Shown here: positions 1-64,000 of the stretch, in pieces | Layout of the letters: every line of letters begins with the position of its first letter | Numbering within the stretch: the stretch's first letter is position 1 | Source: Celeribacter sp. HF31 | GTDB lineage: Bacteria > Pseudomonadota > Alphaproteobacteria > Rhodobacterales > Rhodobacteraceae | NCBI RefSeq assembly: GCF_011806455.1 | Contig: NZ_JAATOT010000002.1 | Location: forward strand, 62,001-126,000 | Direction: 5' to 3' | Length of the DNA stretch: 64,000 nucleotides | Program-made: the position numbers and the translations under genes | The notes under the pieces: generated by a model | What the model was told of the DNA's origin: nothing | Seen by the model: only the letters and a program-made list of their open reading frames with translations | Databases searched by the model: none

Positions 1-908
1 AGATAGTCGCGGATCACCCGGTCAATCTGCTCCGACGTCATGCGCAGCCCGTCCACCTTGTTGCGGTCGTAACGCTTGAGCCCCAGATGCGAGGCGGCCA
101 CCGTGGTCACCGTTCCCGAGGTGCCGATGATCTGGAAACCTTCGCGGCAGGATTCATTGGCATAGGGCGCGAAATCGGCAAGTTTTTCTTCGAAATACCA
201 AGACATCAAGGCAAAGCGCGCGGCGTCGTCTTCAACGTCGGAGAATTGCTCCATCAGGGTTGCGACGCCCAGAGGCACGGAAATCCAATCGACGACCTTG
301 GCATGGGGAAAGCGGCTGTCGGAATTCTGGAACCCGGTGTGCAACCGCATGATCGACCGCGGGCGTTCGGCGCGCGGCACATTGGTCAGGTCGATCCAGA
401 CAAGCTCCGTCGAGCCGCCGCCGATGTCGACCACCAAAAGCTGTTCGGTTTTCGTCGACACCAAAGGCGCGCAGGAAATCACCGCCAGACGCGCCTCTTC
501 CTCTGGCTTGATGATCTCAAGCTTCAGCCCGGTCTCACGTTGCACCCGGCGCAGGAAATCACGCGTGTTGCGCGCACGGCGACAGGCCTCTGTGGCCACG
601 AGGCGCATATGTTTGACATCGTGTTTCTCGAGCTTCTTGCGACAGACCCGCAAAGCCTGGATCGTGCGCGAGATCGACGTGCGGCACAAACGACCAGAGG
701 CCTCTAACCCGCTTCCGAGCTGGACCGATTTCGAGAAACTGTCGACCACATGAAACTGGCTGCCCTTCGGTTGGGCAATCAACATGCGGCACGAATTTGT
801 GCCGAGATCCAGCGCGGCATAAAGCTCGGCCGGATCGGCGGGTTTGGGTGCGAGAGGCTCGACCGCTTTCGGGAACGCGCCCGCACCAGTGGGACGCTTG
901 GGCGCCAT
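1..908 (-). CDS. Ppx/GppA family phosphatase (partial, C-terminus outside window)
   Basis: Reading leftward from an ATG at 908, the frame stays open to the window edge, giving about 302 residues without a stop. The N-terminal part carries the ASKHA phosphate-binding loop LDLGTNSCRML (about residues 34-43) and a second loop VVDIGGGSTEL (about 159-169), both typical of exopolyphosphatase / pppGpp phosphohydrolase proteins. A third motif, IIGTSGTVTT, lies near the window edge. The family hydrolyses inorganic polyphosphate or pppGpp in the cytoplasm. Which substrate this member prefers cannot be told from sequence. The roughly 20-residue Pro/Ala-rich N-terminal extension before the first beta strand looks poorly conserved. 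Confidence 0.9.
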   Translation of the reverse strand, partial: MAPKRPTGAGAFPKAVEPLAPKPADPAELYAALDLGTNSCRMLIAQPKGSQFHVVDSFSKSVQLGSGLEASGRLCRTSISRTIQALRVCRKKLEKHDVKHMRLVATEACRRARNTRDFLRRVQRETGLKLEIIKPEEEARLAVISCAPLVSTKTEQLLVVDIGGGSTELVWIDLTNVPRAERPRSIMRLHTGFQNSDSRFPHAKVVDWISVPLGVATLMEQFSDVEDDAARFALMSWYFEEKLADFAPYANESCREGFQIIGTSGTVTTVAASHLGLKRYDRNKVDGLRMTSEQIDRVIRDY

Positions 909-1108
909 GGTTCACGCCCTCCATATCAAGTTAGCCCCACCATAAGCGAAATTTCGCGCGTCGGGCAAGTGTTCTGATGGGTGCACAGCATCACAATGTT
1001 CTGAGCGTGACTGTGCGCATCAGCACATCGGCTTTCTTTTACAGAGGCTTTCTTTTATGTCCTGCGTGAAACCCCGCCTTTTCACCGTTTAAATGTCAGG
1101 ATCTCGAC

Positions 1109-1687
1109 ATGGCGCGACTGATTGCCTTTAACAAACCTTTCGACGTGCTGTCGCAATTCACCGATAAGGGCACCGAGGGCACGACGCGTCAAACCCTGTC
1201 GAATTTCATCAATGTGCCAAAGGTTTACCCGGCGGGTCGCCTGGATCGCGACAGCGAGGGGCTTTTGTTGCTCACGGATGACGGCAAGTTGCAGGCCCGG
1301 ATTTCGAACCCGCGTCATAAGATGGAAAAGACCTATCTGGCGCAGGTCGAGGGCGATCTGAGTGAGGCGGCTTTGGCGCATCTTCGACGTGGGGTAGACC
1401 TAAAAGACGGCATGACCCGCCCTGCCCGCGCCAAATGCGTGTCCGAACCTGACTGGATCTGGCCGCGCACACCGCCAGTGCGCTATCGCAAATCCGTCCC
1501 CGACAGCTGGCTGGAATTGACCATCTCTGAGGGCCGCAATCGTCAGGTGCGCCGCATGACCGCCGCCGTGGGCTTTCCGACATTGCGGCTTATTCGTCTG
1601 TCCATTGGTCCGTGGCATTTGAATGATCTCGCATCGGGGGATTGGCGCGACGCGGACCCGAAAGCCGTGCCCTTCAAGCCACGGTAG
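1109..1687 (+). CDS. rluE: 23S rRNA pseudouridine synthase, RluE-type (RsuA family)
   Basis: This 192-aa protein isomerises a uridine in 23S rRNA to pseudouridine. It starts directly with the catalytic fold ([17 protein letters not shown]) and has no S4 RNA-binding domain, which is the RluE rather than RsuA/RluB layout. The catalytic motif [13 protein letters not shown] places the active Asp at residue 46. KTYLAQVEG and GRNRQVRRM, both conserved in the family, follow. It is a single gene diverging from the Ppx/GppA gene across about 200 bp. The family is certain; assignment to the RluE subfamily rests on the missing S4 domain and the length. Confidence 0.87.
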
Positions 1688-1855
1688 GAGCGCATGTCTC
1701 GTTCCGGAAACATCGCAAAAAGTTCCGACACTTATGTTGAAAAACATGTGAACGGAAACCGCGAAACTTTTCGAAGCCTCCCTGAGTTGATCCCCCAGAA
1801 GGCCAGCGGGTTCGCCGCTTGAGCCATTACGATGAATAACGAATTGGAGTTTCTT

Positions 1856-2485
1856 ATGAAAACCCGTGGTAAAATTCTTGCTCTGTCCACCGCCGCTCTG
1901 ATGGCCGCTGCCCCGATGGCTTCTTTTGCCCAGGAGGCCGTGAATGGCGCAGAGATCATCAACGAGCAAGCGCTCGACGCCAACGCCACCATCGCCGACA
2001 ACGCCATGAAGGTGCAGAACCTCACCACGCTGATCTCGGCCGTGAAAGCCGCTGGTCTTGCCGATGAGCTGATGGGCGAAGGTCCGTATACGCTGTTCGC
2101 ACCGACCAACGCGGCCTTTTCTAAGCTTCCGGCGGGTGCCGTTGACGAGCTTCTGAAGCCGGAAAACCGTGAGATGCTTCAGGACGTCATCAATGCGCAC
2201 CTGATCGAAGGCGAGTTTACACCGCAGATGATCGACGACCTTCTGGCAACCGATTCATCTCCGGAACGTGTCGCAATCCCGGACAACGTGCAGGTCGATT
2301 ACGACAACAATATCGTGACCCTGACCACCGTATCCGGCGACCCGATCCGTGTGGAAAAAGGCACGGGCGAAGAGCTGATCCTGCGTGACGCCGCCGGCAA
2401 CATCGTGACCACGCTTGCGAAAGATGTCGAGCAGTCCAACGGCGTGATGTACTTTGTCGATGGCGTGCTGATGCCCGTTTCGTAA
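1856..2485 (+). CDS. Secreted fasciclin (FAS1) domain protein
   Basis: The chosen ATG at 1856 has GGAG six bases upstream; an in-frame ATG at 1832 has no ribosome-binding site. The 209-aa product begins with a Sec signal peptide with a likely cut after SFA at residue 25. One FAS1 domain fills the rest: LTTLISAVKAAGL, then YTLFAPTNAAFSKLP, then VINAHLIEGE, ending with GVMYFVDGVLMP. FAS1 domains mediate adhesion or sit at the envelope; in marine alphaproteobacteria their role is largely undefined. The DPIRVEKG/LILRDAAGN insertion before the last strand is longer than in minimal FAS1 proteins. A strong terminator follows about 50 bp downstream. Confidence 0.88.
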   Translation: MKTRGKILALSTAALMAAAPMASFAQEAVNGAEIINEQALDANATIADNAMKVQNLTTLISAVKAAGLADELMGEGPYTLFAPTNAAFSKLPAGAVDELLKPENREMLQDVINAHLIEGEFTPQMIDDLLATDSSPERVAIPDNVQVDYDNNIVTLTTVSGDPIRVEKGTGEELILRDAAGNIVTTLAKDVEQSNGVMYFVDGVLMPVS

Positions 2486-2537
2486 GGCGCGCACCGTAAA
2501 CCATAAGTCTCAGGTATGGTCCAACTCCTGAGCTTTG

Positions 2538-2566
2538 GGGCCGTCCCTTCGGGGATGGCCCTTTTT
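2538..2566 (+). terminator. Rho-independent terminator of the fasciclin gene
   Basis: A 10-bp GC-rich stem (GGGCCGTCCC / GGGATGGCCC with one G-T pair) closes on a TTCG tetraloop and is followed by TTTTT. It lies 53 bp past the fasciclin stop and separates that gene from tRNA-Gly. Confidence 0.88.
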
Positions 2567-2629
2567 CATCTCCGGGCCGAGCAAATGCTCTTGACCGCCC
2601 CCTTGGCTTTGCTTAGGTAAACCGTCACC

Positions 2630-2703
2630 GCGGGTATGGTGAAAAGGTATCACGGCAGCTTCCCAAGCTTTAGTTACGGGTTCGATTCCCGTTACCCGCT
2701 CCA
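2630..2703 (+). tRNA. tRNA-Gly (anticodon CCC)
   Basis: The 74-nt cloverleaf has acceptor arms GCGGGTA / TACCCGC, discriminator T and encoded CCA. The D stem is GTGA/TCAC and the T arm ACGGG-TTCGATT-CCCGT. The anticodon loop is TTCCCAA, so the anticodon is CCC (codon GGG). The anticodon stem is odd: GCAGC faces GCTTT, giving one C-U mismatch and one G-U pair where a perfect GCAGC/GCTGC stem is expected. Confidence 0.92.
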
Positions 2704-2820
2704 AACTCCACCTTGATTGACGATGATGCTGCCAGCCGCTGCGAAGGCCTGTGACGCAGGGTTTCACTTTGCGCATGCGTCCTTGCCCGCTACGGCTGAT
2801 GGCAGAGGGAGGATTTCAAC

Positions 2821-3114
2821 ATGACGACTGATTTTCTGGACATGGCAAAGGCCGCACTTTTGGAGCGGCTCAAAGGCGAAAATTTCGAAAAATCCGTGTC
2901 GCTCAGGATCAAGGAGATCGGCAATCTGATCATCAAGGGCGACACGGCAGAGATTTCCGACGACCGCGCAGATTGTGCGATCATCGCGGATCAACCGACC
3001 TTCGAGAAAATCCTCAAAGGCGAGTTGAACCCGATGAAAGCTGCGATGTTCGGCAAGCTCAAAATCGCGGGCGACGCGAAAACGGCGATGAAATTCGGCG
3101 CGCTCTTTGGGTGA
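2821..3114 (+). CDS. SCP2 sterol-binding domain protein
   Basis: A 97-aa single-domain protein that starts behind a clear GAGGGAGG site. The sequence matches the SCP-2 fold: an N-terminal helix (MAKAALLERLKGENF), two or three beta strands, the segment DRADCAIIADQPTFEKILKGELNP and the C-terminal KIAGDAKTAMKFGALF helix. SCP2 proteins bind lipids or acyl-CoAs in a hydrophobic tunnel. Stand-alone bacterial members of about 100 aa are common and their ligands are mostly unknown. It lies between tRNA-Gly and the convergent pgi gene with only 34 bp to the pgi stop. Confidence 0.85.
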   Translation: MTTDFLDMAKAALLERLKGENFEKSVSLRIKEIGNLIIKGDTAEISDDRADCAIIADQPTFEKILKGELNPMKAAMFGKLKIAGDAKTAMKFGALFG

Positions 3115-3148
3115 GCGCGCCGACATTTCAATCATCAGTATCTGATGT

Positions 3149-4771
3149 TTACGAGTTCATCTTGAGGTAATCGACAAGCTGGAGCGTGGAGCCATCCTTG
3201 CCCGCGCCATCGGCCTCGCCGGCCAACACGGGTTGCAGCGCCAGCGCCAATTCCTTGCCAAGCTCAACGCCCCATTGGTCGAAGGAGTTGATGCCGAGGA
3301 TCACGCCTTCGACAAACACGCGGTGCTCATACAGCGCCACGATTTGCCCCAAAACGTAAGGCGTCAGCTTTTCATAGGCGAGCGTGGTCGTCGGGCGATT
3401 GCCTGGGAACACCCGGTGCCGCGCCTGACGGTCCAACTCCGCGCCTTCTAAACCCTTTTTCTTCATGATCTCAGTGGCTTCTTCCAAAGACCTGCCACGC
3501 AGCAAAGCCTCCGATTGCGCCAGACAATTGGAAACCAGCAACTCGTGCTGATGCGCCAATCCCGGCTCATGGCCGAAGCGGCCAACCATGAATTCACAGG
3601 GGATCACCCGGGTGCCCTGATGGATCAGCTGATAGAAGGCGTGCTGACCGTTGGTGCCCGGTTCACCCCAGACAACAGGCCCGCTGTCAAACGGCAGGGT
3701 CGTGCCATCCATCGCCACACGTTTGCCGTTCGATTCCATCTCGAGCTGCTGCAAATAGGCCGGAAGCCGCAGCAGACGTTGCTCATAGGGCAGCACCGCA
3801 CGGGTGGCATAGCCGCAGACCTGATTGTGCCAAACGCCGACCAGCGCCAAGAGCACCGGCAGGTTGTCGATCCAGTCGGCACTCTGGAAATGCATATCCA
3901 TCGCCTGCCCGCCACGCAGGAATTCGGCAAAGCGCTGCGGCCCGATGGCGATCATCAAAGACAGCCCGATCGGCCCCCAAACAGAATAGCGCCCGCCGAC
4001 CCAATCCTCGAAGCCGAAGACCAGGTCCGGGTCGATACCGAACTCTGCGGTTTTGTCCCGCGCGGTGGAAAGCGCCGCGAAATGTTTCGCCACGCCCTCT
4101 TCGCCCACGGATTTCACCAACCACGCCCGCGCAGTTTTGGCGTTGGTCATGGTCTCGATGGTGGTAAAGGTTTTCGACGCCACAATGATCAGCGTGGTCT
4201 GCGGATTGAGCCCGGACAGAACGTCATGAATATGCGCGCCATCGACGTTCGACACGAAATGACAACGTGGACCATCGACATAGGGCTGCAAGGCCTCATA
4301 GGCCATCACCGGCCCAAGATCGGAGCCACCGATGCCGATATTGACGATGTTCTCAAAGGGCACGCCGGACACGGAGGCAATCGAGCCGCGCCGCACCCGG
4401 TCCGCGAAATCGTCCATCCGCGCCAGCGTGTGGCGCACGCCGGGGACGACATCCTTGCCATCAACCATGACCGGCCCGCCATCGAGATTGCGCAGCGCGG
4501 TATGGAGCACGGCGCGGCCCTCTGTGTCGTTGATTTTCGCGCCTTCGAACATCGCGGCGCGTTTGTCTTTCAGGCCCGATTGCTCCAAAAGATCGAACAA
4601 GCCCTCGCGTGTCTCCGCGTCGATATTCGTCTTGGAATAATCGAACAAAAGACCGTCGCTCAGCGCCGAAAACCCAGCGGCACGCTCAACATCTGCGGCA
4701 AACAAATCGAGGATATGACGGGACTCCGCCGCCTCTGCCATGGATTTGAGAGCGGAAAAATCAACGGTCAT
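3149..4771 (-). CDS. pgi: Glucose-6-phosphate isomerase
   Basis: A 540-aa cytoplasmic enzyme interconverting glucose-6-phosphate and fructose-6-phosphate. The start at 4771 follows a strong AAGGAGA site; an upstream in-frame ATG at 4825 lacks one. Diagnostic segments are GIGGSDLGP (phosphate loop), [25 protein letters not shown] (signature 1) and [11 protein letters not shown] (signature 2 with the catalytic-region Gln, Glu and Lys). It is the last gene of the leftward zwf-pgl-pgi set, 123 bp after pgl. In organisms using Entner-Doudoroff glycolysis it mainly returns fructose-6-phosphate to glucose-6-phosphate. The length is normal for the family. Confidence 0.97.
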
Positions 4772-4894
4772 ATCGTCTCCTTCTTGGGGCGTCTCAACCC
4801 CATGCAAGTCATTGGTGCCCCTCACTTATAGCGAAAGTATTACAGTCTCGCTAAAGCTTCCTGACGTTCGGACAGGATTTTCGTGAACCAAACG

Positions 4895-5566
4895 TCACTC
4901 TGCCCAATGTACAGTCGCTTGCGACAACACGGCTTTCACCGGGGCCTCCATTTCATCAAGCTCCTGCGCGCGTTCCAAAGCGGCGCGTTTTTCCGCGCCG
5001 GTGATCAGGATATGCGTCGAGATCGCGGATTTGAGAGCCTTGGCCGAAAGCGTGATCCGGGGTTCCGGCGCGCCGGGCGCGCGCATCGCCAAAAGCGTCG
5101 GCGCCTCGTCAGAGAGGCCAAGCTCCAACTGATCCGCGCCGGGAAACAGGCTCGCCGTATGCATATCGGCGCCCATGCCGAGCAAAAGCACATTCAAAGG
5201 CAGCACCGCCTCAATCGCCGGCATCAGCGCGTCGAGGCCCTCCTCGGGCGTCGGCACATCGCGGTAAAGCGGCACAAGGCGCGCGTCAGCGGCTTTCCCG
5301 ACCAGCAACCGCCGCTTCAACAGCGCGGTATTGGACCGCTCAGAGCTTTCCGGCACCCAGCGTTCGTCATTCAAGAGCACATCGACGCGGTCCCAGTCGA
5401 GCGACACGGCCGAGAGCGTGTCGAACACCGGCCCGGGCGTCGTGCCCCCCGGCACGCAAAAGCTCACCCGCTCCTGCGCTTCCAGAGCCATGCGCAGCTC
5501 GCCTGCGATCTTATTCGCCAGATCCAACAGCATCACATCGCGGTCGGGGTATTCGATGAAATTCAT
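4895..5566 (-). CDS. pgl: 6-phosphogluconolactonase
   Basis: A 223-aa DevB-type lactonase that hydrolyses 6-phosphogluconolactone to 6-phosphogluconate, the step after Zwf. The sugar-phosphate-isomerase-like fold shows VPGGTTPGPVFDTLS near residues 38-52, NDERWVPESSERSN about residues 66-79 and LLLGMGADMHTASLFPG near 130-146, all conserved in the family. Its ATG overlaps the zwf stop by 4 bp (ATGA), so the two are translationally coupled. The product feeds the Entner-Doudoroff dehydratase/aldolase, which is not in this window. Confidence 0.95.
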   Translation of the reverse strand: MNFIEYPDRDVMLLDLANKIAGELRMALEAQERVSFCVPGGTTPGPVFDTLSAVSLDWDRVDVLLNDERWVPESSERSNTALLKRRLLVGKAADARLVPLYRDVPTPEEGLDALMPAIEAVLPLNVLLLGMGADMHTASLFPGADQLELGLSDEAPTLLAMRAPGAPEPRITLSAKALKSAISTHILITGAEKRAALERAQELDEMEAPVKAVLSQATVHWAE

Positions 5567-7017
5567 TCCTTGATCTCCCGCCAGCGGCGCCCCTCGCGGT
5601 GCAGCATGATGGCCGCCTCTTCGGGGCCTGAGGAATAGGCATCGTAAGGCTTCGGCACATCACCGCGCGCTTCCCAGCCCTCGATCAGCGGATCGGTCCA
5701 GGCCCAGGCCGCTTCGACCTCGTCGCCGCGCATGAAGAGCGTCTGGTTGCCGCGAATGACGTCCATGATCAACCGCTCGTAAGCATCTGTAATCTCTTCG
5801 GCATCTTCGCCCAGAGCCTCGGCGAAAGACATGTCCAAAGGCACGTCGATGAGGCGCATCCCGCCCGGCCCCGGTTCCTTGATGGTGACCTTCAGCGTCA
5901 TGCCCTCATTCGGCTGAAGGCGGATCGAGAGCACATTCGCGTGCCGCCCGGCTTCCTCGCCAAAGATCGAATGCGGCGCATCCTTGAACATCACCGCGAT
6001 CTCGGAGGTACGCGCCTTGAGCTTCTTGCCGGTGCGCAGATAAAAGGGCGTGCCGGCCCATCGCCAGTTGGAAATCATACAGCGCAGAGCGATGAAACTT
6101 TCGGTGCGCGAGCGCGGGTCGCCCGCGTCCTCACGAAACGACGGTTCATCGTCGGTAGCGTCATATTGGCCGCGCACGATGTGGTGGTGATCGATCGGCT
6201 CCAAGGCGCGGATCACTTTCAGCTTTTCGTCGCGCACCGCGTCCGGGTCGAACCGCGAGGGCGGCTCCATCGCAATGAGGCACAAGAGCTGCATCAGGTG
6301 GTTCTGCACCATGTCGCGCATCGCGCCCGAACGGTCGTAATATTCGCCCCGCCCGCCAACACCGACGGTCTCCGCCACGGTGATCTGGATGTGATCGACA
6401 TATTGCGAATTCCACAGCGGCTCAAAGAGGATATTGCCAAAACGCACCGCCATCAGATTCTGCACCGTCTCTTTGCCAAGATAGTGGTCGATGCGATAAA
6501 TCTGTGTCTCGTCAAAGTGTTGCGCGAGGGATTTATTGAGTGCCTTGGCCGTTTTGAGATCGCGGCCAAAAGGTTTTTCCACCACAATGCGCGCCGCGTC
6601 ATCGGCGATGCCATAGCTCATCAACCGCTCCGCAATGTCACCGAACAGCGAGGGCGCGACGGAGAAATAATAGGCCTTGATGACATCGTCGCGCATCATG
6701 CCTTTGAGCGCATCCCAGCCCTCTTCGCCGCGCGCATCGACCCGCACATAGTCGAGCCGCTTGAGGAATTCCCCGATCTGCCCCTCGTCACAGGTGTTCT
6801 TCGCGGAGAATTCGAGGATCGCCTCGCGCACGATTTGGCGAAACTCCTCCGTATCGTGCTCGGAGCGCGCTGCGCCGATGATCCGCGCCGTCTCCGGCAT
6901 CTGACCGGCGCAAAAGCGACGATAAAGCCCCGGAAGGATCTTGCGTCGGGCCAGATCCCCCGTGCCGCCGAAAACCACCAGATCGAAATCATCGACCGGA
7001 ATGACGCGTGAGACCAT
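5563..7017 (-). CDS. zwf: Glucose-6-phosphate 1-dehydrogenase
   Basis: A 484-aa NAD(P)-dependent enzyme oxidising glucose-6-phosphate to 6-phosphogluconolactone. The N-terminal Rossmann motif is VVFGGTGDLARRKILP. The catalytic signature YRIDHYLGKETVQNLM includes the active His in DHY. Further on, the substrate region MQNHLMQLLCLIAMEPP and the C-terminal half DVIRGNQTLFMRGDEVEAAW are typical. It is the first gene of the zwf-pgl-pgi operon and presumably carries its promoter. A 12-bp perfect palindrome about 100 bp upstream is a candidate operator. Confidence 0.97.
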   Translation of the reverse strand: MVSRVIPVDDFDLVVFGGTGDLARRKILPGLYRRFCAGQMPETARIIGAARSEHDTEEFRQIVREAILEFSAKNTCDEGQIGEFLKRLDYVRVDARGEEGWDALKGMMRDDVIKAYYFSVAPSLFGDIAERLMSYGIADDAARIVVEKPFGRDLKTAKALNKSLAQHFDETQIYRIDHYLGKETVQNLMAVRFGNILFEPLWNSQYVDHIQITVAETVGVGGRGEYYDRSGAMRDMVQNHLMQLLCLIAMEPPSRFDPDAVRDEKLKVIRALEPIDHHHIVRGQYDATDDEPSFREDAGDPRSRTESFIALRCMISNWRWAGTPFYLRTGKKLKARTSEIAVMFKDAPHSIFGEEAGRHANVLSIRLQPNEGMTLKVTIKEPGPGGMRLIDVPLDMSFAEALGEDAEEITDAYERLIMDVIRGNQTLFMRGDEVEAAWAWTDPLIEGWEARGDVPKPYDAYSSGPEEAAIMLHREGRRWREIKE

Positions 7018-7115
7018 GAGAGTGTTCCTTTTTGTCTTGCCAGTCCTGCCCGTGCGGGGGCCATTCAGAACCTTGCGTGAGGCCGCGAGATCTTTCGAAC
7101 CATAGCGCTTTGAAG

Positions 7116-7127
7116 GTTAGCGCTAAC
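7116..7127. promoter_or_regulatory. Perfect palindrome GTTAGCGCTAAC upstream of zwf
   Basis: A 12-bp perfect palindrome with a central CG lies 99 bp upstream of the zwf start. Palindromes of the type TTAGCGCTAA are the usual shape of LacI/GalR-family operators in alphaproteobacteria. No LacI-type gene is in the window, so the assignment to a regulator is inference. The rest of the 286-bp zwf/radical-SAM gap shows no gene. Confidence 0.5.
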
Positions 7128-7303
7128 GCCAATCCCTTACCGCTTAGTTGAGAAGAAGTCTAGCATTGCCGCCGCGCCTCTCAAGTGTCGAGTTGGACAA
7201 TTTCGCGATCACAAAGCCGCGGGTCCACGAGTGCGGCCTTTTCACAACGTTCCGCTGACGGTAAGTTCCGGGAAACACGCCGCAAAGATTGCAATGAAAG
7301 ATC

Positions 7304-8263
7304 GTGATGAAAGACCAGATCCCTGCGCCCCTGACCGCGAATGACGGCAAATTCATCGACCCGGATGTCACGGCCAAGGGCGAGGCGCGGGCCAAAGTGG
7401 CGCTGGAGCGTCTGGAGACGCTTTGGTTCAACACCGGCACGCTGTGTAACATCACCTGCGTGAATTGCTATATCGAAAGCTCGCCCACGAATGATGCGCT
7501 CACCTATCTGACGGAGGAAGAGGTCACGCGCTATCTCGATGAGGCCGGCGCACGCGATCCCCGCCCACGCGAGATCGGCTTCACCGGCGGCGAGCCCTTT
7601 ATGAACCCCGAGATGATCGCCATGACGCGGGCCGCTTTGGAGCGCGGTTATGAGGTTTTGATCCTCACAAACGCCATGCGCCCGATGCAGCGCCCCGCCG
7701 TTTTGGCCGGTCTTTTGGCGCTGAACGCCGCGTTCCCCGGCCAGCTTACCCTGCGCGTCTCGCTCGATCATTTTTCCGCAGCGGAGCACGACGACATGCG
7801 CGGTGCGGGGAGTTACGCGATCACACTCAACGGCATGGATTGGTTGCGCGACAACGGGTTTCAGATGGCGGTGGCGGCGCGCTCGCTTTGGCATGAGACA
7901 GAGGCCGAAACGCGTGCCGGTTTTGCCGCGCTCTTCGCGGAGAGAACCTATAAGATCGACGCGCAACACCCCGGCATGACAGTGATTTTCCCAGAAATGG
8001 ACATGAGCGTCGAGGTGCCCGAAATCACCACCGCCTGCTGGGGGATTTTGAACAAAAGCCCCTCGGACGTCATGTGCGCCACGCAGCGCATGGTGGTGAA
8101 ACGCAAGGGCCAAAGCCCTTCTGTCGTGGCCTGCACGCTCTTGCCCTATGAAGCCGACTTTGACCTTGGTGCCACCTTGGCGGAGGCCTCGGGTGAGGTC
8201 TCGCTCAACCATCCGTATTGTGCGAAATTCTGCGTGCTGGGCGGGGCGTCTTGCTCCGCCTGA
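7304..8263 (+). CDS. Radical SAM protein of unknown substrate
   Basis: A 319-aa protein. The [4Fe-4S] motif CNITCVNC (Cys 48, 52, 55, counted from the GTG) is the CxxxCxxC that binds S-adenosylmethionine, and GFTGGEPFMNPE is the SAM-contacting GGE motif. The C-terminus has a further Cys cluster, YCAKFCVLGGASC, which could bind a second cluster. The start is GTG 7304 or ATG 7307; GAAAG just upstream fits either. It is monocistronic and convergent with the HNH gene (15 bp between stops). The substrate is not evident; no precursor peptide or partner enzyme lies next to it. Confidence 0.85.
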   Translation: MMKDQIPAPLTANDGKFIDPDVTAKGEARAKVALERLETLWFNTGTLCNITCVNCYIESSPTNDALTYLTEEEVTRYLDEAGARDPRPREIGFTGGEPFMNPEMIAMTRAALERGYEVLILTNAMRPMQRPAVLAGLLALNAAFPGQLTLRVSLDHFSAAEHDDMRGAGSYAITLNGMDWLRDNGFQMAVAARSLWHETEAETRAGFAALFAERTYKIDAQHPGMTVIFPEMDMSVEVPEITTACWGILNKSPSDVMCATQRMVVKRKGQSPSVVACTLLPYEADFDLGATLAEASGEVSLNHPYCAKFCVLGGASCSA

Positions 8264-8278
8264 CACGTTCGCGCCGGA

Positions 8279-8863
8279 TTACATCTCCAGTTCGGTGTCC
8301 CAGTAGAGATAATCCATCCAGCTTTCGTGCAAATGCCCCGGCGGGAATTTGCGGCCGATGTTGCGCAGCTGCTCGGCCCCCGGCGCGCGCGGCGGTTTGC
8401 GCAGGCTCATATGCGCCTGTCTCAGCGACTTCGACCCCTTCTTGAGATTGCAGGGCACACAGGCCGCCACGATGTTTTCCCAGGACGTCACACCGCCACG
8501 GGCCCGCGGGATCACGTGATCAAAGGTCAACTCACCCTTCGAGCCGCAATATTGGCAGCAAAATTCGTCCCTCAAAAACAAATTAAAGCGCGTGAAGGCC
8601 ACGCGCTTTTGAGGTTTCACATAATCTTTGAGGACGACGACAGAGGGGATCCTGATCTTGCAACTCGGACTGTGCACATAGTCGTCATATTCGGCGACAA
8701 TATCGACCCGGTCGAGAAACACCGCCTTGATCGCCTCCTGCCAGGGCCAAAGCGAAAGCGGATAGTAGGACAAGGGCCGGTAATCCGCGTTAAGCACAAG
8801 CGCCGGATGCGCCCGCGTCGCGTTGGGTTGTCTGACAAAATCCGTCCTGAAATTTCCGTCCAT
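8279..8863 (-). CDS. HNH endonuclease family protein
   Basis: A 194-aa protein from the ATG at 8863, which has GGAGCAGG upstream; a GTG at 8914 would add 17 residues. The N-terminal half (ALVLNADYRPLSYYPLSLWP) is the domain that usually precedes HNH in this widespread group. The C-terminal half has a zinc CxxC (CCQYCGSKG), the core FDHVIPRARGG with the catalytic His, and SWENIVAACVPCN completing HNH with a second CxxC. The function of these stand-alone chromosomal HNH proteins is not settled; nothing nearby marks it as part of a restriction system or mobile element. Confidence 0.88.
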   Translation of the reverse strand: MDGNFRTDFVRQPNATRAHPALVLNADYRPLSYYPLSLWPWQEAIKAVFLDRVDIVAEYDDYVHSPSCKIRIPSVVVLKDYVKPQKRVAFTRFNLFLRDEFCCQYCGSKGELTFDHVIPRARGGVTSWENIVAACVPCNLKKGSKSLRQAHMSLRKPPRAPGAEQLRNIGRKFPPGHLHESWMDYLYWDTELEM

Positions 8864-9031
8864 CTGCGTGCCTGCTCCGTCCACTGATCTGTCGTGATCA
8901 AGGACGGGAGCCACCCCGCCCCGATATCATCTTTCACTATATATCGCGGCCTGAACCTGGCAAGCCCCTGTATATGTGAAGGTCTCGCTCTGTTCTCTAC
9001 AGCGCTTTCGTGACGTCGATATGACGCTTGT

Positions 9032-10672
9032 TTAAGCGCCATCTAGCGTGATTTCGCGAAAAGACCCCAAATTTTGAACAAAAGACGGATCGTGCGACAC
9101 CAAAATCAACGCCCCACCCCATTGGGACAGCCCCGTTTCCAGTGCCTCAATGGCGTCCAGATCAAGGTGATTGCTCGGCTCATCCAACAGCAACAAAGGC
9201 GCCGGATCATCGCCCGCGCCCATCAGCGCAATCGCGGCCCGAAGCCTCTCGCCGCCCGAAAGAGCCTCGGCCGGCTTCTCTGCGGCATCGCCGCGAAACC
9301 CCGCGCGGGCAAGGGCGGCCCGGATGTCGGCAGAGCTGAGATCCGGGTGCTCATTTTGCGCCGCCTCCAAAAGCGTCCCCGCGCCTTGCAATCCTCCGGA
9401 TTGATCCAGCCGCATGACTTTAGTCTGGCGCAGAACCCGCCCCGCAACGGGAGTGATCTCGCCTGTGATGCCGCGCAACAGCGTCGATTTCCCGGCCCCG
9501 TTCGGCCCTTTGAGCCAAATCCGCTCCGGCCCGGTGATCGAGAAACTCACCGGGCCGATCCGGTGACCTCCCATGTCAAAACAGGCCTCATCCAGCTCAA
9601 GAACCCCTTTTGAACCGGGCAGGTTCACCGCCGGAAACCCCATCGCCACCGGCGTGATCGCTTCGATCCGGTGCAACAGGGCCTCGCGCTCTGCGGTCAG
9701 CCCGCTCGCTCGACGCTCTTCGGCGCGCAGCCGTCCGCCGGAGCTGCGCTCCGCGCCTTCCTTGGCCTTGTCCAAAAGCATCTTCGATTGCGACCCATCG
9801 CGCAGTTTCTTGCCCTGCCGTGCCCGGCGCTCTTGGCGGGCCTGCGCCTCTCGGACGTGGGATTTCTGCTGTTTCAGATCGCGCTCAGCGCGCCCCAAGG
9901 CCTGCGTCAGACGCACGCGCTCGACCTCACGCGCGGCGGCATAGGCCGACCATCCGCCGCCCGTCACCGAGATAGAGCCATCCGGTTCCAGCGCCACGAT
10001 CCGGTCCATATGCTCCAAGAGCGCACGGTCGTGGCTTGCGATCAGGATCAGGCCTTTATGCTGCGCCAGTGCAGACATCAGCCCCGCGCGCGCATCGAGA
10101 TCGAGCGCGTTGGTCGGCTCGTCCAAAAGCAAAATGTCCGGTGGATCGAAAAACAGCGCCGCGAGCGCTGCCCGCAATTGCTGCCCGCCGGAAAGCGTTC
10201 CGACAGGGCGATACATCGCCAAATCCGGCGCCCAATCCGAGAGGCCGAAACGGTCCAACTGGGCGTGAATGCGCTCTTCCAACCCCCAATCGACGGCTTC
10301 GAACGGACCAGACGTGGCCTCGCCCCTTTGAGCGCGGCGCAGATCGGCTAAACCCTCCGTCACCCCAAAGAGATCACAGAGCAACGCCTGAGGGTCGGGC
10401 GTCTGATCCAACAGTCTCACAGCACCGGATCGGATCACTTCACCGGTGACCAGAGGCGGGCCCACCTGTCCCGCGATAAATTTCAGAAGCGTGGATTTCC
10501 CCGAGCCGTTCCGTCCGACAAGGCCGGTCACGCCCGCGCCTAAAGTCAGGTCAAAACCAGAAGATTGTCCAGAAACTCCGTTGGATCCGGGCGCCTTAGC
10601 GGCGCTTGCGGCGGTCCTCAACACGGATTCGGATAGGGAGACGTTGCTCAGACGGAGCAGACATGAGGGCAT
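9032..10672 (-). CDS. ABC-F family ATPase
   Basis: A 546-aa soluble protein with two ABC ATPase domains and no membrane segment. Domain 1 has Walker A GRNGSGKST (53-61), signature LSGGQ and Walker B ILLLDEPTNALD; domain 2 has GPNGAGKST, LSGGE and LLLLDEPSNHLD. A charged linker of roughly 80 residues rich in Arg, Lys and Glu separates them. ABC-F proteins act on ribosomes rather than in transport. The first beta strand (LLRLSNVSLS) requires a start near 10672, so the gene overlaps the 44-aa ORF 10596-10730 by 77 bp in another frame and may be translationally coupled to it. Confidence 0.92.
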   Translation of the reverse strand: MPSCLLRLSNVSLSESVLRTAASAAKAPGSNGVSGQSSGFDLTLGAGVTGLVGRNGSGKSTLLKFIAGQVGPPLVTGEVIRSGAVRLLDQTPDPQALLCDLFGVTEGLADLRRAQRGEATSGPFEAVDWGLEERIHAQLDRFGLSDWAPDLAMYRPVGTLSGGQQLRAALAALFFDPPDILLLDEPTNALDLDARAGLMSALAQHKGLILIASHDRALLEHMDRIVALEPDGSISVTGGGWSAYAAAREVERVRLTQALGRAERDLKQQKSHVREAQARQERRARQGKKLRDGSQSKMLLDKAKEGAERSSGGRLRAEERRASGLTAEREALLHRIEAITPVAMGFPAVNLPGSKGVLELDEACFDMGGHRIGPVSFSITGPERIWLKGPNGAGKSTLLRGITGEITPVAGRVLRQTKVMRLDQSGGLQGAGTLLEAAQNEHPDLSSADIRAALARAGFRGDAAEKPAEALSGGERLRAAIALMGAGDDPAPLLLLDEPSNHLDLDAIEALETGLSQWGGALILVSHDPSFVQNLGSFREITLDGA

Positions 10673-10730
10673 AGCTCACCATGACACCAATTGCAGCAAA
10701 AGCGATTGCGGTCATCACGATCATGTCCAT
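10596..10730 (-). CDS. 44-aa membrane micropeptide overlapping the ABC-F start
   Basis: An ATG at 10730 has a near-perfect AGGAGG about 7 bases upstream, the best ribosome-binding site in the neighbourhood. The ORF encodes a hydrophobic stretch (MDMIVMTAIAFAAIGVMV, then SYALMS) followed by a very basic tail ending RVEDRRKRR. The layout is one membrane segment with a cytosolic Arg-rich tail. It overlaps the first 77 bases of the ABC-F gene in a different frame. No family is recognised. The strong site and membrane-plus-basic layout support a real protein; alternatively it acts only as a translational lead-in to the ABC-F gene. Confidence 0.6.
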   Translation of the reverse strand: MDMIVMTAIAFAAIGVMVSYALMSAPSEQRLPIRIRVEDRRKRR

Positions 10731-10746
10731 GGGGTAGCCCTCCTAG

Positions 10747-10756
10747 TTACATGTAA
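10747..10756. promoter_or_regulatory. Palindrome TTACATGTAA at the micropeptide/ABC-F 5' region
   Basis: A 10-bp perfect palindrome sits just upstream of the AGGAGG of the 44-aa ORF, and GTTAC / GTAAC arms frame the same area. The position suggests an operator over the transcript start, but no regulator is adjacent. Confidence 0.3.
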
Positions 10757-10884
10757 ATTAGGTAACACTCCAAAACCGATGGTCAAGTGGATTGCGAGAG
10801 GATTGCGCAAAAAAGCGAGGTCTTGCCTAATTTTTGCCAAATTTCTTGAGCCGCCACGCAATTTTATCCACAATTGACCCTACG

Positions 10885-11553
10885 TCATGCCTCTTCGTAA
10901 CCGAGATTTTTGCGCAGAAACGCCAAGGCGACCCCAAGACCGTCCGGCGAAATCCCATGCCCCGTGCCGCGCATGATATGGGCGTAGGTCTCAAAGCCCG
11001 CAGCTTGCAGCGCCTGCCCCGCCTCAGGCAAAGATTGCGGCGGCACCACCTGGTCTTCGTCACCATGAATCAGCAGTACGGGCATTTTCACCTGCATCTC
11101 GTCTTCGAGCATCTCCGGCTCCAAAAGACGCCCGGAGAAGCCCACCACACAGGACATTGCCTCCTCACGCCGCGGCGCGACATGGAGCGACATCATCGTG
11201 CCCTGAGAAAAGCCCAAAAGCGCGATCTGATCGGGTTCAAAGCCGTAGTCCACCATGATCGTGTCGAGATAATCGTTCAGCTCATCGACCGCACGAAGCA
11301 TACCCGCACGGGCCTCTTCCTCGCTTGATCCGTCGATCCAGGGGATCGGAAACCATTGATAGCCCATCGGATTTCCGATGCAGCGCTCCGGCGCATCGGG
11401 CGCAAAGAACATCGTGTCGGGCATGTGTTCGGACAGAGGATCGGCCAGCCCCAAAAGATCGTTGGCGTCAGCCCCATAGCCATGCAGGAAAATCACCGCA
11501 GAGCCCGCGCGCCCTGACAGGCTGTCGCGTGTGTGGTTGGTCAGTTCGGACAT
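10885..11553 (-). CDS. Alpha/beta hydrolase (phospholipase/carboxylesterase family)
   Basis: A 222-aa cytoplasmic serine hydrolase of the acyl-protein-thioesterase/carboxylesterase II type. Visible features are the oxyanion strand VIFLHGYGADANDL, the nucleophile elbow LLGFSQGTMM (catalytic Ser), the acid in LLIHGDEDQVVP and the catalytic His in RGTGHGISPDG. It preferentially acts on short acyl esters in characterised relatives; the physiological substrate here is unknown. It lies 3 bp from the glycosylase gene upstream and ends with GYEEA. Confidence 0.88.
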   Translation of the reverse strand: MSELTNHTRDSLSGRAGSAVIFLHGYGADANDLLGLADPLSEHMPDTMFFAPDAPERCIGNPMGYQWFPIPWIDGSSEEEARAGMLRAVDELNDYLDTIMVDYGFEPDQIALLGFSQGTMMSLHVAPRREEAMSCVVGFSGRLLEPEMLEDEMQVKMPVLLIHGDEDQVVPPQSLPEAGQALQAAGFETYAHIMRGTGHGISPDGLGVALAFLRKNLGYEEA

Positions 11554-11556
11554 GGT

Positions 11557-12183
11557 CTAGCGCACCCCTTCGCGTTGCTTTGCCACATGGTAGTAAGCCC
11601 AAAGCGCGCGTGCCGCAACCGCGCGCCACGGGGACCACTCTTCGGCCATGCGCCGCAGGGCACGCTCTTTCGGGCGCTCAGGCAGCTCGAACAACAGCCG
11701 CGCGGCCTCTTGCAGCGCCAGATCACCGGGGGCAAAGACATCCGCGTGACCCAGAGAAAACATGGCGTAGATCTCCGCCGTCCAGACACCGATGCCGGGC
11801 ACTTGCGTGAGGGTTGCGACGACTTCTTCGGTCGGGGCCTCTCTCAGCGCACGGTAATCAATCCGCGCCTCGGCCAGCGCTTTGGCGTATCGCACCTTCT
11901 GGCGCGAGAGACCGCAGACGCGCAACTCGTCTTCTGTGGCCCAAAGCACCTTGCGCGGGCCGGTGAGTTTTGCGGCTTTCATCCGGCGCCAGATGCCATT
12001 GGCGGCGGCGACCGAGATTTGCTGGCTGACGATGGCGCTCAGAAGCTCTTCAAACCCGTCCTTACGGCGGCGCAAAGGTAAAGGTCCGGTGAGGCGCAGC
12101 GCTTCGGCAAAACGCGGGTCAGAGGCGGCCAGATGCGCCGCCCCTTCCGCCACATCGGCGTCGCAGGTGATGATCCGCCTCAT
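11557..12183 (-). CDS. DNA-3-methyladenine glycosylase II (AlkA-like, HhH-GPD)
   Basis: A 208-aa base-excision-repair glycosylase removing alkylated bases. The helix-hairpin-helix appears as LTQVPGIGVWTAEIYAMF (about residues 125-142), followed by the catalytic-Asp segment HADVFAPGDLALQEA. The Ser/Gln-rich segment LLSAIVSQQISVAAANGIW is the conserved helix before it. The protein lacks the N-terminal Ada-like domain of E. coli AlkA, as do many short AlkA proteins. It stands between cobK (6 bp upstream) and the esterase in a tight leftward run. Confidence 0.88.
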   Translation of the reverse strand: MRRIITCDADVAEGAAHLAASDPRFAEALRLTGPLPLRRRKDGFEELLSAIVSQQISVAAANGIWRRMKAAKLTGPRKVLWATEDELRVCGLSRQKVRYAKALAEARIDYRALREAPTEEVVATLTQVPGIGVWTAEIYAMFSLGHADVFAPGDLALQEAARLLFELPERPKERALRRMAEEWSPWRAVAARALWAYYHVAKQREGVR

Positions 12184-12189
12184 GATCCT

Positions 12190-12795
12190 TTACATCATAT
12201 CGCCGGACGCCATGGCATGGCTCTCAGCCCATTCCAAAGCATCCAAAAGATGTTCGCGCCGGGTGGCGCCCGGAGGCGGCGGACAGCTCAGAAAGGCGAC
12301 CTTGATCGACCGCTCCCGCGCCGCCTCCAAAAGCCCGCGATGGCTTTCGGTGCCAAAGACCACAAGCCAATCCGTGGGCTGATCGCTCAGAACCTCCCCC
12401 GCCAAAACGGACAGCTCCCGCCCCGGCAGCCCCTCCGTGATCCGGTCGTACAGACGCGGCTCGGAGCAGGACACGCGCGCGCCCTCGGCGATCAGCGTTG
12501 CCAAGGCCTCCGCGTCGGAAACCGCCTGCCACATATCACCGGGACGCGAGCGCAAAGACGCCCGCTCAAACCGCAGATACGGCAGGCCGCGAGCTTCGCA
12601 GAGCGCGAAACTCTCGGCTGTCAGACCGGAACAGGCGGGGCTGGCGTCAATCACGGCTGTCACCTCTTCGTCTGCGATCACGCCCTCCAGCGGCGCCGCC
12701 TCCTCGGGCATTCGCACCAGCGCCTTGATCCCGGCCTCACCCAGATGATCCGCCAGATTGCGCGCTTGGGTCGTGCCAGCCAGAAGTAAGATCAT
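12190..12795 (-). CDS. cobK: Precorrin-6A reductase (CobK/CbiJ)
   Basis: A 201-aa reductase of cobalamin ring synthesis that reduces precorrin-6A to dihydro-precorrin-6. The N-terminal dinucleotide-binding strand is ILLLAGTTQARNLA, a family hallmark. DASPACSGLTAESFALCEARGLPYLRF-type helix-strand, then a second Rossmann-like half with WLVVFGTESHRGL, follow. It is shorter than the usual 240-250 aa. The usual His in the DATHPFA motif is replaced (DASPACS), so activity could be reduced or the start may be conservative. The divergent neighbour is cobA. Confidence 0.75.
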   Translation of the reverse strand: MILLLAGTTQARNLADHLGEAGIKALVRMPEEAAPLEGVIADEEVTAVIDASPACSGLTAESFALCEARGLPYLRFERASLRSRPGDMWQAVSDAEALATLIAEGARVSCSEPRLYDRITEGLPGRELSVLAGEVLSDQPTDWLVVFGTESHRGLLEAARERSIKVAFLSCPPPPGATRREHLLDALEWAESHAMASGDMM

Positions 12796-12991
12796 CTTTC
12801 GCTTTTCCTTTTTAACGTGCAGAAGTCATGCGCGATCTGCGGGTATTTGTCAGCCCCAGTTCGGCCCCAAACCGATGGTTTGCGCAAGTTTCGGGCCGTG
12901 ATGACCGCTCTGTCGTTTCCGCACAATCACGGAAACAAACACGGAAACAAAGCCGCTTTCCTGCTCAACCTCGCTGCGTCATAAAAGGGAC

Positions 12992-13846
12992 ATGACAGAA
13001 TCGACCCTCACCTTGCCCTCCGGCGACTGGCCCACATTAGAACCCGGTTGGGTCTGGCTGTGCGGCGCGGGGCCGGGCGATCCCGGTTTGATGACGCTAC
13101 ACGCGGTGCATGCGCTCAGAGAGGCCGATGTGATCGTCTATGACGCGCTGGTGTCGAAAGAGATTTTGAGCTGGGCCGGTCCTGAGACCGAGATGGTCTA
13201 CGCTGGCAAACGCGGCGGCAAGCCCTCGGCGAAACAGGCGGATATTTCACTGCAGCTCGTCGATCTGGCCAGGGCCGGCAAACGCGTGTTGCGCCTCAAG
13301 GGCGGCGATCCTTTCGTCTTTGGTCGCGGTGGCGAAGAGGCGCAGACGCTCATTCAACACGGCGTGCCCGTGCGCATCATTCCGGGCATTTCGGCAGGGA
13401 TAGGCGGGCTGGCCTATGCCGGCATACCCGTCACGCATCGCGATGTGAACCAGGCCGTCACTTTTGTCACCGGCCACGACAAGACCGGTGCCGCGACCCA
13501 ACTCGATTGGGCCGCCATGGGACGTGCGGCGGGGGTTCTGGTGATCTACATGGGCATCAAACACGCGCCCACCATCCGCGAGGGCCTTTTGGCCGCAGGG
13601 CGCCCTGAAGACGAGCCCGTCGCCGTGGTCTCGCAGGCGACGACGCCAGATCAGAGGGTGATCGAAACCACGCTGGGCGCCATGGTCAAAGACATCGACG
13701 CCGCCGCGATGGAACCGCCCGCGATCATCTGCATCGGGCGGGCCGTCCTGATGCGGCAGGTGCTCGATTGGCAGGCGCTCATGCGCGGTGAAGCGCCGCG
13801 CGATCTCGACCCTTTGCGGCGCGGCAAACCGGCGCAAGAGGGCTAA
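12992..13846 (+). CDS. cobA: Uroporphyrinogen-III C-methyltransferase
   Basis: A 284-aa SUMT enzyme that methylates uroporphyrinogen III at C-2 and C-7 to give precorrin-2, the entry to cobalamin and siroheme. Family motifs are VWLCGAGPGDPGLMTLHA (SAM-binding P loop) near residue 22, VYAGKRGG, RLKGGDPFVFGRGGEEA (about 103-119), PGISAGIGG, and VTGHDK. No CysG oxidase/ferrochelatase domains are present. It is divergent from cobK across 196 bp; no cobalamin-riboswitch B12 box was found there. A MITE-like element begins at its stop codon. Confidence 0.95.
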   Translation: MTESTLTLPSGDWPTLEPGWVWLCGAGPGDPGLMTLHAVHALREADVIVYDALVSKEILSWAGPETEMVYAGKRGGKPSAKQADISLQLVDLARAGKRVLRLKGGDPFVFGRGGEEAQTLIQHGVPVRIIPGISAGIGGLAYAGIPVTHRDVNQAVTFVTGHDKTGAATQLDWAAMGRAAGVLVIYMGIKHAPTIREGLLAAGRPEDEPVAVVSQATTPDQRVIETTLGAMVKDIDAAAMEPPAIICIGRAVLMRQVLDWQALMRGEAPRDLDPLRRGKPAQEG

Positions 13847-13957
13847 AGCGTTTTTCGTTTAATCTGAATCAGATTGAGCGAGAAACGTTGCCACACTGAA
13901 TTGATATTGCTGCGTTTCTCAAAAATTGAGTGCCTCAAGTTTTTTGAGAAACGCTTT
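13845..13957. repeat. MITE-like intergenic element with terminal and nested inverted repeats
   Basis: A 113-bp segment is bounded by AAAGCGTTT (13845-13853) and AAACGCTTT (13949-13957). Inside the left half is the palindrome AATCTGA-A-TCAGATT (13861-13875), flanked by CGTTTTTCG and CGAGAAACG. In the right half GCGTTTCTCAAAAA (13912-13925) pairs exactly with TTTTTGAGAAACGC (13941-13954), with a second hairpin TTGAG-TGC-CTCAA inside. The left terminal repeat uses bases of the cobA stop codon. It could form two adjacent hairpins in RNA and may also act as a terminator. Confidence 0.65.
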
Positions 13958-14083
13958 AAGCGCCACCTTCGCGCCCCCTGTCAGACGTTTTCGCACAACC
14001 GCACTTGAAGAACGCGGGTTCTCAGAGCGCGCCTGTGTCGTTAAACGCTATGCGACACATTCAAAAACGCGCACGAGACACAG

Positions 14084-15301
14084 ATGACAGACATTTCGAT
14101 GACGGACACCTCCAAAGCCCGCCGCAACGTGATGATCCTCGTGATGGCGCAGGCTTTCCTTGGCGCGCAGATGTCGATGATTTTCACCATCGCGGGGCTC
14201 GCCGGGCAATCTCTGGCCGCGAACCTTTGCTTTGCGACGCTGCCGATTTCGGCGACCGTTCTGGGTTCCATGCTGGCCGCCACGCCCTTGTCCGGCATCA
14301 TGCAGAAATACGGCCGCCGCGTCGGCTTTTGGATCGGCACAGGCTCGGGCACGGTGGGCGCAGGCATCGGCGCCTTTGCCCTGATGCAGCAGAATTTCTG
14401 GCTCTTCGTCATCGGCGGTCTCTTCACCGGCGTCTATCAGTCCTCGCAGGGCTTCTTCCGTTTCGCCGCCACCGACACCGCCGATGAGGCCTTCAAGCCC
14501 AAGGCGATCTCCTATGTTCTGGCGGGCGGTCTGGCCTCGGCCATCATCGGGCCGCAACTTGTCAAAGTGACCTCGCAGGCCATGGTCGTGCCTTTCCTGG
14601 GCACCTATCTGGCGGTGATCGTGATCAACCTCGTGGGCTCTTTGCTGTTTCTCTTCCTCGACATTCCGAAACCGCCGGTCTCGACCCATGATCACCTGAT
14701 CGGGCGCTCGCGGATGGAATTGCTCAAAACCCCGCGTGTCGCCGTCGCGATCATCGTCGCCATGGTCTCCTACGCGCTGATGAACCTCGTGATGACCTCG
14801 ACACCGCTCGCTGTCGTCGGCTGTGGCTTTGAACAAAACACCGCCGCCGATGTGGTCTCCGCCCACGTTTTGGCGATGTTCATCCCGTCTTTTTTCACCG
14901 GTTTCCTAATCTCGAAATTCGGCGTCGAACGCATCATGGCGACGGGTCTCGTCATCCTCGCTGCCGCGGGCGTCGTCGGTATGATCGGCGTCGATCTTGA
15001 GAATTTCTTCGTCGCGCTGATCCTCTTGGGCGTGGGCTGGAACTTCGGCTTTATCGGTGCGACCGCCATGCTGTCCTCTGCCCATGAGCCCTCCGAGCGC
15101 GGTCGGGTTCAGGGCATGAACGACCTGATCGTCTTTGGCGGCGTGACCATGGCCTCGCTGGCCTCGGGTGGCCTCATGAACTGTTCCGGCGGCTCCGCCC
15201 AAGACGGCTGGGCGGCGGTCAACCTCGCCATGGTGCCGTTTCTGACACTCGCAGGCGGCGCACTGATCTGGCTTTGGATGCAGTCGAGAGAGCGGCTTTA
15301 A
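14084..15301 (+). CDS. MFS transporter
   Basis: A 405-aa integral membrane protein with about 12 hydrophobic segments starting near residue 20 (MILVMAQAFLGAQMSMIF). The first-half motif LSGIMQKYGRRVGFWIGT is the loop 2-3 MFS signature (GxxxDRxGRR-like, with KYGRR). A matching loop in the second half is ISKFGVERIMATG. Substrate is not evident; the overall shape resembles uncharacterised exporters common in Roseobacter genomes. The neighbours (cobA upstream behind a repeat, convergent trgB downstream, 13 bp) give no functional hint. Confidence 0.85.
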   Translation: MTDISMTDTSKARRNVMILVMAQAFLGAQMSMIFTIAGLAGQSLAANLCFATLPISATVLGSMLAATPLSGIMQKYGRRVGFWIGTGSGTVGAGIGAFALMQQNFWLFVIGGLFTGVYQSSQGFFRFAATDTADEAFKPKAISYVLAGGLASAIIGPQLVKVTSQAMVVPFLGTYLAVIVINLVGSLLFLFLDIPKPPVSTHDHLIGRSRMELLKTPRVAVAIIVAMVSYALMNLVMTSTPLAVVGCGFEQNTAADVVSAHVLAMFIPSFFTGFLISKFGVERIMATGLVILAAAGVVGMIGVDLENFFVALILLGVGWNFGFIGATAMLSSAHEPSERGRVQGMNDLIVFGGVTMASLASGGLMNCSGGSAQDGWAAVNLAMVPFLTLAGGALIWLWMQSRERL

Positions 15302-15314
15302 CGCACCTCTCGCC

Positions 15315-16178
15315 TTAGCCCTGCCTGATCCGCTCCCGATGCCGCGCCAGCCAAAGCGCGGACATGTAGAGCGGGCCAACATCCAACTGTCCCGCGTCGC
15401 ACATCGCCATCAGATCGTCGAAGGACATGAGATAGGAGGCGATGTCCTCATGCTCATGATCGAGGCCCCCGCCGGTCTGGGTGATCCCGTCCGGCAACTC
15501 AGTGATGCCGATGTAAGAGGTCACATATTCCGTCATCGCGCCCGAGGACGGGTAATACTCCGCGATCTTATGGAGTTCACCAATCGCGACACCCGCTTCT
15601 TCCTCGCCCTCGCGCCGGGCGGTGGCCTCAGGCCCCTCGCCTGCGTCCACACGGCCTGCGATGGGCTCGAGCATCCAGGGACGTTTGTCGCCCCGCGCGA
15701 AAGGCCCAAAGCGAAACTGTTCGATCACTAGGACCCGGTCGCGCACCGGATCATAGGGCAGCACAGTGACCGCATCGGCCATCAGGAACGCCGCGCGGGT
15801 CATGTCCCTGGACTCGGAGCCGTCGAAATGGCGGTGCTTGATGGTCCGGTCGTCCACGGCAAAGAAAAAACTATAAGGGATGTCGCGGCGCAGCGAGGTG
15901 ACATCGTCTCGGCTCATATCGACACGCGCGGGGGACCGCGGACGCCCGCCCGCCTCCGCCGTCATCCGTGCCCAGGCGCGGGTGAAGATCATCGGACGCA
16001 GCGGGCGCAACTCTTCGACGCTGCGCTCGCCATGATAGTGCACCACCTCATGCGCGGCGGCCGCGATGAATTCGGGCGACAGAAACGGCTCGTCGCCCTC
16101 CAGAACCTCCCGCAGAAAGTCAATCTCAGTGGGAGAATAGCGCGGGCTCAGGGCCGCAAACACATCGTTCACGCCCAT
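15315..16178 (-). CDS. trgB: TrgB-like NUDIX hydrolase
   Basis: A 287-aa protein. The start at 16178 is chosen because translation begins MGVNDVFAALSPRYSPTE behind AAAGGCGG; longer frames read through trgA. The NUDIX box is GRVDAG-E-GPEATAR-REGEEEAGV, with the metal-binding Glu residues intact, near residues 180-205. The fold matches ADP-ribose pyrophosphatase (LVIEQFRFGPFARG, WMLEPIAG). An N-terminal domain of about 100 residues precedes it. TrgB of Rhodobacter sphaeroides was named from a tellurite-resistance locus; the biochemical link is unclear. It overlaps trgA by 10 bp and is the last gene of the phrA-cfa-trgA-trgB operon. Confidence 0.85.
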   Translation of the reverse strand: MGVNDVFAALSPRYSPTEIDFLREVLEGDEPFLSPEFIAAAAHEVVHYHGERSVEELRPLRPMIFTRAWARMTAEAGGRPRSPARVDMSRDDVTSLRRDIPYSFFFAVDDRTIKHRHFDGSESRDMTRAAFLMADAVTVLPYDPVRDRVLVIEQFRFGPFARGDKRPWMLEPIAGRVDAGEGPEATARREGEEEAGVAIGELHKIAEYYPSSGAMTEYVTSYIGITELPDGITQTGGGLDHEHEDIASYLMSFDDLMAMCDAGQLDVGPLYMSALWLARHRERIRQG

Positions 16179-16609
16179 TTTCGTGCCGCCTTTTCCGTCA
16201 GCCAGCCGCCAAAGAACCCGCCGACGATCAGGATGAACAAGACATCGGGTTTCAGCACATACATGATATATTCCCGCATCAGATCGACCATCGACATCAA
16301 GGCCTCCGTCGGGCCGCGATAGCGTTTGTCCAAGGAGCGGTGGATCATGGTCTCGAAGGCGAAATAGAACACCGACCAGAAGGTCAGGATCACCGAGGAG
16401 GAAAACCCGTAACTGTAGGCTGCCGCCATCGTGTCGCCTGCGCGTTTGCCAAGGAACACCCAGCCGGTCAAAAGCCCGAAAAACCCGGCGATATAGGTCA
16501 TGAGGCCATAGCGCGTGCTTTCGGGCAGGTAATTCTTCGCCAGCTCGGCGGCGAACCAGGCCAAAAGGGCGAACCAAATGGCGGCAACGAGTTTTGCGGC
16601 TGTGGGCAT
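16169..16609 (-). CDS. trgA: TrgA-like membrane protein
   Basis: A 146-aa integral membrane protein with four hydrophobic segments: KLVAAIWFALLAWFAAEL, TYIAGFFGLLTGWVFLG, SSSVILTFWSVFYFAF and VLFILIVGGFFGGWL. Length, topology and its position directly before a NUDIX gene match TrgA of the R. sphaeroides tellurite-resistance trgAB locus. It starts only 2 bp after the cfa stop and overlaps trgB, so it is cotranscribed with both. The molecular function is unknown; a membrane-stress role is suggested by its operon partners. Confidence 0.82.
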   Translation of the reverse strand: MPTAAKLVAAIWFALLAWFAAELAKNYLPESTRYGLMTYIAGFFGLLTGWVFLGKRAGDTMAAAYSYGFSSSVILTFWSVFYFAFETMIHRSLDKRYRGPTEALMSMVDLMREYIMYVLKPDVLFILIVGGFFGGWLTEKAARKWA

Positions 16610-16611
16610 AT

Positions 16612-17856
16612 TTACCTGCTCGGGTGGGCGATTGTGATTTGTGTTACGTCACAGTTTCCCCCGTCAAAGGTCGCGGCGCAAGAGGTCAGATAGAAATTCC
16701 ACATCCTGCGAAACCGCTCATCAAAGCCCATGGCTTCGATTTGATCCCATTTCGCGTTGAAGGTCTCATACCAACGTCTGAGCGTGATGGAATAGCTCTC
16801 ACCGAACTCGCGGCTTTTCACGGTCTCAAGCCCCGCCTTGCCGATTTCTTCGCGCAGCACCGTGGGACTTGGCAGCATGCCACCCGGGAAGATGTATTTC
16901 TGGATGAAATCCACACCTTTGCGGTAGGTTTCAAAGCGTTTGTCCTGCAATGTGATGATCTGAAGCGTCGCCCGCGCGTCCGCCTTCAGGCAGTCGCGAA
17001 TTTTTCCGAAATAGACCGGCCAGTATTTCTCCCCCACCGCTTCGAACATCTCGATCGAGGCGATGCCGTCATACTGCGCGCGCTCGTCGCGGTAGTCTTG
17101 CAGTTTGAGCTGCACCCGCTCGGACAGTCCCGCCTTTTGAATGCGCTGCGCCGCGAAGCGGAACTGCTCCTCTGAGATGGTCAGCCCCGTGACCTTGAGG
17201 CCGCGCTCTCCGGCGGCATATTCGGCAAATCCGCCCCAGCCACAGCCGATCTCCAAGACATGATCGCCGGGCTTCACACCCATCTCATCGACCATGCTCT
17301 GGTATTTGGCGATCTGTGCGGCCTCGAGGCTTTCCTGCCCGGTCTCAAAGAGCGCCGAGGAATAGGTCATCGTGTCATCGAGCCAGAGCCCGTAGAATTC
17401 ATTGCCCAGATCGTAGTGATAGGAAATATTCTTTTTCGCCTGCCTGCGCGTGTTGGAATTCATCCAATGCCGCATGCGTTCATAGGCGCGCACAAAGGCC
17501 ATGCCGGGAAAGCCATCGTAAAGATCGTCATTTCCGGCATGCAACAGGTCCATGAAGGCCATCAGATCGGGCGTCGACCAGCCGCCATCGAGATAGTCCT
17601 CGCAAAACCCCAGATCGCCTTCACGAATGAGCCGGGCAAAGACATCGTCGCTTTGCACATCGAGCCGCGCCACGGGACCGGGCGCTTTGCCATTTGCGCG
17701 AAACACCCGCCCGTCGGGCAGTGCGAAATCCAACTGGCCGCGCGCCATGTCTTTGGCGACCGCGAACACATTGCTGAAATAGCGCGGAAGATCGTCCTGA
17801 CCCTCCGTGCTTGTGAGGACCTCTTCGGTCTGAAGTTTGCTGTTGTCGTGCATCAT
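16612..17856 (-). CDS. cfa: Cyclopropane-fatty-acyl-phospholipid synthase family methyltransferase
   Basis: A 414-aa SAM-dependent enzyme acting on unsaturated acyl chains of membrane phospholipids. The SAM site is VLEIGCGWGGFAEYAA (about residues 199-214), preceded by NISYHYDLGNEFYGLWLD and followed by IASIEMFEAVGEKYWPVYF and FIQKYIFPGGMLPS, all characteristic of the CFA synthase family. In R. sphaeroides such a gene belongs to the sigma-E/ChrR singlet-oxygen response; here it lies 45 bp behind phrA, which carries a sigma-E-like promoter. Whether it makes cyclopropane or furan-precursor lipids cannot be decided from sequence. Confidence 0.92.
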   Translation of the reverse strand: MMHDNSKLQTEEVLTSTEGQDDLPRYFSNVFAVAKDMARGQLDFALPDGRVFRANGKAPGPVARLDVQSDDVFARLIREGDLGFCEDYLDGGWSTPDLMAFMDLLHAGNDDLYDGFPGMAFVRAYERMRHWMNSNTRRQAKKNISYHYDLGNEFYGLWLDDTMTYSSALFETGQESLEAAQIAKYQSMVDEMGVKPGDHVLEIGCGWGGFAEYAAGERGLKVTGLTISEEQFRFAAQRIQKAGLSERVQLKLQDYRDERAQYDGIASIEMFEAVGEKYWPVYFGKIRDCLKADARATLQIITLQDKRFETYRKGVDFIQKYIFPGGMLPSPTVLREEIGKAGLETVKSREFGESYSITLRRWYETFNAKWDQIEAMGFDERFRRMWNFYLTSCAATFDGGNCDVTQITIAHPSR

Positions 17857-17901
17857 CTCACCCCGCGTCTCTTTACGAGTTTAGCGCAAAGTGAGATTTC
17901 G

Positions 17902-19299
17902 TCACCCTTTCAATGTCTCATAGGCTTCAAGAGCCTTTTCGCGGCCCGCTTTGAGGCCCACCACCGGCTCGGGATAAGCGTCCTCAGGCGTGAGCTCCCA
18001 GGATTTGGGCACAGCGTCGAAATAGGACAGCGCGGTCTTGGTCGGACGCGCCTGCCCTTCGGCGATCCAGCGACGCAGGTAGGTGCCATCGGCGTCGAAT
18101 TTCTCCGCCTGCCCGTCCGGGTTGAAAATCCGAAAATAGGGCGCCGCATCGGGACCACAGCCCGCCACCCATTGCCAGCCCATGGCATTGGACGCCGGGT
18201 CCCAGTCGATGAGACAGTCCTCGAACCACTTTCGCCCCACGCGCCAATCGGTCAGCAGGTGTTTCGTCAGATAAGAGGCCGCAATCATCCGCGCGCGGTT
18301 GTGCATCACGCCGGTCACGAACATTTCACGCATTGCGGCATCGACGAAACGCACGCCGGTACGGCCCTGGCGCCAGCGCTCGGCGTCCTTGTTGTCTCGA
18401 CGCCACGGGAACGCGTCCCAGCCCTCGCGGTGGTTTTGCTCCGGCAGGTCGGGTTCGTGGTACAAAAGATGATAGGCAAACTCGCGCCAGACCAGCTCCT
18501 TGAGAAAGTGTTCCGCACCCTTCGCGCCCTCCTCCATCGCTTGCCAACCCGCGAACCAGATGCGACGCGGGGAGATCTCGCCATAGGTCAGGTTTTCCGA
18601 CAGACCGGAACAGACCGGATCGGCAGGAAAGTCGCGCCGGGCTTTGTAGTCATTCGCATGATGTTGGAGAAAGGCCGAGAGCCGCCCGTTGGCGGAGGTT
18701 TCCCCGATGTGACAATGCGGGAGAACCACCTCGGCGCCCCGTCGCATCGCAGCGCCCAGGTGCCAGTCGTCCAAGGTATCACTTTCTGGCCAGTTCTCAG
18801 GCCATGTGATCTCAGGCTTCGCCACAGGCTCCGTAACGGGAGTGTCGCGCACGGACTTCCAGAATGGCGTGTAGACCTTGTAATAGCCGCCGGTTTTGGT
18901 CTCCACCGTCCAGGGTTCGAACAGAAGGTGCCCGTTCGCGGACTGCGCCTCGACCCCCGCCTCTTTCAATGCGGATTTGACCTCTGTGTCGCGCGCAATG
19001 GCGGCCTTGTCGTAGAGCCGGTTCCAGTAAACACCACCGGCTCCCAGCTCTTTGACCAGTTGCAAAAGCTGATCCTTGGCGTCCCCATGGCGCAGCACGA
19101 CCTTGCCACCCAGCTCTTCGATCCGCGCCATGAGATGGTCAAGCCCAAGCCCCAAGCGCCATTTCGGCGCGGCACCAAGCCCGTCCACCGTGTCATCGCG
19201 GATGAACACCGGCACCACCCGCCCGGCCTTGGCCGCGGCCACCAGCGCGGGGTTGTCGTCGAGGCGAAAATCCCGCCTGATCCACCAAATCGAAACCAT
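17902..19299 (-). CDS. phrA: Deoxyribodipyrimidine photolyase
   Basis: A 465-aa class I CPD photolyase that repairs UV cyclobutane dimers using FADH and light. The N-terminal alpha/beta antenna domain begins SIWWIRRDFRLDDNPAL. The FAD/DNA domain has WREFAYHLLYHEP, GRTGVRFVDAAMREM, HNRARMIAASYLTKHLL, and WQWVAGCGPDAAPYFRIFNP, the last being the photolyase signature. It is first in a run with cfa and trgAB. A sigma-E-type promoter lies 20-50 bp upstream, matching the known photo-oxidative control of phrA in Rhodobacter. Confidence 0.95.
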   Translation of the reverse strand: MVSIWWIRRDFRLDDNPALVAAAKAGRVVPVFIRDDTVDGLGAAPKWRLGLGLDHLMARIEELGGKVVLRHGDAKDQLLQLVKELGAGGVYWNRLYDKAAIARDTEVKSALKEAGVEAQSANGHLLFEPWTVETKTGGYYKVYTPFWKSVRDTPVTEPVAKPEITWPENWPESDTLDDWHLGAAMRRGAEVVLPHCHIGETSANGRLSAFLQHHANDYKARRDFPADPVCSGLSENLTYGEISPRRIWFAGWQAMEEGAKGAEHFLKELVWREFAYHLLYHEPDLPEQNHREGWDAFPWRRDNKDAERWRQGRTGVRFVDAAMREMFVTGVMHNRARMIAASYLTKHLLTDWRVGRKWFEDCLIDWDPASNAMGWQWVAGCGPDAAPYFRIFNPDGQAEKFDADGTYLRRWIAEGQARPTKTALSYFDAVPKSWELTPEDAYPEPVVGLKAGREKALEAYETLKG

Positions 19300-19320
19300 A
19301 GTCTTTCCTTCTTTGGAAGG

Positions 19321-19348
19321 CTAACGCGCGAGGCCGCGATTTGGATCA
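19321..19348 (-). promoter_or_regulatory. Sigma-E (RpoE/ChrR type) promoter before phrA
   Basis: On the minus strand TGATCC (19348-19343) is followed after 16 bases by CGTTAG (19326-19321), 21 bases before the phrA ATG. This resembles the TGATCC-N16-CGTNAG promoters of the alphaproteobacterial ECF11 (RpoE-ChrR) sigma factor. It lies between the Atm1-type gene stop and phrA and would drive phrA-cfa-trgA-trgB. Confidence 0.6.
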
Positions 19349-19352
19349 GATT

Positions 19353-21191
19353 TTATGCGGCATCTTCCGCCTCGCGGTCTTCGGCCTGCGCCGACCACAT
19401 CGCCGCATAGGCGCCGCCGCGCTTTAACAAAGCCTCATGGCTGCCGCGTTCGATCACCTGGCCCGCGTCCAACACGACGATCTCGTCACTGTCGGCAATC
19501 GTCGACAGGCGGTGCGCGATGGTGATCACCGTGCGCCCCACGCCCGCAAGTTTCAGCGCGCCGAGGATGCTTTGCTCCGTGCGGGTGTCCAGGGCCGACG
19601 TCGCCTCGTCCAACAGCAAAATCGGCGGGTCTTTCAACAGCGTGCGTGCAATCCCGACGCGTTGTTTTTCCCCGCCCGAGAGTTTCAGCCCCCGCTCGCC
19701 CACCTGCGTCTCATAGCCTTCCGGCAGAGCCATGATGAATTCGTGAATCTGCGCCTGTTGCGCCGCCGCGACGATCTCCTCATAGGTGGCGCCATCACGC
19801 CCGTAGCCGATGTTGTAGCGGATCGTGTCGTTGAACAGCACCGTGTCCTGCGGCACGACACCGATGGCACGGTGCAGGCTTTCCTGGCTCACCTCGCGAA
19901 TGTCCTGCCCGTCGATCTGAAGACTGCCGCCGGTCACATCGTAGAAGCGGAACAGCAACCGTCCGATGGTGGATTTGCCCGAGCCGGAATGGCCGACGAT
20001 GGCCATGGTCTTGCCCGCTGGCACCTCCAGATCGACACCTTTCAGGATCTGCCGCGCCGGATCATAGGCGAATTCGACAGCGTTCAAAGTAACCGTGCCG
20101 CCGGTGACCTTGATGTCCTTCGCATGGGGCGCATCCTTGATTTCGGCCGGTTGATGCAACAGGTCGAACATCTCTTCCATATCCACCAAAGCCTGACGGA
20201 TTTCGCGGTAAACCGTGCCGAGGAAATTCAAAGGCATGGTGATCTGGATCATATAGGCGTTGACCATGACGAAATCGCCGACGGTCATCTGACCGTTCTG
20301 CACCCCGATGGCGGCCATGACCATGACGATCACCAGCCCCCCGGTGATGAAAAACGACTGGCCGAAGTTCAGAAAACCCAGCGAATAGGCGGTCTTGTTG
20401 GCGGCGACCTCATAGGCCTCCATCGCCTTGTCGTAGCGGTCGGCTTCGCGTTTCTCGGCGACGAAATATTTCACCGTCTCGAAATTCAACAGGCTGTCGA
20501 CGGCCTTTTGGTTCGCGTCCGTGTCCTGATCGTTCATCTCTTTTCGAAGCTTCACGCGCCACTCGGTGACCTTGAAGGTGAAGAGGATGTAGATCGCGAT
20601 CGTCGCCAAAAGCACGAACATATAGGACGGTCCGAAGGCGAAAGACACAACCACCAGAACCATCACCAGCTCAAGCGCCAGAGGCCCGATGGAAAAGACC
20701 AGAAAGCGCAACAGGAAGGCCACGCCCTTCACCCCACGCTCGATGATCCGCGACAGCCCGCCGGTCTTGCGGGTGATGTGATAGCGCATCGACAGCGCGT
20801 GAATGTGGTTGAAGGTCTCCAGCGCCAATTGTCTGAGCGCCGATTGCGCCACCGGCGAAAAGATCACGTCTCTGAGCTGGTTGAACCCGTTGGTCATCAA
20901 CCGCGCCATGCCGTAGGCGACCGTCAGCCCCACCGCGCCCGCGCCCAGCATCCAGGCGGCGGATTGCCCCTCCCCCGCGAGCGCATCGACGGCGGACTTG
21001 TAGAGCACCGGCGTGCCGACCGTGACCAGTTTCGCCGCCAGCAAAAACACCATGGCGACGATCACCCGCGTCTTGGTTTTTCTGGCATCTTCCGCCGTTT
21101 TGTCGGGCCAGAAATAGGGAATGACCGCCCGGATCACCGCCCAGCCGTTCTTTGGTCCTTCGGTCACTCTCAAAGGGCGATTGCCGCGCAT
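19353..21191 (-). CDS. Atm1-type ABC exporter (fused permease and ATPase)
   Basis: A 612-aa half-transporter. The start at 21191 has GAAAGG upstream; an ATG at 21281 would add 30 unlikely residues. Six membrane helices occupy about residues 35-330; the ATPase domain has Walker A GHSGSGKST, signature LSGGEKQR, Walker B ILLLDEATSALD and the switch His in TIAHRLSTI. The sequence is of the ABCB7/Atm1 group, which exports glutathione-linked sulfur compounds and protects against heavy metals. The segment TNGFNQLRDVIFSPVAQSA is typical of that group. Acting as a homodimer in the inner membrane is inferred. Confidence 0.9.
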   Translation of the reverse strand: MRGNRPLRVTEGPKNGWAVIRAVIPYFWPDKTAEDARKTKTRVIVAMVFLLAAKLVTVGTPVLYKSAVDALAGEGQSAAWMLGAGAVGLTVAYGMARLMTNGFNQLRDVIFSPVAQSALRQLALETFNHIHALSMRYHITRKTGGLSRIIERGVKGVAFLLRFLVFSIGPLALELVMVLVVVSFAFGPSYMFVLLATIAIYILFTFKVTEWRVKLRKEMNDQDTDANQKAVDSLLNFETVKYFVAEKREADRYDKAMEAYEVAANKTAYSLGFLNFGQSFFITGGLVIVMVMAAIGVQNGQMTVGDFVMVNAYMIQITMPLNFLGTVYREIRQALVDMEEMFDLLHQPAEIKDAPHAKDIKVTGGTVTLNAVEFAYDPARQILKGVDLEVPAGKTMAIVGHSGSGKSTIGRLLFRFYDVTGGSLQIDGQDIREVSQESLHRAIGVVPQDTVLFNDTIRYNIGYGRDGATYEEIVAAAQQAQIHEFIMALPEGYETQVGERGLKLSGGEKQRVGIARTLLKDPPILLLDEATSALDTRTEQSILGALKLAGVGRTVITIAHRLSTIADSDEIVVLDAGQVIERGSHEALLKRGGAYAAMWSAQAEDREAEDAA

Positions 21192-21314
21192 GGAGTTGCC
21201 TTTCACGTTTGAAACAGGGGCGCAACCTGACGCAAGACCGGACGAGGCGCAAGCGTTCTTCGCGCAAAACACGAGAGGCATATCCGCGCAGCAGCGATGC
21301 CTCTCCTGCGGAAT

Positions 21315-22634
21315 TTATTCAGGAATCTCGAAAATCTGCCCCGGATAGATCAGGTCCGGATCGCGGATCTGCGCCCGATTGGCGTCAAACAGGCGAACAT
21401 AGAGATAGCCGTCGCCGTAGCGCTCGGAGGCAATGCCCCAAAGCGTGTTGCCCGGCTGCACGGTGACCGAGGCGATGCGCGGTTTGGGGGCGTTGGCCTC
21501 GGCGGTCGGGGTCTCCGCCGCCTCTGCCGACGCCTCAGCAGACGTCTCTGGTGAAGGCTCAGCGGCCTGCGAAGATCCCGAAGCAATCTCGGCCAGTTTG
21601 GCGATCTCCTCGCGCTGGAACGGGCTTTCGACGCGGCTCACCACGGCACCCTCTGCGATCTGATCCACGCGCAAAGTGTAGCGCCCTGCCGCGACATCTG
21701 CGAGTTCGCGACGCCATTGGCCGTCCGCACCTGCGCGCGCCTCGGTCAAAAACGCCCCGTCGAGATAGATCAAAAGCTCGGCCCAAGGTGCGGCGCGGCC
21801 CGAGACGAAGACCCGGCCCTCCGGGTCATAGGTGATCGCATCGATCCTCAGCTCCGCAGGCGCCGTGCCCGCCTGTTGCAGCACTTTGACGCCGTCGTCG
21901 TCCGCCATCAGCACCGTCGGTTGTTGTGCCGGGGACTCATCCTGTTCCGGCGCTGACTGTGGCTCAGAGGCCTGCGCTGTGCTTTGCCCTGTGCCCGGCC
22001 CGGAGGCCTCCAAACCTGTCGACTCCAGAACCCGCGTCGCGACAGCCACGCCCGCGCTTTGGGCCGTGCCGGACACTGTGCCGCCTGTCGTGTCGGGCGG
22101 CACATCGGTTTCGTCACCTAAAGAAACCGGTGTTTTCGGCGGCGTGTTGGCGGGGGCGATTAAGACCGTTTCGGCGCTGGCAAGCTCTTCAGCGCCCTCG
22201 GCGGTGGATTTGGACATCAGCCGCATTTCGCGGGCCTCTCCCGACGCAGGCAACTCAAAAAGCGCGACGAATTCGCCCCGGTCCGAGGCCTCTGTCTGGG
22301 TGACCTCTTCGCCATCGACCAGAATGGAGACGGTCGCACCGGGTTCCGCGCGCCCGGCCACGGTCGCAAGCCCATCGGGGGGAATGCGCACCAGATCGAA
22401 GGCGGGATTGAGCTGGACTGTGGTCTCGGCGAGCGCCGCATCGGTGTCGGATGTGGCATCCTGATCCGGAACGGTCAGGTCGACGACCGCAGCGGGGGGC
22501 TCTGTGCCACCCGATTGCGCCAGATCTGAGTCCGGCTGAGGTCGCGCAAGGTAAAGCGTGGCGCCGATCGCCACCACAATCACCGCCGCCCCGACACCCG
22601 CCGCCGGCAACATCCATCCGTTCGTGTTCGACAT
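21315..22634 (-). CDS. LysM domain cell-envelope protein
   Basis: A 439-aa protein from the ATG at 22634. One membrane anchor (about residues 8-29, VGAAVIVVAIGATLYLA) is followed by a long acidic, Pro/Ala/Ser-rich linker and Ig-like segments (LATVAGRAEPGATVSILVDG; RVFVSGRAAPWAELLIYLDG). A C-terminal LysM motif follows (VQPGNTLWGIASERYGDG ... LIYPGQIFEIP). LysM binds peptidoglycan, so the protein likely spans the periplasm from the inner membrane to the wall. The arrangement is widespread in Rhodobacteraceae; its role is unknown. It diverges from the LOG gene. Confidence 0.85.
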   Translation of the reverse strand: MSNTNGWMLPAAGVGAAVIVVAIGATLYLARPQPDSDLAQSGGTEPPAAVVDLTVPDQDATSDTDAALAETTVQLNPAFDLVRIPPDGLATVAGRAEPGATVSILVDGEEVTQTEASDRGEFVALFELPASGEAREMRLMSKSTAEGAEELASAETVLIAPANTPPKTPVSLGDETDVPPDTTGGTVSGTAQSAGVAVATRVLESTGLEASGPGTGQSTAQASEPQSAPEQDESPAQQPTVLMADDDGVKVLQQAGTAPAELRIDAITYDPEGRVFVSGRAAPWAELLIYLDGAFLTEARAGADGQWRRELADVAAGRYTLRVDQIAEGAVVSRVESPFQREEIAKLAEIASGSSQAAEPSPETSAEASAEAAETPTAEANAPKPRIASVTVQPGNTLWGIASERYGDGYLYVRLFDANRAQIRDPDLIYPGQIFEIPE

Positions 22635-22779
22635 CTTCTGTCCCCTGTTTCCCCCGCCAAGACAGAGCACGGTGATCATGCCGCATCCCTGCGGCATCCC
22701 TCGCGTCGATCAAGACTTGAGAGAGCCTAGCAAGGGGTCTAACAAGGGTCAAAGACTTCCTTTTTTGAAAGTGCATGCC

Positions 22780-23364
22780 ATGTCCGACCAGCCCGTTGCC
22801 GCGCCCAATTCCACGCCGTTTTCCGTCTGCGTCTATTGCGGGTCGCGCCCGGGCAACAAGGACAGCTACGAGATTGCGGCACGTGAGATGGGCGAGGCCA
22901 TCGCCGCCGAGGGCTGGCGTCTGGTGTACGGCGCGGGCGATGTCGGATTGATGGGCGCCGTGGCGCGCGCAGCGCAAAAGGCAGGTGCGGAGACCTTTGG
23001 CGTGATCCCGACGCATCTCTTGCCGAAAGAGGTCGGTAAACGCGATCTGACGCGGTTTATCATCACCGAGAACATGCATGAGCGCAAAAAGGTGATGTTC
23101 ATGAATTCGGACGCCATCGTGGTGCTTCCGGGCGGCGCGGGCTCGCTGGACGAGTTTTTCGAGGTGCTGACCTGGAAACAGATCGGCCTGCATGACAAGC
23201 CGATCTTTCTGCTGTCCACCGACGGCTATTGGCAGCCGCTCGAAGCCCTCATCGACCATGTCATCGACGAAGGTTTTGCGCCGCTCTCGACCTCAAGCTA
23301 TTTCGAGACGGTGGAGACGGTCGAAGATCTGGTCGCCGCGCTGAAGGCCTTGCGAGAGACCTAA
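22780..23364 (+). CDS. LOG-family (TIGR00730) nucleotide phosphoribohydrolase
   Basis: A 194-aa Rossmann-fold protein. The motif PGGAGSLDEFFEVLTWKQ (PGGxGTxxE type, with Ser for Thr) and the N-terminal VCVYCGSRPGN and VYGAGDVGLMG strands identify the LONELY GUY family. These cleave cytokinin-riboside 5'-monophosphates or other nucleotide monophosphates to base and ribose-5-phosphate. In bacteria the natural substrate is mostly unknown. The ATG at 22780 gives the conserved N-terminus; an earlier in-frame start has no support. The pentapeptide gene starts 7 bp downstream, so both are probably cotranscribed. Confidence 0.9.
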   Translation: MSDQPVAAPNSTPFSVCVYCGSRPGNKDSYEIAAREMGEAIAAEGWRLVYGAGDVGLMGAVARAAQKAGAETFGVIPTHLLPKEVGKRDLTRFIITENMHERKKVMFMNSDAIVVLPGGAGSLDEFFEVLTWKQIGLHDKPIFLLSTDGYWQPLEALIDHVIDEGFAPLSTSSYFETVETVEDLVAALKALRET

Positions 23365-23371
23365 CAGGCGC

Positions 23372-24013
23372 ATGCGGACCATTGAAAGCATAGAAGATTT
23401 GAAAGGACCGGAGTTTTCCTCTTGTCTTTTCAAAGACCTGAACTTTGATGGTCTGGATCTTTCCAGTCACAGCTTTGAGCATTGCGACTTTGAGAATTGC
23501 AGCTTTGCCGGGGCTTTTCTGGAGAACGCCCAGTTCATCAAATGCAAGGCCATTCGCGGCGCGTTCAGCTATGCCCGCCTTTCGGATGCCCGGTTCGACA
23601 TGTGCAACCTCTCCCTGACGCAGTGGGTGAACAGCGATGTTTCCGGGGCCTGTTTTCAGGACTGCAAGCTGACCGGCGCTGAGTTCCGCGACGCGCGCGC
23701 GCTGGGGGTCGATTTCAACGGCTCCGTCCTGTCCGGAGCCTATCTTCGCCAGATGAATTTTCGCAAATGTCATCTCATTCGGGTCGATTTGACCGAGGCC
23801 GATCTGGCGGGCTGCGATTTCAGTGACGCGGTTTTCGAACAGTGTCGTTTGCAGGGCGCACATCTTTCGACCGCGCGGTTCGAGGGCGCCGATTTGCGTC
23901 AGGCCGATCTGGGCGTCCTGACATTTGCCAGCGCCTCCTGTTTCAAAGGGGCGATCATTTCGAAAACCCAGGCCACCGAATTGCTGCACGGCCTCGGCGT
24001 AACTGTCCTTTAG
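23372..24013 (+). CDS. Qnr-like pentapeptide repeat protein
   Basis: A 213-aa protein built almost entirely of A(D/N)LXX-type pentapeptides (for example ADLAGCDFSDAVFEQCRLQG), which fold as a right-handed quadrilateral beta helix. Length (Qnr proteins are about 214-218 aa), the segment FSYARLSDARFDMCNLSL (QnrA has a closely similar FSYADLRDASFKACRLSL) and the C-terminus LLHGLGVTVL (Qnr LLEPLGVIVL) resemble Qnr proteins, DNA mimics that protect gyrase from quinolones. It is 7 bp after the LOG gene. Actual gyrase protection is inference; the gene could serve a native gyrase-modulating role. Confidence 0.82.
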   Translation: MRTIESIEDLKGPEFSSCLFKDLNFDGLDLSSHSFEHCDFENCSFAGAFLENAQFIKCKAIRGAFSYARLSDARFDMCNLSLTQWVNSDVSGACFQDCKLTGAEFRDARALGVDFNGSVLSGAYLRQMNFRKCHLIRVDLTEADLAGCDFSDAVFEQCRLQGAHLSTARFEGADLRQADLGVLTFASASCFKGAIISKTQATELLHGLGVTVL

Positions 24014-24028
24014 GATCTTGAAACCACC

Positions 24029-24955
24029 TCAAGCCGAACAACGCGCCTTGCGGGCCCGGCGCGCGGAACGGTCCTGACGCAGCACCTCCAGCGTGTAGAG
24101 CACTAGAGCGATCCAGATCAACGGCATGGCGATGGCGTGCCAATGGGTGAAGGGCTCGGAAAAGACGAAAACGGCCAAAAGGAACTGGATCGTCGAATTC
24201 AAATATTGCCCCATGCCCACGATGTTGAGCGGCAGGCGACGCGCGGCGGCGGCGAAAAAGATCAGCGGCACGCCGGTGACCACGCCCGAGGCGATCAGCA
24301 TGAGGGACATGTACCAGGACGTGCCGAAAGCGCCCGCGGGCTGGGTCTCTGTCCCGCCCCAGCCGTAGAGGTGGATGCCCACAAGCCCGATCAGCGCCAG
24401 AGGCACGAGGAACACCACCTCGCCTGCGACCGAAAGAAATGGCCCCGCGACCAGCGTCTTTTTGATCGCGCCATAAATGGAAAAGGTCACGGCCAGCGTG
24501 AGCGCAATCCACGGCAGGGAGCCGATCCCGATGCCAAGCACCAGAACCGCGACCATGGCCAGCACAATCGCGAGATATTGCAACCCGTAGAGGCGTTCCT
24601 TGAACACCACGACGCCCACCAAAGTGGCGACAAGCGGGAAGACATAATAGCCAAAGGCCGCCTCGAGCGCCTTCCCGGACTGCACGGAATAGATGAACAA
24701 GCCCCAGTTGACCGAAATGAACAGCGCCGCGAAGATCACCTTGCTCTGTTGCGGGCCGCTGATCAGGCGCCGCAACTCGCCCAGACGTCCCTTGAGCACG
24801 ATCCAGATGCCAAAGAGCACGAAGGTCCATATCGTCCGGTGCGCCAGAATCTCTGTCGCCGGAACCATGGCCATGGCTTTGTAATAGAGCGGCGAGATGC
24901 CCCAGAGGGTCTGCGCGAGCAAGAGCGCGACCCAGCCTTTTTGTGTCTCAGTCAT
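24029..24955 (-). CDS. rarD: EamA-family transporter RarD
   Basis: A 308-aa integral membrane protein with ten hydrophobic segments in two EamA repeats. The N-terminus GWVALLLAQTLWGISPLYYKAM and WTFVLFGIWIVLKG, and the ending MPLIWIALVLYTLEVLR, match the RarD group (originally linked to chloramphenicol sensitivity). The transported compound is unknown. It is convergent with the Qnr-like gene, with only 15 bp between stops. Confidence 0.88.
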   Translation of the reverse strand: MTETQKGWVALLLAQTLWGISPLYYKAMAMVPATEILAHRTIWTFVLFGIWIVLKGRLGELRRLISGPQQSKVIFAALFISVNWGLFIYSVQSGKALEAAFGYYVFPLVATLVGVVVFKERLYGLQYLAIVLAMVAVLVLGIGIGSLPWIALTLAVTFSIYGAIKKTLVAGPFLSVAGEVVFLVPLALIGLVGIHLYGWGGTETQPAGAFGTSWYMSLMLIASGVVTGVPLIFFAAAARRLPLNIVGMGQYLNSTIQFLLAVFVFSEPFTHWHAIAMPLIWIALVLYTLEVLRQDRSARRARKARCSA

Positions 24956-25040
24956 GGGCGGACAAAGCGCCTTTCATTGACGGCTGGCAAGGAACAAAAA
25001 TGCACAAGGCATCTGATCCCTCATGCGCGCATTGCAGAGC

Positions 25041-25670
25041 TTATCCGCCGATCGCCTTCGTCACAAAGGCTTCGAAAGGGTCCTCACCCGGCACATAGGG
25101 CAAATGCGTCGTATAAGTCTCGGGCGGGGCCTCCCCGGTCAACTCGAGACAGAGAGACCGTGCCAAAGACGGCGGCATGAATTCCTCATCAAAGCTGTCT
25201 TCGAACTGCTCTTCGGGCGTTTCCGCCAAAGAGTCGCGGCCGTAAATCTCGATATATCCATTGGCCAAAAGCCGGATCAGATCGCTGGCGCTCTCAGCCA
25301 AAGTCAGACATTCGCCCTCATCGCCTAAGAACACGTAGCACTGAGGCTGGCCCTCCACCTGCCAGAGCGCGATATAAGACCCGGTGCTCGAGGCGTGCAG
25401 AAAGGGAATGATCCGATCCTCATAGCCGCCCTCACCGAACCAATGCCGCACCAGATCGGGCGGCTGGCAGAAATAGACATCGCTCGTCAGGCCTTCGGGC
25501 CGCGTCGGGTCTTCGATCGTGACGACGGTCTCGCCGCCGATATGGACATGCCCGGCCGCACCGAGACCGTCCATGAAACACAGCAACAGCGGATCGAAGG
25601 CGACCCTCGCCGCCTCAAACCGCGCCAGAAAGGCCGTGCGAAACGCCGCATAGGTCGTCCCGCCGGTCAC
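25041..25670 (-). CDS. SMI1/KNR4 (SUKH)-like protein
   Basis: A 209-aa protein. The GTG at 25670 is chosen because AAGGAGA sits six bases upstream and the codon overlaps the amidohydrolase stop (GTGA). The pattern of acidic and aromatic residues, with IIPFLHASSTGSYIALW and FLGDEGECLTLAESASDLIRLLA near residues 85-140, resembles the SUKH superfamily. Many SUKH proteins are immunity proteins against nuclease toxins, but single chromosomal copies without toxin genes are common. No toxin or secretion gene is adjacent; it is last in a sodB-phosphoesterase-amidohydrolase run. Family assignment is moderate. Confidence 0.6.
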   Translation of the reverse strand: MTGGTTYAAFRTAFLARFEAARVAFDPLLLCFMDGLGAAGHVHIGGETVVTIEDPTRPEGLTSDVYFCQPPDLVRHWFGEGGYEDRIIPFLHASSTGSYIALWQVEGQPQCYVFLGDEGECLTLAESASDLIRLLANGYIEIYGRDSLAETPEEQFEDSFDEEFMPPSLARSLCLELTGEAPPETYTTHLPYVPGEDPFEAFVTKAIGG

Positions 25671-26830
25671 ATCATATCTCCTTGGCAAAAAGCCTCTATC
25701 GCGTTCAGGAAAATCTCCGCCCCCAAGGGAATGAGCGCATCGGGAAAGTCGAAATCCGGGTTGTGCAACTCGGGTTGATCTTCGCCCGACCCCAAAAACA
25801 GCATCGCCGCCGGGATTTCCGTGCCGAAAAGGCCAAAATCCTCCGACGGACGCATCGGGATCGCGCCCTCGACACGCGGCAGGCCTTTCACCGCGTCTTC
25901 CAAGAGCGCGGTCGCCTCGGGGGCGTTCACCGAATGGCTGAAAGCGTCATGAATGGTGATCTCTGGGGTGAAAGCTGCGGCGGAGGTCTCGATCAGCGCG
26001 CGGGCCTCGGCTTCAAGTGCGGACATTTCACTGTTCAAAAGCGTGCGCAGTGTGACTTGCAACTCCGCTTCGCCGGGGCTGATGCCAAAGGACGGCACCC
26101 CGAGCCGCGCGTGGGTGACGGTGCAGAGCCGAAAGCCCGGGTCTTCGGTCGGCAAATCCCGCGACAAGGCACCCAGGGCCGGGATCAGTTCAGACAGGGC
26201 CAGACCGGGCGAGCGGCCATTTTCAGGCCGCGCGGCGTGAGAAGTCTGGCCGGTGAAGCGGATATGAAGCCCGCGCGAGGCACAGGCCACTGGCCCCTCT
26301 TGCAAGGCCACAGAGCCGAGTGGCAGCTTTGGCAGATTGTGCAAAGAGATCGCCAGATCGGGGGTGAGTGCAGCGAATTTCGGATCGGCCATCACGGCAC
26401 GGGCGCCCTGCCCGGTCTCTTCGGCGGGTTGGAACATCAGGACGACGCGGCACGCAGGTGCACGCTGAGACAGAGCGCAGCCCACCGCGTAAAGCGTCGC
26501 CATATGGCCGTCATGGCCGCAGAGATGTCCGACGCCCTCCGTGAGCGACCGATATTCGGGGCCAAAATCCTCCAAGATCGGCAAAGCATCCAGCTCCGCC
26601 CGGATCATCAGGGTTCTCGCGCCAGTACCAAAGACGGCGGCCACCCCCGTGCCGCCCAGCCCTTCGATCACTTCCGCGCCAAGATCACGCATGCGCTGAG
26701 CGATGCGTTTGGCGGTCTCATGCTCTTCGCCTGACACCTCGGGAAAGCGATGCAACTCGTGGCGCAGGGCGATCGCCTCGGCCAAAGTGTCCGGTGCGAG
26801 GGTCCAGGCCCCGGGAAGCGGATGTGTCAT
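25667..26830 (-). CDS. M20-family amidohydrolase (hippurate hydrolase-like)
   Basis: A 387-aa metal-dependent amidohydrolase of the M20D group, which cleaves N-acyl or N-benzoyl amino acids and similar amides. Conserved parts are LRHELHRFPEVSGEE at the N-terminus, GHLCGHDGHMATLYA (metal ligands) near residue 93 and the catalytic acid pair in FQPAEETGQGARAV; the dimerisation domain follows, then the late metal His region in MRPSEDFGLFG. The ATG overlaps the phosphoesterase stop (ATGA). Substrate is not predicted. Confidence 0.9.
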   Translation of the reverse strand: MTHPLPGAWTLAPDTLAEAIALRHELHRFPEVSGEEHETAKRIAQRMRDLGAEVIEGLGGTGVAAVFGTGARTLMIRAELDALPILEDFGPEYRSLTEGVGHLCGHDGHMATLYAVGCALSQRAPACRVVLMFQPAEETGQGARAVMADPKFAALTPDLAISLHNLPKLPLGSVALQEGPVACASRGLHIRFTGQTSHAARPENGRSPGLALSELIPALGALSRDLPTEDPGFRLCTVTHARLGVPSFGISPGEAELQVTLRTLLNSEMSALEAEARALIETSAAAFTPEITIHDAFSHSVNAPEATALLEDAVKGLPRVEGAIPMRPSEDFGLFGTEIPAAMLFLGSGEDQPELHNPDFDFPDALIPLGAEIFLNAIEAFCQGDMM

Positions 26831-27723
26831 GAGGTCGTCTCCTCCGGACCGCAAAGCGTCACGACCGTAATCTCAGGCGGCATGTTGATGCGCACCGGAT
26901 ATTCGGAACAGCCGATCCCGCCCGAGACAATCAACACGCGCCCCTCGGCCTCGTAGCGCCCGTAGGAATAGGTCTCGTTCTCCGCCGCCATGATGATGGG
27001 AGAGCGGTTGCCGATGCGGATTTGTCCGCCGTGGGTGTGGCCCGACAGGGTCAGGATGCATTGCGCGGGGACATGCGGAAACAGATCGGGTTCATGCGCC
27101 AAAAGGATCGCAGGCGCCTCCGAGGTGACCTCGCGCATGGCGGCCTCCAGATCGTCGAAACCCTCGCCATCCGGTCCCTCGTCATAGGGGCGTTGATCGC
27201 CCAGACCGACGAGCCAGACTTCGCCGCCCTCATGCGCCAATTTGGCCGCCTCATTGTCCAGCAAGGGAATGCCGTGACGGGTCAGCGCCTTTTGTGCTTC
27301 GCAAGGCACGCGGGCCTTGGCGGCATCAAAATCCTGCCACCAGTCGTGATTGCCGAGCACGGCATAGGTGCCGAGTGTGCCACGAAACTCTTTCAACGCG
27401 TCGATGATGTCGTCTTTGCCCGTCTGCCCCCAGGTCCAGCCATGAGCCGCGGAATAATCCCCCAACAGCACCGCCAGATCCGGCGCCAACCGATTGGCTT
27501 TGCGGGTGATCCGTCTGACCCGCGACAACGGGATGTAAGGCGCGCCCGCATGCAGATCGGAGATGATCACAATCCGCATCGGCGCCCTCGCGCCCCACGC
27601 CGGGTGTTCGACCCGATAGCGTTTGACGCGCAGCCGCCAGGCGGGTTCGATCCAGACCCCGTAAAAAAGGGCCAGGAGCAAGACGGCTCCCAGCCCGAGA
27701 AGGATGTAAAATCCCGCGTTCAC
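26827..27723 (-). CDS. Membrane-anchored metallophosphoesterase (YkuE-like)
   Basis: A 298-aa calcineurin-like phosphoesterase. An N-terminal membrane segment (FYILLGLGAVLLLALFYGVWI) places the catalytic domain on one face of the membrane. Metal-ligand motifs appear in order: IISDLHAGAPY, VLLGDYSA, VLGNHDWW, LLAHEPD and LSGHTHGGQIR. Relatives include UDP-2,3-diacylglucosamine hydrolase-like and YkuE enzymes; substrate unknown. It starts 4 bp after the sodB stop. Confidence 0.9.
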   Translation of the reverse strand: MNAGFYILLGLGAVLLLALFYGVWIEPAWRLRVKRYRVEHPAWGARAPMRIVIISDLHAGAPYIPLSRVRRITRKANRLAPDLAVLLGDYSAAHGWTWGQTGKDDIIDALKEFRGTLGTYAVLGNHDWWQDFDAAKARVPCEAQKALTRHGIPLLDNEAAKLAHEGGEVWLVGLGDQRPYDEGPDGEGFDDLEAAMREVTSEAPAILLAHEPDLFPHVPAQCILTLSGHTHGGQIRIGNRSPIIMAAENETYSYGRYEAEGRVLIVSGGIGCSEYPVRINMPPEITVVTLCGPEETTS

Positions 27724-27727
27724 CGGA

Positions 27728-28327
27728 TCACATGCGCGATGCGACGTTTTCCCAGTTCACCAGCTTGTCGAGGAAGTTCGACAGGTAGACCGGGCGTTTG
27801 TTGCGGAAGTCGATGTAGTAGGAGTGTTCCCAGACGTCACAGCCCAAAAGAGCGGTCTGGCCGAAGCAGAGCGGGTTCACGCCGTTTTCGGTCTTGGTCA
27901 CTTTGAGGGAGCCGTCGGTGTCTTTGACGAGCCAAGCCCAGCCGGAGCCGAACTGACCGGCACCTGCGGCGGCGAAATCTTCTTTGAATTTTTCGACGGA
28001 GCCAAAGGATTCGACGAGCGCTTTTTCAAGCTCACCCGGCATTTTCTTCTCGCCCGGGCCCATCATTTCCCAGAATTGGGTGTGATTCCAGTGCTGCGAC
28101 GCGTTGTTGAAGATGCCGTTTTGAGCAACGGCGCCAGCGTCATAGGTGCCTTTGATGATCTCTTCGACCGATTTGCCTTCCCACTCGGTGCCTTCGATCA
28201 GCTTGTTGCCGGTCGTCACATAGGCGTTGTGGTGCAGGTCGTGGTGATACTCGAGCGTCTCCTTGGACATGCCGAGATCGGCGAGAGCGTCGTGTGCATA
28301 GGGAAGATCGGGAAGTTCAAAAGCCAT
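27728..28327 (-). CDS. sodB: Superoxide dismutase (Fe/Mn family, SodB-type)
   Basis: A 199-aa cytoplasmic enzyme converting superoxide to hydrogen peroxide and oxygen. The start at 28327 follows GGAGG with five bases spacing. Metal ligands are His in LEYHHDLHHNAYV, His in SQHWNHTQFW, and Asp/His in CDVWEHSYYIDFRN. AAGAGQFGSGWAWLV with Gln before FGSGW indicates the Fe-type side of the family. It leads an operon with a phosphoesterase, an amidohydrolase and a SUKH-like gene, an unusual set for a SOD. Confidence 0.96.
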   Translation of the reverse strand: MAFELPDLPYAHDALADLGMSKETLEYHHDLHHNAYVTTGNKLIEGTEWEGKSVEEIIKGTYDAGAVAQNGIFNNASQHWNHTQFWEMMGPGEKKMPGELEKALVESFGSVEKFKEDFAAAGAGQFGSGWAWLVKDTDGSLKVTKTENGVNPLCFGQTALLGCDVWEHSYYIDFRNKRPVYLSNFLDKLVNWENVASRM

Positions 28328-28475
28328 TGGGGCCTCCATAAGTCAGCAGTGATGCGTTTCAGATCCGGGTTATAGGTGATCCGATGCCGGGCTCGGGTCA
28401 AGGGCGAAACACTGGAATCGTTCCAGAAAAGCTGAACAGCGGGTGTTCGCCGCTGTCCGCTTGTATGCCCAAGGA

Positions 28476-28637
28476 TCAATTGCCGTCCGGCAGATCGATC
28501 TGAATCTCAGGCTCATCGCCAATCGGCGGAACATCCCCGCCGGTGAAAAGATAATAGGCGATCCCGACCACCAAAACGAGTATCGCGCCCACCAAAATGC
28601 CAAGCCCGGTATTGCCACCACTTTTTTCGCCACTCAT
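28476..28637 (-). CDS. 53-aa single-span membrane protein
   Basis: Starts at 28637 behind AAGGAGA. The product has a short Gly/Ser-rich N-terminus, one transmembrane segment (GLGILVGAILVLVVGIAYYLF) and an acidic tail (DEPEIQIDLPDG), probably periplasmic. Similar 45-60-aa proteins are frequent in Rhodobacteraceae but have no assigned function. It is transcribed toward the sodB promoter region, with a 148-bp gap to sodB. Confidence 0.7.
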   Translation of the reverse strand: MSGEKSGGNTGLGILVGAILVLVVGIAYYLFTGGDVPPIGDEPEIQIDLPDGN

Positions 28638-28842
28638 GACTGTCTCCTTAATGTCAAACCGTTGTGTCAACGGCCCCAAGCGGGACCGATTGAAAACACA
28701 ACGTAAACCGCCGCCAGAGGGTTCCGAAAATGCACAGGAGAAAATGCGCACTGGCAGATACACTGTGGAAAATACACCATGGAAAATACAAGGAGCAGGT
28801 TTCATCTTGCCTGAGATTTGAGAGAGGCTTTAGATTGAAGAC

Positions 28843-29316
28843 ATGTTTTGGCTCTGGATTTTAATGGTTTTGGCGTTCCCCTTTTTGGGTTGGTGGGCGC
28901 ATAAGAGATTGCGCCAGCTCTCCCAGACGATTGACCAAACCGACGCTTGGCTGTCCGGCCAGGCCGCCAAGCTCCCTTCAGATCGCAAACGCCCCATCAG
29001 ACACACAGCACCGCGCCGTAAAATCGTCACGCAAAATCTGCGTGAGGCCCTGTCGCGCATGACCTTCTATGGCGCGTTCACCCCCATGCCGATTATGATT
29101 TTCAACGTCTTTCGATACGCAAAACGCAAAGAATGGTGGCAAGACAAAGACCCCCAGCTCAAGGCAAGGACATCGGGGCCATGGGACACCCCAGAGACGG
29201 ACGACGATAATATTGTCGATATTGTCGACATCGATTTCGATATCCGAGACCTCCCTGCGTCTCAAAAGGAGCCTCAAGGCCCGGCGTCAGCAGACAGTCC
29301 AACACATAAAGGTTGA
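28843..29316 (+). CDS. Hypothetical membrane protein
   Basis: A 157-aa protein of unrecognised family. It has an N-terminal hydrophobic segment (MFWLWILMVLAFPFLGWW), a basic region (DRKRPIRHTAPRRK), a short second hydrophobic stretch (FTPMPIMIFNVFRY) and a very acidic tail (TPETDDDNIVDIVDIDFDI). The ribosome-binding site is weak (TTGAAG). The amino acid layout is coherent and codon use fits the genome, so it is probably a gene, but without homology support. Confidence 0.45.
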   Translation: MFWLWILMVLAFPFLGWWAHKRLRQLSQTIDQTDAWLSGQAAKLPSDRKRPIRHTAPRRKIVTQNLREALSRMTFYGAFTPMPIMIFNVFRYAKRKEWWQDKDPQLKARTSGPWDTPETDDDNIVDIVDIDFDIRDLPASQKEPQGPASADSPTHKG

Positions 29317-29407
29317 GACAGCCGGTCACACCCACGTCATAAGGGGTTTCGCAAAGCCCCTCCGCCGGATACACCTTCCGAACGGAAACTCTTTGACGGA
29401 CCCTGAC

Positions 29408-30643
29408 ATGACCTTTTGGATCATCGCCACTGCCATCGCCATCCTGTCCGCCGCCCCTCTGGCGCTCGCTTTGCGCAAGTCGCGCGGGATCGGGGCCGAC
29501 AGCGCCTCTGCGGCGGAGATCGAGATGAAGGTCTACCGCGACCAGCTCAAAGAGGTCGATCGCGATGCGGCCCGTGGCGTGATCTCGGACGAGGACGCCA
29601 AACGCGCCCGAGTCGAGGTCTCTCGCCGCCTGCTCGAGGCCGACAAAGCGCGGGAGACCAAAGCGAAAACCACCACCGCTGCCCCGATCTGGGCCGCGGT
29701 TGCGCTGGGCACGGCGGTGATCGGCGGCGGGATCTGGCTCTACAGCGATCTCGGCCAACCCAAATACGAAGACCTGCCGCTCTCGCATCGCCTCGAAGTG
29801 GCCGAAGAGATCCGCGCCAACCGCCCGTCTCAGGCCGAGATCGAACAGACCCGCCCCTCCTCGCCGCCCATCCAGGAGCCTGACGAACGTCTTTTGACCC
29901 TCGTCGCCCAATTGCGCACCGCGCTGGAAACCCGCCCGGACGATCTTCAGGGCCACATTTTGCTGGCCCGCAACGAGGCCGTGATCGGCAATTACGACCG
30001 TGCCTATGCCGCCCAACAAGAGGTGATCCGCATCAAAGGCCCCGGCGCCACCGCCGACGATTACGCAGATCTCGCCGATATGATGATCCTCGCCGCAGGC
30101 GGCTATGTCTCGCCCGAGGCCGAGGAAGCCCTGTCCAAGGCCCTGAGCCGCGATCCGCAAAACGGCACGGCGATCTACTATTCCGGCATGATGTTCGCCC
30201 AAAACGGCCGTCCCGATATGACCTTCAAACTCTGGCGTCCTCTGCTGAATTCCTCGGCCGCAGACGACCCTTGGGTGCCGCCAATCCGCGCCCAGATCGA
30301 AGCCGTCGCCCAGGCCGCCGGTGTGCGCTACACCCTGCCGCCCGCCCCGATGGAGAACGGTCTGCGCGGGCCCACCCAAGAGGACATCGACGCCACCGCC
30401 GAGATGACGCCCGAAGAACGCCAGGAGATGATCCGCGGCATGGTCGAAGGCCTGTCCGCGCGCCTCGCCAACGAAGGCGGCTCGCCCGAGGAATGGGGCC
30501 GCCTGATCTCCTCTCTCGCCATGCTGGGCGACACCGACCGTGCCCGCGCGATCTGGAACGAGGCGCAGGTGATCTTTGGCCCCTCGCCCGAGGCGCTGGC
30601 CGTGATCCGTCAGGGCGCCGAACGTGCGGGACTTGTCGAATGA
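29408..30643 (+). CDS. ccmI: c-type cytochrome biogenesis protein CcmI
   Basis: A 411-aa inner-membrane chaperone that holds apocytochrome c for haem attachment by CcmFH. The ATG at 29408 starts the first transmembrane helix ([20 protein letters not shown]). A cytoplasmic loop with a leucine-zipper-like region ([26 protein letters not shown]) follows, then helix 2 ([17 protein letters not shown]). The large periplasmic TPR domain begins near residue 175. It overlaps ruvX by 4 bp (ATGA) although the two functions are unrelated. Confidence 0.93.
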
Positions 30644-31113
30644 GCGCCCTGATCACCGATGACGTCGCAGAATTCAACGCCTCCCTGCCCGCTATGAGTG
30701 CGCTCGCCGGGTTGGATTTTGGCGACAAAACCATCGGCGTCGCGATCTCCGATCGGCTACGCTCTGTCGCCACCCCGACCGAGACAATCCGGCGCAAGAA
30801 ATTCACCCAGGACGCTGAGGCTTTGCTGAAACTCCTGGCCGCGCGTGAAGTCTCCGGCATCGTCTTGGGCCTGCCGCGTAACATGGATGGCTCCGAAGGC
30901 CCGCGCTGTCAGAAAACCCGCGCCTTTGCCCGCAATCTGAGCCAATTGACCGACCTGCCGATCACCTTCTGGGACGAGCGCCTGTCCTCTGTGGCCGCTG
31001 ACCGCGCCATGTTGGAGGCCGACATGTCCCGCGCCAAACGCGCCGATAAGATCGACCAGGTCGCCGCCGGCGTGATCCTGCAAGGCGCGCTGGATCGCTT
31101 GAGGAACCTGTGA
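30640..31113 (+). CDS. ruvX: Holliday junction resolvase-like RuvX (YqgF)
   Basis: A 157-aa RNase H-fold nuclease. YqgF is implicated in 16S rRNA 5'-end maturation, and the same family is annotated as Holliday junction resolvase RuvX. Catalytic motifs are [15 protein letters not shown] (first Asp), [25 protein letters not shown] (Glu), and [13 protein letters not shown] (last Asp). The start overlaps the ccmI stop, and the DUF1289 gene starts within its stop codon. Confidence 0.94.
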
Positions 31114-31313
31114 TGGCCACGGCGACATCGCGTCAGACAATCGAAAGCCCCTGCACCAATGTTTGCAAAATCGACCCGGACACCCGGCTCTGTCTGGGCT
31201 GCGCCCGCTCGATCGACGAAATCGCGGCCTGGTCGCGGATGACTGCTGAGGCGCGCCGCCAAGTCATGGCGGAACTGCCGCAACGCGCGGAAAAGCTTAA
31301 ACGTCAGAAGTGA
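31113..31313 (+). CDS. DUF1289 family protein
   Basis: A 66-aa protein with the DUF1289 cysteine pattern SPCTNVCKIDP ... CLGCARSIDEIAAW, which would bind one metal ion or cluster. The start is ATG 31113 (or GTG 31110), overlapping the ruvX stop (TGATG). The family is widespread in proteobacteria; function unknown, though often linked to Fe-S handling by context. Confidence 0.88.
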   Translation: MATATSRQTIESPCTNVCKIDPDTRLCLGCARSIDEIAAWSRMTAEARRQVMAELPQRAEKLKRQK

Positions 31314-31370
31314 GTATTTTTGCAGCAAAGGAGACGGCGTTTCCTTTGTGCTCGAAATACTCAATCCTCC

Positions 31371-32192
31371 TCACGCCATCAGCGCCTTGCGCAGCATGTT
31401 GAGCGCGACAAGGATCAGGAAACCGCCGAACACACGTTTCAGGGGTTTCGGGTCCATGGCATGGGCGATTTTCGCCCCCAAAGGCGCGGTGATCAGCGTC
31501 ATGCAGATCACCAAGAGGAAGGCAGCGATATTGACGGCACCGACGGTGAAGGGCGGCGTCACCTCGGCGGGCAGATCGACGAAGAGAAACCCGATCACCG
31601 ACGGAATCGCGATGATCGCGCCAAAGCCCGCGGCGGTTGCCACGGCACGGTGGATCGGCACGCCGTAAAGCGTCATGGTCGGCACCCCGAAGGAGCCGCC
31701 GCCGATGCCCATGAGCACGGAGAGAAAGCCGATGAGCGGCGAGATGATGACCCGCATGATGCCTTTCGGCATCTCCGAGCCCAGCCGCCAGGCGGAATTG
31801 CCGAAGGCCATGTAAAGGCCAATGAAAATCGCGACACCGCCAAAGATCATCTGAAGCGTGGCCGAGCGCAGGCTGGAGGCGACGAGCACGCCGATCACGG
31901 CGCCCACGACGATCCCCGGCGCAAAGCTTTTCAGGATCGACCATTCCACCGCGCCCTTTTTGTGGTGCGACAGGACGGAACGGATCGAGGTCACGATGAT
32001 GGTCGCCAAGGAGGTGGCGAGGCAGATTTGCATGAGCTGCGGACTGTCGTAGCCCAGCCCCGCAAAGGCGTAATAGAAGGCCGGAACAAGAACGATACCG
32101 CCCCCCACGCCCAAAAGACCGGCCAAAATGCCCGCGAAGGCGCCGATGACGGCGATCAGGGCGGCGAAGGGGAGAAGTGTCGACATATCCAT
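31371..32192 (-). CDS. TauE/SafE-family membrane transporter
   Basis: A 273-aa protein with about eight hydrophobic segments in two repeats, both with the family motif GGGSFGVPTM / GVGGGIVLVPAFYY. The start at 32192 is taken because the longer frame at 32213 would begin inside the acuI terminator. TauE/SafE proteins are proposed exporters of sulfite, sulfoacetate or similar anions. The closest neighbour, acuI, belongs to DMSP catabolism, so a sulfur-compound substrate is plausible but not shown. Confidence 0.88.
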   Translation of the reverse strand: MDMSTLLPFAALIAVIGAFAGILAGLLGVGGGIVLVPAFYYAFAGLGYDSPQLMQICLATSLATIIVTSIRSVLSHHKKGAVEWSILKSFAPGIVVGAVIGVLVASSLRSATLQMIFGGVAIFIGLYMAFGNSAWRLGSEMPKGIMRVIISPLIGFLSVLMGIGGGSFGVPTMTLYGVPIHRAVATAAGFGAIIAIPSVIGFLFVDLPAEVTPPFTVGAVNIAAFLLVICMTLITAPLGAKIAHAMDPKPLKRVFGGFLILVALNMLRKALMA

Positions 32193-32211
32193 GGCGCAAA
32201 GCGTTAACGAC

Positions 32212-32241
32212 AAAACGCGCTCTTGAGAAGAGCGCGTTTTT
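32212..32241 (-). terminator. Rho-independent terminator of acuI
   Basis: A perfect 13-bp stem AAAACGCGCTCTT / AAGAGCGCGTTTT with loop GAG. On the minus strand the U-rich side follows the acuI stop at 32266. It could also work on the other strand. Confidence 0.88.
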
Positions 32242-32265
32242 AAATGGTGTCGCCTGCGCTTATGC

Positions 32266-33249
32266 TCAGAGTTCGACCAAGACCCGGCCTTTCACACCAC
32301 CTTTGAGGATCGCGGCCCCAAGCGCGGGCAGGTCTTCGAGCGTCGCGGGGCGCACCATCTCTTCGAGTTTCTCCATAGGCAGGTCGGAGGCGATGCGGGT
32401 CCAGCAGCGAATGCGGTTGTCTTTCGGCTGCATCACGGAGTCGATGCCCAGAAGATTCACACCCCGCAGCAAAAACGGAATGACCGTGGCTGGGAGGTCA
32501 GCGCCGCCTGCAAGCCCGATGGCAGCAACAGAGCCGCCGTATTTCATCTGGCCCAGCACCCGCGCCAGCATTGATCCGCCCACCGCGTCGATACACCCGG
32601 CCCAGGTCTCGGATTCGAGGGGGCGTTTGACGGTCTCGCTGATGTCGTCCCGCGCGACGATTTGGGTGGCGCCAAGCGATTTGAGATAGTCGGCGCCTTC
32701 GGGACGCCCGGTGACGGCGGCGACCTCATAGCCGAGATGCGCGAGAATGGCCGTGGCGACAGAGCCGACACCGCCCGAAGCCCCCGTGACCAAAACGGGG
32801 CCCTTGTCGGGCGTCAGACCCTGGTCTTCCAGCGCCATCACCGCGAGCATGGCAGTGAACCCTGCGGTGCCGACGGCCATGGCCTGACGTGTTGAGAGGC
32901 CTTCAGGCAGCGGCACCAGCCAGTCGGATTTGACACGCGCCTTTTCGGCATAGCCACCCCAATGCACCTCGCCCACACGCCAGCCGGTGAGCACCACCTT
33001 GTCGCCGGGTTTGAAATCGGGGCTCTCGGAGGCCTCGACCGTGCCCGCGAAATCAATCCCCGGCACATGCGGATATTTACGCACGAGACCGCCGCCTTTC
33101 GGCGAAAGGCACAGCCCGTCCTTGTAGTTCAGCGTGGAATACTCGACCCGCACCAACACGTCGCCTTCAGGCAAATCGGATTCGGGAATGTCTTTGATCT
33201 GCGGTTCCGCCAGACCATCGTCGTTTTGCTCCATAATCAGGGCGCGCAT
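32266..33249 (-). CDS. acuI: Acryloyl-CoA reductase (NADPH), AcuI/YhdH family
   Basis: A 328-aa zinc-free medium-chain dehydrogenase/reductase that reduces acryloyl-CoA to propionyl-CoA, detoxifying acrylate from DMSP cleavage and 3-hydroxypropionate metabolism. Start 33249 follows GGAGGA; a frame from 33306 has none. Characteristic parts are YSTLNYKDGLCLSPKGG, PHVPGIDFAGTV, LVTGASGGVGSVA (NADPH loop), and SVMQPKDNRIRCWTRIASDL near the C-terminus. It diverges from a GntR regulator, with paired operators between them. Confidence 0.92.
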   Translation of the reverse strand: MRALIMEQNDDGLAEPQIKDIPESDLPEGDVLVRVEYSTLNYKDGLCLSPKGGGLVRKYPHVPGIDFAGTVEASESPDFKPGDKVVLTGWRVGEVHWGGYAEKARVKSDWLVPLPEGLSTRQAMAVGTAGFTAMLAVMALEDQGLTPDKGPVLVTGASGGVGSVATAILAHLGYEVAAVTGRPEGADYLKSLGATQIVARDDISETVKRPLESETWAGCIDAVGGSMLARVLGQMKYGGSVAAIGLAGGADLPATVIPFLLRGVNLLGIDSVMQPKDNRIRCWTRIASDLPMEKLEEMVRPATLEDLPALGAAILKGGVKGRVLVEL

Positions 33250-33296
33250 GGAATCCTCCTTCTCATCTTGCACTTTTTTCAAACCTGCCCCATAAA

Positions 33297-33305
33297 TGTC
33301 AGACA
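33297..33305. promoter_or_regulatory. GntR operator 1, TGTCAGACA
   Basis: A 9-bp palindrome TGTC-A-GACA lies in the acuI/GntR intergenic space. A sister site sits 32 bp away, centre to centre, about three helical turns on the same DNA face. TGTCNGACA-like palindromes are typical of FCD-type GntR regulators. Confidence 0.65.
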
Positions 33306-33327
33306 ATTGATCTCACTGGCAAGTCAA

Positions 33328-34041
33328 ATGTCTGACAATTTCACAAGACCCCAAAAACAAAAGGATTTATCCGCTGCTATCGCGGAGCGCATTCGTCAGG
33401 ACATCCTGGCCGGCGCCTTGGTGGCCGATGACCGCCTGCCCTCCGAGTCTGAGCTTTCCGAGGCGCATGGCGTGTCACGTGCCACCGTGCGCGAGGCCTT
33501 GAAACGCTTGGCTGCACAAAGTCTGATCCGCACCAAACGTGGCGCCACGGGCGGGGCCTTTGTCAATCGTCAGTCCTTTGAGGACGCCTATGCCCAGATG
33601 GCCTCAAGCGCCACTCTGTTGATCACTTTGAATTCTGTTGACATCAAAACCGCCTGCGAAGCGCGCTTTGCCTTGGAACGGGGCTGCGTGCGACTGGCGG
33701 CCAAGCATCGCCAAGAGCATCACCTCGACAGGATGCGTGCGGAAATTGCCCGGCAGAAAGACCCGGAGTTGTCGGACGAAGCGTTTTGTGCCTCCGATGT
33801 GGCCTTTCACCGGGCTTTGGTGGATGCGGCGGGCAATCCTGTGCTGTCGTGGCAACTGGCCGCGGCAGTCGAAGGCATCGAGCCCTTGATGAACATGCTG
33901 ACCTATCGCCAGCGCGATCGCGATGCGGTGATTTCATTACATGAGGCCATGGTCGAGGCTTTGGAGGCGCGTGTGGGCGCGCGGTTGGAAATTTTGATGG
34001 ATTATCTGCGGGATCAGACGCTGCGGACGGCCTTGAGTTGA
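33328..34041 (+). CDS. GntR-family (FadR/FCD) transcriptional regulator
   Basis: A 237-aa repressor-type regulator. The winged HTH (residues about 12-75) reads IAERIRQDILAGAL, LPSESELSEAHGVSRATVREALKRL and ends in TKRGATGGAFV. The FCD domain (about 85-230) has the metal/ligand residues in FALERGCVRLAA, DVAFHRALVDAAGN and SLHEAMVEALEA. It diverges from acuI, unlike the MarR/TetR-type AcuR described in other roseobacters. Operator placement implies autoregulation and control of acuI; the inducer could be an acyl-CoA or carboxylic acid. Confidence 0.9.
   Translation: MSDNFTRPQKQKDLSAAIAERIRQDILAGALVADDRLPSESELSEAHGVSRATVREALKRLAAQSLIRTKRGATGGAFVNRQSFEDAYAQMASSATLLITLNSVDIKTACEARFALERGCVRLAAKHRQEHHLDRMRAEIARQKDPELSDEAFCASDVAFHRALVDAAGNPVLSWQLAAAVEGIEPLMNMLTYRQRDRDAVISLHEAMVEALEARVGARLEILMDYLRDQTLRTALS
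33329..33337. promoter_or_regulatory. GntR operator 2, TGTCTGACA, overlapping the regulator start
   Basis: The palindrome TGTC-T-GACA begins on the second base of the GntR start codon and extends into its coding sequence. Both sites are followed by ATT, so the shared 13-base core is ATGTC(A/T)GACAATT. Binding here should block the regulator's own transcription or translation. Confidence 0.62.
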
Positions 34042-34062
34042 GGTCTTCAACGGGCCTGCCCA

Positions 34063-34078
34063 TAATTTGATCAAATTA
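34063..34078. promoter_or_regulatory. 16-bp perfect palindrome TAATTTGATCAAATTA
   Basis: Located in the 155-bp gap between the GntR gene and the binding-protein gene, 119 bp before the latter. Its core TTTGATCAAA recurs at 36346-36355, before the phytochelatin-synthase-like gene. It probably marks a dimeric transcription-factor site; the factor is not identified. Confidence 0.5.
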
Positions 34079-34196
34079 CGTCACATCATGCCCTTCCCAT
34101 CGCCTTCCCCCACCACTCACGGGAATCTTGCTTGCAAAGGCCTAGCCGCCTGATAGCGTCTTGTTCCAGACATGGTCCATTTTTCAGGGAGATGAC

Positions 34197-35237
34197 ATGA
34201 ACATGATGAAAACCCTTTTGGGCGGCGCAGCGCTCAGCGTTCTGGCGGCAGCGGCCTTCGCCGAAGACCCGGACCTTTTGGTGTTCGATTACTCGGGCTT
34301 CGAAGACCCGGCGTTTCACACCAAATACGCCGAAAAGAACGGCGATCAGCCGTCCTTCGCCTTCTTCGGCGAGGAAGACGAAGCGCTTCAGAAACTGGTC
34401 TCCGGTTTCAAGGCCGACGTCAGCCACGTCTGCGCGGGCTCCGTGAAGAAATGGGAAGAAAGCGGTATCATCGAGCCGTGGGACACCGCGAAAATCACGG
34501 AATATTCCAAACTCGACAGCAACCTTTTGGGGTCTGACGTCGCGGCCGCGAGTGCCTATTTCATCCCGACAGATTTCGGCTCGACCGCCATCGCTTATAA
34601 CACGGACGAAGTGCCAGCCGAGGATGTCGCCTCTTTGGAGGTCTTCAAAAACCCGAAATACGCGGGCCGCATGACATTGCCGGACAACGTGGACGACGCC
34701 TATGCGCTGGCCTATCTGGCGACCGGCACCACGGATTGGACGACGGCCACTGACGAACAATTCGAAGCGGCCTCGGCCTGGCTGCGCGAAGTGCATCCGA
34801 ACCTGCGCACCTATTGGACCGACCCCGCAGAACTGGCACAGCTGATGGCCACGGGCGAGGTTCTGATCGCATGGGCCTGGAACGAAACCTATCCGACACT
34901 GGTCGACGAAGGTTTCCCGGTGGGCTTCCAGCGTGAAGCGACCGAAGGCTCCTCGCTCTGGCTGTGTGGCTACGTGAACCTCAAAGACGGCCCCGGCTCG
35001 GAAGAGAAAGCCTATGACTATATCAACGGCTTCCTCGACGCCTCCAACGCCTCTGTCCTGATGGACGCGGGCTACGGCATCTCGAACACCGAAGGTCTGG
35101 CGACGCTGGGCGAAGAGGCGCTGGTCGCGGGCGGTCTTGAGCCGATCGAGGCGCCGATCCTGGCGCAGCTTCCGATGTCGGTCGAACTTCGGGAAAAGCA
35201 GTCCGAAGAGTTCGAAAAGATTAAAGCTGGCTTCTAA
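34197..35237 (+). CDS. PotD-like periplasmic solute-binding protein (orphan)
   Basis: A 346-aa protein with start 34197 behind AGGGAGATGAC. A signal peptide (MNMMKTLLGGAALSVLAAAAFA) is followed by a type II periplasmic binding fold resembling spermidine/putrescine-binding PotD: YSGFEDPAF, GSTAIAYNTDEVP, FKNPKYAGRMTLPDN, GEVLIAWAWNETY. No permease or ATPase genes accompany it, so it must share a transporter encoded elsewhere or act otherwise. A strong terminator follows directly, so it is a single-gene unit. Confidence 0.85.
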   Translation: MNMMKTLLGGAALSVLAAAAFAEDPDLLVFDYSGFEDPAFHTKYAEKNGDQPSFAFFGEEDEALQKLVSGFKADVSHVCAGSVKKWEESGIIEPWDTAKITEYSKLDSNLLGSDVAAASAYFIPTDFGSTAIAYNTDEVPAEDVASLEVFKNPKYAGRMTLPDNVDDAYALAYLATGTTDWTTATDEQFEAASAWLREVHPNLRTYWTDPAELAQLMATGEVLIAWAWNETYPTLVDEGFPVGFQREATEGSSLWLCGYVNLKDGPGSEEKAYDYINGFLDASNASVLMDAGYGISNTEGLATLGEEALVAGGLEPIEAPILAQLPMSVELREKQSEEFEKIKAGF

Positions 35238-35265
35238 CCCTTTATCTTTCAAGTCGAAAAGCAAG

Positions 35266-35295
35266 CGCCGCCCTACGATCAGGGCGGCGTTTCTC
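35266..35295 (+). terminator. Rho-independent terminator after the PotD-like gene
   Basis: A 9-bp perfect stem CGCCGCCCT / AGGGCGGCG with loop ACGATC, followed by TTTCTCTTTC. Confidence 0.9.
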
Positions 35296-35335
35296 TTTCT
35301 GTCACCGCCCCTTGAAACCGCGCCTCCCATCGCTT

Positions 35336-35690
35336 ACATGTGGGATGTCGCTTCGGCGACTATGGACATAAACGCGCTCGTAATAAGCGGATCGGACCCG
35401 GGGGCGGTACCCGGCGTCTCCACCAAATACCCCTCTTCGGTTCTCGTTTGGGACCGGCAAGAGATTGGATCATGGGGACGAAATAGGATCGACGGACGTC
35501 TAAAGGGGTTTTGCTTTGTCTCGGTGAGATACCACCGTTATCGGTTCACTTAAGCTAGTTGCAAACGACAACAAAGCTCCGATGGCTCTCGCAGCGTAAG
35601 CTGTGCGAAATATCGAAATCTAAGCCCTTTCGCCTAGCAGCGTAAGGCGGGGCCCGCAGGAGCCTGGCAACAGAATCCTGCACCTTCCCC
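35336..35690 (+). ncRNA. ssrA: Two-piece (permuted) tmRNA
   Basis: The ssrA gene is circularly permuted, as in alphaproteobacteria: the acceptor part comes first and ends CGTCTCC-A-CCA at 35415-35425. A spacer to be removed follows, and the coding part begins GGGGACG at 35474. GGGGACG and CGTCTCC form the 7-bp acceptor stem, with a G-U at the third pair, the alanine identity element. GGATCGACGG near the start of the coding part is conserved in tmRNAs. The tag frame at 35560-35598 reads ANDNKAPMALAA then TAA. Pseudoknot-like stems follow, the last GCAGGA/TCCTGC. The outer ends are approximate. It rescues stalled ribosomes and marks the products for ClpXP. Confidence 0.93.
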
Positions 35691-35831
35691 CTCTCTGATA
35701 TGTGTTGCACAGCAGATCCAGTTGTCGCTTTTGGCACTCTTATTGGCGCGGGTTGACGCTAGGAAATCCTGTCCTGGCAACCAATTCTTTAGAATTCGCC
35801 GATATCCATTGAGCAGAACGCATCAAAATGG

Positions 35832-36269
35832 ATGGGCGCCACCGTGACCGGTCTCGAAATACTCACCGCTTGGTATGAAAAAGTCTGGGTCGAGGGCGAT
35901 CTCGACGCGGTCGCCGAGTTTTTCGATGTCGAAGCGCTGGCCAATGGCTTGCTGCCCGATTTCGCCGCACAGGTCGAAGATCTCCAAAGCCTCGTCCCCG
36001 CTGTTCTGCATGTCATCCGAAACGTCACCTTCAGCATTGAGGATTCGATGGAAATGGACGACCGCGCCTGGGTGCGGATGACGCTTCATGCGAAAAAAGC
36101 CTCCGACATGTCTCCGATCCACATTCCCGGCCAGGTGATGATCCGGCTGAGAAACGGCAAGATCATCGAGGCCCATAACAGCTATGATTTCGTCAGCTAT
36201 TTCGAACAGATGGGCAATCTGCCCAAGGATTCCCTCGCCCTTATGCTGGCGGGAGAGACCCTGAGTTGA
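35832..36269 (+). CDS. SnoaL/NTF2-like protein
   Basis: A 145-aa protein with the cone-shaped NTF2 pattern: N-terminal helices (LEILTAWYEKVWVEGDLDAVAEFF), then beta strands ending QVMIRLRNGKIIEAHNSYDFVSYFEQMG, which is the usual SnoaL ending before a C-terminal helix. Members bind small hydrophobic ligands or act as polyketide cyclases or isomerases; this one cannot be assigned further. A GTG at 35844 is an alternative start. It stands alone between ssrA and a possible TTTGATCAAA operator. Confidence 0.7.
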   Translation: MGATVTGLEILTAWYEKVWVEGDLDAVAEFFDVEALANGLLPDFAAQVEDLQSLVPAVLHVIRNVTFSIEDSMEMDDRAWVRMTLHAKKASDMSPIHIPGQVMIRLRNGKIIEAHNSYDFVSYFEQMGNLPKDSLALMLAGETLS

Positions 36270-36345
36270 AGACTGTCGCCTGAAAACGCGGCATCTCTGC
36301 CGCGCTCCCGGTCTTCGCGTTTGGTTTCGCTTGCCAATCCCGAAA

Positions 36346-36355
36346 TTTGATCAAA
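36346..36355. promoter_or_regulatory. TTTGATCAAA palindrome upstream of the phytochelatin-synthase-like gene
   Basis: A 10-bp perfect palindrome, in the context AAATTTGATCAAAAG, lies 76 bp before the start at 36431. It shares the core of the 16-bp palindrome at 34063-34078. Confidence 0.42.
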
Positions 36356-36430
36356 AGTAAACGGGCGGGATCGCGTGTCGGCACCTTTTTCGAGCCCCAC
36401 GGTCATGGCCCGTTCTCAAATAGGTGACAT

Positions 36431-37207
36431 ATGAAACTGACCGCTGCTTTTTCCGGGGCGCCGCTTCTGCTCTCCCTGTCTCTTGCCCTTGGCACAGGCC
36501 TCGCCGCCCAGGCCGAAGAGGAGGCCCCTCTGCCGAAACTCGGCCCGAACGCCATACCTGTGACCGAGGCCACGGACTACCTCAGAGCCGCGCCTGCGCC
36601 GGATTACTGGGCCTTCGCGCCCTATGTGAAACCGCAATTCACCAGCTCCGCCTGTGGCGTGGCCACGGTGACCGCAGCCGTCAACGGGCTTGCCGGCCTG
36701 CCTTCTCATGCCGAAGACACGGTGATGACCCAACCCGATCTCCTGGAGACCGTCGGCGACGCCCATTGGTCGGAGATTTCCGCCGAGGGTGGTGATGGCG
36801 TCATGTTCGACGATCTCGTCACCTACGCCACGGCGGCCCTGCCGGTCGCAGGCCTAGAGGGGTACGTCGTGACGACGTTCAAACCGGTGGACGCCAGCGA
36901 GGCAACGTTAGAAACCGCCCGCAATTGGTTAATCCAAAACGAAGAAAGCGCAGACGACGCGCTTATGGTCTATTTCAACCAAGGCGTCGTGACCGGCGAT
37001 TGGGACGGCCCACATGTCTCGCTCATCGGCGCCTATGACGCCGTAAAGGATGAGGTGCTGATCCTTGAGGTCGACCAGGAATGGTACATCCCTTATTGGA
37101 CGCCGACCGCGGTGCTGTTGGAGGCGATGCTCAAGCCGACCTCCGCAGAACATGGTGTGCTCGAAGGCCAAACCGGCGGCTTCGTGCGTCTCGCGCCACA
37201 GAGTTAA
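36431..37207 (+). CDS. Secreted phytochelatin-synthase-like cysteine peptidase
   Basis: A 258-aa protein with a signal peptide (cut near LAAQA-EE, residue 28). The core resembles the phytochelatin synthase papain-like fold: nucleophile Cys75 in FTSSACGVATVTAAVNGL, His195 in GPHVSLIGAYDAVKDEVLILEV, and a conserved acid 18 residues later. In Nostoc PCS that acid is Asp; here it is Glu213 (with Asp215 two residues on). Bacterial half-PCS enzymes mainly hydrolyse glutathione to gamma-Glu-Cys plus Gly. Export to the periplasm and the Asp-to-Glu change are unusual. The gene precedes chrA but with its own upstream region. Confidence 0.75.
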   Translation: MKLTAAFSGAPLLLSLSLALGTGLAAQAEEEAPLPKLGPNAIPVTEATDYLRAAPAPDYWAFAPYVKPQFTSSACGVATVTAAVNGLAGLPSHAEDTVMTQPDLLETVGDAHWSEISAEGGDGVMFDDLVTYATAALPVAGLEGYVVTTFKPVDASEATLETARNWLIQNEESADDALMVYFNQGVVTGDWDGPHVSLIGAYDAVKDEVLILEVDQEWYIPYWTPTAVLLEAMLKPTSAEHGVLEGQTGGFVRLAPQS

Positions 37208-37283
37208 GACCTGAAACCTAAGACTTGACCCACAGGCTGGGGCGGCTACCAAGGCAGCAAAGGTTCCCGACCGAGGCTCTCCC

Positions 37284-38552
37284 ATGTCGCCCCAGCCTGC
37301 TCTCCCGCAGCCCGATTTCGCGCTTTTCCTCAAAAGTTTTGCCCGGATCGGGCTTTTGTCATTTGGCGGACCGGCAGCGCAGATTGCTGTCATGCACCGC
37401 GAGCTGGTCGAAGACCGGCGCTGGCTGTCTGAGGACGGATTTCTCTCCGCGCTGTCGTTCTGCATGATGCTCCCCGGTCCCGAGGCGATGCAGCTCGCGA
37501 CCTATGCCGGGTGGCGCCTGCGCGGTGTGCCCGGCGGTGTGATCGCCGGACTGTTTTTCGTCACCCCCGGCGCGCTCGTGATGCTCATGCTTGCCGCGCT
37601 TTATGCCCATTTCGGCCACCTCCCCGCCTCTGAGGCGCTGTTTGCCGGGATCAAGGCGACGGTGGTTCTCATTGTCATTCAGGCGCTCTTGCGGCTGGGC
37701 AAAAAGGCCCTCGGCACGCGGAGCCGCTGGATCTTGGCCGCGCTGTCCTTTGTCCTGATCACCGCCTTCGCCGTGCCCTTCCCCCTGATCGTGCTGGGCG
37801 CCGGTCTCTATGGGGCTTTGAGCGCCGAGCCTTCCACCACCCGCACAGAGGCGCCGAAAGCCACGCATCTGCCCCGCACGCTGGCAATGTGGGGCGCGCT
37901 CTGGGCCGCGCCTCTCATCTGGCTTTGGCTCTCCGGGCAGGAGCGGCTTTTGGCGATCGGGTTGTTTTTCTCGAAACTCGCCGTCGTGACCTTTGGCGGC
38001 GCCTATGCGGTCTTGGCCTATATGTCGCAGGAGGTGGTGCAAAACCAGGGCTGGCTGACGCCCGAGGCGATGTTAGACGGGTTGGGTCTGGCCGAAACCA
38101 CGCCCGGACCGCTGATCCTCGTGACAGAATTCGTGGGCTATTTGGCCGCCACGCCTTTGGGGGTCTTTGGTGGCGTCCTCGGCGCGCTGGTGACGCTTTG
38201 GGTGACCTTTATCCCGTGTTTTCTATGGATTTTCGCGGGCGCACCTTACATCGACTGGATCGCCACACGCCCCAGATTGGACGCCGCGCTCAAGGCCGTC
38301 ACCGCCGCCGTCGTCGGTGTCATTGCCTCTCTGTCGTGGTGGTTCGCACTGCATGTGCTCTTCACCCGCGTCTCTGTGCAAAGCCTCGGGCCAGTGCGAC
38401 TCACCCTGCCCGATCTGCACAGCCTGTCGTTCGAAGCGCTCGCCCTCGTGGTCCTCGCATCCGTCTTGCTCTTTGTGCTCGAACGCGGCCTGATGGTCAC
38501 GCTGGCCCTTATGGCCTTGGCCGGATTGGGCATCGGAAGCCTGGCCCTTTGA
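37284..38552 (+). CDS. chrA: Chromate transporter ChrA
   Basis: A 422-aa long-chain CHR protein with two homologous membrane halves. The first half starts LKSFARIGLLSFGGPAAQIAVMHRE and has MMLPGPEAMQLATYAGWRL; the second has FSKLAVVTFGGAYAVLAYMSQE and GLAETTPGPLILVTEFVGYL. These FGG and PGP signatures define ChrA. It exports chromate driven by proton motive force; related members may carry other oxyanions. A metal-stress theme with the phytochelatin-synthase-like gene upstream is possible. Confidence 0.93.
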   Translation: MSPQPALPQPDFALFLKSFARIGLLSFGGPAAQIAVMHRELVEDRRWLSEDGFLSALSFCMMLPGPEAMQLATYAGWRLRGVPGGVIAGLFFVTPGALVMLMLAALYAHFGHLPASEALFAGIKATVVLIVIQALLRLGKKALGTRSRWILAALSFVLITAFAVPFPLIVLGAGLYGALSAEPSTTRTEAPKATHLPRTLAMWGALWAAPLIWLWLSGQERLLAIGLFFSKLAVVTFGGAYAVLAYMSQEVVQNQGWLTPEAMLDGLGLAETTPGPLILVTEFVGYLAATPLGVFGGVLGALVTLWVTFIPCFLWIFAGAPYIDWIATRPRLDAALKAVTAAVVGVIASLSWWFALHVLFTRVSVQSLGPVRLTLPDLHSLSFEALALVVLASVLLFVLERGLMVTLALMALAGLGIGSLAL

Positions 38553-38628
38553 GCAAGGCGCGAAGCCCTCTTCCCTCTGCCACAGAATCCCTTATGCTGC
38601 GAGGAAGGGACAAGGAAAGGACGCTCGG

Positions 38629-39120
38629 ATGGCCAAAACCATTGATTATGGCAATCTCATGCACGACGCCATGCGCGGTCTGATCCGCAAAGTGCTCGAT
38701 GGCGTGGCCAAGGACGGCCTGCCGGGGGATCATCATTTCTTTATCACCTTCGACACGATGCACCCGGATGTGGAGCTGGCCGACTGGCTGTCGGATCGCT
38801 ACCCCGAGGAAATGACCATTGTCATCCAGCATTGGTTCGACAATCTCGAGGTCTCCGGCGATGGCTTTGCCATCACGCTGAATTTCGGCGACAGCCCGGA
38901 GCCTCTGTACATCCCCTATGACGCGATCCGCACCTTCGTGGACCCCTCCGTCGAATTCGGCCTGCGGTTTGAGACCCAGGAATATGACGTCGAGGAAATG
39001 GACGAAGACGAGATCCCGCATGATGCCGAGGTGACGTCTTTCGAGCCGAAGGACGAGCCGGAGAAAAGCGACGGGCCGAAAGAGGCGGAGATTGTCTCGC
39101 TGGACAAGTTCCGCAAGTAA
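38629..39120 (+). CDS. sspB: ClpXP adaptor SspB (alpha type)
   Basis: A 163-aa adaptor that delivers ssrA-tagged proteins to ClpXP. The N-terminal substrate-binding domain begins MAKTIDYGNLMHDAMRGLI and includes HHFFITFDTMHPDVELADWL and ITLNFGDSPEPLYIPYDAI. A charged flexible linker leads to the short ClpX-binding tail EIVSLDKFRK. Its partner ssrA is only 3 kb upstream in this genome. A strong terminator follows 27 bp after the stop. Confidence 0.95.
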   Translation: MAKTIDYGNLMHDAMRGLIRKVLDGVAKDGLPGDHHFFITFDTMHPDVELADWLSDRYPEEMTIVIQHWFDNLEVSGDGFAITLNFGDSPEPLYIPYDAIRTFVDPSVEFGLRFETQEYDVEEMDEDEIPHDAEVTSFEPKDEPEKSDGPKEAEIVSLDKFRK

Positions 39121-39147
39121 ATTGAACCGACATCTTTGCAATGATCA

Positions 39148-39170
39148 GGGGCCCAAGCGGCCCCTTTTTT
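39148..39170 (+). terminator. Rho-independent terminator of sspB
   Basis: GGGGCC / GGCCCC stem with loop CAAGC, followed by TTTTTT. Confidence 0.9.
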
Positions 39171-39278
39171 ATCGCTTTCGAAACAGCCCCGTGAAGTTTG
39201 CGTAACAGACACGCCTGCCCGCTTGATTTGCCCGACACGCAGCACCATCCCTGTTGCCAAAGCCAACAGGAGCCTCAG

Positions 39279-39836
39279 ATGCCGCGCGATTTTGCCGTTT
39301 TTTTCTCAGAGATGATCCGCAATCCCGACGAGGTCCGCGCCATCGCGCCCTCCTCCTCTGCCACAGCAAAGCTCATGACCCGCGGCGTCGAGGATGTGTC
39401 CGGCCCCATCGTCGAGATCGGTGCGGGCACAGGCGCGTTTACCCGCGAAATCCTTGCGCGTGGTGTCGATCCTTCGCGGCTCACACTCCTCGAACTGAAC
39501 CCACGCTTTTGCGTCGAGCTTTGCGCGAAATTCCCCGGAGTCCATGTCATCAACCGGCCCGCCGAAGACATCCGCGACATCGGTTTGCGCAACATCGGCG
39601 CCGTGATTTCCGGCGTGCCCGTGCTGGCCAAACCCGCGCTGCAACGCGCTGTCGTGGGGCGTGCCTTCGAGGTCATGGCAGAGGGCGCGTTTTTCACCCA
39701 GATCACCTATGCCAACTCCTCCCCGATCACGCCGGAGATGCAGGGCGAGCTTGGCCTTGTGTCTGAGAAACGTGGCACGATCTGGGCCAACCTGCCGCCG
39801 GCACGCGTCTTCGAATACCGGCGTCGAGTCAGTTGA
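39279..39836 (+). CDS. Class I SAM-dependent methyltransferase (PmtA-like)
   Basis: A 185-aa protein; start 39279 has AGGAG upstream. The SAM-binding motif is VEIGAGTGAFTREIL (about residues 45-59), with LTLLELNPRFCVELCAKFP as motif II. The N-terminus AVFFSEMIRNPDEVRAIAPSS and the segment SGVPVLAKPALQRAVV resemble phospholipid N-methyltransferase (PmtA) and related rRNA dimethylase-fold proteins. Substrate is likely phosphatidylethanolamine or another lipid, by similarity only. Single gene. Confidence 0.8.
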   Translation: MPRDFAVFFSEMIRNPDEVRAIAPSSSATAKLMTRGVEDVSGPIVEIGAGTGAFTREILARGVDPSRLTLLELNPRFCVELCAKFPGVHVINRPAEDIRDIGLRNIGAVISGVPVLAKPALQRAVVGRAFEVMAEGAFFTQITYANSSPITPEMQGELGLVSEKRGTIWANLPPARVFEYRRRVS

Positions 39837-39966
39837 GGCGCTCACAGCAAATCCGGGCGGTCTTTTAGCGCTATCACCTTGATGTATGCCTGCGTATACA
39901 TTGCAAGCCCCTGCCCGAGGCCTTATAGCCAAAGCAATCTTTGGCATAGCATGGGAGAGTGCCCCG

Positions 39967-41358
39967 ATGACCACCCGTACCGAAACCGACAGCTTTGGCC
40001 CGCTCGAAGTTCCTTCCGACAAATATTGGGGCGCGCAGACCCAGCGCTCGATCATGAATTTCCCCATCGGGTGGGAACGTCAGCCGGTGCCGATCATCCG
40101 CGCTCTGGGCGTGGTGAAAAAGGCCTGTGCGATGGAAAACATGGCGCAGGGCAAGCTGGAGAAAGAGCTGGGTGACGCCATCGTCGCCGCCGCCACCGAG
40201 GTGATCGAGGGCAAATTCGACGACAACTTCCCGCTCGTCGTCTGGCAAACCGGCTCCGGCACTCAGTCCAACATGAACGCCAACGAGGTGATCTCGAACC
40301 GCGCGATCGAAATGCTGGGCGGCACGATGGGGTCGAAAGACCCGGTGCACCCGAACGATCACTGCAACATGGGGCAAAGCTCGAACGACACCTTCCCGAC
40401 CGCCATGCACGTCGGCATCGCGATGCAGGCGCGTGACGTCTTGCTGCCCGGTCTCGAAAAACTCGCCGCAGCGCTCGAAGAAAAAGCCGAGAAATTCAAA
40501 GACATCATCAAGATCGGCCGCACCCACACCCAGGACGCAACCCCTCTGACGCTGGGTCAGGAATTCTCCGGCTACGCGCATCAGGTCCGCATGGGCATCA
40601 AACGCGTCGAGATGTGCCTTCCGGCGATCTATGAATTGGCACAGGGCGGCACGGCTGTCGGCACCGGGCTCAACACGAAAAAGGGCTGGGCTGAAGCCGT
40701 TGCCAAAAACATGGCCGAGATCACCGGTCTTCCGTTTGTGACCGCGCCGAATAAATTCGAAGCCTTGGCCGCGCATGACGCCATGGTGATGTTCTCCGGC
40801 GCGTTGAAAACCGTCGCGGCCTCGCTGTTCAAAGTCGCCAACGACCTGCGTCTTCTGGGCTCTGGCCCGCGGTGCGGTCTGGGCGAGCTGATCCTGCCGG
40901 AAAACGAACCGGGCTCCTCGATCATGCCGGGCAAGGTGAACCCGACCCAGGCCGAAGCCCTGACCATGGTCTGCGCCCACGTCATGGGCAACGACGCCGC
41001 CGTCGGTTTCGCTGGCTCGCAAGGTCACTTCGAGCTGAACGTTTACAACCCGATGATGTCCTACAACGTGCTCCAGTCGATGCAATTGCTGGGCGACAGC
41101 GCCTCCGCCTTCACCGACAACATGGTCGCGGGCATCGAAGCCAACGAGCCGCGCATCGAGAAGCTCCTGCACGAAAGCCTCATGCTGGTGACCGCACTTG
41201 CGCCGACCATCGGCTACGACAACGCCACCAAAGTCGCGAAGACCGCGCACAAAAACGGCACGACCCTCAAGGAAGAGGCGATCAAGCTGGGCTTTGTGGA
41301 CGAAGAAACCTTCGACCGCGTGGTGCGCCCGGAGCAGATGATCGGCCCGAAGGACTGA
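39967..41358 (+). CDS. fumC: Fumarate hydratase class II
   Basis: A 463-aa Fe-independent TCA-cycle enzyme, tetrameric, converting fumarate and malate. The ATG at 39967 fits the conserved N-terminus [19 protein letters not shown]. Typical parts are [41 protein letters not shown], and the signature [15 protein letters not shown] holding the catalytic Ser loop. The C-terminus ends PEQMIGPKD. It is a single gene followed by a terminator. Confidence 0.97.
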
Positions 41359-41426
41359 TTGGTTCGGACTGATCCGCTACGCGCGAAACAGCGTTTCCCT
41401 ACGCTGAAAACATGACACATTAAAGT

Positions 41427-41456
41427 GAAGGCGATCCTCGGGTCGCCTTTCTTTTT
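41427..41456 (+). terminator. Rho-independent terminator of fumC
   Basis: GAAGGCGA / TCGCCTTTC stem with loop TCCTCGGG followed by TTTTT, 69 bp past the stop. Confidence 0.82.
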
Positions 41457-41516
41457 GCGCGACGGAAGGCGGCGGGGAGGGGCGTATCAGAGGCTCAATC
41501 AAACAGGAGACCAACT

Positions 41517-41825
41517 ATGAAAACCCTTCTTGCAGCCCCGTTTCTCATCACTCTTGCCCTGCCCGCCACGGCACAGGGCCGCTTTCCGGTCGAAGACATC
41601 GCCAAAGACCTGGGCCTCACGAAACAGGAGCTGACCCAATGTTTCAAAGCCAATCGTCCCTCGCGCGAAGAGATGAAAGCCGCCAAGCAACGTTACAAAG
41701 CGGGTGAAGCCGCCGCGCCGAATGGCGCGCGCCCGGAAATGGTCGCCTGCGTCCAGACCCACAACCCGGAGATCACCACCGCGCGCTACGAAGAGGTGAT
41801 GCGCTCCTACGCGCCTCAAAATTAA
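41517..41825 (+). CDS. Small secreted hypothetical protein
   Basis: A 102-aa protein behind AGGAGA with a signal peptide (MKTLLAAPFLITLALPATAQG). The mature part, about 83 residues, is mostly helical and charged (EDIAKDLGLTKQELTQCF, REEMKAAKQRYKAG) with two Cys that could form one disulfide. It resembles no family I can name. It is a single gene between fumC and a decayed hydrolase. Confidence 0.72.
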   Translation: MKTLLAAPFLITLALPATAQGRFPVEDIAKDLGLTKQELTQCFKANRPSREEMKAAKQRYKAGEAAAPNGARPEMVACVQTHNPEITTARYEEVMRSYAPQN

Positions 41826-41910
41826 GGACAAATCGCGCCTTGCGAATGACCCGCGGGACTGTGATCGCCCGTGCGTCCTCAAAGCGCATAACCTGTGACA
41901 GTCTGGCGGC

Positions 41911-42145
41911 ATGTATCGTCGCCAGATTCTCACAACCGCCTCAGCGGCCCTCGCCCTCACCGCCCTTCGCCCCGCCTGGGCGCAGGGCAACTCCCTCTCC
42001 GATCACATCGCCGGTCTCGACCAACTCCAGTCCCTGCAAGTCCAGCGCGGCAAGGAGGTGATCTTTGCCGAGGCCCCGCGCGGTCCGAGGGCTATTTCGG
42101 TGCGCTGATGGAGCTATTGGACGGGCCGGTTTTGGCTCTGGCGTA
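41911..42145 (+). pseudogene. Serine hydrolase (beta-lactamase-related) deletion remnant
   Basis: The first frame encodes a normal signal peptide (MYRRQILTTASAALALTALRPAWAQ, read in two parts) and about 30 mature residues (IAGLDQLQSLQVQRGKEVIFAE) typical of the N-terminus of beta-lactamase-family serine hydrolases. Near 42085 it leaves frame. The -1-shifted frame immediately gives SEGYFGALMELLDGPVLA, resembling the C-terminal end of the same family, then TAA. The whole catalytic middle (SxxK, YxN) is missing, so an internal deletion joined the two ends out of frame. The parent-family assignment is by similarity of both ends. Confidence 0.6.
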
Positions 42146-42175
42146 AAACCCGCCCCCGCGGTAACATCGCACCCC

Positions 42176-42361
42176 ATGAGCACCGACAACGTCACCAATC
42201 TGAACCAGTTTCGCAAACAGAAAGCCCGCGCGGACAAACGCGCCGAGGGCGATCAGAACGCCGTGAAATTCGGTCGCACCAAGGCGCAAAAAGCCCTCGA
42301 AGCGGCGCAGAAGGCCAAGGCGAAATCGGAATTGGACGCCCATAAGCGAGACGACACATGA
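42176..42361 (+). CDS. DUF4169 family protein
   Basis: A 61-aa highly basic, Ala/Lys-rich protein beginning NVTNLNQFRKQKARADK and containing the conserved NAVKFGRTKAQK typical of DUF4169. Function unknown. It overlaps the ribbon-helix-helix gene by 4 bp (ATGA); this pair is conserved in Rhodobacteraceae genomes in my recollection. Confidence 0.8.
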   Translation: MSTDNVTNLNQFRKQKARADKRAEGDQNAVKFGRTKAQKALEAAQKAKAKSELDAHKRDDT

Positions 42362-42603
42362 GCGCGCTCTTGATGGGGCGCCCGGTCAAACGCTCGCTGA
42401 CTTTGCACGGCCACCGCACCTCCGTGTCGCTCGAAGAACCATTCTGGCGCGCCTTTCGCGGCATTGCGAAGGAACGCGATATTCCGGTCAATGTGTTGGC
42501 CGCCGAAATTGATGAGCTGCGCGGTGTGGACAGCGGCTTGGCCTCCGCCATCCGGGTCTATGTGCTAGATTACACTCAGAAAAAAGCCCAACTCGGCGAT
42601 TGA
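42358..42603 (+). CDS. Ribbon-helix-helix domain protein
   Basis: An 81-aa protein with the RHH DNA-binding pattern: strand RPVKRSLTLHGHRTSVSLEEPF, helix WRAFRGIAKERDIPVNVLAAEIDELR, and a final SGLASAIRVYVLDYTQ helix. Such proteins form dimers on DNA. Target unknown. Its last 28 bases overlap the 3' end of the convergent squalene/phytoene-synthase-like gene. Confidence 0.82.
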   Translation: MSALLMGRPVKRSLTLHGHRTSVSLEEPFWRAFRGIAKERDIPVNVLAAEIDELRGVDSGLASAIRVYVLDYTQKKAQLGD

Positions 42604-43355
42604 GACGCCACGGCCAGCCGCAGGGATTTGCGGGCCGGCCCCTGCCCCAGACGTCCATCCAGAACCGCATCCGGGTCTTTTGCCGCTTGTTTCAACACTG
42701 GCAAATGCATTACCGCGTCAATCATCGGCGCGCGGGCGGTTTTCGGCAATTTGCCCAACTGCTGCGCGCCCCAACGACCCTGTTCCAGAGCCTCTTTTGC
42801 AAGCTCTGACACCGCCTCCGGTCGCCCATCAACGAGCGGAATTCGCCCCGCCGATTGCAACCCCGGAATGGCCATCAGATAGCGCGCCAATCCGCCCGCA
42901 TAGCCCAGAGCGTTGAGCGCTTTGGTCGCCGTCTCAGGCGCCCCCAAGAGCCGCGCAGAAAGATGCATCGGGATGGCGTAGCTGTTGTGCAGATAGGTCC
43001 TGAGCGCCGTCGCATCCTCATGCGGATCACGGTAAATGTCCCATTGCCGTGCGGTGACCGTGGCATCCAAAGCCTGCGCAGACGCCGTGTCCAGAACCGC
43101 CGCCAGTGGCCCCGCCACCTCATGGGCGCGCGGCGCCTTGCCGTCGATTTTCTCCTGCAACACGTCGCGCCAGAACTGCAACCGCATCTCGGCGATCATG
43201 GATTCTTGCGTCACCCAAGGCGCCTTTGCGACCTCAAGGCAAAAGGCATGGATCGGGAACAACACCTCGCGCGCCGCCAAAGGCGCGGCCATGGTGGCGC
43301 GGAACCGGTCTTCGTCGCCCTTTTGGACGATCTCTGCGCAGGCCTGAACCGACAT
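42576..43355 (-). CDS. Squalene/phytoene synthase family protein (NDUFAF6-like)
   Basis: A 259-aa protein starting at 43355, where its ATG overlaps the cimA stop (TAATG). The all-helical isoprenoid synthase fold is recognisable (IHAFCLEVAKAPW, LQFWRDVLQEK, AIPMHLSARLLGAPE, YAGGLARYLMAIPGL). The two DxxxD prenyl-diphosphate motifs of true phytoene/squalene synthases are not evident. In sequence it resembles the C8orf38/NDUFAF6 branch, assembly factors of respiratory complex I, more than a terpene enzyme. Function inferred only. Confidence 0.72.
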   Translation of the reverse strand: MSVQACAEIVQKGDEDRFRATMAAPLAAREVLFPIHAFCLEVAKAPWVTQESMIAEMRLQFWRDVLQEKIDGKAPRAHEVAGPLAAVLDTASAQALDATVTARQWDIYRDPHEDATALRTYLHNSYAIPMHLSARLLGAPETATKALNALGYAGGLARYLMAIPGLQSAGRIPLVDGRPEAVSELAKEALEQGRWGAQQLGKLPKTARAPMIDAVMHLPVLKQAAKDPDAVLDGRLGQGPARKSLRLAVASQSPSWAFF

Positions 43356-44995
43356 TATTCGGCCCCGAGCGCGGTCGCGCCATCGCGCAGAAGTTTCCAC
43401 AGAACCGCATCCAGAAGCGCCTCGAAAGACGCGTCGATTATGTTCGAGGACACGCCCACAGTCGACCAGCGACGGCCAAGGCCGTCCTCAAAGTCGATGA
43501 TGACGCGGGTGCGCGCCTCCGTGCCGCCATTGGTAATCCTGACTTTAAAATCAACGAGTTCCATGTCGGTGATCATCTCGGAATAGGGTCCGAGATCTTT
43601 GACAAGCGCTTTCGAGAGCGCGTTGACCGGGCCGCCGTCGCTGCCGTCGGCCATGATGCCTTCGGACACAGACAGATGCCGCTCACCGCCGATGTTGACC
43701 ACCACCGTGACCTCAGAGAGGTGAATTTCACGCCCCCTGGCATCGCGGCGGCGCTCGACCGTGGCGCGGTAGCGCTCGACCTCGAAAAATGCGGGCATGA
43801 GGCCCAACTCGCGGCGGGCTTCGAGTTCAAAAGACGCCTGCGCGGTGTCGTAGGAATAGCCCTCGCTTTCGCGCTGTTTGATCCGGTCGAGAATGCGACC
43901 GAGATCGGCCCGCTCCGAGACCTCCAGCCCCATATCCGCCAGACGCGAGCGCAGGTTCGACTGCCCTGCCTGATTGGACATCGGCACGATCCGGGCGTTG
44001 CCGACGGTCTCGGGCGGGATGTGTTCGTAGGTGGTCGGGTCCTTGAGAATGGCGGAGGCATGGAGCCCCGCCTTATGCGCGAAAGCCGAGGCGCCAACGT
44101 AGGGCGCAGAGCGCAGCGGCACACGGTTCAGGATATCGTCGAGCATGCGCGAGGTTTTGACGAGGCTCTTCAGGGCGTCTTCGGAGACGCCTGTGTCGAG
44201 CGTCGATTTATACGGCTCTTTCAACAGGAATGTCGGGATCAGCGTCGTCAGATTGGCATTGCCGCAGCGCTCTCCAAGGCCGTTCAATGTCCCCTGCACC
44301 TGCCGCGCACCGGCGTTGACGGCGGCCAGCGAATTGGCGACCGCATTGCCGGTGTCGTCATGGGTGTGAATGCCCAGATGCGTTCCGGGAATGCCCGCCT
44401 CAATCACCTTGAGCGTGATCTGATAGACCTCACCGGGCAGCGCACCGCCGTTGGTATCGCAAAGCACGATCCAGCGCGCACCCGCCTTATACGCGGCCTG
44501 ACAACAGGCGATCGCATAGTCCGGGTTGGCTTTGTAGCCATCAAAGAAATGCTCGGCGTCGAACAGCGCTTCACGCCCCTGCGCCACCAGATGGGCGATG
44601 GATTTTTCGATGTTCTCGATGTTCTCCTCGAGCGTGATGCCAAGCGCCGTGGTGACGTGGAAATCATGGGTCTTGCCGACGAGACAGACGGAGTCCGTGC
44701 CCGCGTTCAACACGCCCGCAAGCACTTCATCGTTTTCTGCAGAGCGTCCGGCGCGTTTGGTCATGCCGAAGGCGGTGAAACGGGCTTTGGTCTTGGGCGC
44801 ATCGGCGAAGAATTCGCTGTCGGTCGGATTGGCACCGGGCCAACCGCCCTCGATGTAATCGACGCCGAGATGGTCGAGCGCATCGGCGATCAGGTGCTTT
44901 TCCTCGGTGGAAAATTGCACGCCTTGGGTTTGCTGGCCGTCGCGGAGTGTGGTGTCGTAGAGGTAGAGGCGGTCTTTTTCGCTTGTTGTGGTCAT
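43355..44995 (-). CDS. cimA: Citramalate synthase
   Basis: A 546-aa enzyme condensing pyruvate and acetyl-CoA to citramalate, the first step of threonine-independent isoleucine synthesis. Start 44995 has GGGAGCGAG upstream. The TIM-barrel N-terminus is YLYDTTLRDGQQTQGVQFS, with metal His pair LGIHTHDDTGNAVANSLAAV and GLGERCGNANL. The C-terminal LeuA dimer/regulatory domain follows from about residue 390, the site of end-product inhibition in the family. GWPGANPTDSEFF favours CimA over 2-isopropylmalate or homocitrate synthase. It lies between cysS and the NDUFAF6-like gene. Confidence 0.93.
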   Translation of the reverse strand: MTTTSEKDRLYLYDTTLRDGQQTQGVQFSTEEKHLIADALDHLGVDYIEGGWPGANPTDSEFFADAPKTKARFTAFGMTKRAGRSAENDEVLAGVLNAGTDSVCLVGKTHDFHVTTALGITLEENIENIEKSIAHLVAQGREALFDAEHFFDGYKANPDYAIACCQAAYKAGARWIVLCDTNGGALPGEVYQITLKVIEAGIPGTHLGIHTHDDTGNAVANSLAAVNAGARQVQGTLNGLGERCGNANLTTLIPTFLLKEPYKSTLDTGVSEDALKSLVKTSRMLDDILNRVPLRSAPYVGASAFAHKAGLHASAILKDPTTYEHIPPETVGNARIVPMSNQAGQSNLRSRLADMGLEVSERADLGRILDRIKQRESEGYSYDTAQASFELEARRELGLMPAFFEVERYRATVERRRDARGREIHLSEVTVVVNIGGERHLSVSEGIMADGSDGGPVNALSKALVKDLGPYSEMITDMELVDFKVRITNGGTEARTRVIIDFEDGLGRRWSTVGVSSNIIDASFEALLDAVLWKLLRDGATALGAE

Positions 44996-45107
44996 TGCTC
45001 GCTCCCTTTTTTGCCCGTGGGCACCACGGGCTGCGCCTGCCTTCCCCCCGGCAGGCGCACATGCGCCCGCCAAGTCAGGCTCCGCCCTCCGTTTACAGAA
45101 CTGCGCA

Positions 45108-46475
<1,368 letters not shown>

Positions 46476-46666
46476 AAGCTAGTCCCTCAGGGTGTCCCCC
46501 GCGGGCTTATCAGCTTCCATTTCAGGTGAAAAGAGACCGGACCCGCGCGACGATGTCAGCGGATAATGCAGCAGCAGATAATGATGGCGGCACGGTTGGT
46601 CATACCGCCCTTGTAGCGCGGGTTTTCGTGCTTGCAAAGCCTTGTTTGTGGCGGCAGGCTCGCGGC

Positions 46667-47485
46667 ATGACAGAGACATCACTCAGAGACCTCCACCGCC
46701 CCGGACAGCCGTTTATTCTCGCCAACGCCTGGGACGCCGGATCGGCGCGCGTGTTGGCGGGACTGGGCGCGCAAGCCATTGCCACCTCCTCTGCCGCGCA
46801 GGCCTTTACCCTCGGGCGCCCCGATGGCGGAACGATCACACGCGACGAGGCGCTGGCCCATGCCCAGGAGCTTGTGGTCGCCGTCTCCGTGCCGGTCTCT
46901 GGCGATTTCGAGAACGGGTTTTCCAATGATCCCGACGAGGTCGCACGCACCGTAAAACTGGCCTATGAGGCTGGATTGTCGGGGATTTCCATCGAGGACA
47001 CTGCGTTTCCAAAGGCAGGCGCTCGGGAGTTTGATCTGGCGGTCGACTGCATCAAAGCCGCCGTGAGCGCCGCCCGCGCCCTGCCTGGAGATTTCGTTTT
47101 GGTGGCCCGCGCCGACGGGGTGATGAATGGCGACTACGATCTGGACGAGGCCCTGCGGCGCATCCGCGCCTTTGACGCAGCGGGGGCGGATTGTCTCTAT
47201 GTGCCCTGTCCCGGCACCATCGACGATCTGAAAACCGTGGTGGCGGCGACCGAGAAACCGGTGAACGCCCTGCCCGTCGGCCCACTGCAAAACCTGACCC
47301 GCGCCGATTTTGCGGCCCTCGGCGTGGCGCGTATTTCACTTGGCTCTTTGCTGGCGCGGTCGGTCCACGAGCGCCTGATCGCCAACGCCGAAGACATCCT
47401 GAGCCAAGGCGACTTTTCCACCTGCACCCCCGCCGGATCGGACCGGGTGGATGCGCTTCTCGCCAAAGGAGCCCGCCATGAGTGA
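46667..47485 (+). CDS. Isocitrate lyase/PEP mutase family enzyme
   Basis: A 272-aa TIM-barrel enzyme. Start 46667 begins MTETSLRDLHRPGQPFILANAWDAGSARVL, typical of the family. The metal site is in SGDFENGFSND (DxxGYG position altered to ENGF) and GISIEDTAF; FVLVARADG supplies later residues. The group contains PEP mutase, oxaloacetate decarboxylase, 2-methylisocitrate lyase and carboxyphosphonoenolpyruvate mutase. No isocitrate-lyase KKCGH motif is seen, so a small 2-oxo acid reaction is more likely. The stop overlaps the mazG start by 8 bp. Confidence 0.85.
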   Translation: MTETSLRDLHRPGQPFILANAWDAGSARVLAGLGAQAIATSSAAQAFTLGRPDGGTITRDEALAHAQELVVAVSVPVSGDFENGFSNDPDEVARTVKLAYEAGLSGISIEDTAFPKAGAREFDLAVDCIKAAVSAARALPGDFVLVARADGVMNGDYDLDEALRRIRAFDAAGADCLYVPCPGTIDDLKTVVAATEKPVNALPVGPLQNLTRADFAALGVARISLGSLLARSVHERLIANAEDILSQGDFSTCTPAGSDRVDALLAKGARHE

Positions 47486-48302
47486 TCCCATTCACAACGT
47501 CCCGCAAGGCATTGAACAGCTTTTGGAAATCATGCGCCGGTTGCGCGACCCGGAGAGCGGCTGTCCCTGGGACATCGAACAGGATTTCGCGACCATCTCG
47601 CCCTATACGATCGAAGAGGCCTATGAGGTCGACGACGCCATCGCGCGCGGTGATATGGAGGATCTGAAATCCGAGCTGGGGGACCTGTTGTTCCAATCGG
47701 TGTTTCAGGCGCAGATTGCCTCAGACAAAGGGCTTTTCGACTTTCACGACGTCGCGCAAACCATTGCCTCCAAAATGATTTCCCGCCATCCACATGTTTT
47801 TGGTGATGAGAGCAATCAAAAGTCGCCGGAGCAGCAAACCGTCGATTGGGAAAAGGAAAAAGCCAAGGAGCGCGCGCGCCGTGGGGAGACCCGCGTGCTC
47901 GACGGCGTGGCCATGGGCCTTCCCGCTTTGATGCGCGCGCAGAAGCTGCAAAAACGCGCGGCGCGCGTGGGCTTTGACTGGCCGGACACGTCGCATGTTC
48001 TGGACAAAATCCGCGAGGAAGCCGCCGAATTGGAAGAGGCGCGTGACAGGTTGACGAAAGACGAGGTCTTCGAGGAATTTGGCGATTTGCTTTTCGTCGT
48101 GGTCAATCTGGGGCGGCATTTGGGTGTGGATGCCGAAGAGGCGCTGCGCGCCTGCAACGCCAAATTTACGCGTCGTTTCAATGCGATTGAGGATGAACTT
48201 AAGACAAAAGGCAAGACCCCTGCGGACAGCGATCTTGCCGAAATGGATGCGCTTTGGGACAAAGTCAAAGCTGAGGAGAAGGCGGCCCGAAAGCAAAAGT
48301 GA
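47478..48302 (+). CDS. mazG: Nucleoside triphosphate pyrophosphohydrolase MazG
   Basis: A 274-aa house-cleaning enzyme that hydrolyses (d)NTPs to monophosphates. There are two MazG domains: the first has CPWDIEQDFATISPYTIEEAYEVDDAI, ELGDLLFQSVFQAQIA (EExxE...ExxD metal site); the second has REEAAELEEARDR and EEFGDLLFVVVNLGR. Start ATG at 47478 overlaps the upstream stop, implying coupling with the PEP-mutase-family gene, although no metabolic link is known. Confidence 0.94.
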   Translation: MSDPIHNVPQGIEQLLEIMRRLRDPESGCPWDIEQDFATISPYTIEEAYEVDDAIARGDMEDLKSELGDLLFQSVFQAQIASDKGLFDFHDVAQTIASKMISRHPHVFGDESNQKSPEQQTVDWEKEKAKERARRGETRVLDGVAMGLPALMRAQKLQKRAARVGFDWPDTSHVLDKIREEAAELEEARDRLTKDEVFEEFGDLLFVVVNLGRHLGVDAEEALRACNAKFTRRFNAIEDELKTKGKTPADSDLAEMDALWDKVKAEEKAARKQK

Positions 48303-48371
48303 CCTGCGAGGCCCCTTGACCTGAGTGTTTTACTCGGATTTAACGAGCGCGACCAATCAAAGGAAGTCCCT

Positions 48372-49376
48372 ATGACCGCGCTCAAACTCGCTCTCCCCCT
48401 GTCTCTTCTGGCCACCTCTGCCGTCGCCGATGTGAACGTTTATTCCTATCGCCAGCCGGAGCTGATCCAGCCGCTGGTCGATGCCTTCACCGAAGAAACC
48501 GGCATTCAGGTCAATGTCGCTTATCTGGTCGAGGGCCTCACCGAACGTCTGAAGGCCGAGGGCGACCGTTCGCCCGCTGATGTAATCCTCACCGTCGACA
48601 TCGCGCGTCTCGCCGAAGCTGTGGACGCGGGCGTGACCCAGCCGCTGATGACCGAGACGCTTGAACAAAACATCCCCGTCGAATTCCATGACCCGGAGGG
48701 CAATTGGTGGGGCGTGACCTCGCGCGCGCGGATCGTTTACGCCTCGAAAGAGCGCGTCGCAGAGGGCGAAGTGACCACCTATGAGGACCTCGCCGATCCG
48801 AAATGGAAAGGCCGCATCTGCACCCGCTCCGGCATGCACACCTATATGATCGGCCTGACCTCCGCCTATCTCGCGCATCACGGGCCCGAGGAAACCAAAG
48901 CCTGGCTCGAAGGCCTCAAGGCCAACCTCGCCCGCAAACCCCAAGGCAACGATCGCGCACAGGTCAAGGCGATCTGGGCTGGCGAATGCGACATCTCACT
49001 GGGCAACACCTATTACATGGGCGAAATGCTGGCCGATGAGGAACAGCGCGAATGGGCCAACTCCGTGCGCCTCGATTTCCCGCGTTTTGACGTCGAGGGT
49101 GGCGGCACGCATGTGAACATCTCCGGCGTTGCGCTGACGAAATCGTCGAAGAACACCGAGGAAGCCGTTCAATTCATTGAATTCCTGACCTCCAAACACG
49201 CGCAGGAAATCTACGCCGAGGCGAACTCCGAATACCCCGTCGTGCCGGGCACCGAGGCTTCCGATCTGGTGAAAAGCTGGGGCGATTTGCACCCGGACAA
49301 CATCCCTCTGGCGCGACTGGCCGAAGAACGCGCCGAAGCCCTGCGCCTGACGGAAGAAGTCGATTACGACGGCTGA
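48372..49376 (+). CDS. Fe(3+)-type periplasmic solute-binding protein (orphan)
   Basis: A 334-aa protein with a signal peptide (MTALKLALPLSLLATSAVA). The mature protein matches FbpA/FutA ferric-binding proteins: VNVYSYRQPELIQPLVDAF, ADVILTVDIARLAEA, NWWGVTSRARIVYAS, DLADPKWKGRICTR, with paired Tyr in NTYYMGEM, the usual iron ligands. No permease or ATPase gene follows; transcription appears to end here. Upstream, GAGTGTTTTACTC (about 48323) is an imperfect inverted repeat of unknown meaning. Confidence 0.88.
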   Translation: MTALKLALPLSLLATSAVADVNVYSYRQPELIQPLVDAFTEETGIQVNVAYLVEGLTERLKAEGDRSPADVILTVDIARLAEAVDAGVTQPLMTETLEQNIPVEFHDPEGNWWGVTSRARIVYASKERVAEGEVTTYEDLADPKWKGRICTRSGMHTYMIGLTSAYLAHHGPEETKAWLEGLKANLARKPQGNDRAQVKAIWAGECDISLGNTYYMGEMLADEEQREWANSVRLDFPRFDVEGGGTHVNISGVALTKSSKNTEEAVQFIEFLTSKHAQEIYAEANSEYPVVPGTEASDLVKSWGDLHPDNIPLARLAEERAEALRLTEEVDYDG

Positions 49377-49629
49377 TCGTTGAGCGCCAATTGCTCAGAC
49401 ATGCGCGGTGGGGCTTTGGCACCACCGCAGATCGCCCGCAAAATTTGACCAAGCGCTCAATTTAACCAAATCAACAGATTGACAGCGCGCGATCTCTACC
49501 ACATATGGGCATCAAACGCACCTTCCGATCAAAAACGGTCGTTTTTACAGAAAATTCACCGGCGCCGTAGGGCGACCTTAACCTTTTTGATGTCTTGTCC
49601 CGGCAAAAGCTGTGGCGAGAAATCAAGAG

Positions 49630-50142
49630 ATGACCGACATGACTGAGCGCAGATTCGACATCGCGGGCCTCACCGCCCCCTCGGCCCTCTCGTCCCTGAC
49701 CATCCGCGCGATGGAACTGGCGGATTTGCCCTGCCTGCTTGAGATGATCCGCGACCTGCAAACGGTGACCAAGGATCAATTGCAGCTCGATGCGGATGCT
49801 CTGATCGACCTGCTCTACGCCTCCTCGCCCTGGGCCCGCATCATGGTTGCCGAACGGAATGGCGTCCTGATCGGGTACACCGCCCTTGTCGGCGGGCTGC
49901 AACTGAGCCCCGTCGATCGCGCCATGCAGATGCATCATCTCTATGTCCGACCCGACTATCGCGGTGAAGGCGTTGCGCGCGCCTTGACCCAGGCGGCCCG
50001 GGCCGTGGCGCATCACCTCGGCTGCGGCACGTTGAGTGTCGGCATCCTGAGCACTTCGGAGACCGCAAAAGCCGCCTATCGCGCTGTCGGTTTCGAACGC
50101 CCTTCCCTGCGGTCTCCGCATTACGAAATGGCGCTCGCCTGA
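49630..50142 (+). CDS. GNAT-family N-acetyltransferase (tandem copy 1)
   Basis: A GNAT protein of about 170 aa; the start is ambiguous (GTG 49612, ATG 49630 or ATG 49639). The core is SLTIRAMELADLPCLLEMIRDL, WARIMVAERNGVLIGYTALV, and the acetyl-CoA loop VRPDYRGEGVARALTQ (R/QxxGxG/A type) followed by ILSTSETAKAAYRAVGF. It is clearly a paralogue of the gene at 50335 (shared LTIR start, ALIDL, VAER-G, LVGG, HHLY). Substrate unknown; the family acetylates amines in small molecules or proteins. Confidence 0.88.
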   Translation: MTDMTERRFDIAGLTAPSALSSLTIRAMELADLPCLLEMIRDLQTVTKDQLQLDADALIDLLYASSPWARIMVAERNGVLIGYTALVGGLQLSPVDRAMQMHHLYVRPDYRGEGVARALTQAARAVAHHLGCGTLSVGILSTSETAKAAYRAVGFERPSLRSPHYEMALA

Positions 50143-50151
50143 GCTTTGCGC

Positions 50152-50180
50152 TTGACAGCTTCCCCCGCGCCGCGCAGATT
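50152..50180 (+). promoter_or_regulatory. Promoter of the FYW leader / GNAT copy 2 transcript
   Basis: TTGACA (50152-50157), a 17-base spacer and CAGATT (50175-50180). The -35 box is a perfect sigma-70 match; the -10 is weak. Transcription would start at about 50187-50188, that is on the ATG of the leader ORF, making the leader mRNA leaderless like trpL of Sinorhizobium meliloti. Confidence 0.55.
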
Positions 50181-50187
50181 GGGTCTC

Positions 50188-50238
50188 ATGACACAGACCG
50201 CTTCCATGACTGTTTTTTATTGGACCGAGCTTACATAA
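50188..50238 (+). CDS. Putative 16-aa leader peptide with Phe-Tyr-Trp run
   Basis: ATG at 50188 opens a 16-codon frame, MTQTASMTVFYWTELT, closed by TAA at 50236-50238. The consecutive codons TTT-TAT-TGG (50215-50223) specify Phe, Tyr and Trp, one of each aromatic amino acid. No ribosome-binding site precedes it, but the predicted start of transcription falls on the ATG. Position before alternative hairpins and a terminator gives it the form of an attenuation peptide. Not known to me from any published family. Confidence 0.55.
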   Translation: MTQTASMTVFYWTELT

Positions 50239-50292
50239 GCGCGGCCTTTCAGCTTGGAACATTGAACAGCCGCCACAAGAGGCGGCTTTTTT
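50229..50292 (+). terminator. Attenuator: antiterminator and intrinsic terminator before GNAT copy 2
   Basis: The terminator is AGCCGCC (50268-50274), loop ACAAGA, GGCGGCT (50281-50287), then a run of T to 50292. The competing arm GCGGC (50241-50245) can pair with GCCGC (50269-50273) to form an antiterminator. A small hairpin GCTTA-CA-TAAGC (50229-50240) covers the leader stop codon. A ribosome stalled on the FYW codons would leave GCGGC free, one at the stop codon would cover it. Confidence 0.6.
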
Positions 50293-50334
50293 CATGTCAA
50301 ACTTCCCCTCCTGTGGCGCCCCCAGGAGAAAAAC

Positions 50335-50838
50335 ATGACCTTACTGACAAAGATTTCCGCCCCGAAGGACAGCCTCACGATCCGACGCGCGCGTTGGGGC
50401 GACAAGGATGCGCTGTTGCAGATGATCCACGCGCTGGCGCATCATCATGGCGATGAGCCGGAGCTGGACCTGTCCGGCCTCATTGATCTGATGCGCGCCG
50501 ATCTGCCGTGGTTGCGGCTTTTGGTGGCGGAGCGCGGCGGCGCGCTGGTCGGCTATGCCGGATTGGTCGGTGGTGTGCGCCTGCACCACGGGCAGAAAAC
50601 GCTGGACCTACATCATCTTTACATCGCCAAAGAGGCGCGCGGCCAAGGCATCGGGCGCGCCCTGATTGCCGAGGCGAAAGCCACCGCCATTGCCATGGGA
50701 TGCCACATCCTGACGGTTGGCACGCAGGACCACAATCTGGTCGCACAGGCCACCTATCGTGCTTGCGGCTTTGAACCGCAAACCCTCTCCGGCAAACGGT
50801 TTCAGATGATTTTGAAAGCGGATGAAGTCGCGCCTTAG
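50335..50838 (+). CDS. GNAT-family N-acetyltransferase (tandem copy 2, attenuator-controlled)
   Basis: A 167-aa GNAT acetyltransferase behind AGGAG with six bases spacing. The fold shows SLTIRRARWGDKDALLQMIHALA, LRLLVAERGGALVGYAGLVGG, the acetyl-CoA loop IAKEARGQGIGRALIAEA, and LVAQATYRACGFEP. It is a paralogue of the preceding gene. Unlike copy 1, it sits directly after an intrinsic terminator and an aromatic leader ORF, so its expression should depend on aromatic aminoacyl-tRNA levels. A substrate related to aromatic amino acids is a guess from that context. It is convergent with rnd, with stops almost touching. Confidence 0.9.
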   Translation: MTLLTKISAPKDSLTIRRARWGDKDALLQMIHALAHHHGDEPELDLSGLIDLMRADLPWLRLLVAERGGALVGYAGLVGGVRLHHGQKTLDLHHLYIAKEARGQGIGRALIAEAKATAIAMGCHILTVGTQDHNLVAQATYRACGFEPQTLSGKRFQMILKADEVAP

Positions 50839-51992
50839 AGCGCGATCACATCGACCCGCTGACCTTTGACGGCCAGACCGATCTCGCCGTTGCACAGGCG
50901 CAGCGCATCGTCGCCGAAGACCTCGGCACGCCAGCCTTTGAACACCGGCAGATCGCGCTTCCCGGCCGCGATCTGGTCGAGATCGGAGGCGGAGGCAATC
51001 ATCTTGGCAGCCACGTTAAAGCGGTCGGATTTCGCCTTGAGCAGCACCCGCAGCATATCCGCCAGCGCCGGGTTCACCTGAAGCTTGTCTTTCGACATAT
51101 CCAGCTTCGGCATCTCGGCGGCGGTATAATTCGACGCTTTTTCAATCGCTTGCAGGATGCCATCGGCGATCTCACCCTTGCGCGCTTCGCGCAGCAAAAG
51201 CCGTGAGCGCGACAGGTCTTGCGGTGTTTTGGGTTTCGTCGAGGCCAGCTCCAGCATCGCGTCGTCTTTGTAGACGCGGTTGCGCGGGATGTCCCGGCTC
51301 TGGGCATAGAATTCGCGGAAAGCGGCAAGTTCTTTGACGGCGGCGAGGAATTTGCCGGAGCTGGTGCGCGTTTTGACCCGCATCCAGGCATCGTCGGGCT
51401 CGACCACATAGGTCTCCGGCGACATCAGCACCTCAAGCTCCTCGGCCACCCATTTTTCACGGCCTTCGCGTTTGATCTCATCGCGCAGGAATTCGTAAAT
51501 CACCCGCAAATGCGTCACATCGGCCAACGCATAGTTTTCCTGCGCCTGCGTCAGCGGGCGGCGCGACCAATCGGTGAAGCGCGAGGTCTTGTCGAGGCTC
51601 TCCTTGGCAATCTTGCGCACGAGCGTCTCGTAGCCCACCTGTTCTCCAAAGCCACAGACCATCGCCGCCACCTGCGTGTCGAACAGAGGCGTCGGGATCA
51701 CCTGTCCCTGAATGTAGAAAATCTCGAGATCCTGGCGCGCGGCGTGGAAGACCTTGACCACGTTCTCATCGCGAAACAGCGCATAAAGCGGCGCGAGATC
51801 AAGCCCCTTCGCCAGCGGATCGACCAGAACCGCGTCCTCTTCGGCGTCACCCGGAACGGCAAGCTGCACGAGGCAAAGTTTGGAATAATAGGTCCGTTCG
51901 CGAAGGAACTCGGTGTCGACCGTGACATAAGGATGAGCTTTGGCGCGGTCGCAGAAAGCCTCGAGGCCTTCGGTCGTGGTGATGGTGATCAT
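50835..51992 (-). CDS. rnd: Ribonuclease D
   Basis: A 385-aa 3'-5' exoribonuclease for tRNA and small RNA 3' ends. The DEDD catalytic domain has VTVDTEFLRERTYYSKLCLVQLA (first Asp/Glu), FHAARQDLEIFYI (Asp), and ENYALADVTHLRVIYEFL (Tyr and Asp), occupying residues 1-190. An HRDC domain follows (PQDLSRSRLLLREARKGEIADGILQAI). Start 51992 gives the usual MITITTTEGLEAFC; the ribosome-binding site is A-rich and weak. The 3' ends of rnd and the GNAT gene overlap by 4 bp. Confidence 0.94.
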   Translation of the reverse strand: MITITTTEGLEAFCDRAKAHPYVTVDTEFLRERTYYSKLCLVQLAVPGDAEEDAVLVDPLAKGLDLAPLYALFRDENVVKVFHAARQDLEIFYIQGQVIPTPLFDTQVAAMVCGFGEQVGYETLVRKIAKESLDKTSRFTDWSRRPLTQAQENYALADVTHLRVIYEFLRDEIKREGREKWVAEELEVLMSPETYVVEPDDAWMRVKTRTSSGKFLAAVKELAAFREFYAQSRDIPRNRVYKDDAMLELASTKPKTPQDLSRSRLLLREARKGEIADGILQAIEKASNYTAAEMPKLDMSKDKLQVNPALADMLRVLLKAKSDRFNVAAKMIASASDLDQIAAGKRDLPVFKGWRAEVFGDDALRLCNGEIGLAVKGQRVDVIAL

Positions 51993-52064
51993 GTTGTTTT
52001 CTTTTGCCTGCGGTGCGGGGTCATCCCGGCGGTTCAATCGTGATACGGGGTTTGCGGCGGAATG

Positions 52065-52094
52065 AAAAGAACAAAGGGGGCGCAGAACGCCCCC
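52065..52094 (-). terminator. Rho-independent terminator of the DsrE-family gene
   Basis: On the minus strand GGGGGCG-TTCTG-CGCCCCC is followed by TTTGTTCTTT. It closes the unit that starts at 52526 and precedes rnd. Confidence 0.75.
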
Positions 52095-52154
52095 CTTTCC
52101 CGTGTTTATCCCCTATTTGCGCCCGTTTTGGGCGCAGATACGACGTTTGCTGAC

Positions 52155-52526
52155 TCAAGTGATCGGCAGGCTGCCCTTGGCCGCCATCATCAGTTCGACC
52201 ACGTCGGGGGCGGTGATGATTTCATAGTCCGGGTCCATCTGCTCGGCGCTGAACCCGTTGTGGATCATGCAGGCCCCGCAGATCCCGATGCGCCCGCCGG
52301 CCTCGCGGTAGGCTTTGACCAGATCGGCCACCGGCTCAAACGGTTTGCCGATGTCGATATCGTCGCAAGAGCCCGGCTGGCCCAGCTCGACGCCTTCGAC
52401 CATCAGCAAAACGATGGAGCTATGCCCCATTTTCTGCGCGTTGAGCGCCATGGTGAAGGCCACGGTCACCTTGCCCGGGTTGGAGTGGCCGTCAAAAATT
52501 GTGGCAACGAAATCAGCGGTTTTCAT
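52155..52526 (-). CDS. DsrE/DsrF-like family protein
   Basis: A 123-aa protein with the DsrE Rossmann-like fold: TADFVATIFDGHSNPGKVTVAFTMALNAQKMGH, VLLMVEGVELGQPG, and IGICGACMIHNGF, where the Cys pair CGAC corresponds to the sulfur-carrying position in relatives such as TusD/DsrE. It may move sulfane sulfur; no other sulfur-oxidation genes are near. Alone between purN and rnd. Confidence 0.82.
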   Translation of the reverse strand: MKTADFVATIFDGHSNPGKVTVAFTMALNAQKMGHSSIVLLMVEGVELGQPGSCDDIDIGKPFEPVADLVKAYREAGGRIGICGACMIHNGFSAEQMDPDYEIITAPDVVELMMAAKGSLPIT

Positions 52527-52659
52527 GCGATATCCTTTCGCGACATAGACACGGGTCCTGTGCGGACTCGCGTTATATTCTACATCTCGAATATATCTTT
52601 GAAAGGGCCGAAGGGATCACAGGCCCGCGACATCTCGCCCTAGTGGCACGGAGACCGGC

Positions 52660-53271
52660 TTAAAGCGTGATCAGGTCTTTTTCACTCAAGAGGAACCGCT
52701 TGAGCACCAAAGGATAGAGCAGATGCTCCTTCACCAACACGCGTGCCGCCAGATCATCCGCCGTGTCACCTGCCATGATCGGCACCCGCGCCTGCCCAAG
52801 GATCGGCCCGCCATCCAGCTCCGCTGTCACCTCATGCACGGAACACCCGGCCTCGGCGTCACCTGCCTCAATCGCGCGCTGATGGGTGTGCAGGCCTTTG
52901 TATTTCGGCAACAAAGACGGGTGAATGTTCAGCATCTTTCCCGCGTAATGCGAGATGAACGTGGGCGTCAGAATCCGCATAAACCCGGCCATGGCGATGG
53001 CGTCCGGCTCATAGTGGTCGATCACGGAAATCAATTTTTGCTCAAAGGCTTCCCGGTCGCCTTTAAAGTCACGATGATCCACCACTTCGGTCGCGATCCC
53101 CATATCGGAAGCCTTCGCCAACCCGCCCGCAGAGGGAACGTTGGAGAGCACCAGACAGGGGCGTCCGGGATGTCCATCCTCCGTCATGGATGTCGCCAGC
53201 GACACCATGTTGGAGCCGCCGCCGGAGATCAGGATCGCAACCTTTTTGGGGCTCACGACTTTGGAGGTCAC
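52660..53271 (-). CDS. purN: Phosphoribosylglycinamide formyltransferase
   Basis: A 203-aa folate-dependent enzyme of the third step of purine synthesis. Substrate motifs are [11 protein letters not shown] (N-terminal), [16 protein letters not shown], and the catalytic block [23 protein letters not shown] with HPSLLPK, followed by [19 protein letters not shown] holding the active Asp. It overlaps the purM stop by 4 bp (ATGA), the standard purM-purN operon. Confidence 0.96.
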
Positions 53272-54329
53272 GACAAGGCGCCCTCATAGGTCACGCCATT
53301 GCCGGTGGTCACCTGACCGAGGCGGTAGACGGTTTCGCCCTCGCCGCTCAAAAGCGCGGTCAAAGCCTCGGCCTCCGCCGCATCACAGACCACGATCATC
53401 CCGATCCCGGCGTTGTAGGTCTTGAGAAGCTCATGCTGCGACAGGCCGGCTGTGTCGACCAGCCATTTGAAGACCGGCGGCAAAGTCCAGGCCGTCAGGT
53501 CGATGTCCGCGCCCATGCCGGTCGGCAGCACGCGCGGCAGGTTTTCGGTCAGACCGCCGCCGGTGATATGCGCCAGCGCGTGAACACCGCCCGCGCGGAT
53601 CGCCTTGAGCACCGGTTTGACGTAAAGCCGGGTCGGTTTCAAAAGCTCTTCGCCCAAGGTCGCATCCGAGAACGGCGCGATGTCGGACCATTTATAGGTG
53701 GAAATCTCGACGGTTTTGCGCACCAGCGAATAGCCGTTGGAATGCACGCCATTGGAAGCCAGCCCCAAAAGCACGTCGCCCTCGCGCACGCCGGACGGCA
53801 GGTCGGAACCGCGCTCCATCGCGCCCACGGCAAAGCCCGCGAGGTCGAAATCGCCGTCTTCATACATGCCCGGCATCTCCGCCGTCTCACCGCCGATCAA
53901 GGCACAGCCGGACTGCGCACAGCCTTCCGCAATGCCTTCGACCACGGCGGCGGCATTGTCGAGCTTGAGCTTGCCGGTCGCGAAATAATCGAGGAAGAAC
54001 AAGGGCTCAGCGCCCTGACACACAAGGTCATTCACGCACATGGCGACCAAATCGATGCCGACGGTTTTGACATTGTCGGTGTCGATCGCAATACGCAGCT
54101 TGGTGCCGACGCCATCGGTCGCAGCGACGAGGATCGGGTCCTCATAGCCCGCGGCCTTGAGATCAAACAGCGCGCCAAAGCCGCCAAGCCCGGCCATCAC
54201 GCCCGGACGCGCGGTCTTTTTCGCCGCCGGTTTGATGCGTTCGACAAGCTCATTGCCCGCATCGATATCCACACCGGCGTCTGCATAGGTCAGACCGTTT
54301 TTTCCCGATGTCTTCTTTTCATGGGTCAT
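53268..54329 (-). CDS. purM: Phosphoribosylformylglycinamidine cyclo-ligase (AIR synthetase)
   Basis: A 353-aa ATP-dependent enzyme forming 5-aminoimidazole ribotide. Start 54329 ([26 protein letters not shown]) fits the family; the longer frame reads upstream noncoding sequence. Typical parts are [68 protein letters not shown] and [17 protein letters not shown]. It is first in the purM-purN operon, which reads away from tRNA-Ile2. Confidence 0.96.
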
Positions 54330-54467
54330 GGCAAAGGCTCCCCGCGCAAACCAAAGTTGCCGCCCGTTTACGCGGTTTAATCCGTCTTGAAAAGGCCCCC
54401 CGTTTACGCCATGCGTCGACTTCCGCTTGACCCTGCTTTGACCGCACAATAAGCACGGGTCCGGTAG

Positions 54468-54544
54468 GGGCCTGTAGCTCAATTGGTTAGAGCAGAGCGC
54501 TCATAACGCTTTGGTTGCGGGTTCAAGTCCTGCCGGGCCTACCA
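54468..54544 (+). tRNA. tRNA-Ile2 (anticodon CAT, lysidine type)
   Basis: A 77-nt cloverleaf with encoded CCA. The acceptor is GGGCCTG / CGGGCCT with G-T pairs at 1-72 and 6-67. The anticodon loop CTCATAA gives CAT. The body (GAGCAGAGCG-CTCATAA-CGCTT, GCGGG-TTCAAGT-CCTGC) closely resembles E. coli ileX rather than elongator or initiator tRNA-Met, so it probably reads AUA after lysidine modification. Confidence 0.9.
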
Positions 54545-54631
54545 CTCCCCACAAAGTCAGACAGCCCAGAGACACTCTGCGGGTCTCTTTCAGCCCCCTG
54601 TATGGCTCGACAAAAGACATCACCACATGCC

Positions 54632-56878
54632 TCAAGCCACCTGCGCCACCTCATCCCAACCAGTCTGCGCCTGAGCCCCCTGATCCGCCATGCGGAACAC
54701 ATCCACAAGCTGGCGCAGGCGCGTCGCGTCCTCGATCAGATTTGTGCTGCCTGCGGAGGTTTCCTCCGACATGGCGGCGTTTTGCTGCAGCGTTTGTTCG
54801 ATCTCGAAGATCGCGGAGTTGATTTCTTCGATCCCCTTGGCCTGTTCCAAAGACGCAGAGGAAATCTCACCCACGTGAGACGAGATGTTTTTCACCATGT
54901 CGGCAATCATCCGAAGCGCATCGCCCGCACGGTCCACCAGGGCGACCCCATGTTTCACCTGGGCCTCGGACGACGAAATCAGATCGTTGATCTCATGCGC
55001 GGCTCTCGAAGAGCGCTGCGCCAGTTCGCGCACTTCACTGGCCACGACCGCGAATCCGCGTCCTGCCTCGCCCGCGCGCGCGGCCTCGACGCCTGCGTTC
55101 AACGCCAAAAGGTTGGTCTGGAAAGCGATGTCGTCGATCACATCGATGATCTTGCCGATTTTTGACGACGACGCCTCAATCTCGCTCATCGCAACCACGG
55201 TGTCGGACACGATCTGGGAACTCGATTGGGCCTTTTCATTGGTGTCTTGCACGAGCTTATCGGCATTCTTCGCGCCATCGGCCGCCAGACGCACCGAAGA
55301 CGTGATTTCATTCACCGCCGTGGCGGTTTCTTCAAGCGTCGCCGCACTCGATTCCGTACGGCGAGACAGGTCGGTGGCCGCCTCCGAAATGCCATGCACA
55401 TTGCCGACAATCGACTGAACCGCCTCGCGGATCGAACCGATCAGCCCGTTCAGCTTGGTCACCGTTTCGTTGAAATCATGGCGCAGGGGTTCATAGCTTT
55501 CGGGGAAAACCTCCGCCACCGTGGCGTCCAGATTGCCCTCAGAGAGTTTTTTCAACCCCGCAGCCAGCCGGTCCATCACAGCGCGCTGTTCGTCTTCTCG
55601 GGCCTGACGCTCAGCATCACGCAGACGTTGATCCGCCTCTTTCTCCGCCGCCAAAGCTGCCTCACGGTCGCGCTCCATCTGCGCCTGTTCGGCATCCTTG
55701 AGACGTTGCGCGTCTTCGCGGGCGCGTTGGTCTGCTTCCGCTGCCTCAATCCGCGCACGCGCCGCCGCCTCTTCCGCGCGCAAAGCCTCCGCCTCGATCA
55801 GCCCTTTGCGGAACACTTCCAGCGCCGAGGCCATGCGCCCCAATTCGCCTCCCCGCTTCATATCGCGAGCCAAATCGACGGCGGTGTCGCCAGAGGCAAT
55901 CGCCTGCATCTGGCGGATCATATCACCTAGCGCGTTGGAAATCCGGCCTCCGAAAATCATCGCCAAAAGGGCCCCCAAGAGAAGCGCAACGGCCCCTGCG
56001 ACCAGCGCCATGATCTGCATCTCATTTGAAATTGCCTGATAGGTCGCGAGAGGCACCATGACATGGACCACCGCCACCGCGTCACCGGAAAAATCGTGGA
56101 GCAGAACCATTTGGGACACATAGCTGACCTCGCCGACTGTGCGCCGGATCATTTCGCCCCCGTCCTGCTGCGCGCGTGTCAGGATGTCTTGCTCGGTCAA
56201 CACATCCGGTCCGTCAAAGGTCGCGGCGCCGCGCACCACGCCACCTTCGGCGCCAAAGCCCTCAATGGATTGGTCAGGAAGCGTGTAAAACTCCATCTGA
56301 GTCTGGCTTCCGGCGACGAGAGCGTCGAAAAACGCCGCCCCCAGATCGAGCCCGATCTCCACCGTACCGACATGCCGACCCTGATCGGAAATCGGCGCCA
56401 GACCGCGGATACCAAGCCCGGCCCGGCCACGCTCAAGCCCCGCCACGGGGGCTTGTGTGTCATTGGCGGAGACCACGGTTTTGCGAAATTCTGAAAGATC
56501 GTCGCCGAATTTCTCTGGCTTATGCACCCGGAACATCGAATGCGCATCCGGCGTATGGAATTGGAACTGGGCGATGGCGAAATCGGCCTGAAGCTCCGGG
56601 AAATGACGGGCGAACATCTCGTCCAATTTGGGCCGGTCCTCTTCGGCCATGGCGCGACCGATCTCAGGAATCCCCGCAACCAATGCAGCGGCCAATCCCG
56701 CCTTGGAGATCTCGGCCTCGATGGCGTGGGTCATTTCCTTTTCAATGAGATCAAGCTCGCGCGCGCTGCCCTGGGAGACCAGCCTTTGTGTGCCGATCAG
56801 CATCGGAACGACAACGACAACAGCGGCGAAAACCGCCGTGCCGAGAATGGCGGCAATGATTCTCATGCGAAGCGACAT
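54632..56878 (-). CDS. Methyl-accepting chemotaxis protein with Cache-type sensor
   Basis: A 748-aa chemoreceptor. Start 56878 (MSLRMRIIAAILGTAVFAAVVVVVPM, TM1) is chosen over 56938. The periplasmic domain (about 30-285) resembles a double Cache fold (DAHSMFRVHKPEKFGDDL, GIRGLAPISDQGRHVGTVEIGLDLG). TM2 lies near 290-312, then HAMP. A 60-residue Ala/Glu/Arg coiled coil (about 360-430) precedes the signalling domain, whose hairpin tip is EVRELAQRSSRAAHEINDLI. It lies 88 bp downstream of the kinase gene. No other che genes are in view. Confidence 0.93.
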   Translation of the reverse strand: MSLRMRIIAAILGTAVFAAVVVVVPMLIGTQRLVSQGSARELDLIEKEMTHAIEAEISKAGLAAALVAGIPEIGRAMAEEDRPKLDEMFARHFPELQADFAIAQFQFHTPDAHSMFRVHKPEKFGDDLSEFRKTVVSANDTQAPVAGLERGRAGLGIRGLAPISDQGRHVGTVEIGLDLGAAFFDALVAGSQTQMEFYTLPDQSIEGFGAEGGVVRGAATFDGPDVLTEQDILTRAQQDGGEMIRRTVGEVSYVSQMVLLHDFSGDAVAVVHVMVPLATYQAISNEMQIMALVAGAVALLLGALLAMIFGGRISNALGDMIRQMQAIASGDTAVDLARDMKRGGELGRMASALEVFRKGLIEAEALRAEEAAARARIEAAEADQRAREDAQRLKDAEQAQMERDREAALAAEKEADQRLRDAERQAREDEQRAVMDRLAAGLKKLSEGNLDATVAEVFPESYEPLRHDFNETVTKLNGLIGSIREAVQSIVGNVHGISEAATDLSRRTESSAATLEETATAVNEITSSVRLAADGAKNADKLVQDTNEKAQSSSQIVSDTVVAMSEIEASSSKIGKIIDVIDDIAFQTNLLALNAGVEAARAGEAGRGFAVVASEVRELAQRSSRAAHEINDLISSSEAQVKHGVALVDRAGDALRMIADMVKNISSHVGEISSASLEQAKGIEEINSAIFEIEQTLQQNAAMSEETSAGSTNLIEDATRLRQLVDVFRMADQGAQAQTGWDEVAQVA

Positions 56879-56966
56879 GGGGAGACATCCTTCTTGAAAC
56901 ACTGCCTGTTCACTGCCAGACAAGCCTTTAAGAAGCATGAACGTGGATATGTTTCCGAGCCGCCTT

Positions 56967-58298
56967 TTAGCGCGCCAGAACCAGATCGGCTTTCAATCCG
57001 CCCAGGGCCGCGCTTTCTCCCAGTCGCAATGTGCCACCATGGCGCCGCGCCACGTCATGGGCGATGGCAAGGCCCAGCCCCACGCCGGAGCCGCGATTCT
57101 GGTTTCGCGATTCATCAAGACGTACAAAGGGTTGCAAGGCCCGTTCGCGGCCTTCAAGCGCGATCCCGGGCCCGTCATCCTCAACGGAAATCACCACCGC
57201 GCGCTCAAAAAGCGCCAGACCGATCCGCGCCGTCGTGCCATAGCGGCGCGCATTGGACATCAGGTTGTCGAGCGCCCGCGCCAAGGCCACAGGCCGCAGC
57301 TTCAGCACCACCGCCTGATCCGGCATCTCCCCCAGCTCAACCACACCGCCAGCACGTTCGGCGCGCTCCTTGGCGGCCGCGACGAAAGCCACCAGATCGA
57401 CCTCTTCGGGGTCTTCCGTCGCATCCGAGCGGGCGAAATCGAGAAAGGCATCAATCAAACGCTCCATCTCATCGAGATCGGTCTGCATCGCCGCGATGTC
57501 CTCGGCCTCCGCCTCCGGCACGTCCAACATCGACAGGCCCAGTCGAATTCGTGTCAAAGGCGTGCGCAGATCATGCGAGACGCCCGACAGCATCAGAGTG
57601 CGCTGTTCGATCTGGCGCTCGATCCGCGAGCGCATGTTGAGAAAGGCCGCCCCAGCAGAGCGCACTTCGATGGCGCCCGCCGGACGATAGGGCCGACTTT
57701 CGCCGCGTCCGAAACTTTCGGCGGCACGCGCCAGTTGGCGGATCGGACGGAGTTGATTGCGCAGGAAAATAAAAGCGATAAGGGTCATCACCAGACCGGT
57801 AAAGGCCGTCCAGACCACCAGCTGGTGAGGGTTCGCCGCCGAGGCGCGCCTGCGTGGCAGCTCAAGCGTCAACCGCCCGCCCTCGGTCAGGATCGATAGC
57901 CTTACCCGCTGGGTGTCGCTGGCAAAATCCACCCCCTCGACGCCGACAATCGCGCCGCGCAATTCCGCCTCGATGACTCGCGAGGAGTAGTCATACCACA
58001 GCCTTTGATCTTCGACCTGCGACTCCGCGCCAAAAGAAGAGGTGAATCCCAGGCGCTCATCCAACTCCTGCAACGCGAGCGGCACCTGCCCGGGCGGCAA
58101 GGTGTCGGCAGAGACCACATAGAGGCCGATTTCCGCCACGACACCCCGGCTCAACTGGCGCGTGATGTCGGTAAAATAGCGCTGGGAAAAGGCGACGATC
58201 ACCACGATCTGGATCACCACAACCGGCACCAGAAGGATCAGGGCGCCTCGGCCGTAAATCCCGCGCGGCATGTATTTTTTGAGCCATTCGAACAGCAT
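56967..58298 (-). CDS. EnvZ-like sensor histidine kinase (no adjacent response regulator)
   Basis: A 443-aa membrane kinase. TM1 is about residues 18-38, a periplasmic sensor spans 39-160, TM2 162-180, then HAMP. The phospho-accepting His is H242 in SGVSHDLRTPLTR; N box NLMSNARRYG, G1 DDGPGIA and G2 GSGVGLGLAIAHD complete the ATPase. It resembles EnvZ/RegB-like osmo- or envelope sensors. The upstream neighbour is a divergent MBL gene and the downstream one an MCP, so its response regulator must be elsewhere. Confidence 0.9.
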   Translation of the reverse strand: MLFEWLKKYMPRGIYGRGALILLVPVVVIQIVVIVAFSQRYFTDITRQLSRGVVAEIGLYVVSADTLPPGQVPLALQELDERLGFTSSFGAESQVEDQRLWYDYSSRVIEAELRGAIVGVEGVDFASDTQRVRLSILTEGGRLTLELPRRRASAANPHQLVVWTAFTGLVMTLIAFIFLRNQLRPIRQLARAAESFGRGESRPYRPAGAIEVRSAGAAFLNMRSRIERQIEQRTLMLSGVSHDLRTPLTRIRLGLSMLDVPEAEAEDIAAMQTDLDEMERLIDAFLDFARSDATEDPEEVDLVAFVAAAKERAERAGGVVELGEMPDQAVVLKLRPVALARALDNLMSNARRYGTTARIGLALFERAVVISVEDDGPGIALEGRERALQPFVRLDESRNQNRGSGVGLGLAIAHDVARRHGGTLRLGESAALGGLKADLVLAR

Positions 58299-58426
58299 AG
58301 ACCAAGACCTTTCGGCGCACATACATCCTACGGGGCCGCGCTCCCTTTGGCATCGCCGAGATAAAGCTATGCCATGAAACGCGCTCTTGGTAGACCCTGA
58401 CAGAGCCCGAAGCAAAGGACAATCGC

Positions 58427-59317
58427 GTGCAGACCCGTCCCAACACCATGAGCCCGCTTGCCCCCGGAGTGATCCGCATTCTGGCGCCGAACCCGTCGCT
58501 GATGACCTATTGGGGCACGAACAGCTATCTTTTGGGCGACGGCCAGACCCGCGTGCTGATCGACCCCGGTCCCGATCTGGCCGATCACCGCGCGGCGATC
58601 CTCGACGCCCTGCCGCCGGGCACGCGTCTCTCCCACATCCTCGTCACCCATGCGCATCGCGACCATTCCGAAGGTGCGCGCGCGCTCTCTGACGCCACCG
58701 GCGCGCCGATCTTTGCCTTTGGCGATGCTTTGGCGGGACGCAGCCCGGTGATGGCGACTCTTGGCGATCAGGTCGGCGGCGGCGAAGGTGTGGATGAGAG
58801 CTTCATGCCCGATGTGACCCTGGCACATGAGGCCGTGATGGAGACTGAGGCAGGTGCGATCACCGCGCTGCACACCCCCGGCCACATGGGCAATCACCTG
58901 TGTTTTCACTGGCAGGACATGGTGTTTTCCGGCGATCTGGTCATGGGCTGGTCCTCCTCGCTGATCTCTCCGCCCGACGGCGACGCCGCCGCCTTTCGCG
59001 ACAGTTGCGTGCTCCTGCGGGATCTGGCACCTCACCGCCTCCTGCCCGGCCATGGCGCAGCCGTAGAGACCCCACTGGAGAGGATCGACTTTCTTCTGAC
59101 GCACCGAGCCAATCGCGAGGCACAAATCCTCAAGGCCCTACGCCAAGGCCCACGGGCGCTTTTGCCTCTGACCCAAGCCGTCTACACCGAGTTGCCCGCC
59201 AGCCACCTTCCCGCCGCCGCACGCAACACTTTGGCGCATCTGATCGACCTCACCCAAAGAAACCACGTCGTCGCCACGCCAGAACTCTCTGAAAACGCTG
59301 TCTTTTCCGTAGCTTGA
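58427..59317 (+). CDS. MBL-fold metallohydrolase (LACTB2-like)
   Basis: A 296-aa protein. GTG at 58427 has AAAGGAC upstream; ATG 58448 is possible. The metal motif THAHRDHSEGA matches HxHxDH, with further His in LHTPGHMGNHLCF, Asp in VFSGDLVMGW and His in LLPGHGAAV. A C-terminal winged-helix-like domain (ILKALRQGPRALLPLTQAVYTELP) is shared with LACTB2/GloB-like proteins, some of which are RNases or thioesterases. Substrate not predicted. Diverges from the kinase gene; tRNA-Asn follows. Confidence 0.9.
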   Translation: MQTRPNTMSPLAPGVIRILAPNPSLMTYWGTNSYLLGDGQTRVLIDPGPDLADHRAAILDALPPGTRLSHILVTHAHRDHSEGARALSDATGAPIFAFGDALAGRSPVMATLGDQVGGGEGVDESFMPDVTLAHEAVMETEAGAITALHTPGHMGNHLCFHWQDMVFSGDLVMGWSSSLISPPDGDAAAFRDSCVLLRDLAPHRLLPGHGAAVETPLERIDFLLTHRANREAQILKALRQGPRALLPLTQAVYTELPASHLPAAARNTLAHLIDLTQRNHVVATPELSENAVFSVA

Positions 59318-59399
59318 GCAAAAATTTATCAAAAACTGATTTTTTGTCACAAAACCCACTTGCACGGCCCAAACCACATGGCTATACACCGCCCCATGT

Positions 59400-59474
59400 T
59401 CCGGCGTAGCTCAGCGGTAGAGCAGTTGACTGTTAATCAATTGGTCGTAGGTTCGATCCCTACCGCCGGAGCCA
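59400..59474 (+). tRNA. tRNA-Asn (anticodon GTT)
   Basis: A 75-nt cloverleaf: acceptor TCCGGCG / CGCCGGA, discriminator G, encoded CCA. The anticodon loop CTGTTAA gives GTT. The T arm is GTAGG-TTCGATC-CCTAC. Downstream sequence changes in base composition and gene content, so this tRNA is a likely integration site. Confidence 0.95.
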
Positions 59475-59844
59475 AAATCCCCAAGTAGATCAGAGATTTA
59501 CGAGTTACCTCAGCGAGGTGGCTCAGGGGGGGGGGGGCGTTAGTAGGCAGATAGTAGGCAGTTGAAGCTGATTTGAGTGGGGCGTGACGCAGCGATGTGG
59601 CGCATCGGACCCTTGCTTCATGTGCTCTTGAACCACCGCCAAATCTGACCAAACAGTGAAAATGCCCTGAGCTGCCTCTACAGCGCGTCTGGAAATTCTT
59701 GGTAGGTTGGGGTGGAAATCTGCCGCAAACGCCCTGACAGAGCCTTGTGCACCCTATGGCCGCCATTCCCCGCCAAGTTTTCCCCACCATTTTCGTGCGC
59801 GTAGCGGGTCCGTTACATTCGCCTTCCCCAACCGGCCCCAGAAT
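59475..59844. other. 370-bp gene-free junction between tRNA-Asn and the island
   Basis: No convincing gene is present; frames here are short and translate to low-complexity or tRNA-derived peptides. It contains a 12-base run of G at 59526-59537 and a near-tandem repeat TAGTAGGCAG-A-TAGTAGGCAG just after it. It may be what remains of an attachment region. Confidence 0.6.
59526..59537 (+). repeat. Homopolymer of 12 G
   Basis: Twelve consecutive G lie 52 bp past tRNA-Asn. Such tracts slip during replication and are also a common sequencing-length error. Confidence 0.85.
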
Positions 59845-60894
59845 TCATGACCCCCGTTCGACATCGAACTCGGCAATCAGGAAATCGACCGTTGCCTCAT
59901 CGCGCAGCTTACAGACGATGTTCTGGTTCGCGAACACGCCCTTGAAACGCTTGGCATGACTTGGGTCTACGGTCTTGCGCCAGTCGATACCTACCATATG
60001 CTCAGCCTCCTCCGGTGCAGCACCAGGCCGCTTCATGCGTGGCTCGGCAAGCGGCTGGTCAAACAGCGGGCCATCCGGGGTCATGAACTCGGCGGCTGGT
60101 ACGACCTCGCTCGTCACCACGCCAAAGCCGATATACCCGTTGCCCTTGTCATAAACGAAAACCTCGTCGCCGACGCTGAGCTGTTGCAGGCGTTTGGAAT
60201 AGAACTCGCCGCCACCTGCACAGATGAAGCCATAACGCTTCATATCTTCCCAAGAGCGATGCTCGCCTAAGCCTGCATTCACAAAGTAGTAGCCCGACCA
60301 CGGGGCGCGGACCTTACGTTCCGACCGTTCTTCCACTTCGTCTTGATCGAGCAGGAAATCAGTCGTCAGCCATTCGCGGCCATCGGCCTCGAACACATTG
60401 AAGAAGGCTGTGTTGATCGCCAGCCCGTGCTCTTCGGAGAGGTATTCAACGATCCTGCGTGAAGCGGCGTCCAACTCGCTGGCGACGATCAGCATGGAGT
60501 GCGCGGCGTTGAGCCGCTCGGGAATACCCTCACCGAACCTCTCCCGGAAGGCTGTCACAAGTCGCGCGCCCAGGTACTTCTCTGCCCGCTCGTAAACCTC
60601 GGGCGTGGTGAGGGTCCGCACCCATGACGCATAATCGAGCACTTGAGCCACAATCTCACGTGGGGTGCGGTCTTTCTTCAACTCGATGATGATCAGACCG
60701 CCTGTGGCATCCATCGCCAGAAGGTCGATGAATTTGCCATGGTCGGTTGGCACCTGTCGCCCAATAATCATCGCGTCGAGACCCAAAAGGCTCGGATCGG
60801 CCTCCACCCAGTCTTCGATCAGCTTTTCGTTGCTGAGCGTTCGCCGCACAGCAGGGCGTAGCTTGCCTTCTGATATTGCATAAAGCGAGGTCAT
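59845..60894 (-). CDS. NucS-like (DUF91) nuclease with C-terminal EVE/PUA-like domain
   Basis: A 349-aa protein. The N-terminal half carries a PD-(D/E)xK nuclease of the NucS/EndoMS type: KFIDLLAMD (Asp57), IIIELKKD (Glu71, Lys73) and IVAQVLDYASW (Gln84, Tyr88), preceded by IEDWVEADPSLLG as in DUF91 proteins. The C-terminal part from about residue 205 (YYFVNAGLGEHRSWEDMKRY, GFICAGGGEFY, GDEVFVYDKGNGYIGFGVV) resembles EVE/PUA-like folds, which can read modified bases. This pairing suggests cleavage of particular, perhaps modified, DNA. It is last in a leftward three-gene cassette, 11 bp after the XRE/ImmA gene. Confidence 0.78.
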   Translation of the reverse strand: MTSLYAISEGKLRPAVRRTLSNEKLIEDWVEADPSLLGLDAMIIGRQVPTDHGKFIDLLAMDATGGLIIIELKKDRTPREIVAQVLDYASWVRTLTTPEVYERAEKYLGARLVTAFRERFGEGIPERLNAAHSMLIVASELDAASRRIVEYLSEEHGLAINTAFFNVFEADGREWLTTDFLLDQDEVEERSERKVRAPWSGYYFVNAGLGEHRSWEDMKRYGFICAGGGEFYSKRLQQLSVGDEVFVYDKGNGYIGFGVVTSEVVPAAEFMTPDGPLFDQPLAEPRMKRPGAAPEEAEHMVGIDWRKTVDPSHAKRFKGVFANQNIVCKLRDEATVDFLIAEFDVERGS

Positions 60895-60905
60895 GGACTT
60901 CCCAA

Positions 60906-61976
60906 CTAGATTACCTGAAACGAGGCTGTCGCGTTTCCGCTCCGACCCACCGCCGCTGTCAGGCTTCCAATCAATCCGTCAAGTTCATCGCTTGGTAGCC
61001 CTAGTTCCTTTGCAATATCGTCCCGTGTGATTTTTTCTTGCCAAAGCAAGGTCAAGACTTTCTTCCAGAGGACCGAGGTTTCCCTTTCGATACCAATTGG
61101 TTCACCCGAACGGTAGCCGCGACGTGATAGGTCAATGCAAATCGACTTGTATTGCCAATCCGACAATCGCCCAATGTGATGCAGCCGGTAGGCGAGTGCC
61201 ATCGCCGACACACGCCAACGTAGCTTGGCTTTCAGAACGATCTCGGTCGTAATCACGCGCGGAATACGCGCCCGCACATCATCCGCAGGCATCAGGAAAG
61301 CCGACGCAAAACTATTGGCCTCTTTTTCTAGCGAACGGTCGCCCTTTGGGTCGCCGTGTCGGTGTAGCACCAAGTGGCCAAGTTCATGCGCTGCATCGAA
61401 CCGGCTGCTCTCCGCAGTCTTGAAGTTGTTCAAGAATACATAGGGCTTGCCCCCACGCCAAAACGAGAACGCATTAACAGACGCGGTATTTTCAGAGAGC
61501 GAGAGCATCCGAATGCCCTTGGTCTCCAGCAAACCCAAAAGATTTCCAATAGGTTGCTGTCCGATCCCCCAGTGCTGCCTCAGGCGCGTGGCTGCGACTT
61601 CCGGATCAGTTTCTTCTGACAGTTCTTCTGGAAAGTCCGGTTCAGGCAGGCCAAACCGATCCTCAATCCATGCGTTGAGCAGCAAACCGAGCGATCCCGC
61701 AGCTATCGCGGCATTCCGTTCGCGAGCAGTCATCTTAGAGAAGGAACGGAAGCTGACGGCCCCGACATCCACCTCTTCAATATCTTCGCCCACAAAAAAG
61801 CTCGACGGATAACCCAAAGCCTCACCGAGCTTCTCGATGGTTTCGGGTTCCGGCACATTTCGGCCCTTCTCCAGACGCGTGATCGTGTCCACGCCAATCC
61901 CGGCCCTTTCAGCCAGAGCTTTGGCCGTCATGCCACGCCTTGCGCGGGCAAGTGATAGTCTCCCTGCGTTGAACAT
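60906..61976 (-). CDS. XRE-family regulator fused to ImmA/IrrE metallopeptidase
   Basis: A 356-aa protein. Residues 6-60 form an XRE helix-turn-helix (LARARRGMTAKALAERAG, TITRLEKGRNVP). The middle is the ImmA/IrrE (DUF955) zinc metallopeptidase: FDAAHELGHLVLH with His197, Glu198, His201 and the third ligand Glu219 in LEKEANSFASAFLMP. Such proteins cleave repressors of mobile elements or stress regulons after DNA damage. A C-terminal helical region follows. Its genes on either side are 8-11 bp away, so it probably regulates or is triggered within this cassette. Confidence 0.9.
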   Translation of the reverse strand: MFNAGRLSLARARRGMTAKALAERAGIGVDTITRLEKGRNVPEPETIEKLGEALGYPSSFFVGEDIEEVDVGAVSFRSFSKMTARERNAAIAAGSLGLLLNAWIEDRFGLPEPDFPEELSEETDPEVAATRLRQHWGIGQQPIGNLLGLLETKGIRMLSLSENTASVNAFSFWRGGKPYVFLNNFKTAESSRFDAAHELGHLVLHRHGDPKGDRSLEKEANSFASAFLMPADDVRARIPRVITTEIVLKAKLRWRVSAMALAYRLHHIGRLSDWQYKSICIDLSRRGYRSGEPIGIERETSVLWKKVLTLLWQEKITRDDIAKELGLPSDELDGLIGSLTAAVGRSGNATASFQVI

Positions 61977-61984
61977 CGGTCGCT

Positions 61985-62614
61985 CTACTTGCGAACGATC
62001 TGCGGCTCGAAATCATCCGCGATGTCGTCGGTATCGAGCGGCAGGATCGTATCCTCGTCTTCCACGTCTTCGATCAGAAAGATGCGCTCCACAGCGGCCA
62101 CGAAGGTCCGCCGGGCGATCACCGGGCGCATGAGCTCCGCGCGGCCTTGCTGATCTACCATCAGATAAAACAGCGCCGGGCCATCAAACGGCTTCGGTGC
62201 GTGAGGCAAGAGTTCACCAGCCCCGGCAACCTCGAACAGGTTCGGGCCACTGGCACGTTCTGCCCCAGCGCCTTTTTCCGAGCGCGGCTTAGGGTGGTCT
62301 TGGCCACAGGCTTCATCGACGTTGCAGAACGAGACTTTGATACCGAGCGTATCGTTGCGGATTGCCTCGATCCCATCCTTGCGGTCGATTTCCCAATCGT
62401 CACCAAGGTATTCACGACGCAGCGCGGCGACGCCATGGTGATAGGAAAACGTCCCGGCGGCATTGGACGGGTGCAGGCCTGTCGCGTTGTTGCGTTCAGC
62501 AAGCGCGATGGCGACAACCCGCGAAAGCCCCTCAACCGTCAGGCCCAGTTGGGTGAGCCGGTGTGCGACGTCATCAACGTCGTGCAAGATGGTGGTCGGA
62601 ATTTGTTCGGTCAT
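61985..62614 (-). CDS. Hypothetical protein, first gene of the island cassette
   Basis: A 209-aa cytoplasmic-looking protein that I do not recognise. The N-terminal third (VDDVAHRLTQLGLTVEGLSRVV) is helical; the middle (AALRREYLGDDWEIDRKDGIEAI) and the strand-rich part (TLGIKVSFCNVDEACG) suggest a compact alpha/beta fold; the tail is acidic (EDVEDEDTILPLDTDDIADD). It is 8 bp before the XRE/ImmA gene and surely cotranscribed. A role as substrate or partner of the metallopeptidase is possible, not shown. Confidence 0.72.
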   Translation of the reverse strand: MTEQIPTTILHDVDDVAHRLTQLGLTVEGLSRVVAIALAERNNATGLHPSNAAGTFSYHHGVAALRREYLGDDWEIDRKDGIEAIRNDTLGIKVSFCNVDEACGQDHPKPRSEKGAGAERASGPNLFEVAGAGELLPHAPKPFDGPALFYLMVDQQGRAELMRPVIARRTFVAAVERIFLIEDVEDEDTILPLDTDDIADDFEPQIVRK

Positions 62615-62804
62615 GCCTGCGCCTCGTGTCGATTTTCTTGACCTACAAGGTGGTCGAAAAAATCGGCAAGGTCAAGTACCATCTTACCCTTACCCCGGTT
62701 CGAAGGCTATGCGCGGAGGGACCGCGTCCTACGCGCTCGCGAACAGGGTTCAGAGTTCATGCGTGATCCTCACGTTTCTAGCTGCTCTATACCCATACGC
62801 CAGA

Positions 62805-64000
62805 TTACTCAAAGCGCTGTTCACGACTACTGTGCTCATCAGCCTCCTTTGCACGATTTTTGAGAACAGCCTGTTCGATCTCCTTCAATTTCTCCGTCAC
62901 AAGCATTTTCACGTCTGGCGATGGATAATCGGACAAACTTGCCAACGCGCGGCCCCTTACTTCAAGGATATCTGCTAGCGAGCCGGACCAACCCGATGGC
63001 CATGTGCGTGAGAAGATGGTTTCAACTACCTCGGTCTTATTGTCGGATGCATCCAAGATGGCCATCATATGATCACTCAGCTTGACCTTACTTGGGTTTT
63101 CCAACGGTGCTCCCCCGCCTTCTAAAGTAGAGTATGGGCAAACCAACGTTGCAAGCTTACCCAGCTTCTCTTGATCTCCTCCACACCATGCAAGTAAGCG
63201 GTCAATTGAAGCTTCATTCAGCGAAGGCTCGTCCAAACCATAAGATCGGTCACGGAACACCATGTAACTTCGCAACTTTTCGCTGTCACCTCCCACGAGT
63301 ACGCAGTCAAGTACGAGTTCTGGGAAATTCTTGACCAAAGGTGAGATGAGGTCGCCGAGTTCAAAGCTGTACAGCCGGAAATTTTCGATCCCGTCAAATA
63401 CCAACTCCGCAATCTCGGAAACTTCCGAAATTGGTGCGCCTTCTCCAAGGCAGTAATTACACACGCGGCCGAGGCCGTGCGATTTGAGCTGGCGAACTTC
63501 ATCCTTTTCCTTGCCGGCCAATGACTTGATCACATGTCGGCCTGCGGACAAGATTTTTTCGTTGGGGAGGTAGGCACTGTCCCTCTCAATGAAAAAGCGC
63601 ATTTCTAGTATTTGAAGCGCCGCCGCAATTCCATTCGGGAGTTTTGCAATTGCCTCAATCAATTCAGTCAGGTCGTCGTCACAGATCGCCTCATGAACGC
63701 GACCAAAACTAATGTGAGCAAATGTCCATGCCTCAAGTTCCTTATCGCACGCCAGCTCAATGAGCCTTTTTATCCCCCAAGGTTCCAGCGGGGCCGCACA
63801 CAACAGATAGACAAAATGCTCTTTGAGTTTTGCGTTCTCAAGTACCGCTTCCTGTAGCTTCCTAGCTAGTACAGGGCTGTCCTCGTGAACTTCACGGATG
63901 AACCCGCTCAAAACAACAGGATTTACACGCGCAAGCGAAAAGCCATCTACAAGGCCAACAAGAAACTCAAAGGTTTCAACTTTGTTTTGACTTCCACGAG
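62805..64000 (-). CDS. Large helical protein of unknown function (5' end outside window)
   Basis: The leftward frame is open from the right edge to a stop at 62805; about 398 residues are visible and the start lies beyond 64000 (the internal TTG at 63911 is not needed). The protein is rich in amphipathic helices (LIELACDKELEAWTFA, LTELIEAIAKLPNGIAAAL, SEIAELVFDGIENF), like a helical repeat or the C-terminal part of a large ATPase or sensor. It ends in a charged coil (KNRAKEADEHSSREQRFE). GC is visibly lower than in the core genome: a line I counted (63361-63420) has 28 G/C of 60. No family recognised. Confidence 0.7.
   Translation of the reverse strand, partial: RGSQNKVETFEFLVGLVDGFSLARVNPVVLSGFIREVHEDSPVLARKLQEAVLENAKLKEHFVYLLCAAPLEPWGIKRLIELACDKELEAWTFAHISFGRVHEAICDDDLTELIEAIAKLPNGIAAALQILEMRFFIERDSAYLPNEKILSAGRHVIKSLAGKEKDEVRQLKSHGLGRVCNYCLGEGAPISEVSEIAELVFDGIENFRLYSFELGDLISPLVKNFPELVLDCVLVGGDSEKLRSYMVFRDRSYGLDEPSLNEASIDRLLAWCGGDQEKLGKLATLVCPYSTLEGGGAPLENPSKVKLSDHMMAILDASDNKTEVVETIFSRTWPSGWSGSLADILEVRGRALASLSDYPSPDVKMLVTEKLKEIEQAVLKNRAKEADEHSSREQRFE

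Follow-up and report, generated by a model that had tools for sequence, protein, structure and literature searches.

Attenuation through the reading of amino-acid codons is a textbook mode of control for biosynthetic and tRNA-synthetase genes. In S. meliloti the trpL/rnTrpL/peTrpL system is, according to the available text of its descriptions (PMC7298713, PMC10117765), a ribosome-mediated attenuator with a leaderless short ORF. The leader reported here resembles it in having a leaderless ORF (the start being putative in our case) and an antiterminator/terminator switch, as well as in its occurrence in Alphaproteobacteria. It differs in that the S. meliloti leader carries Trp codons and controls a biosynthetic gene, whereas here the codons are centred on Tyr, the downstream gene encodes a GNAT acetyltransferase, and a covarying hairpin around the Shine-Dalgarno sequence and a fifth element, E, are present. 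The uORFC-8-2 motif before cysS, a candidate ribosome-mediated attenuator of the Rhodobacterales, shares the order, an aminoacyl-tRNA signal and an intrinsic terminator with our leader, but has Cys codons, cysS as its target and two prominent stems, with a rare third one lacking covariation; the words "GNAT" and "acetyltransferase" are absent from the main text of that report in its available form (PMC8632094). A leader ORF in Caulobacter precedes trpS, an aromatic aminoacyl-tRNA synthetase gene, like two of the leaders described below (L149, L151) and not a GNAT gene (PMC4117421, available part).

The locus lies in a 64,000-nucleotide stretch of the Celeribacter sp. HF31 genome, the whole of which is called the window here; its features are listed in Table 1. 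An earlier note on this DNA had proposed an attenuator that reads all three aromatic amino acids and controls the GNAT gene. On recheck, the promoter, the 16-codon ORF with its F-Y-W codons, both hairpins, the antiterminator arm and the GNAT gene were all found where that note had placed them. The "strong" ribosome-binding site is present as a Shine-Dalgarno sequence, yet it is enclosed in a conserved hairpin that had been overlooked. The ATG of the leader ORF lies 8 nt beyond the last base of the -10 element, which makes a transcript start at or next to it plausible; judged by this promoter-to-ATG spacing the ORF is probably leaderless. Moreover, element E is complementary to C plus the terminator loop (50271-50282) at 11 of 12 positions in the window.

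Table 1. Features of the leader, the GNAT gene and the neighbouring paralogue, in window coordinates
Feature	Position	Strand	Remarks
Sigma-70-type promoter, TTGACA-N17-CAGATT	50152-50180	+	TTGACA 50152-50157, CAGATT 50175-50180
Leader ORF, 16 codons, MTQTASMTVFYWTELT	50188-50238	+	Putative leaderless; stop TAA 50236-50238
Tyr codon TAT (codon 11)	50218-50220	+	The one codon present in every GNAT leader found
Phe and Trp codons flanking the Tyr codon	50215-50217, 50221-50223	+	F-Y-W = 50215-50223
Element A, hairpin 1 5' arm (anti-antiterminator)	50222-50232	+	Expected under the ribosome stalled at Tyr
Element B, GCGCGGCC	50239-50246	+	Partner of A or C; includes antiterminator arm GCGGC 50241-50245
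Element C (GCCGCC), terminator 5' arm	50269-50274	+	Possible partners B, D, E
Element D (GGCGGC) and U6, terminator 3' arm	50281-50292	+	
Terminator GCCGCC-ACAAGA-GGCGGC	50269-50286	+	Followed by T6 50287-50292
Element E, anti-Shine-Dalgarno arm	50307-50318	+	CTCCTG 50308-50313; complementary to C plus terminator loop
Element F, GNAT Shine-Dalgarno CAGGAG	50323-50328	+	Paired with E in predicted fold
GNAT acetyltransferase, 167 aa	50335-50838	+	ATG 50335; resembles SSAT and thialysine acetyltransferases
Upstream GNAT paralogue	49630-50142	+	42-43% identical to downstream GNAT
Decayed leader of upstream paralogue	49479-49629	+	Promoter and terminator remnant, without the conserved Tyr ORF

We propose that the region acts as a ribosome-mediated transcription attenuator measuring charged Tyr-tRNA, and we put the probability of this reading, attenuator and Tyr signal taken jointly, at slightly above 80%, an estimate that does not extend to the role of C:E pairing or to the enzyme's substrate. 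According to our hypothesis transcription would start at or next to the ATG of the short leader ORF. With ample Tyr-tRNA the ribosome would reach the stop codon and cover element B, C would pair with D, and transcription would stop before the GNAT gene. When Tyr-tRNA is scarce, the ribosome would stall at the Tyr codon and cover A, B would pair with C, the terminator would not form in time, and GNAT would be transcribed. In the read-through mRNA the E:F hairpin would hold the Shine-Dalgarno sequence and restrain GNAT translation, and pairing of C and its loop with E may link antitermination to the opening of this site. Perhaps the attenuator also reads Phe- or Trp-tRNA in some clades.

The anatomy of the leader is conserved in the genus and beyond, in numerous alphaproteobacteria of sea and soil. 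The leader region was matched by blastn in 10 of the 19 other genomes of the genus, and a covariance model built from these ten and the window (11 leaders) found it in 18 of 20 genomes, the window's included, in all 18 cases directly upstream of a GNAT homologue. Excluded were the blastn matches L012-L017, covering about 30 bases over the terminator only. A protein-profile scan of the genome collection returned 282 stretches encoding GNAT relatives, of which 80 were examined; 13 of the 80 (L047-L059) come again from the window's genus and supersede L003-L008, L010, L011 and L042-L046, drawn from the same genomes. A candidate upstream ORF (TTGAC, an ATG 24-45 nt downstream and 12-22 codons, Tyr not being required) precedes the gene in 63 of the 80 relatives. 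The covariance model added two (L084, L089), bringing the count to 65 of 80, and in the other 15 a leader was found by neither the scan nor the model. Of the 65 leaders this model matched 61, with 0-9 nt between match and ATG, and 47 of these matches reached an E-value of 0.1 or better. The relatives with a leader are mostly Rhodobacterales (Celeribacter, Pacificibacter, Sulfitobacter, Tropicimonas, Nioella, Phaeobacter and others) and Rhizobiales (Rhizobium, Neorhizobium, Ciceribacter, Shinella, Agrobacterium and others). One Sphingobium (L083) carries an FYW leader (MIERVLTSSFYWVRLT) in which no clear terminator is recognisable; it perhaps exerts control at translation only.

For closer comparison 74 leaders were extracted (75 minus L089, which is the same locus as L027), representing 61 distinct peptides. 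Most of the 74 were taken by a rule under which the peptide had to contain Tyr and TTGAC had to lie 33-45 nt upstream. The distance from TTGAC to the ATG is 34-37 nt in 71 of them (33-45 nt having been the selection rule for most), and the ORF has 14-17 codons in 72. An intrinsic terminator stands between ORF and gene in 72 of the 74; L062 and L083 lack a convincing one, and the folding set consists of the remaining 72.

Two kinds of evidence bear on the proposed switch. The first is covariation. Across 53 leaders aligned by the model, compensatory changes affect 11 of the 15 pairs in hairpin 1 and the terminator, with 81 compensatory cells (shuffles gave 21.9, slid controls no more than 26) and with 92.7% of cells pairing, in an alignment that was fitted to the structure and so favours this result. 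The second is folding. Before D is made, pairing of B with C averaged 0.90 with the ribosome at Tyr (0.5 or above in all 72 leaders), 0.53 without a ribosome (0.5 or above in 37 of 72) and 0.16 when the ribosome sat on the stop codon (below 0.5 in 69 of 72). Folding thereby predicts a classical switch, with the antiterminator favoured at the Tyr stall and suppressed at the stop. The 37 leaders in which B:C reaches 0.5 without a ribosome include most of those from Rhizobiales, and since the antiterminator is predicted to form ribosome-free in these 37, their off state would depend on a ribosome sitting at the stop. After completion of D, C:D prevails on average at equilibrium even in the stalled state (0.80), and consequently the switch must be kinetic. 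Known attenuators are also held to switch kinetically. Taken singly, the pairings stand out less from shuffles: A:B is stronger than 95% of shuffles in 41/72 leaders (9/21 with one locus per terminator-loop class) and B:C in 26/72 (4/21), while the control pairings A:E and B:E, which have no expected role, exceed that level in 2/72 and 0/72. Anti-antiterminator, antiterminator and terminator thus appear mutually exclusive, as expected of a trp-type attenuator.

The hairpin around the Shine-Dalgarno sequence adds complexity to this picture. Pairing of E with F has a mean energy of -14.0 kcal/mol, compared with -9.3 in shuffles and -9.8 when partners were swapped between loop classes, and beats 95% of shuffles in 41/72 leaders (8/21 by loop class). 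Because the Shine-Dalgarno sequence sits in this conserved hairpin, translation of GNAT from the read-through mRNA is probably restrained too. For E with C and the terminator loop the mean is -19.3, against -11.6 in shuffles and -14.8 with swapped partners; the 95% level is passed in 60/72 leaders (14/21 by loop class) and not in the other 12, and in L026, L027, L054, L057, L058 and L059 most swapped loop-class partners pair more strongly than the leader's own C and E. The two pairings share at least three positions of E in 63/72 leaders. In 12 further leaders, those before tyrS and trpS included, C:E exceeded 95% of shuffles in 11 and E:F in 8; these are 12 of 13 newly found leaders judged genuine (L145 was omitted), they had been inspected before the test, and one duplicates an earlier locus. 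As an opener of the Shine-Dalgarno sequence at equilibrium C:E found no support, the mean opening being 0.29 with the D arm blocked versus 0.27 (72 leaders), which tells against the link suggested above; blocking D opened the site by more than 0.2 in 3/72 and closed it in 2. At the stage before the Shine-Dalgarno sequence is made, C:E formed at least four pairs in 40/72 leaders with D blocked and 41 with D free, a similarity that speaks against a clear switch at this point. Our suggestion is a kinetic one, namely that E, when caught by C during antitermination, would leave the Shine-Dalgarno sequence free.

Leaders of the same type also precede other genes. A class search covered 385 genomes and a family search 295, both with strict filters, so the tallies are lower bounds. 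Besides the window's genome, the class search matched at least 16 of 385 genomes, in which we judged by eye 11 matches to be chance terminators and 5 genuine, and the family search at least 10 of 295, all 10 of which looked genuine. A second match within the genome of the window (L143) seemed a chance one, and L144 and L145 duplicate L061 and L121. One leader with Y-F codons (MTEMMHITAVYFARLP, L127) precedes tyrS (TIGR00234, 357.9 bits against a cut-off of 113.8), and two leaders with W-W codons (..TWWLAS and ..NRWWQSW; L149, L151) precede trpS (TIGR00233, 227 and 226 bits against 176.75), all three in Alphaproteobacteria other than the window's host. The match between these codons and the synthetase points to Tyr-tRNA as the quantity that is read before the GNAT genes. 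In the window's own genus tyrS has no such leader (0/20, scanned for TTGAC, ATG and 8-25 codons), and common control of GNAT and TyrRS is therefore not observed there.

Some targets were unexpected. A Tyr leader (MENTKIHINAYFTSSK) precedes a stand-alone S4-domain protein in L136 (about 1501-1943 of the reverse-complemented locus); weakly similar to the C-terminus of TyrRS, it is possibly an RNA-binding regulator. In L146 the leader MIKTRATSTTYYRS precedes a SnoaL-like gene. W-Y-F leaders stand before GNATs of different sequence groups in L130, L131 and L141, of which the first two fail to match the window GNATs at E 0.01 and the third matches them weakly (5e-5); given these differences, GNAT targets may have arisen more than once.

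Tyr is the codon on which the GNAT leaders agree. It is present in 63 of 63 upstream ORFs from the scan of the 80 relatives, which made no demand for it, and the 61 distinct peptides contain Tyr in 61 (required for most), Phe in 55, Trp in 36 and all three in 35. The ORF continues for five codons after Tyr in 60/72 leaders, four in 9 and six in 3, which gives the regulatory codon the set position ahead of the hairpins that a trp-type attenuator calls for. The first 11 leaders of the genus all carry Y11 and W12, preceded at position 10 by Phe in 10 leaders and by Tyr in 1, and the other 7 of the 18 genus loci have YYR, YYA or YYF, so that FYW is not a genus-wide core. We therefore discarded FYW as the conserved core; it is limited to some clades, and Tyr alone is common to all the leaders found. 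The Tyr codon of the leaders is TAT in 70 of 72, compared with 101 TAT and 185 TAC in the GNAT genes; wobble reading, queuosine or ancestry may account for the excess. With Tyr universal, Phe and Trp variable, and matching codons in the tyrS and trpS leaders, Tyr-tRNA(Tyr) is the most likely common signal, to which Phe or Trp may be added in some clades.

The main alternative is the one put forward in the earlier note, that a shortage of Phe-, Tyr- or Trp-tRNA would each induce GNAT; blocking the shikimate pathway would be one such situation. The three codons are adjacent in the window and occur together in the 35 peptides just mentioned, Rhizobiales leaders commonly read Y-F-W-A-Y, and the footprint of a ribosome stalled at the TGG of the window would be expected to reach over element A as well. 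However, Trp is missing from 25 of the 61 peptides and Phe from 6, 10 have neither near Tyr, and the Y-F of the tyrS leader implies that Phe beside Tyr need not signal Phe. This wider sensor is thus possible, though on the unlikely side. That note had also named orthologues without the FYW ORF or the alternative pairing as evidence against its proposal: aligned orthologues do depart from FYW, but they retain the ORF, the Tyr codon and the pairing, and their hairpins covary. The attenuator before GNAT, with its ORF, promoter spacing, exclusive hairpins, terminator and target, is supported by comparison, and sensing of all three aromatic amino acids is not, given the 35/61 peptides, the 7/18 genus loci, and the Y-F and W-W codons before tyrS and trpS.

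YjhQ of E. coli is itself a GNAT. Its operon, topAI-yjhQP, is preceded by toiL, which in the available part of its description (PMC12121999) is like our leader a uORF that frees a sequestered Shine-Dalgarno sequence by ribosome stalling, but responds to antibiotics that target the ribosome and works through translation and Rho termination, with neither an intrinsic terminator switch nor a leaderless start mentioned there. It could be hypothesized that a drug or the nascent peptide stalls the ribosome, as in toiL and the erm leaders, and that the GNAT inactivates the drug. The nature of the target and the hairpin that sequesters the Shine-Dalgarno sequence would fit, as would a weak similarity of the window GNAT to aminoglycoside and streptothricin acetyltransferase profiles, far under their cut-offs. 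Against this, the peptide varies widely between clades apart from Tyr and its aromatic neighbors, tyrS and trpS have leaders with matching codons, and a trp-type terminator switch is conserved; we regard such a drug sensor as improbable. Less probable still is that the terminated RNA or peptide acts in trans, with the position before GNAT being secondary. Termination would be expected to yield an RNA of about 105 nt that begins with the ORF, as for rnTrpL (PMC7298713 and PMC10117765, available text), but the leader accompanies GNAT over two orders, and the alternative pairing and the Shine-Dalgarno hairpin imply action in cis; the two roles are not mutually exclusive. Finally, that the ORF arose by chance and the upstream GNAT gene simply ends in a common intergenic terminator, as the location of the region between two same-strand genes might suggest, we regard as refuted by conservation and covariation over 53 leaders, by the presence of the leader in 18/20 genus genomes and 63/80 relatives, and by three loci (L005, L009, L011) that have it with only one GNAT within 1.5 kb.

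Our preferred reading, a Tyr-tRNA attenuator, raises the matter of what the enzyme does. The window protein belongs to the GNAT superfamily (Pfam Acetyltransf_1 above cut-off and a GNAT fold, model pLDDT 86.8), and its nearest named relative is from C. naphthalenivorans (92% identical). It falls below the cut-off of all 17 NCBIfam families that it matched (RimI, ArsN1, AAC(6') and others; best 41.6 of 86.4 bits), and among the E-values obtained for the other 20 members of set A2 the best was 1.2e-14. In fold and profile its neighbors (2bei, 8a9n, 2fe7) are acetyltransferases of polyamines and thialysine, along with some uncharacterised GNATs, with 2bei as the best profile match and among the best, closely tied fold matches. 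The likeness to SSAT2/thialysine and diamine/polyamine acetyltransferases goes with about 18-32% identity in the top matches, many of them tied and with other GNATs among them, and the substrate is not transferable; a substrate call was left undecided by profiles and fold alike. In a mechanical ORF list of 17 of the 80 named loci no constant operon partner of GNAT was seen. Regulation points further: we infer that the enzyme presumably acetylates a small amine that accumulates when Tyr-tRNA is short, for example a tyrosine mimic or an inhibitor of TyrRS, which would give it a detoxifying role.

The history of the leader was read from a tree of 86 GNAT proteins, 72 with a leader and 14 without. 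L074, L077 and L080 were omitted, their translation from the match start being too short, and L089 replaces L027. Presence of the leader requires 5 changes on this tree, compared with 13.2 in shuffles (none of 500 as low), and the starred branches force 3. Nine of the leaderless rows, mostly Paracoccaceae, cluster together (support 88/90), and the upstream paralogue of the window falls, on a long branch, inside a leader-bearing set of five Celeribacter rows (100/89); it seems to have lost its leader. Our reading, which depends on where the root lies, is that the leader may be old and have been lost several times, once in this paralogue. The decayed leader keeps its TTGACA, and 49479-50142 offers a natural comparison of unattenuated with attenuated expression.

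As to novelty, the earlier note had called a GNAT-controlling attenuator for all three aromatic amino acids undescribed. The literature searched, which covered few subscription journals, contained no account of attenuation ahead of a GNAT gene in Alphaproteobacteria, and none of the Rfam families reached its cut-off on the leaders scanned. At gathering score no Rfam leader family was found on the window, ten GNAT-leader loci or seven further loci, and all Rfam families searched to E 10 on 50143-50400 gave nothing above cut-off. Phe_leader (RF01859), likewise an attenuator with aromatic codons, scores 16.2 bits on the window against a gathering score of 55. Elsewhere in the window, 35308-35684 encodes a permuted alphaproteobacterial tmRNA (RF01849, 302.8 bits). 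What is new here is a probable attenuator of the trp type whose target lies outside biosynthesis, together with an additional complementarity that is conserved.

In conclusion, the original observation of the leader is right and wider in scope than a single window, and a Tyr-centred reading replaces that of three amino acids. A GNAT domain (MccE) is known to disarm microcin C. A more ambitious view would have an ancient alphaproteobacterial circuit in which low Tyr-tRNA calls up a GNAT to neutralise a mimic of tyrosine or an inhibitor of TyrRS, through a six-element leader in which the anti-Shine-Dalgarno arm would have the 5' arm and loop of the terminator as its alternative partner and one stalled ribosome would control both transcription and translation, in a design common to the tyrS and trpS leaders; this larger picture is tentative and unlikely to hold in all its parts. 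The complementarity between terminator and anti-Shine-Dalgarno arm, found also in the tyrS and trpS leaders examined, raises the question of how one leader might couple termination with translation. Moreover, a conserved attenuator before a lone acetyltransferase indicates that the enzyme matters when Tyr-tRNA is short. The range of substrates to look for becomes smaller in this way, and the regulation suggests a defence against tyrosine mimics or TyrRS inhibitors.
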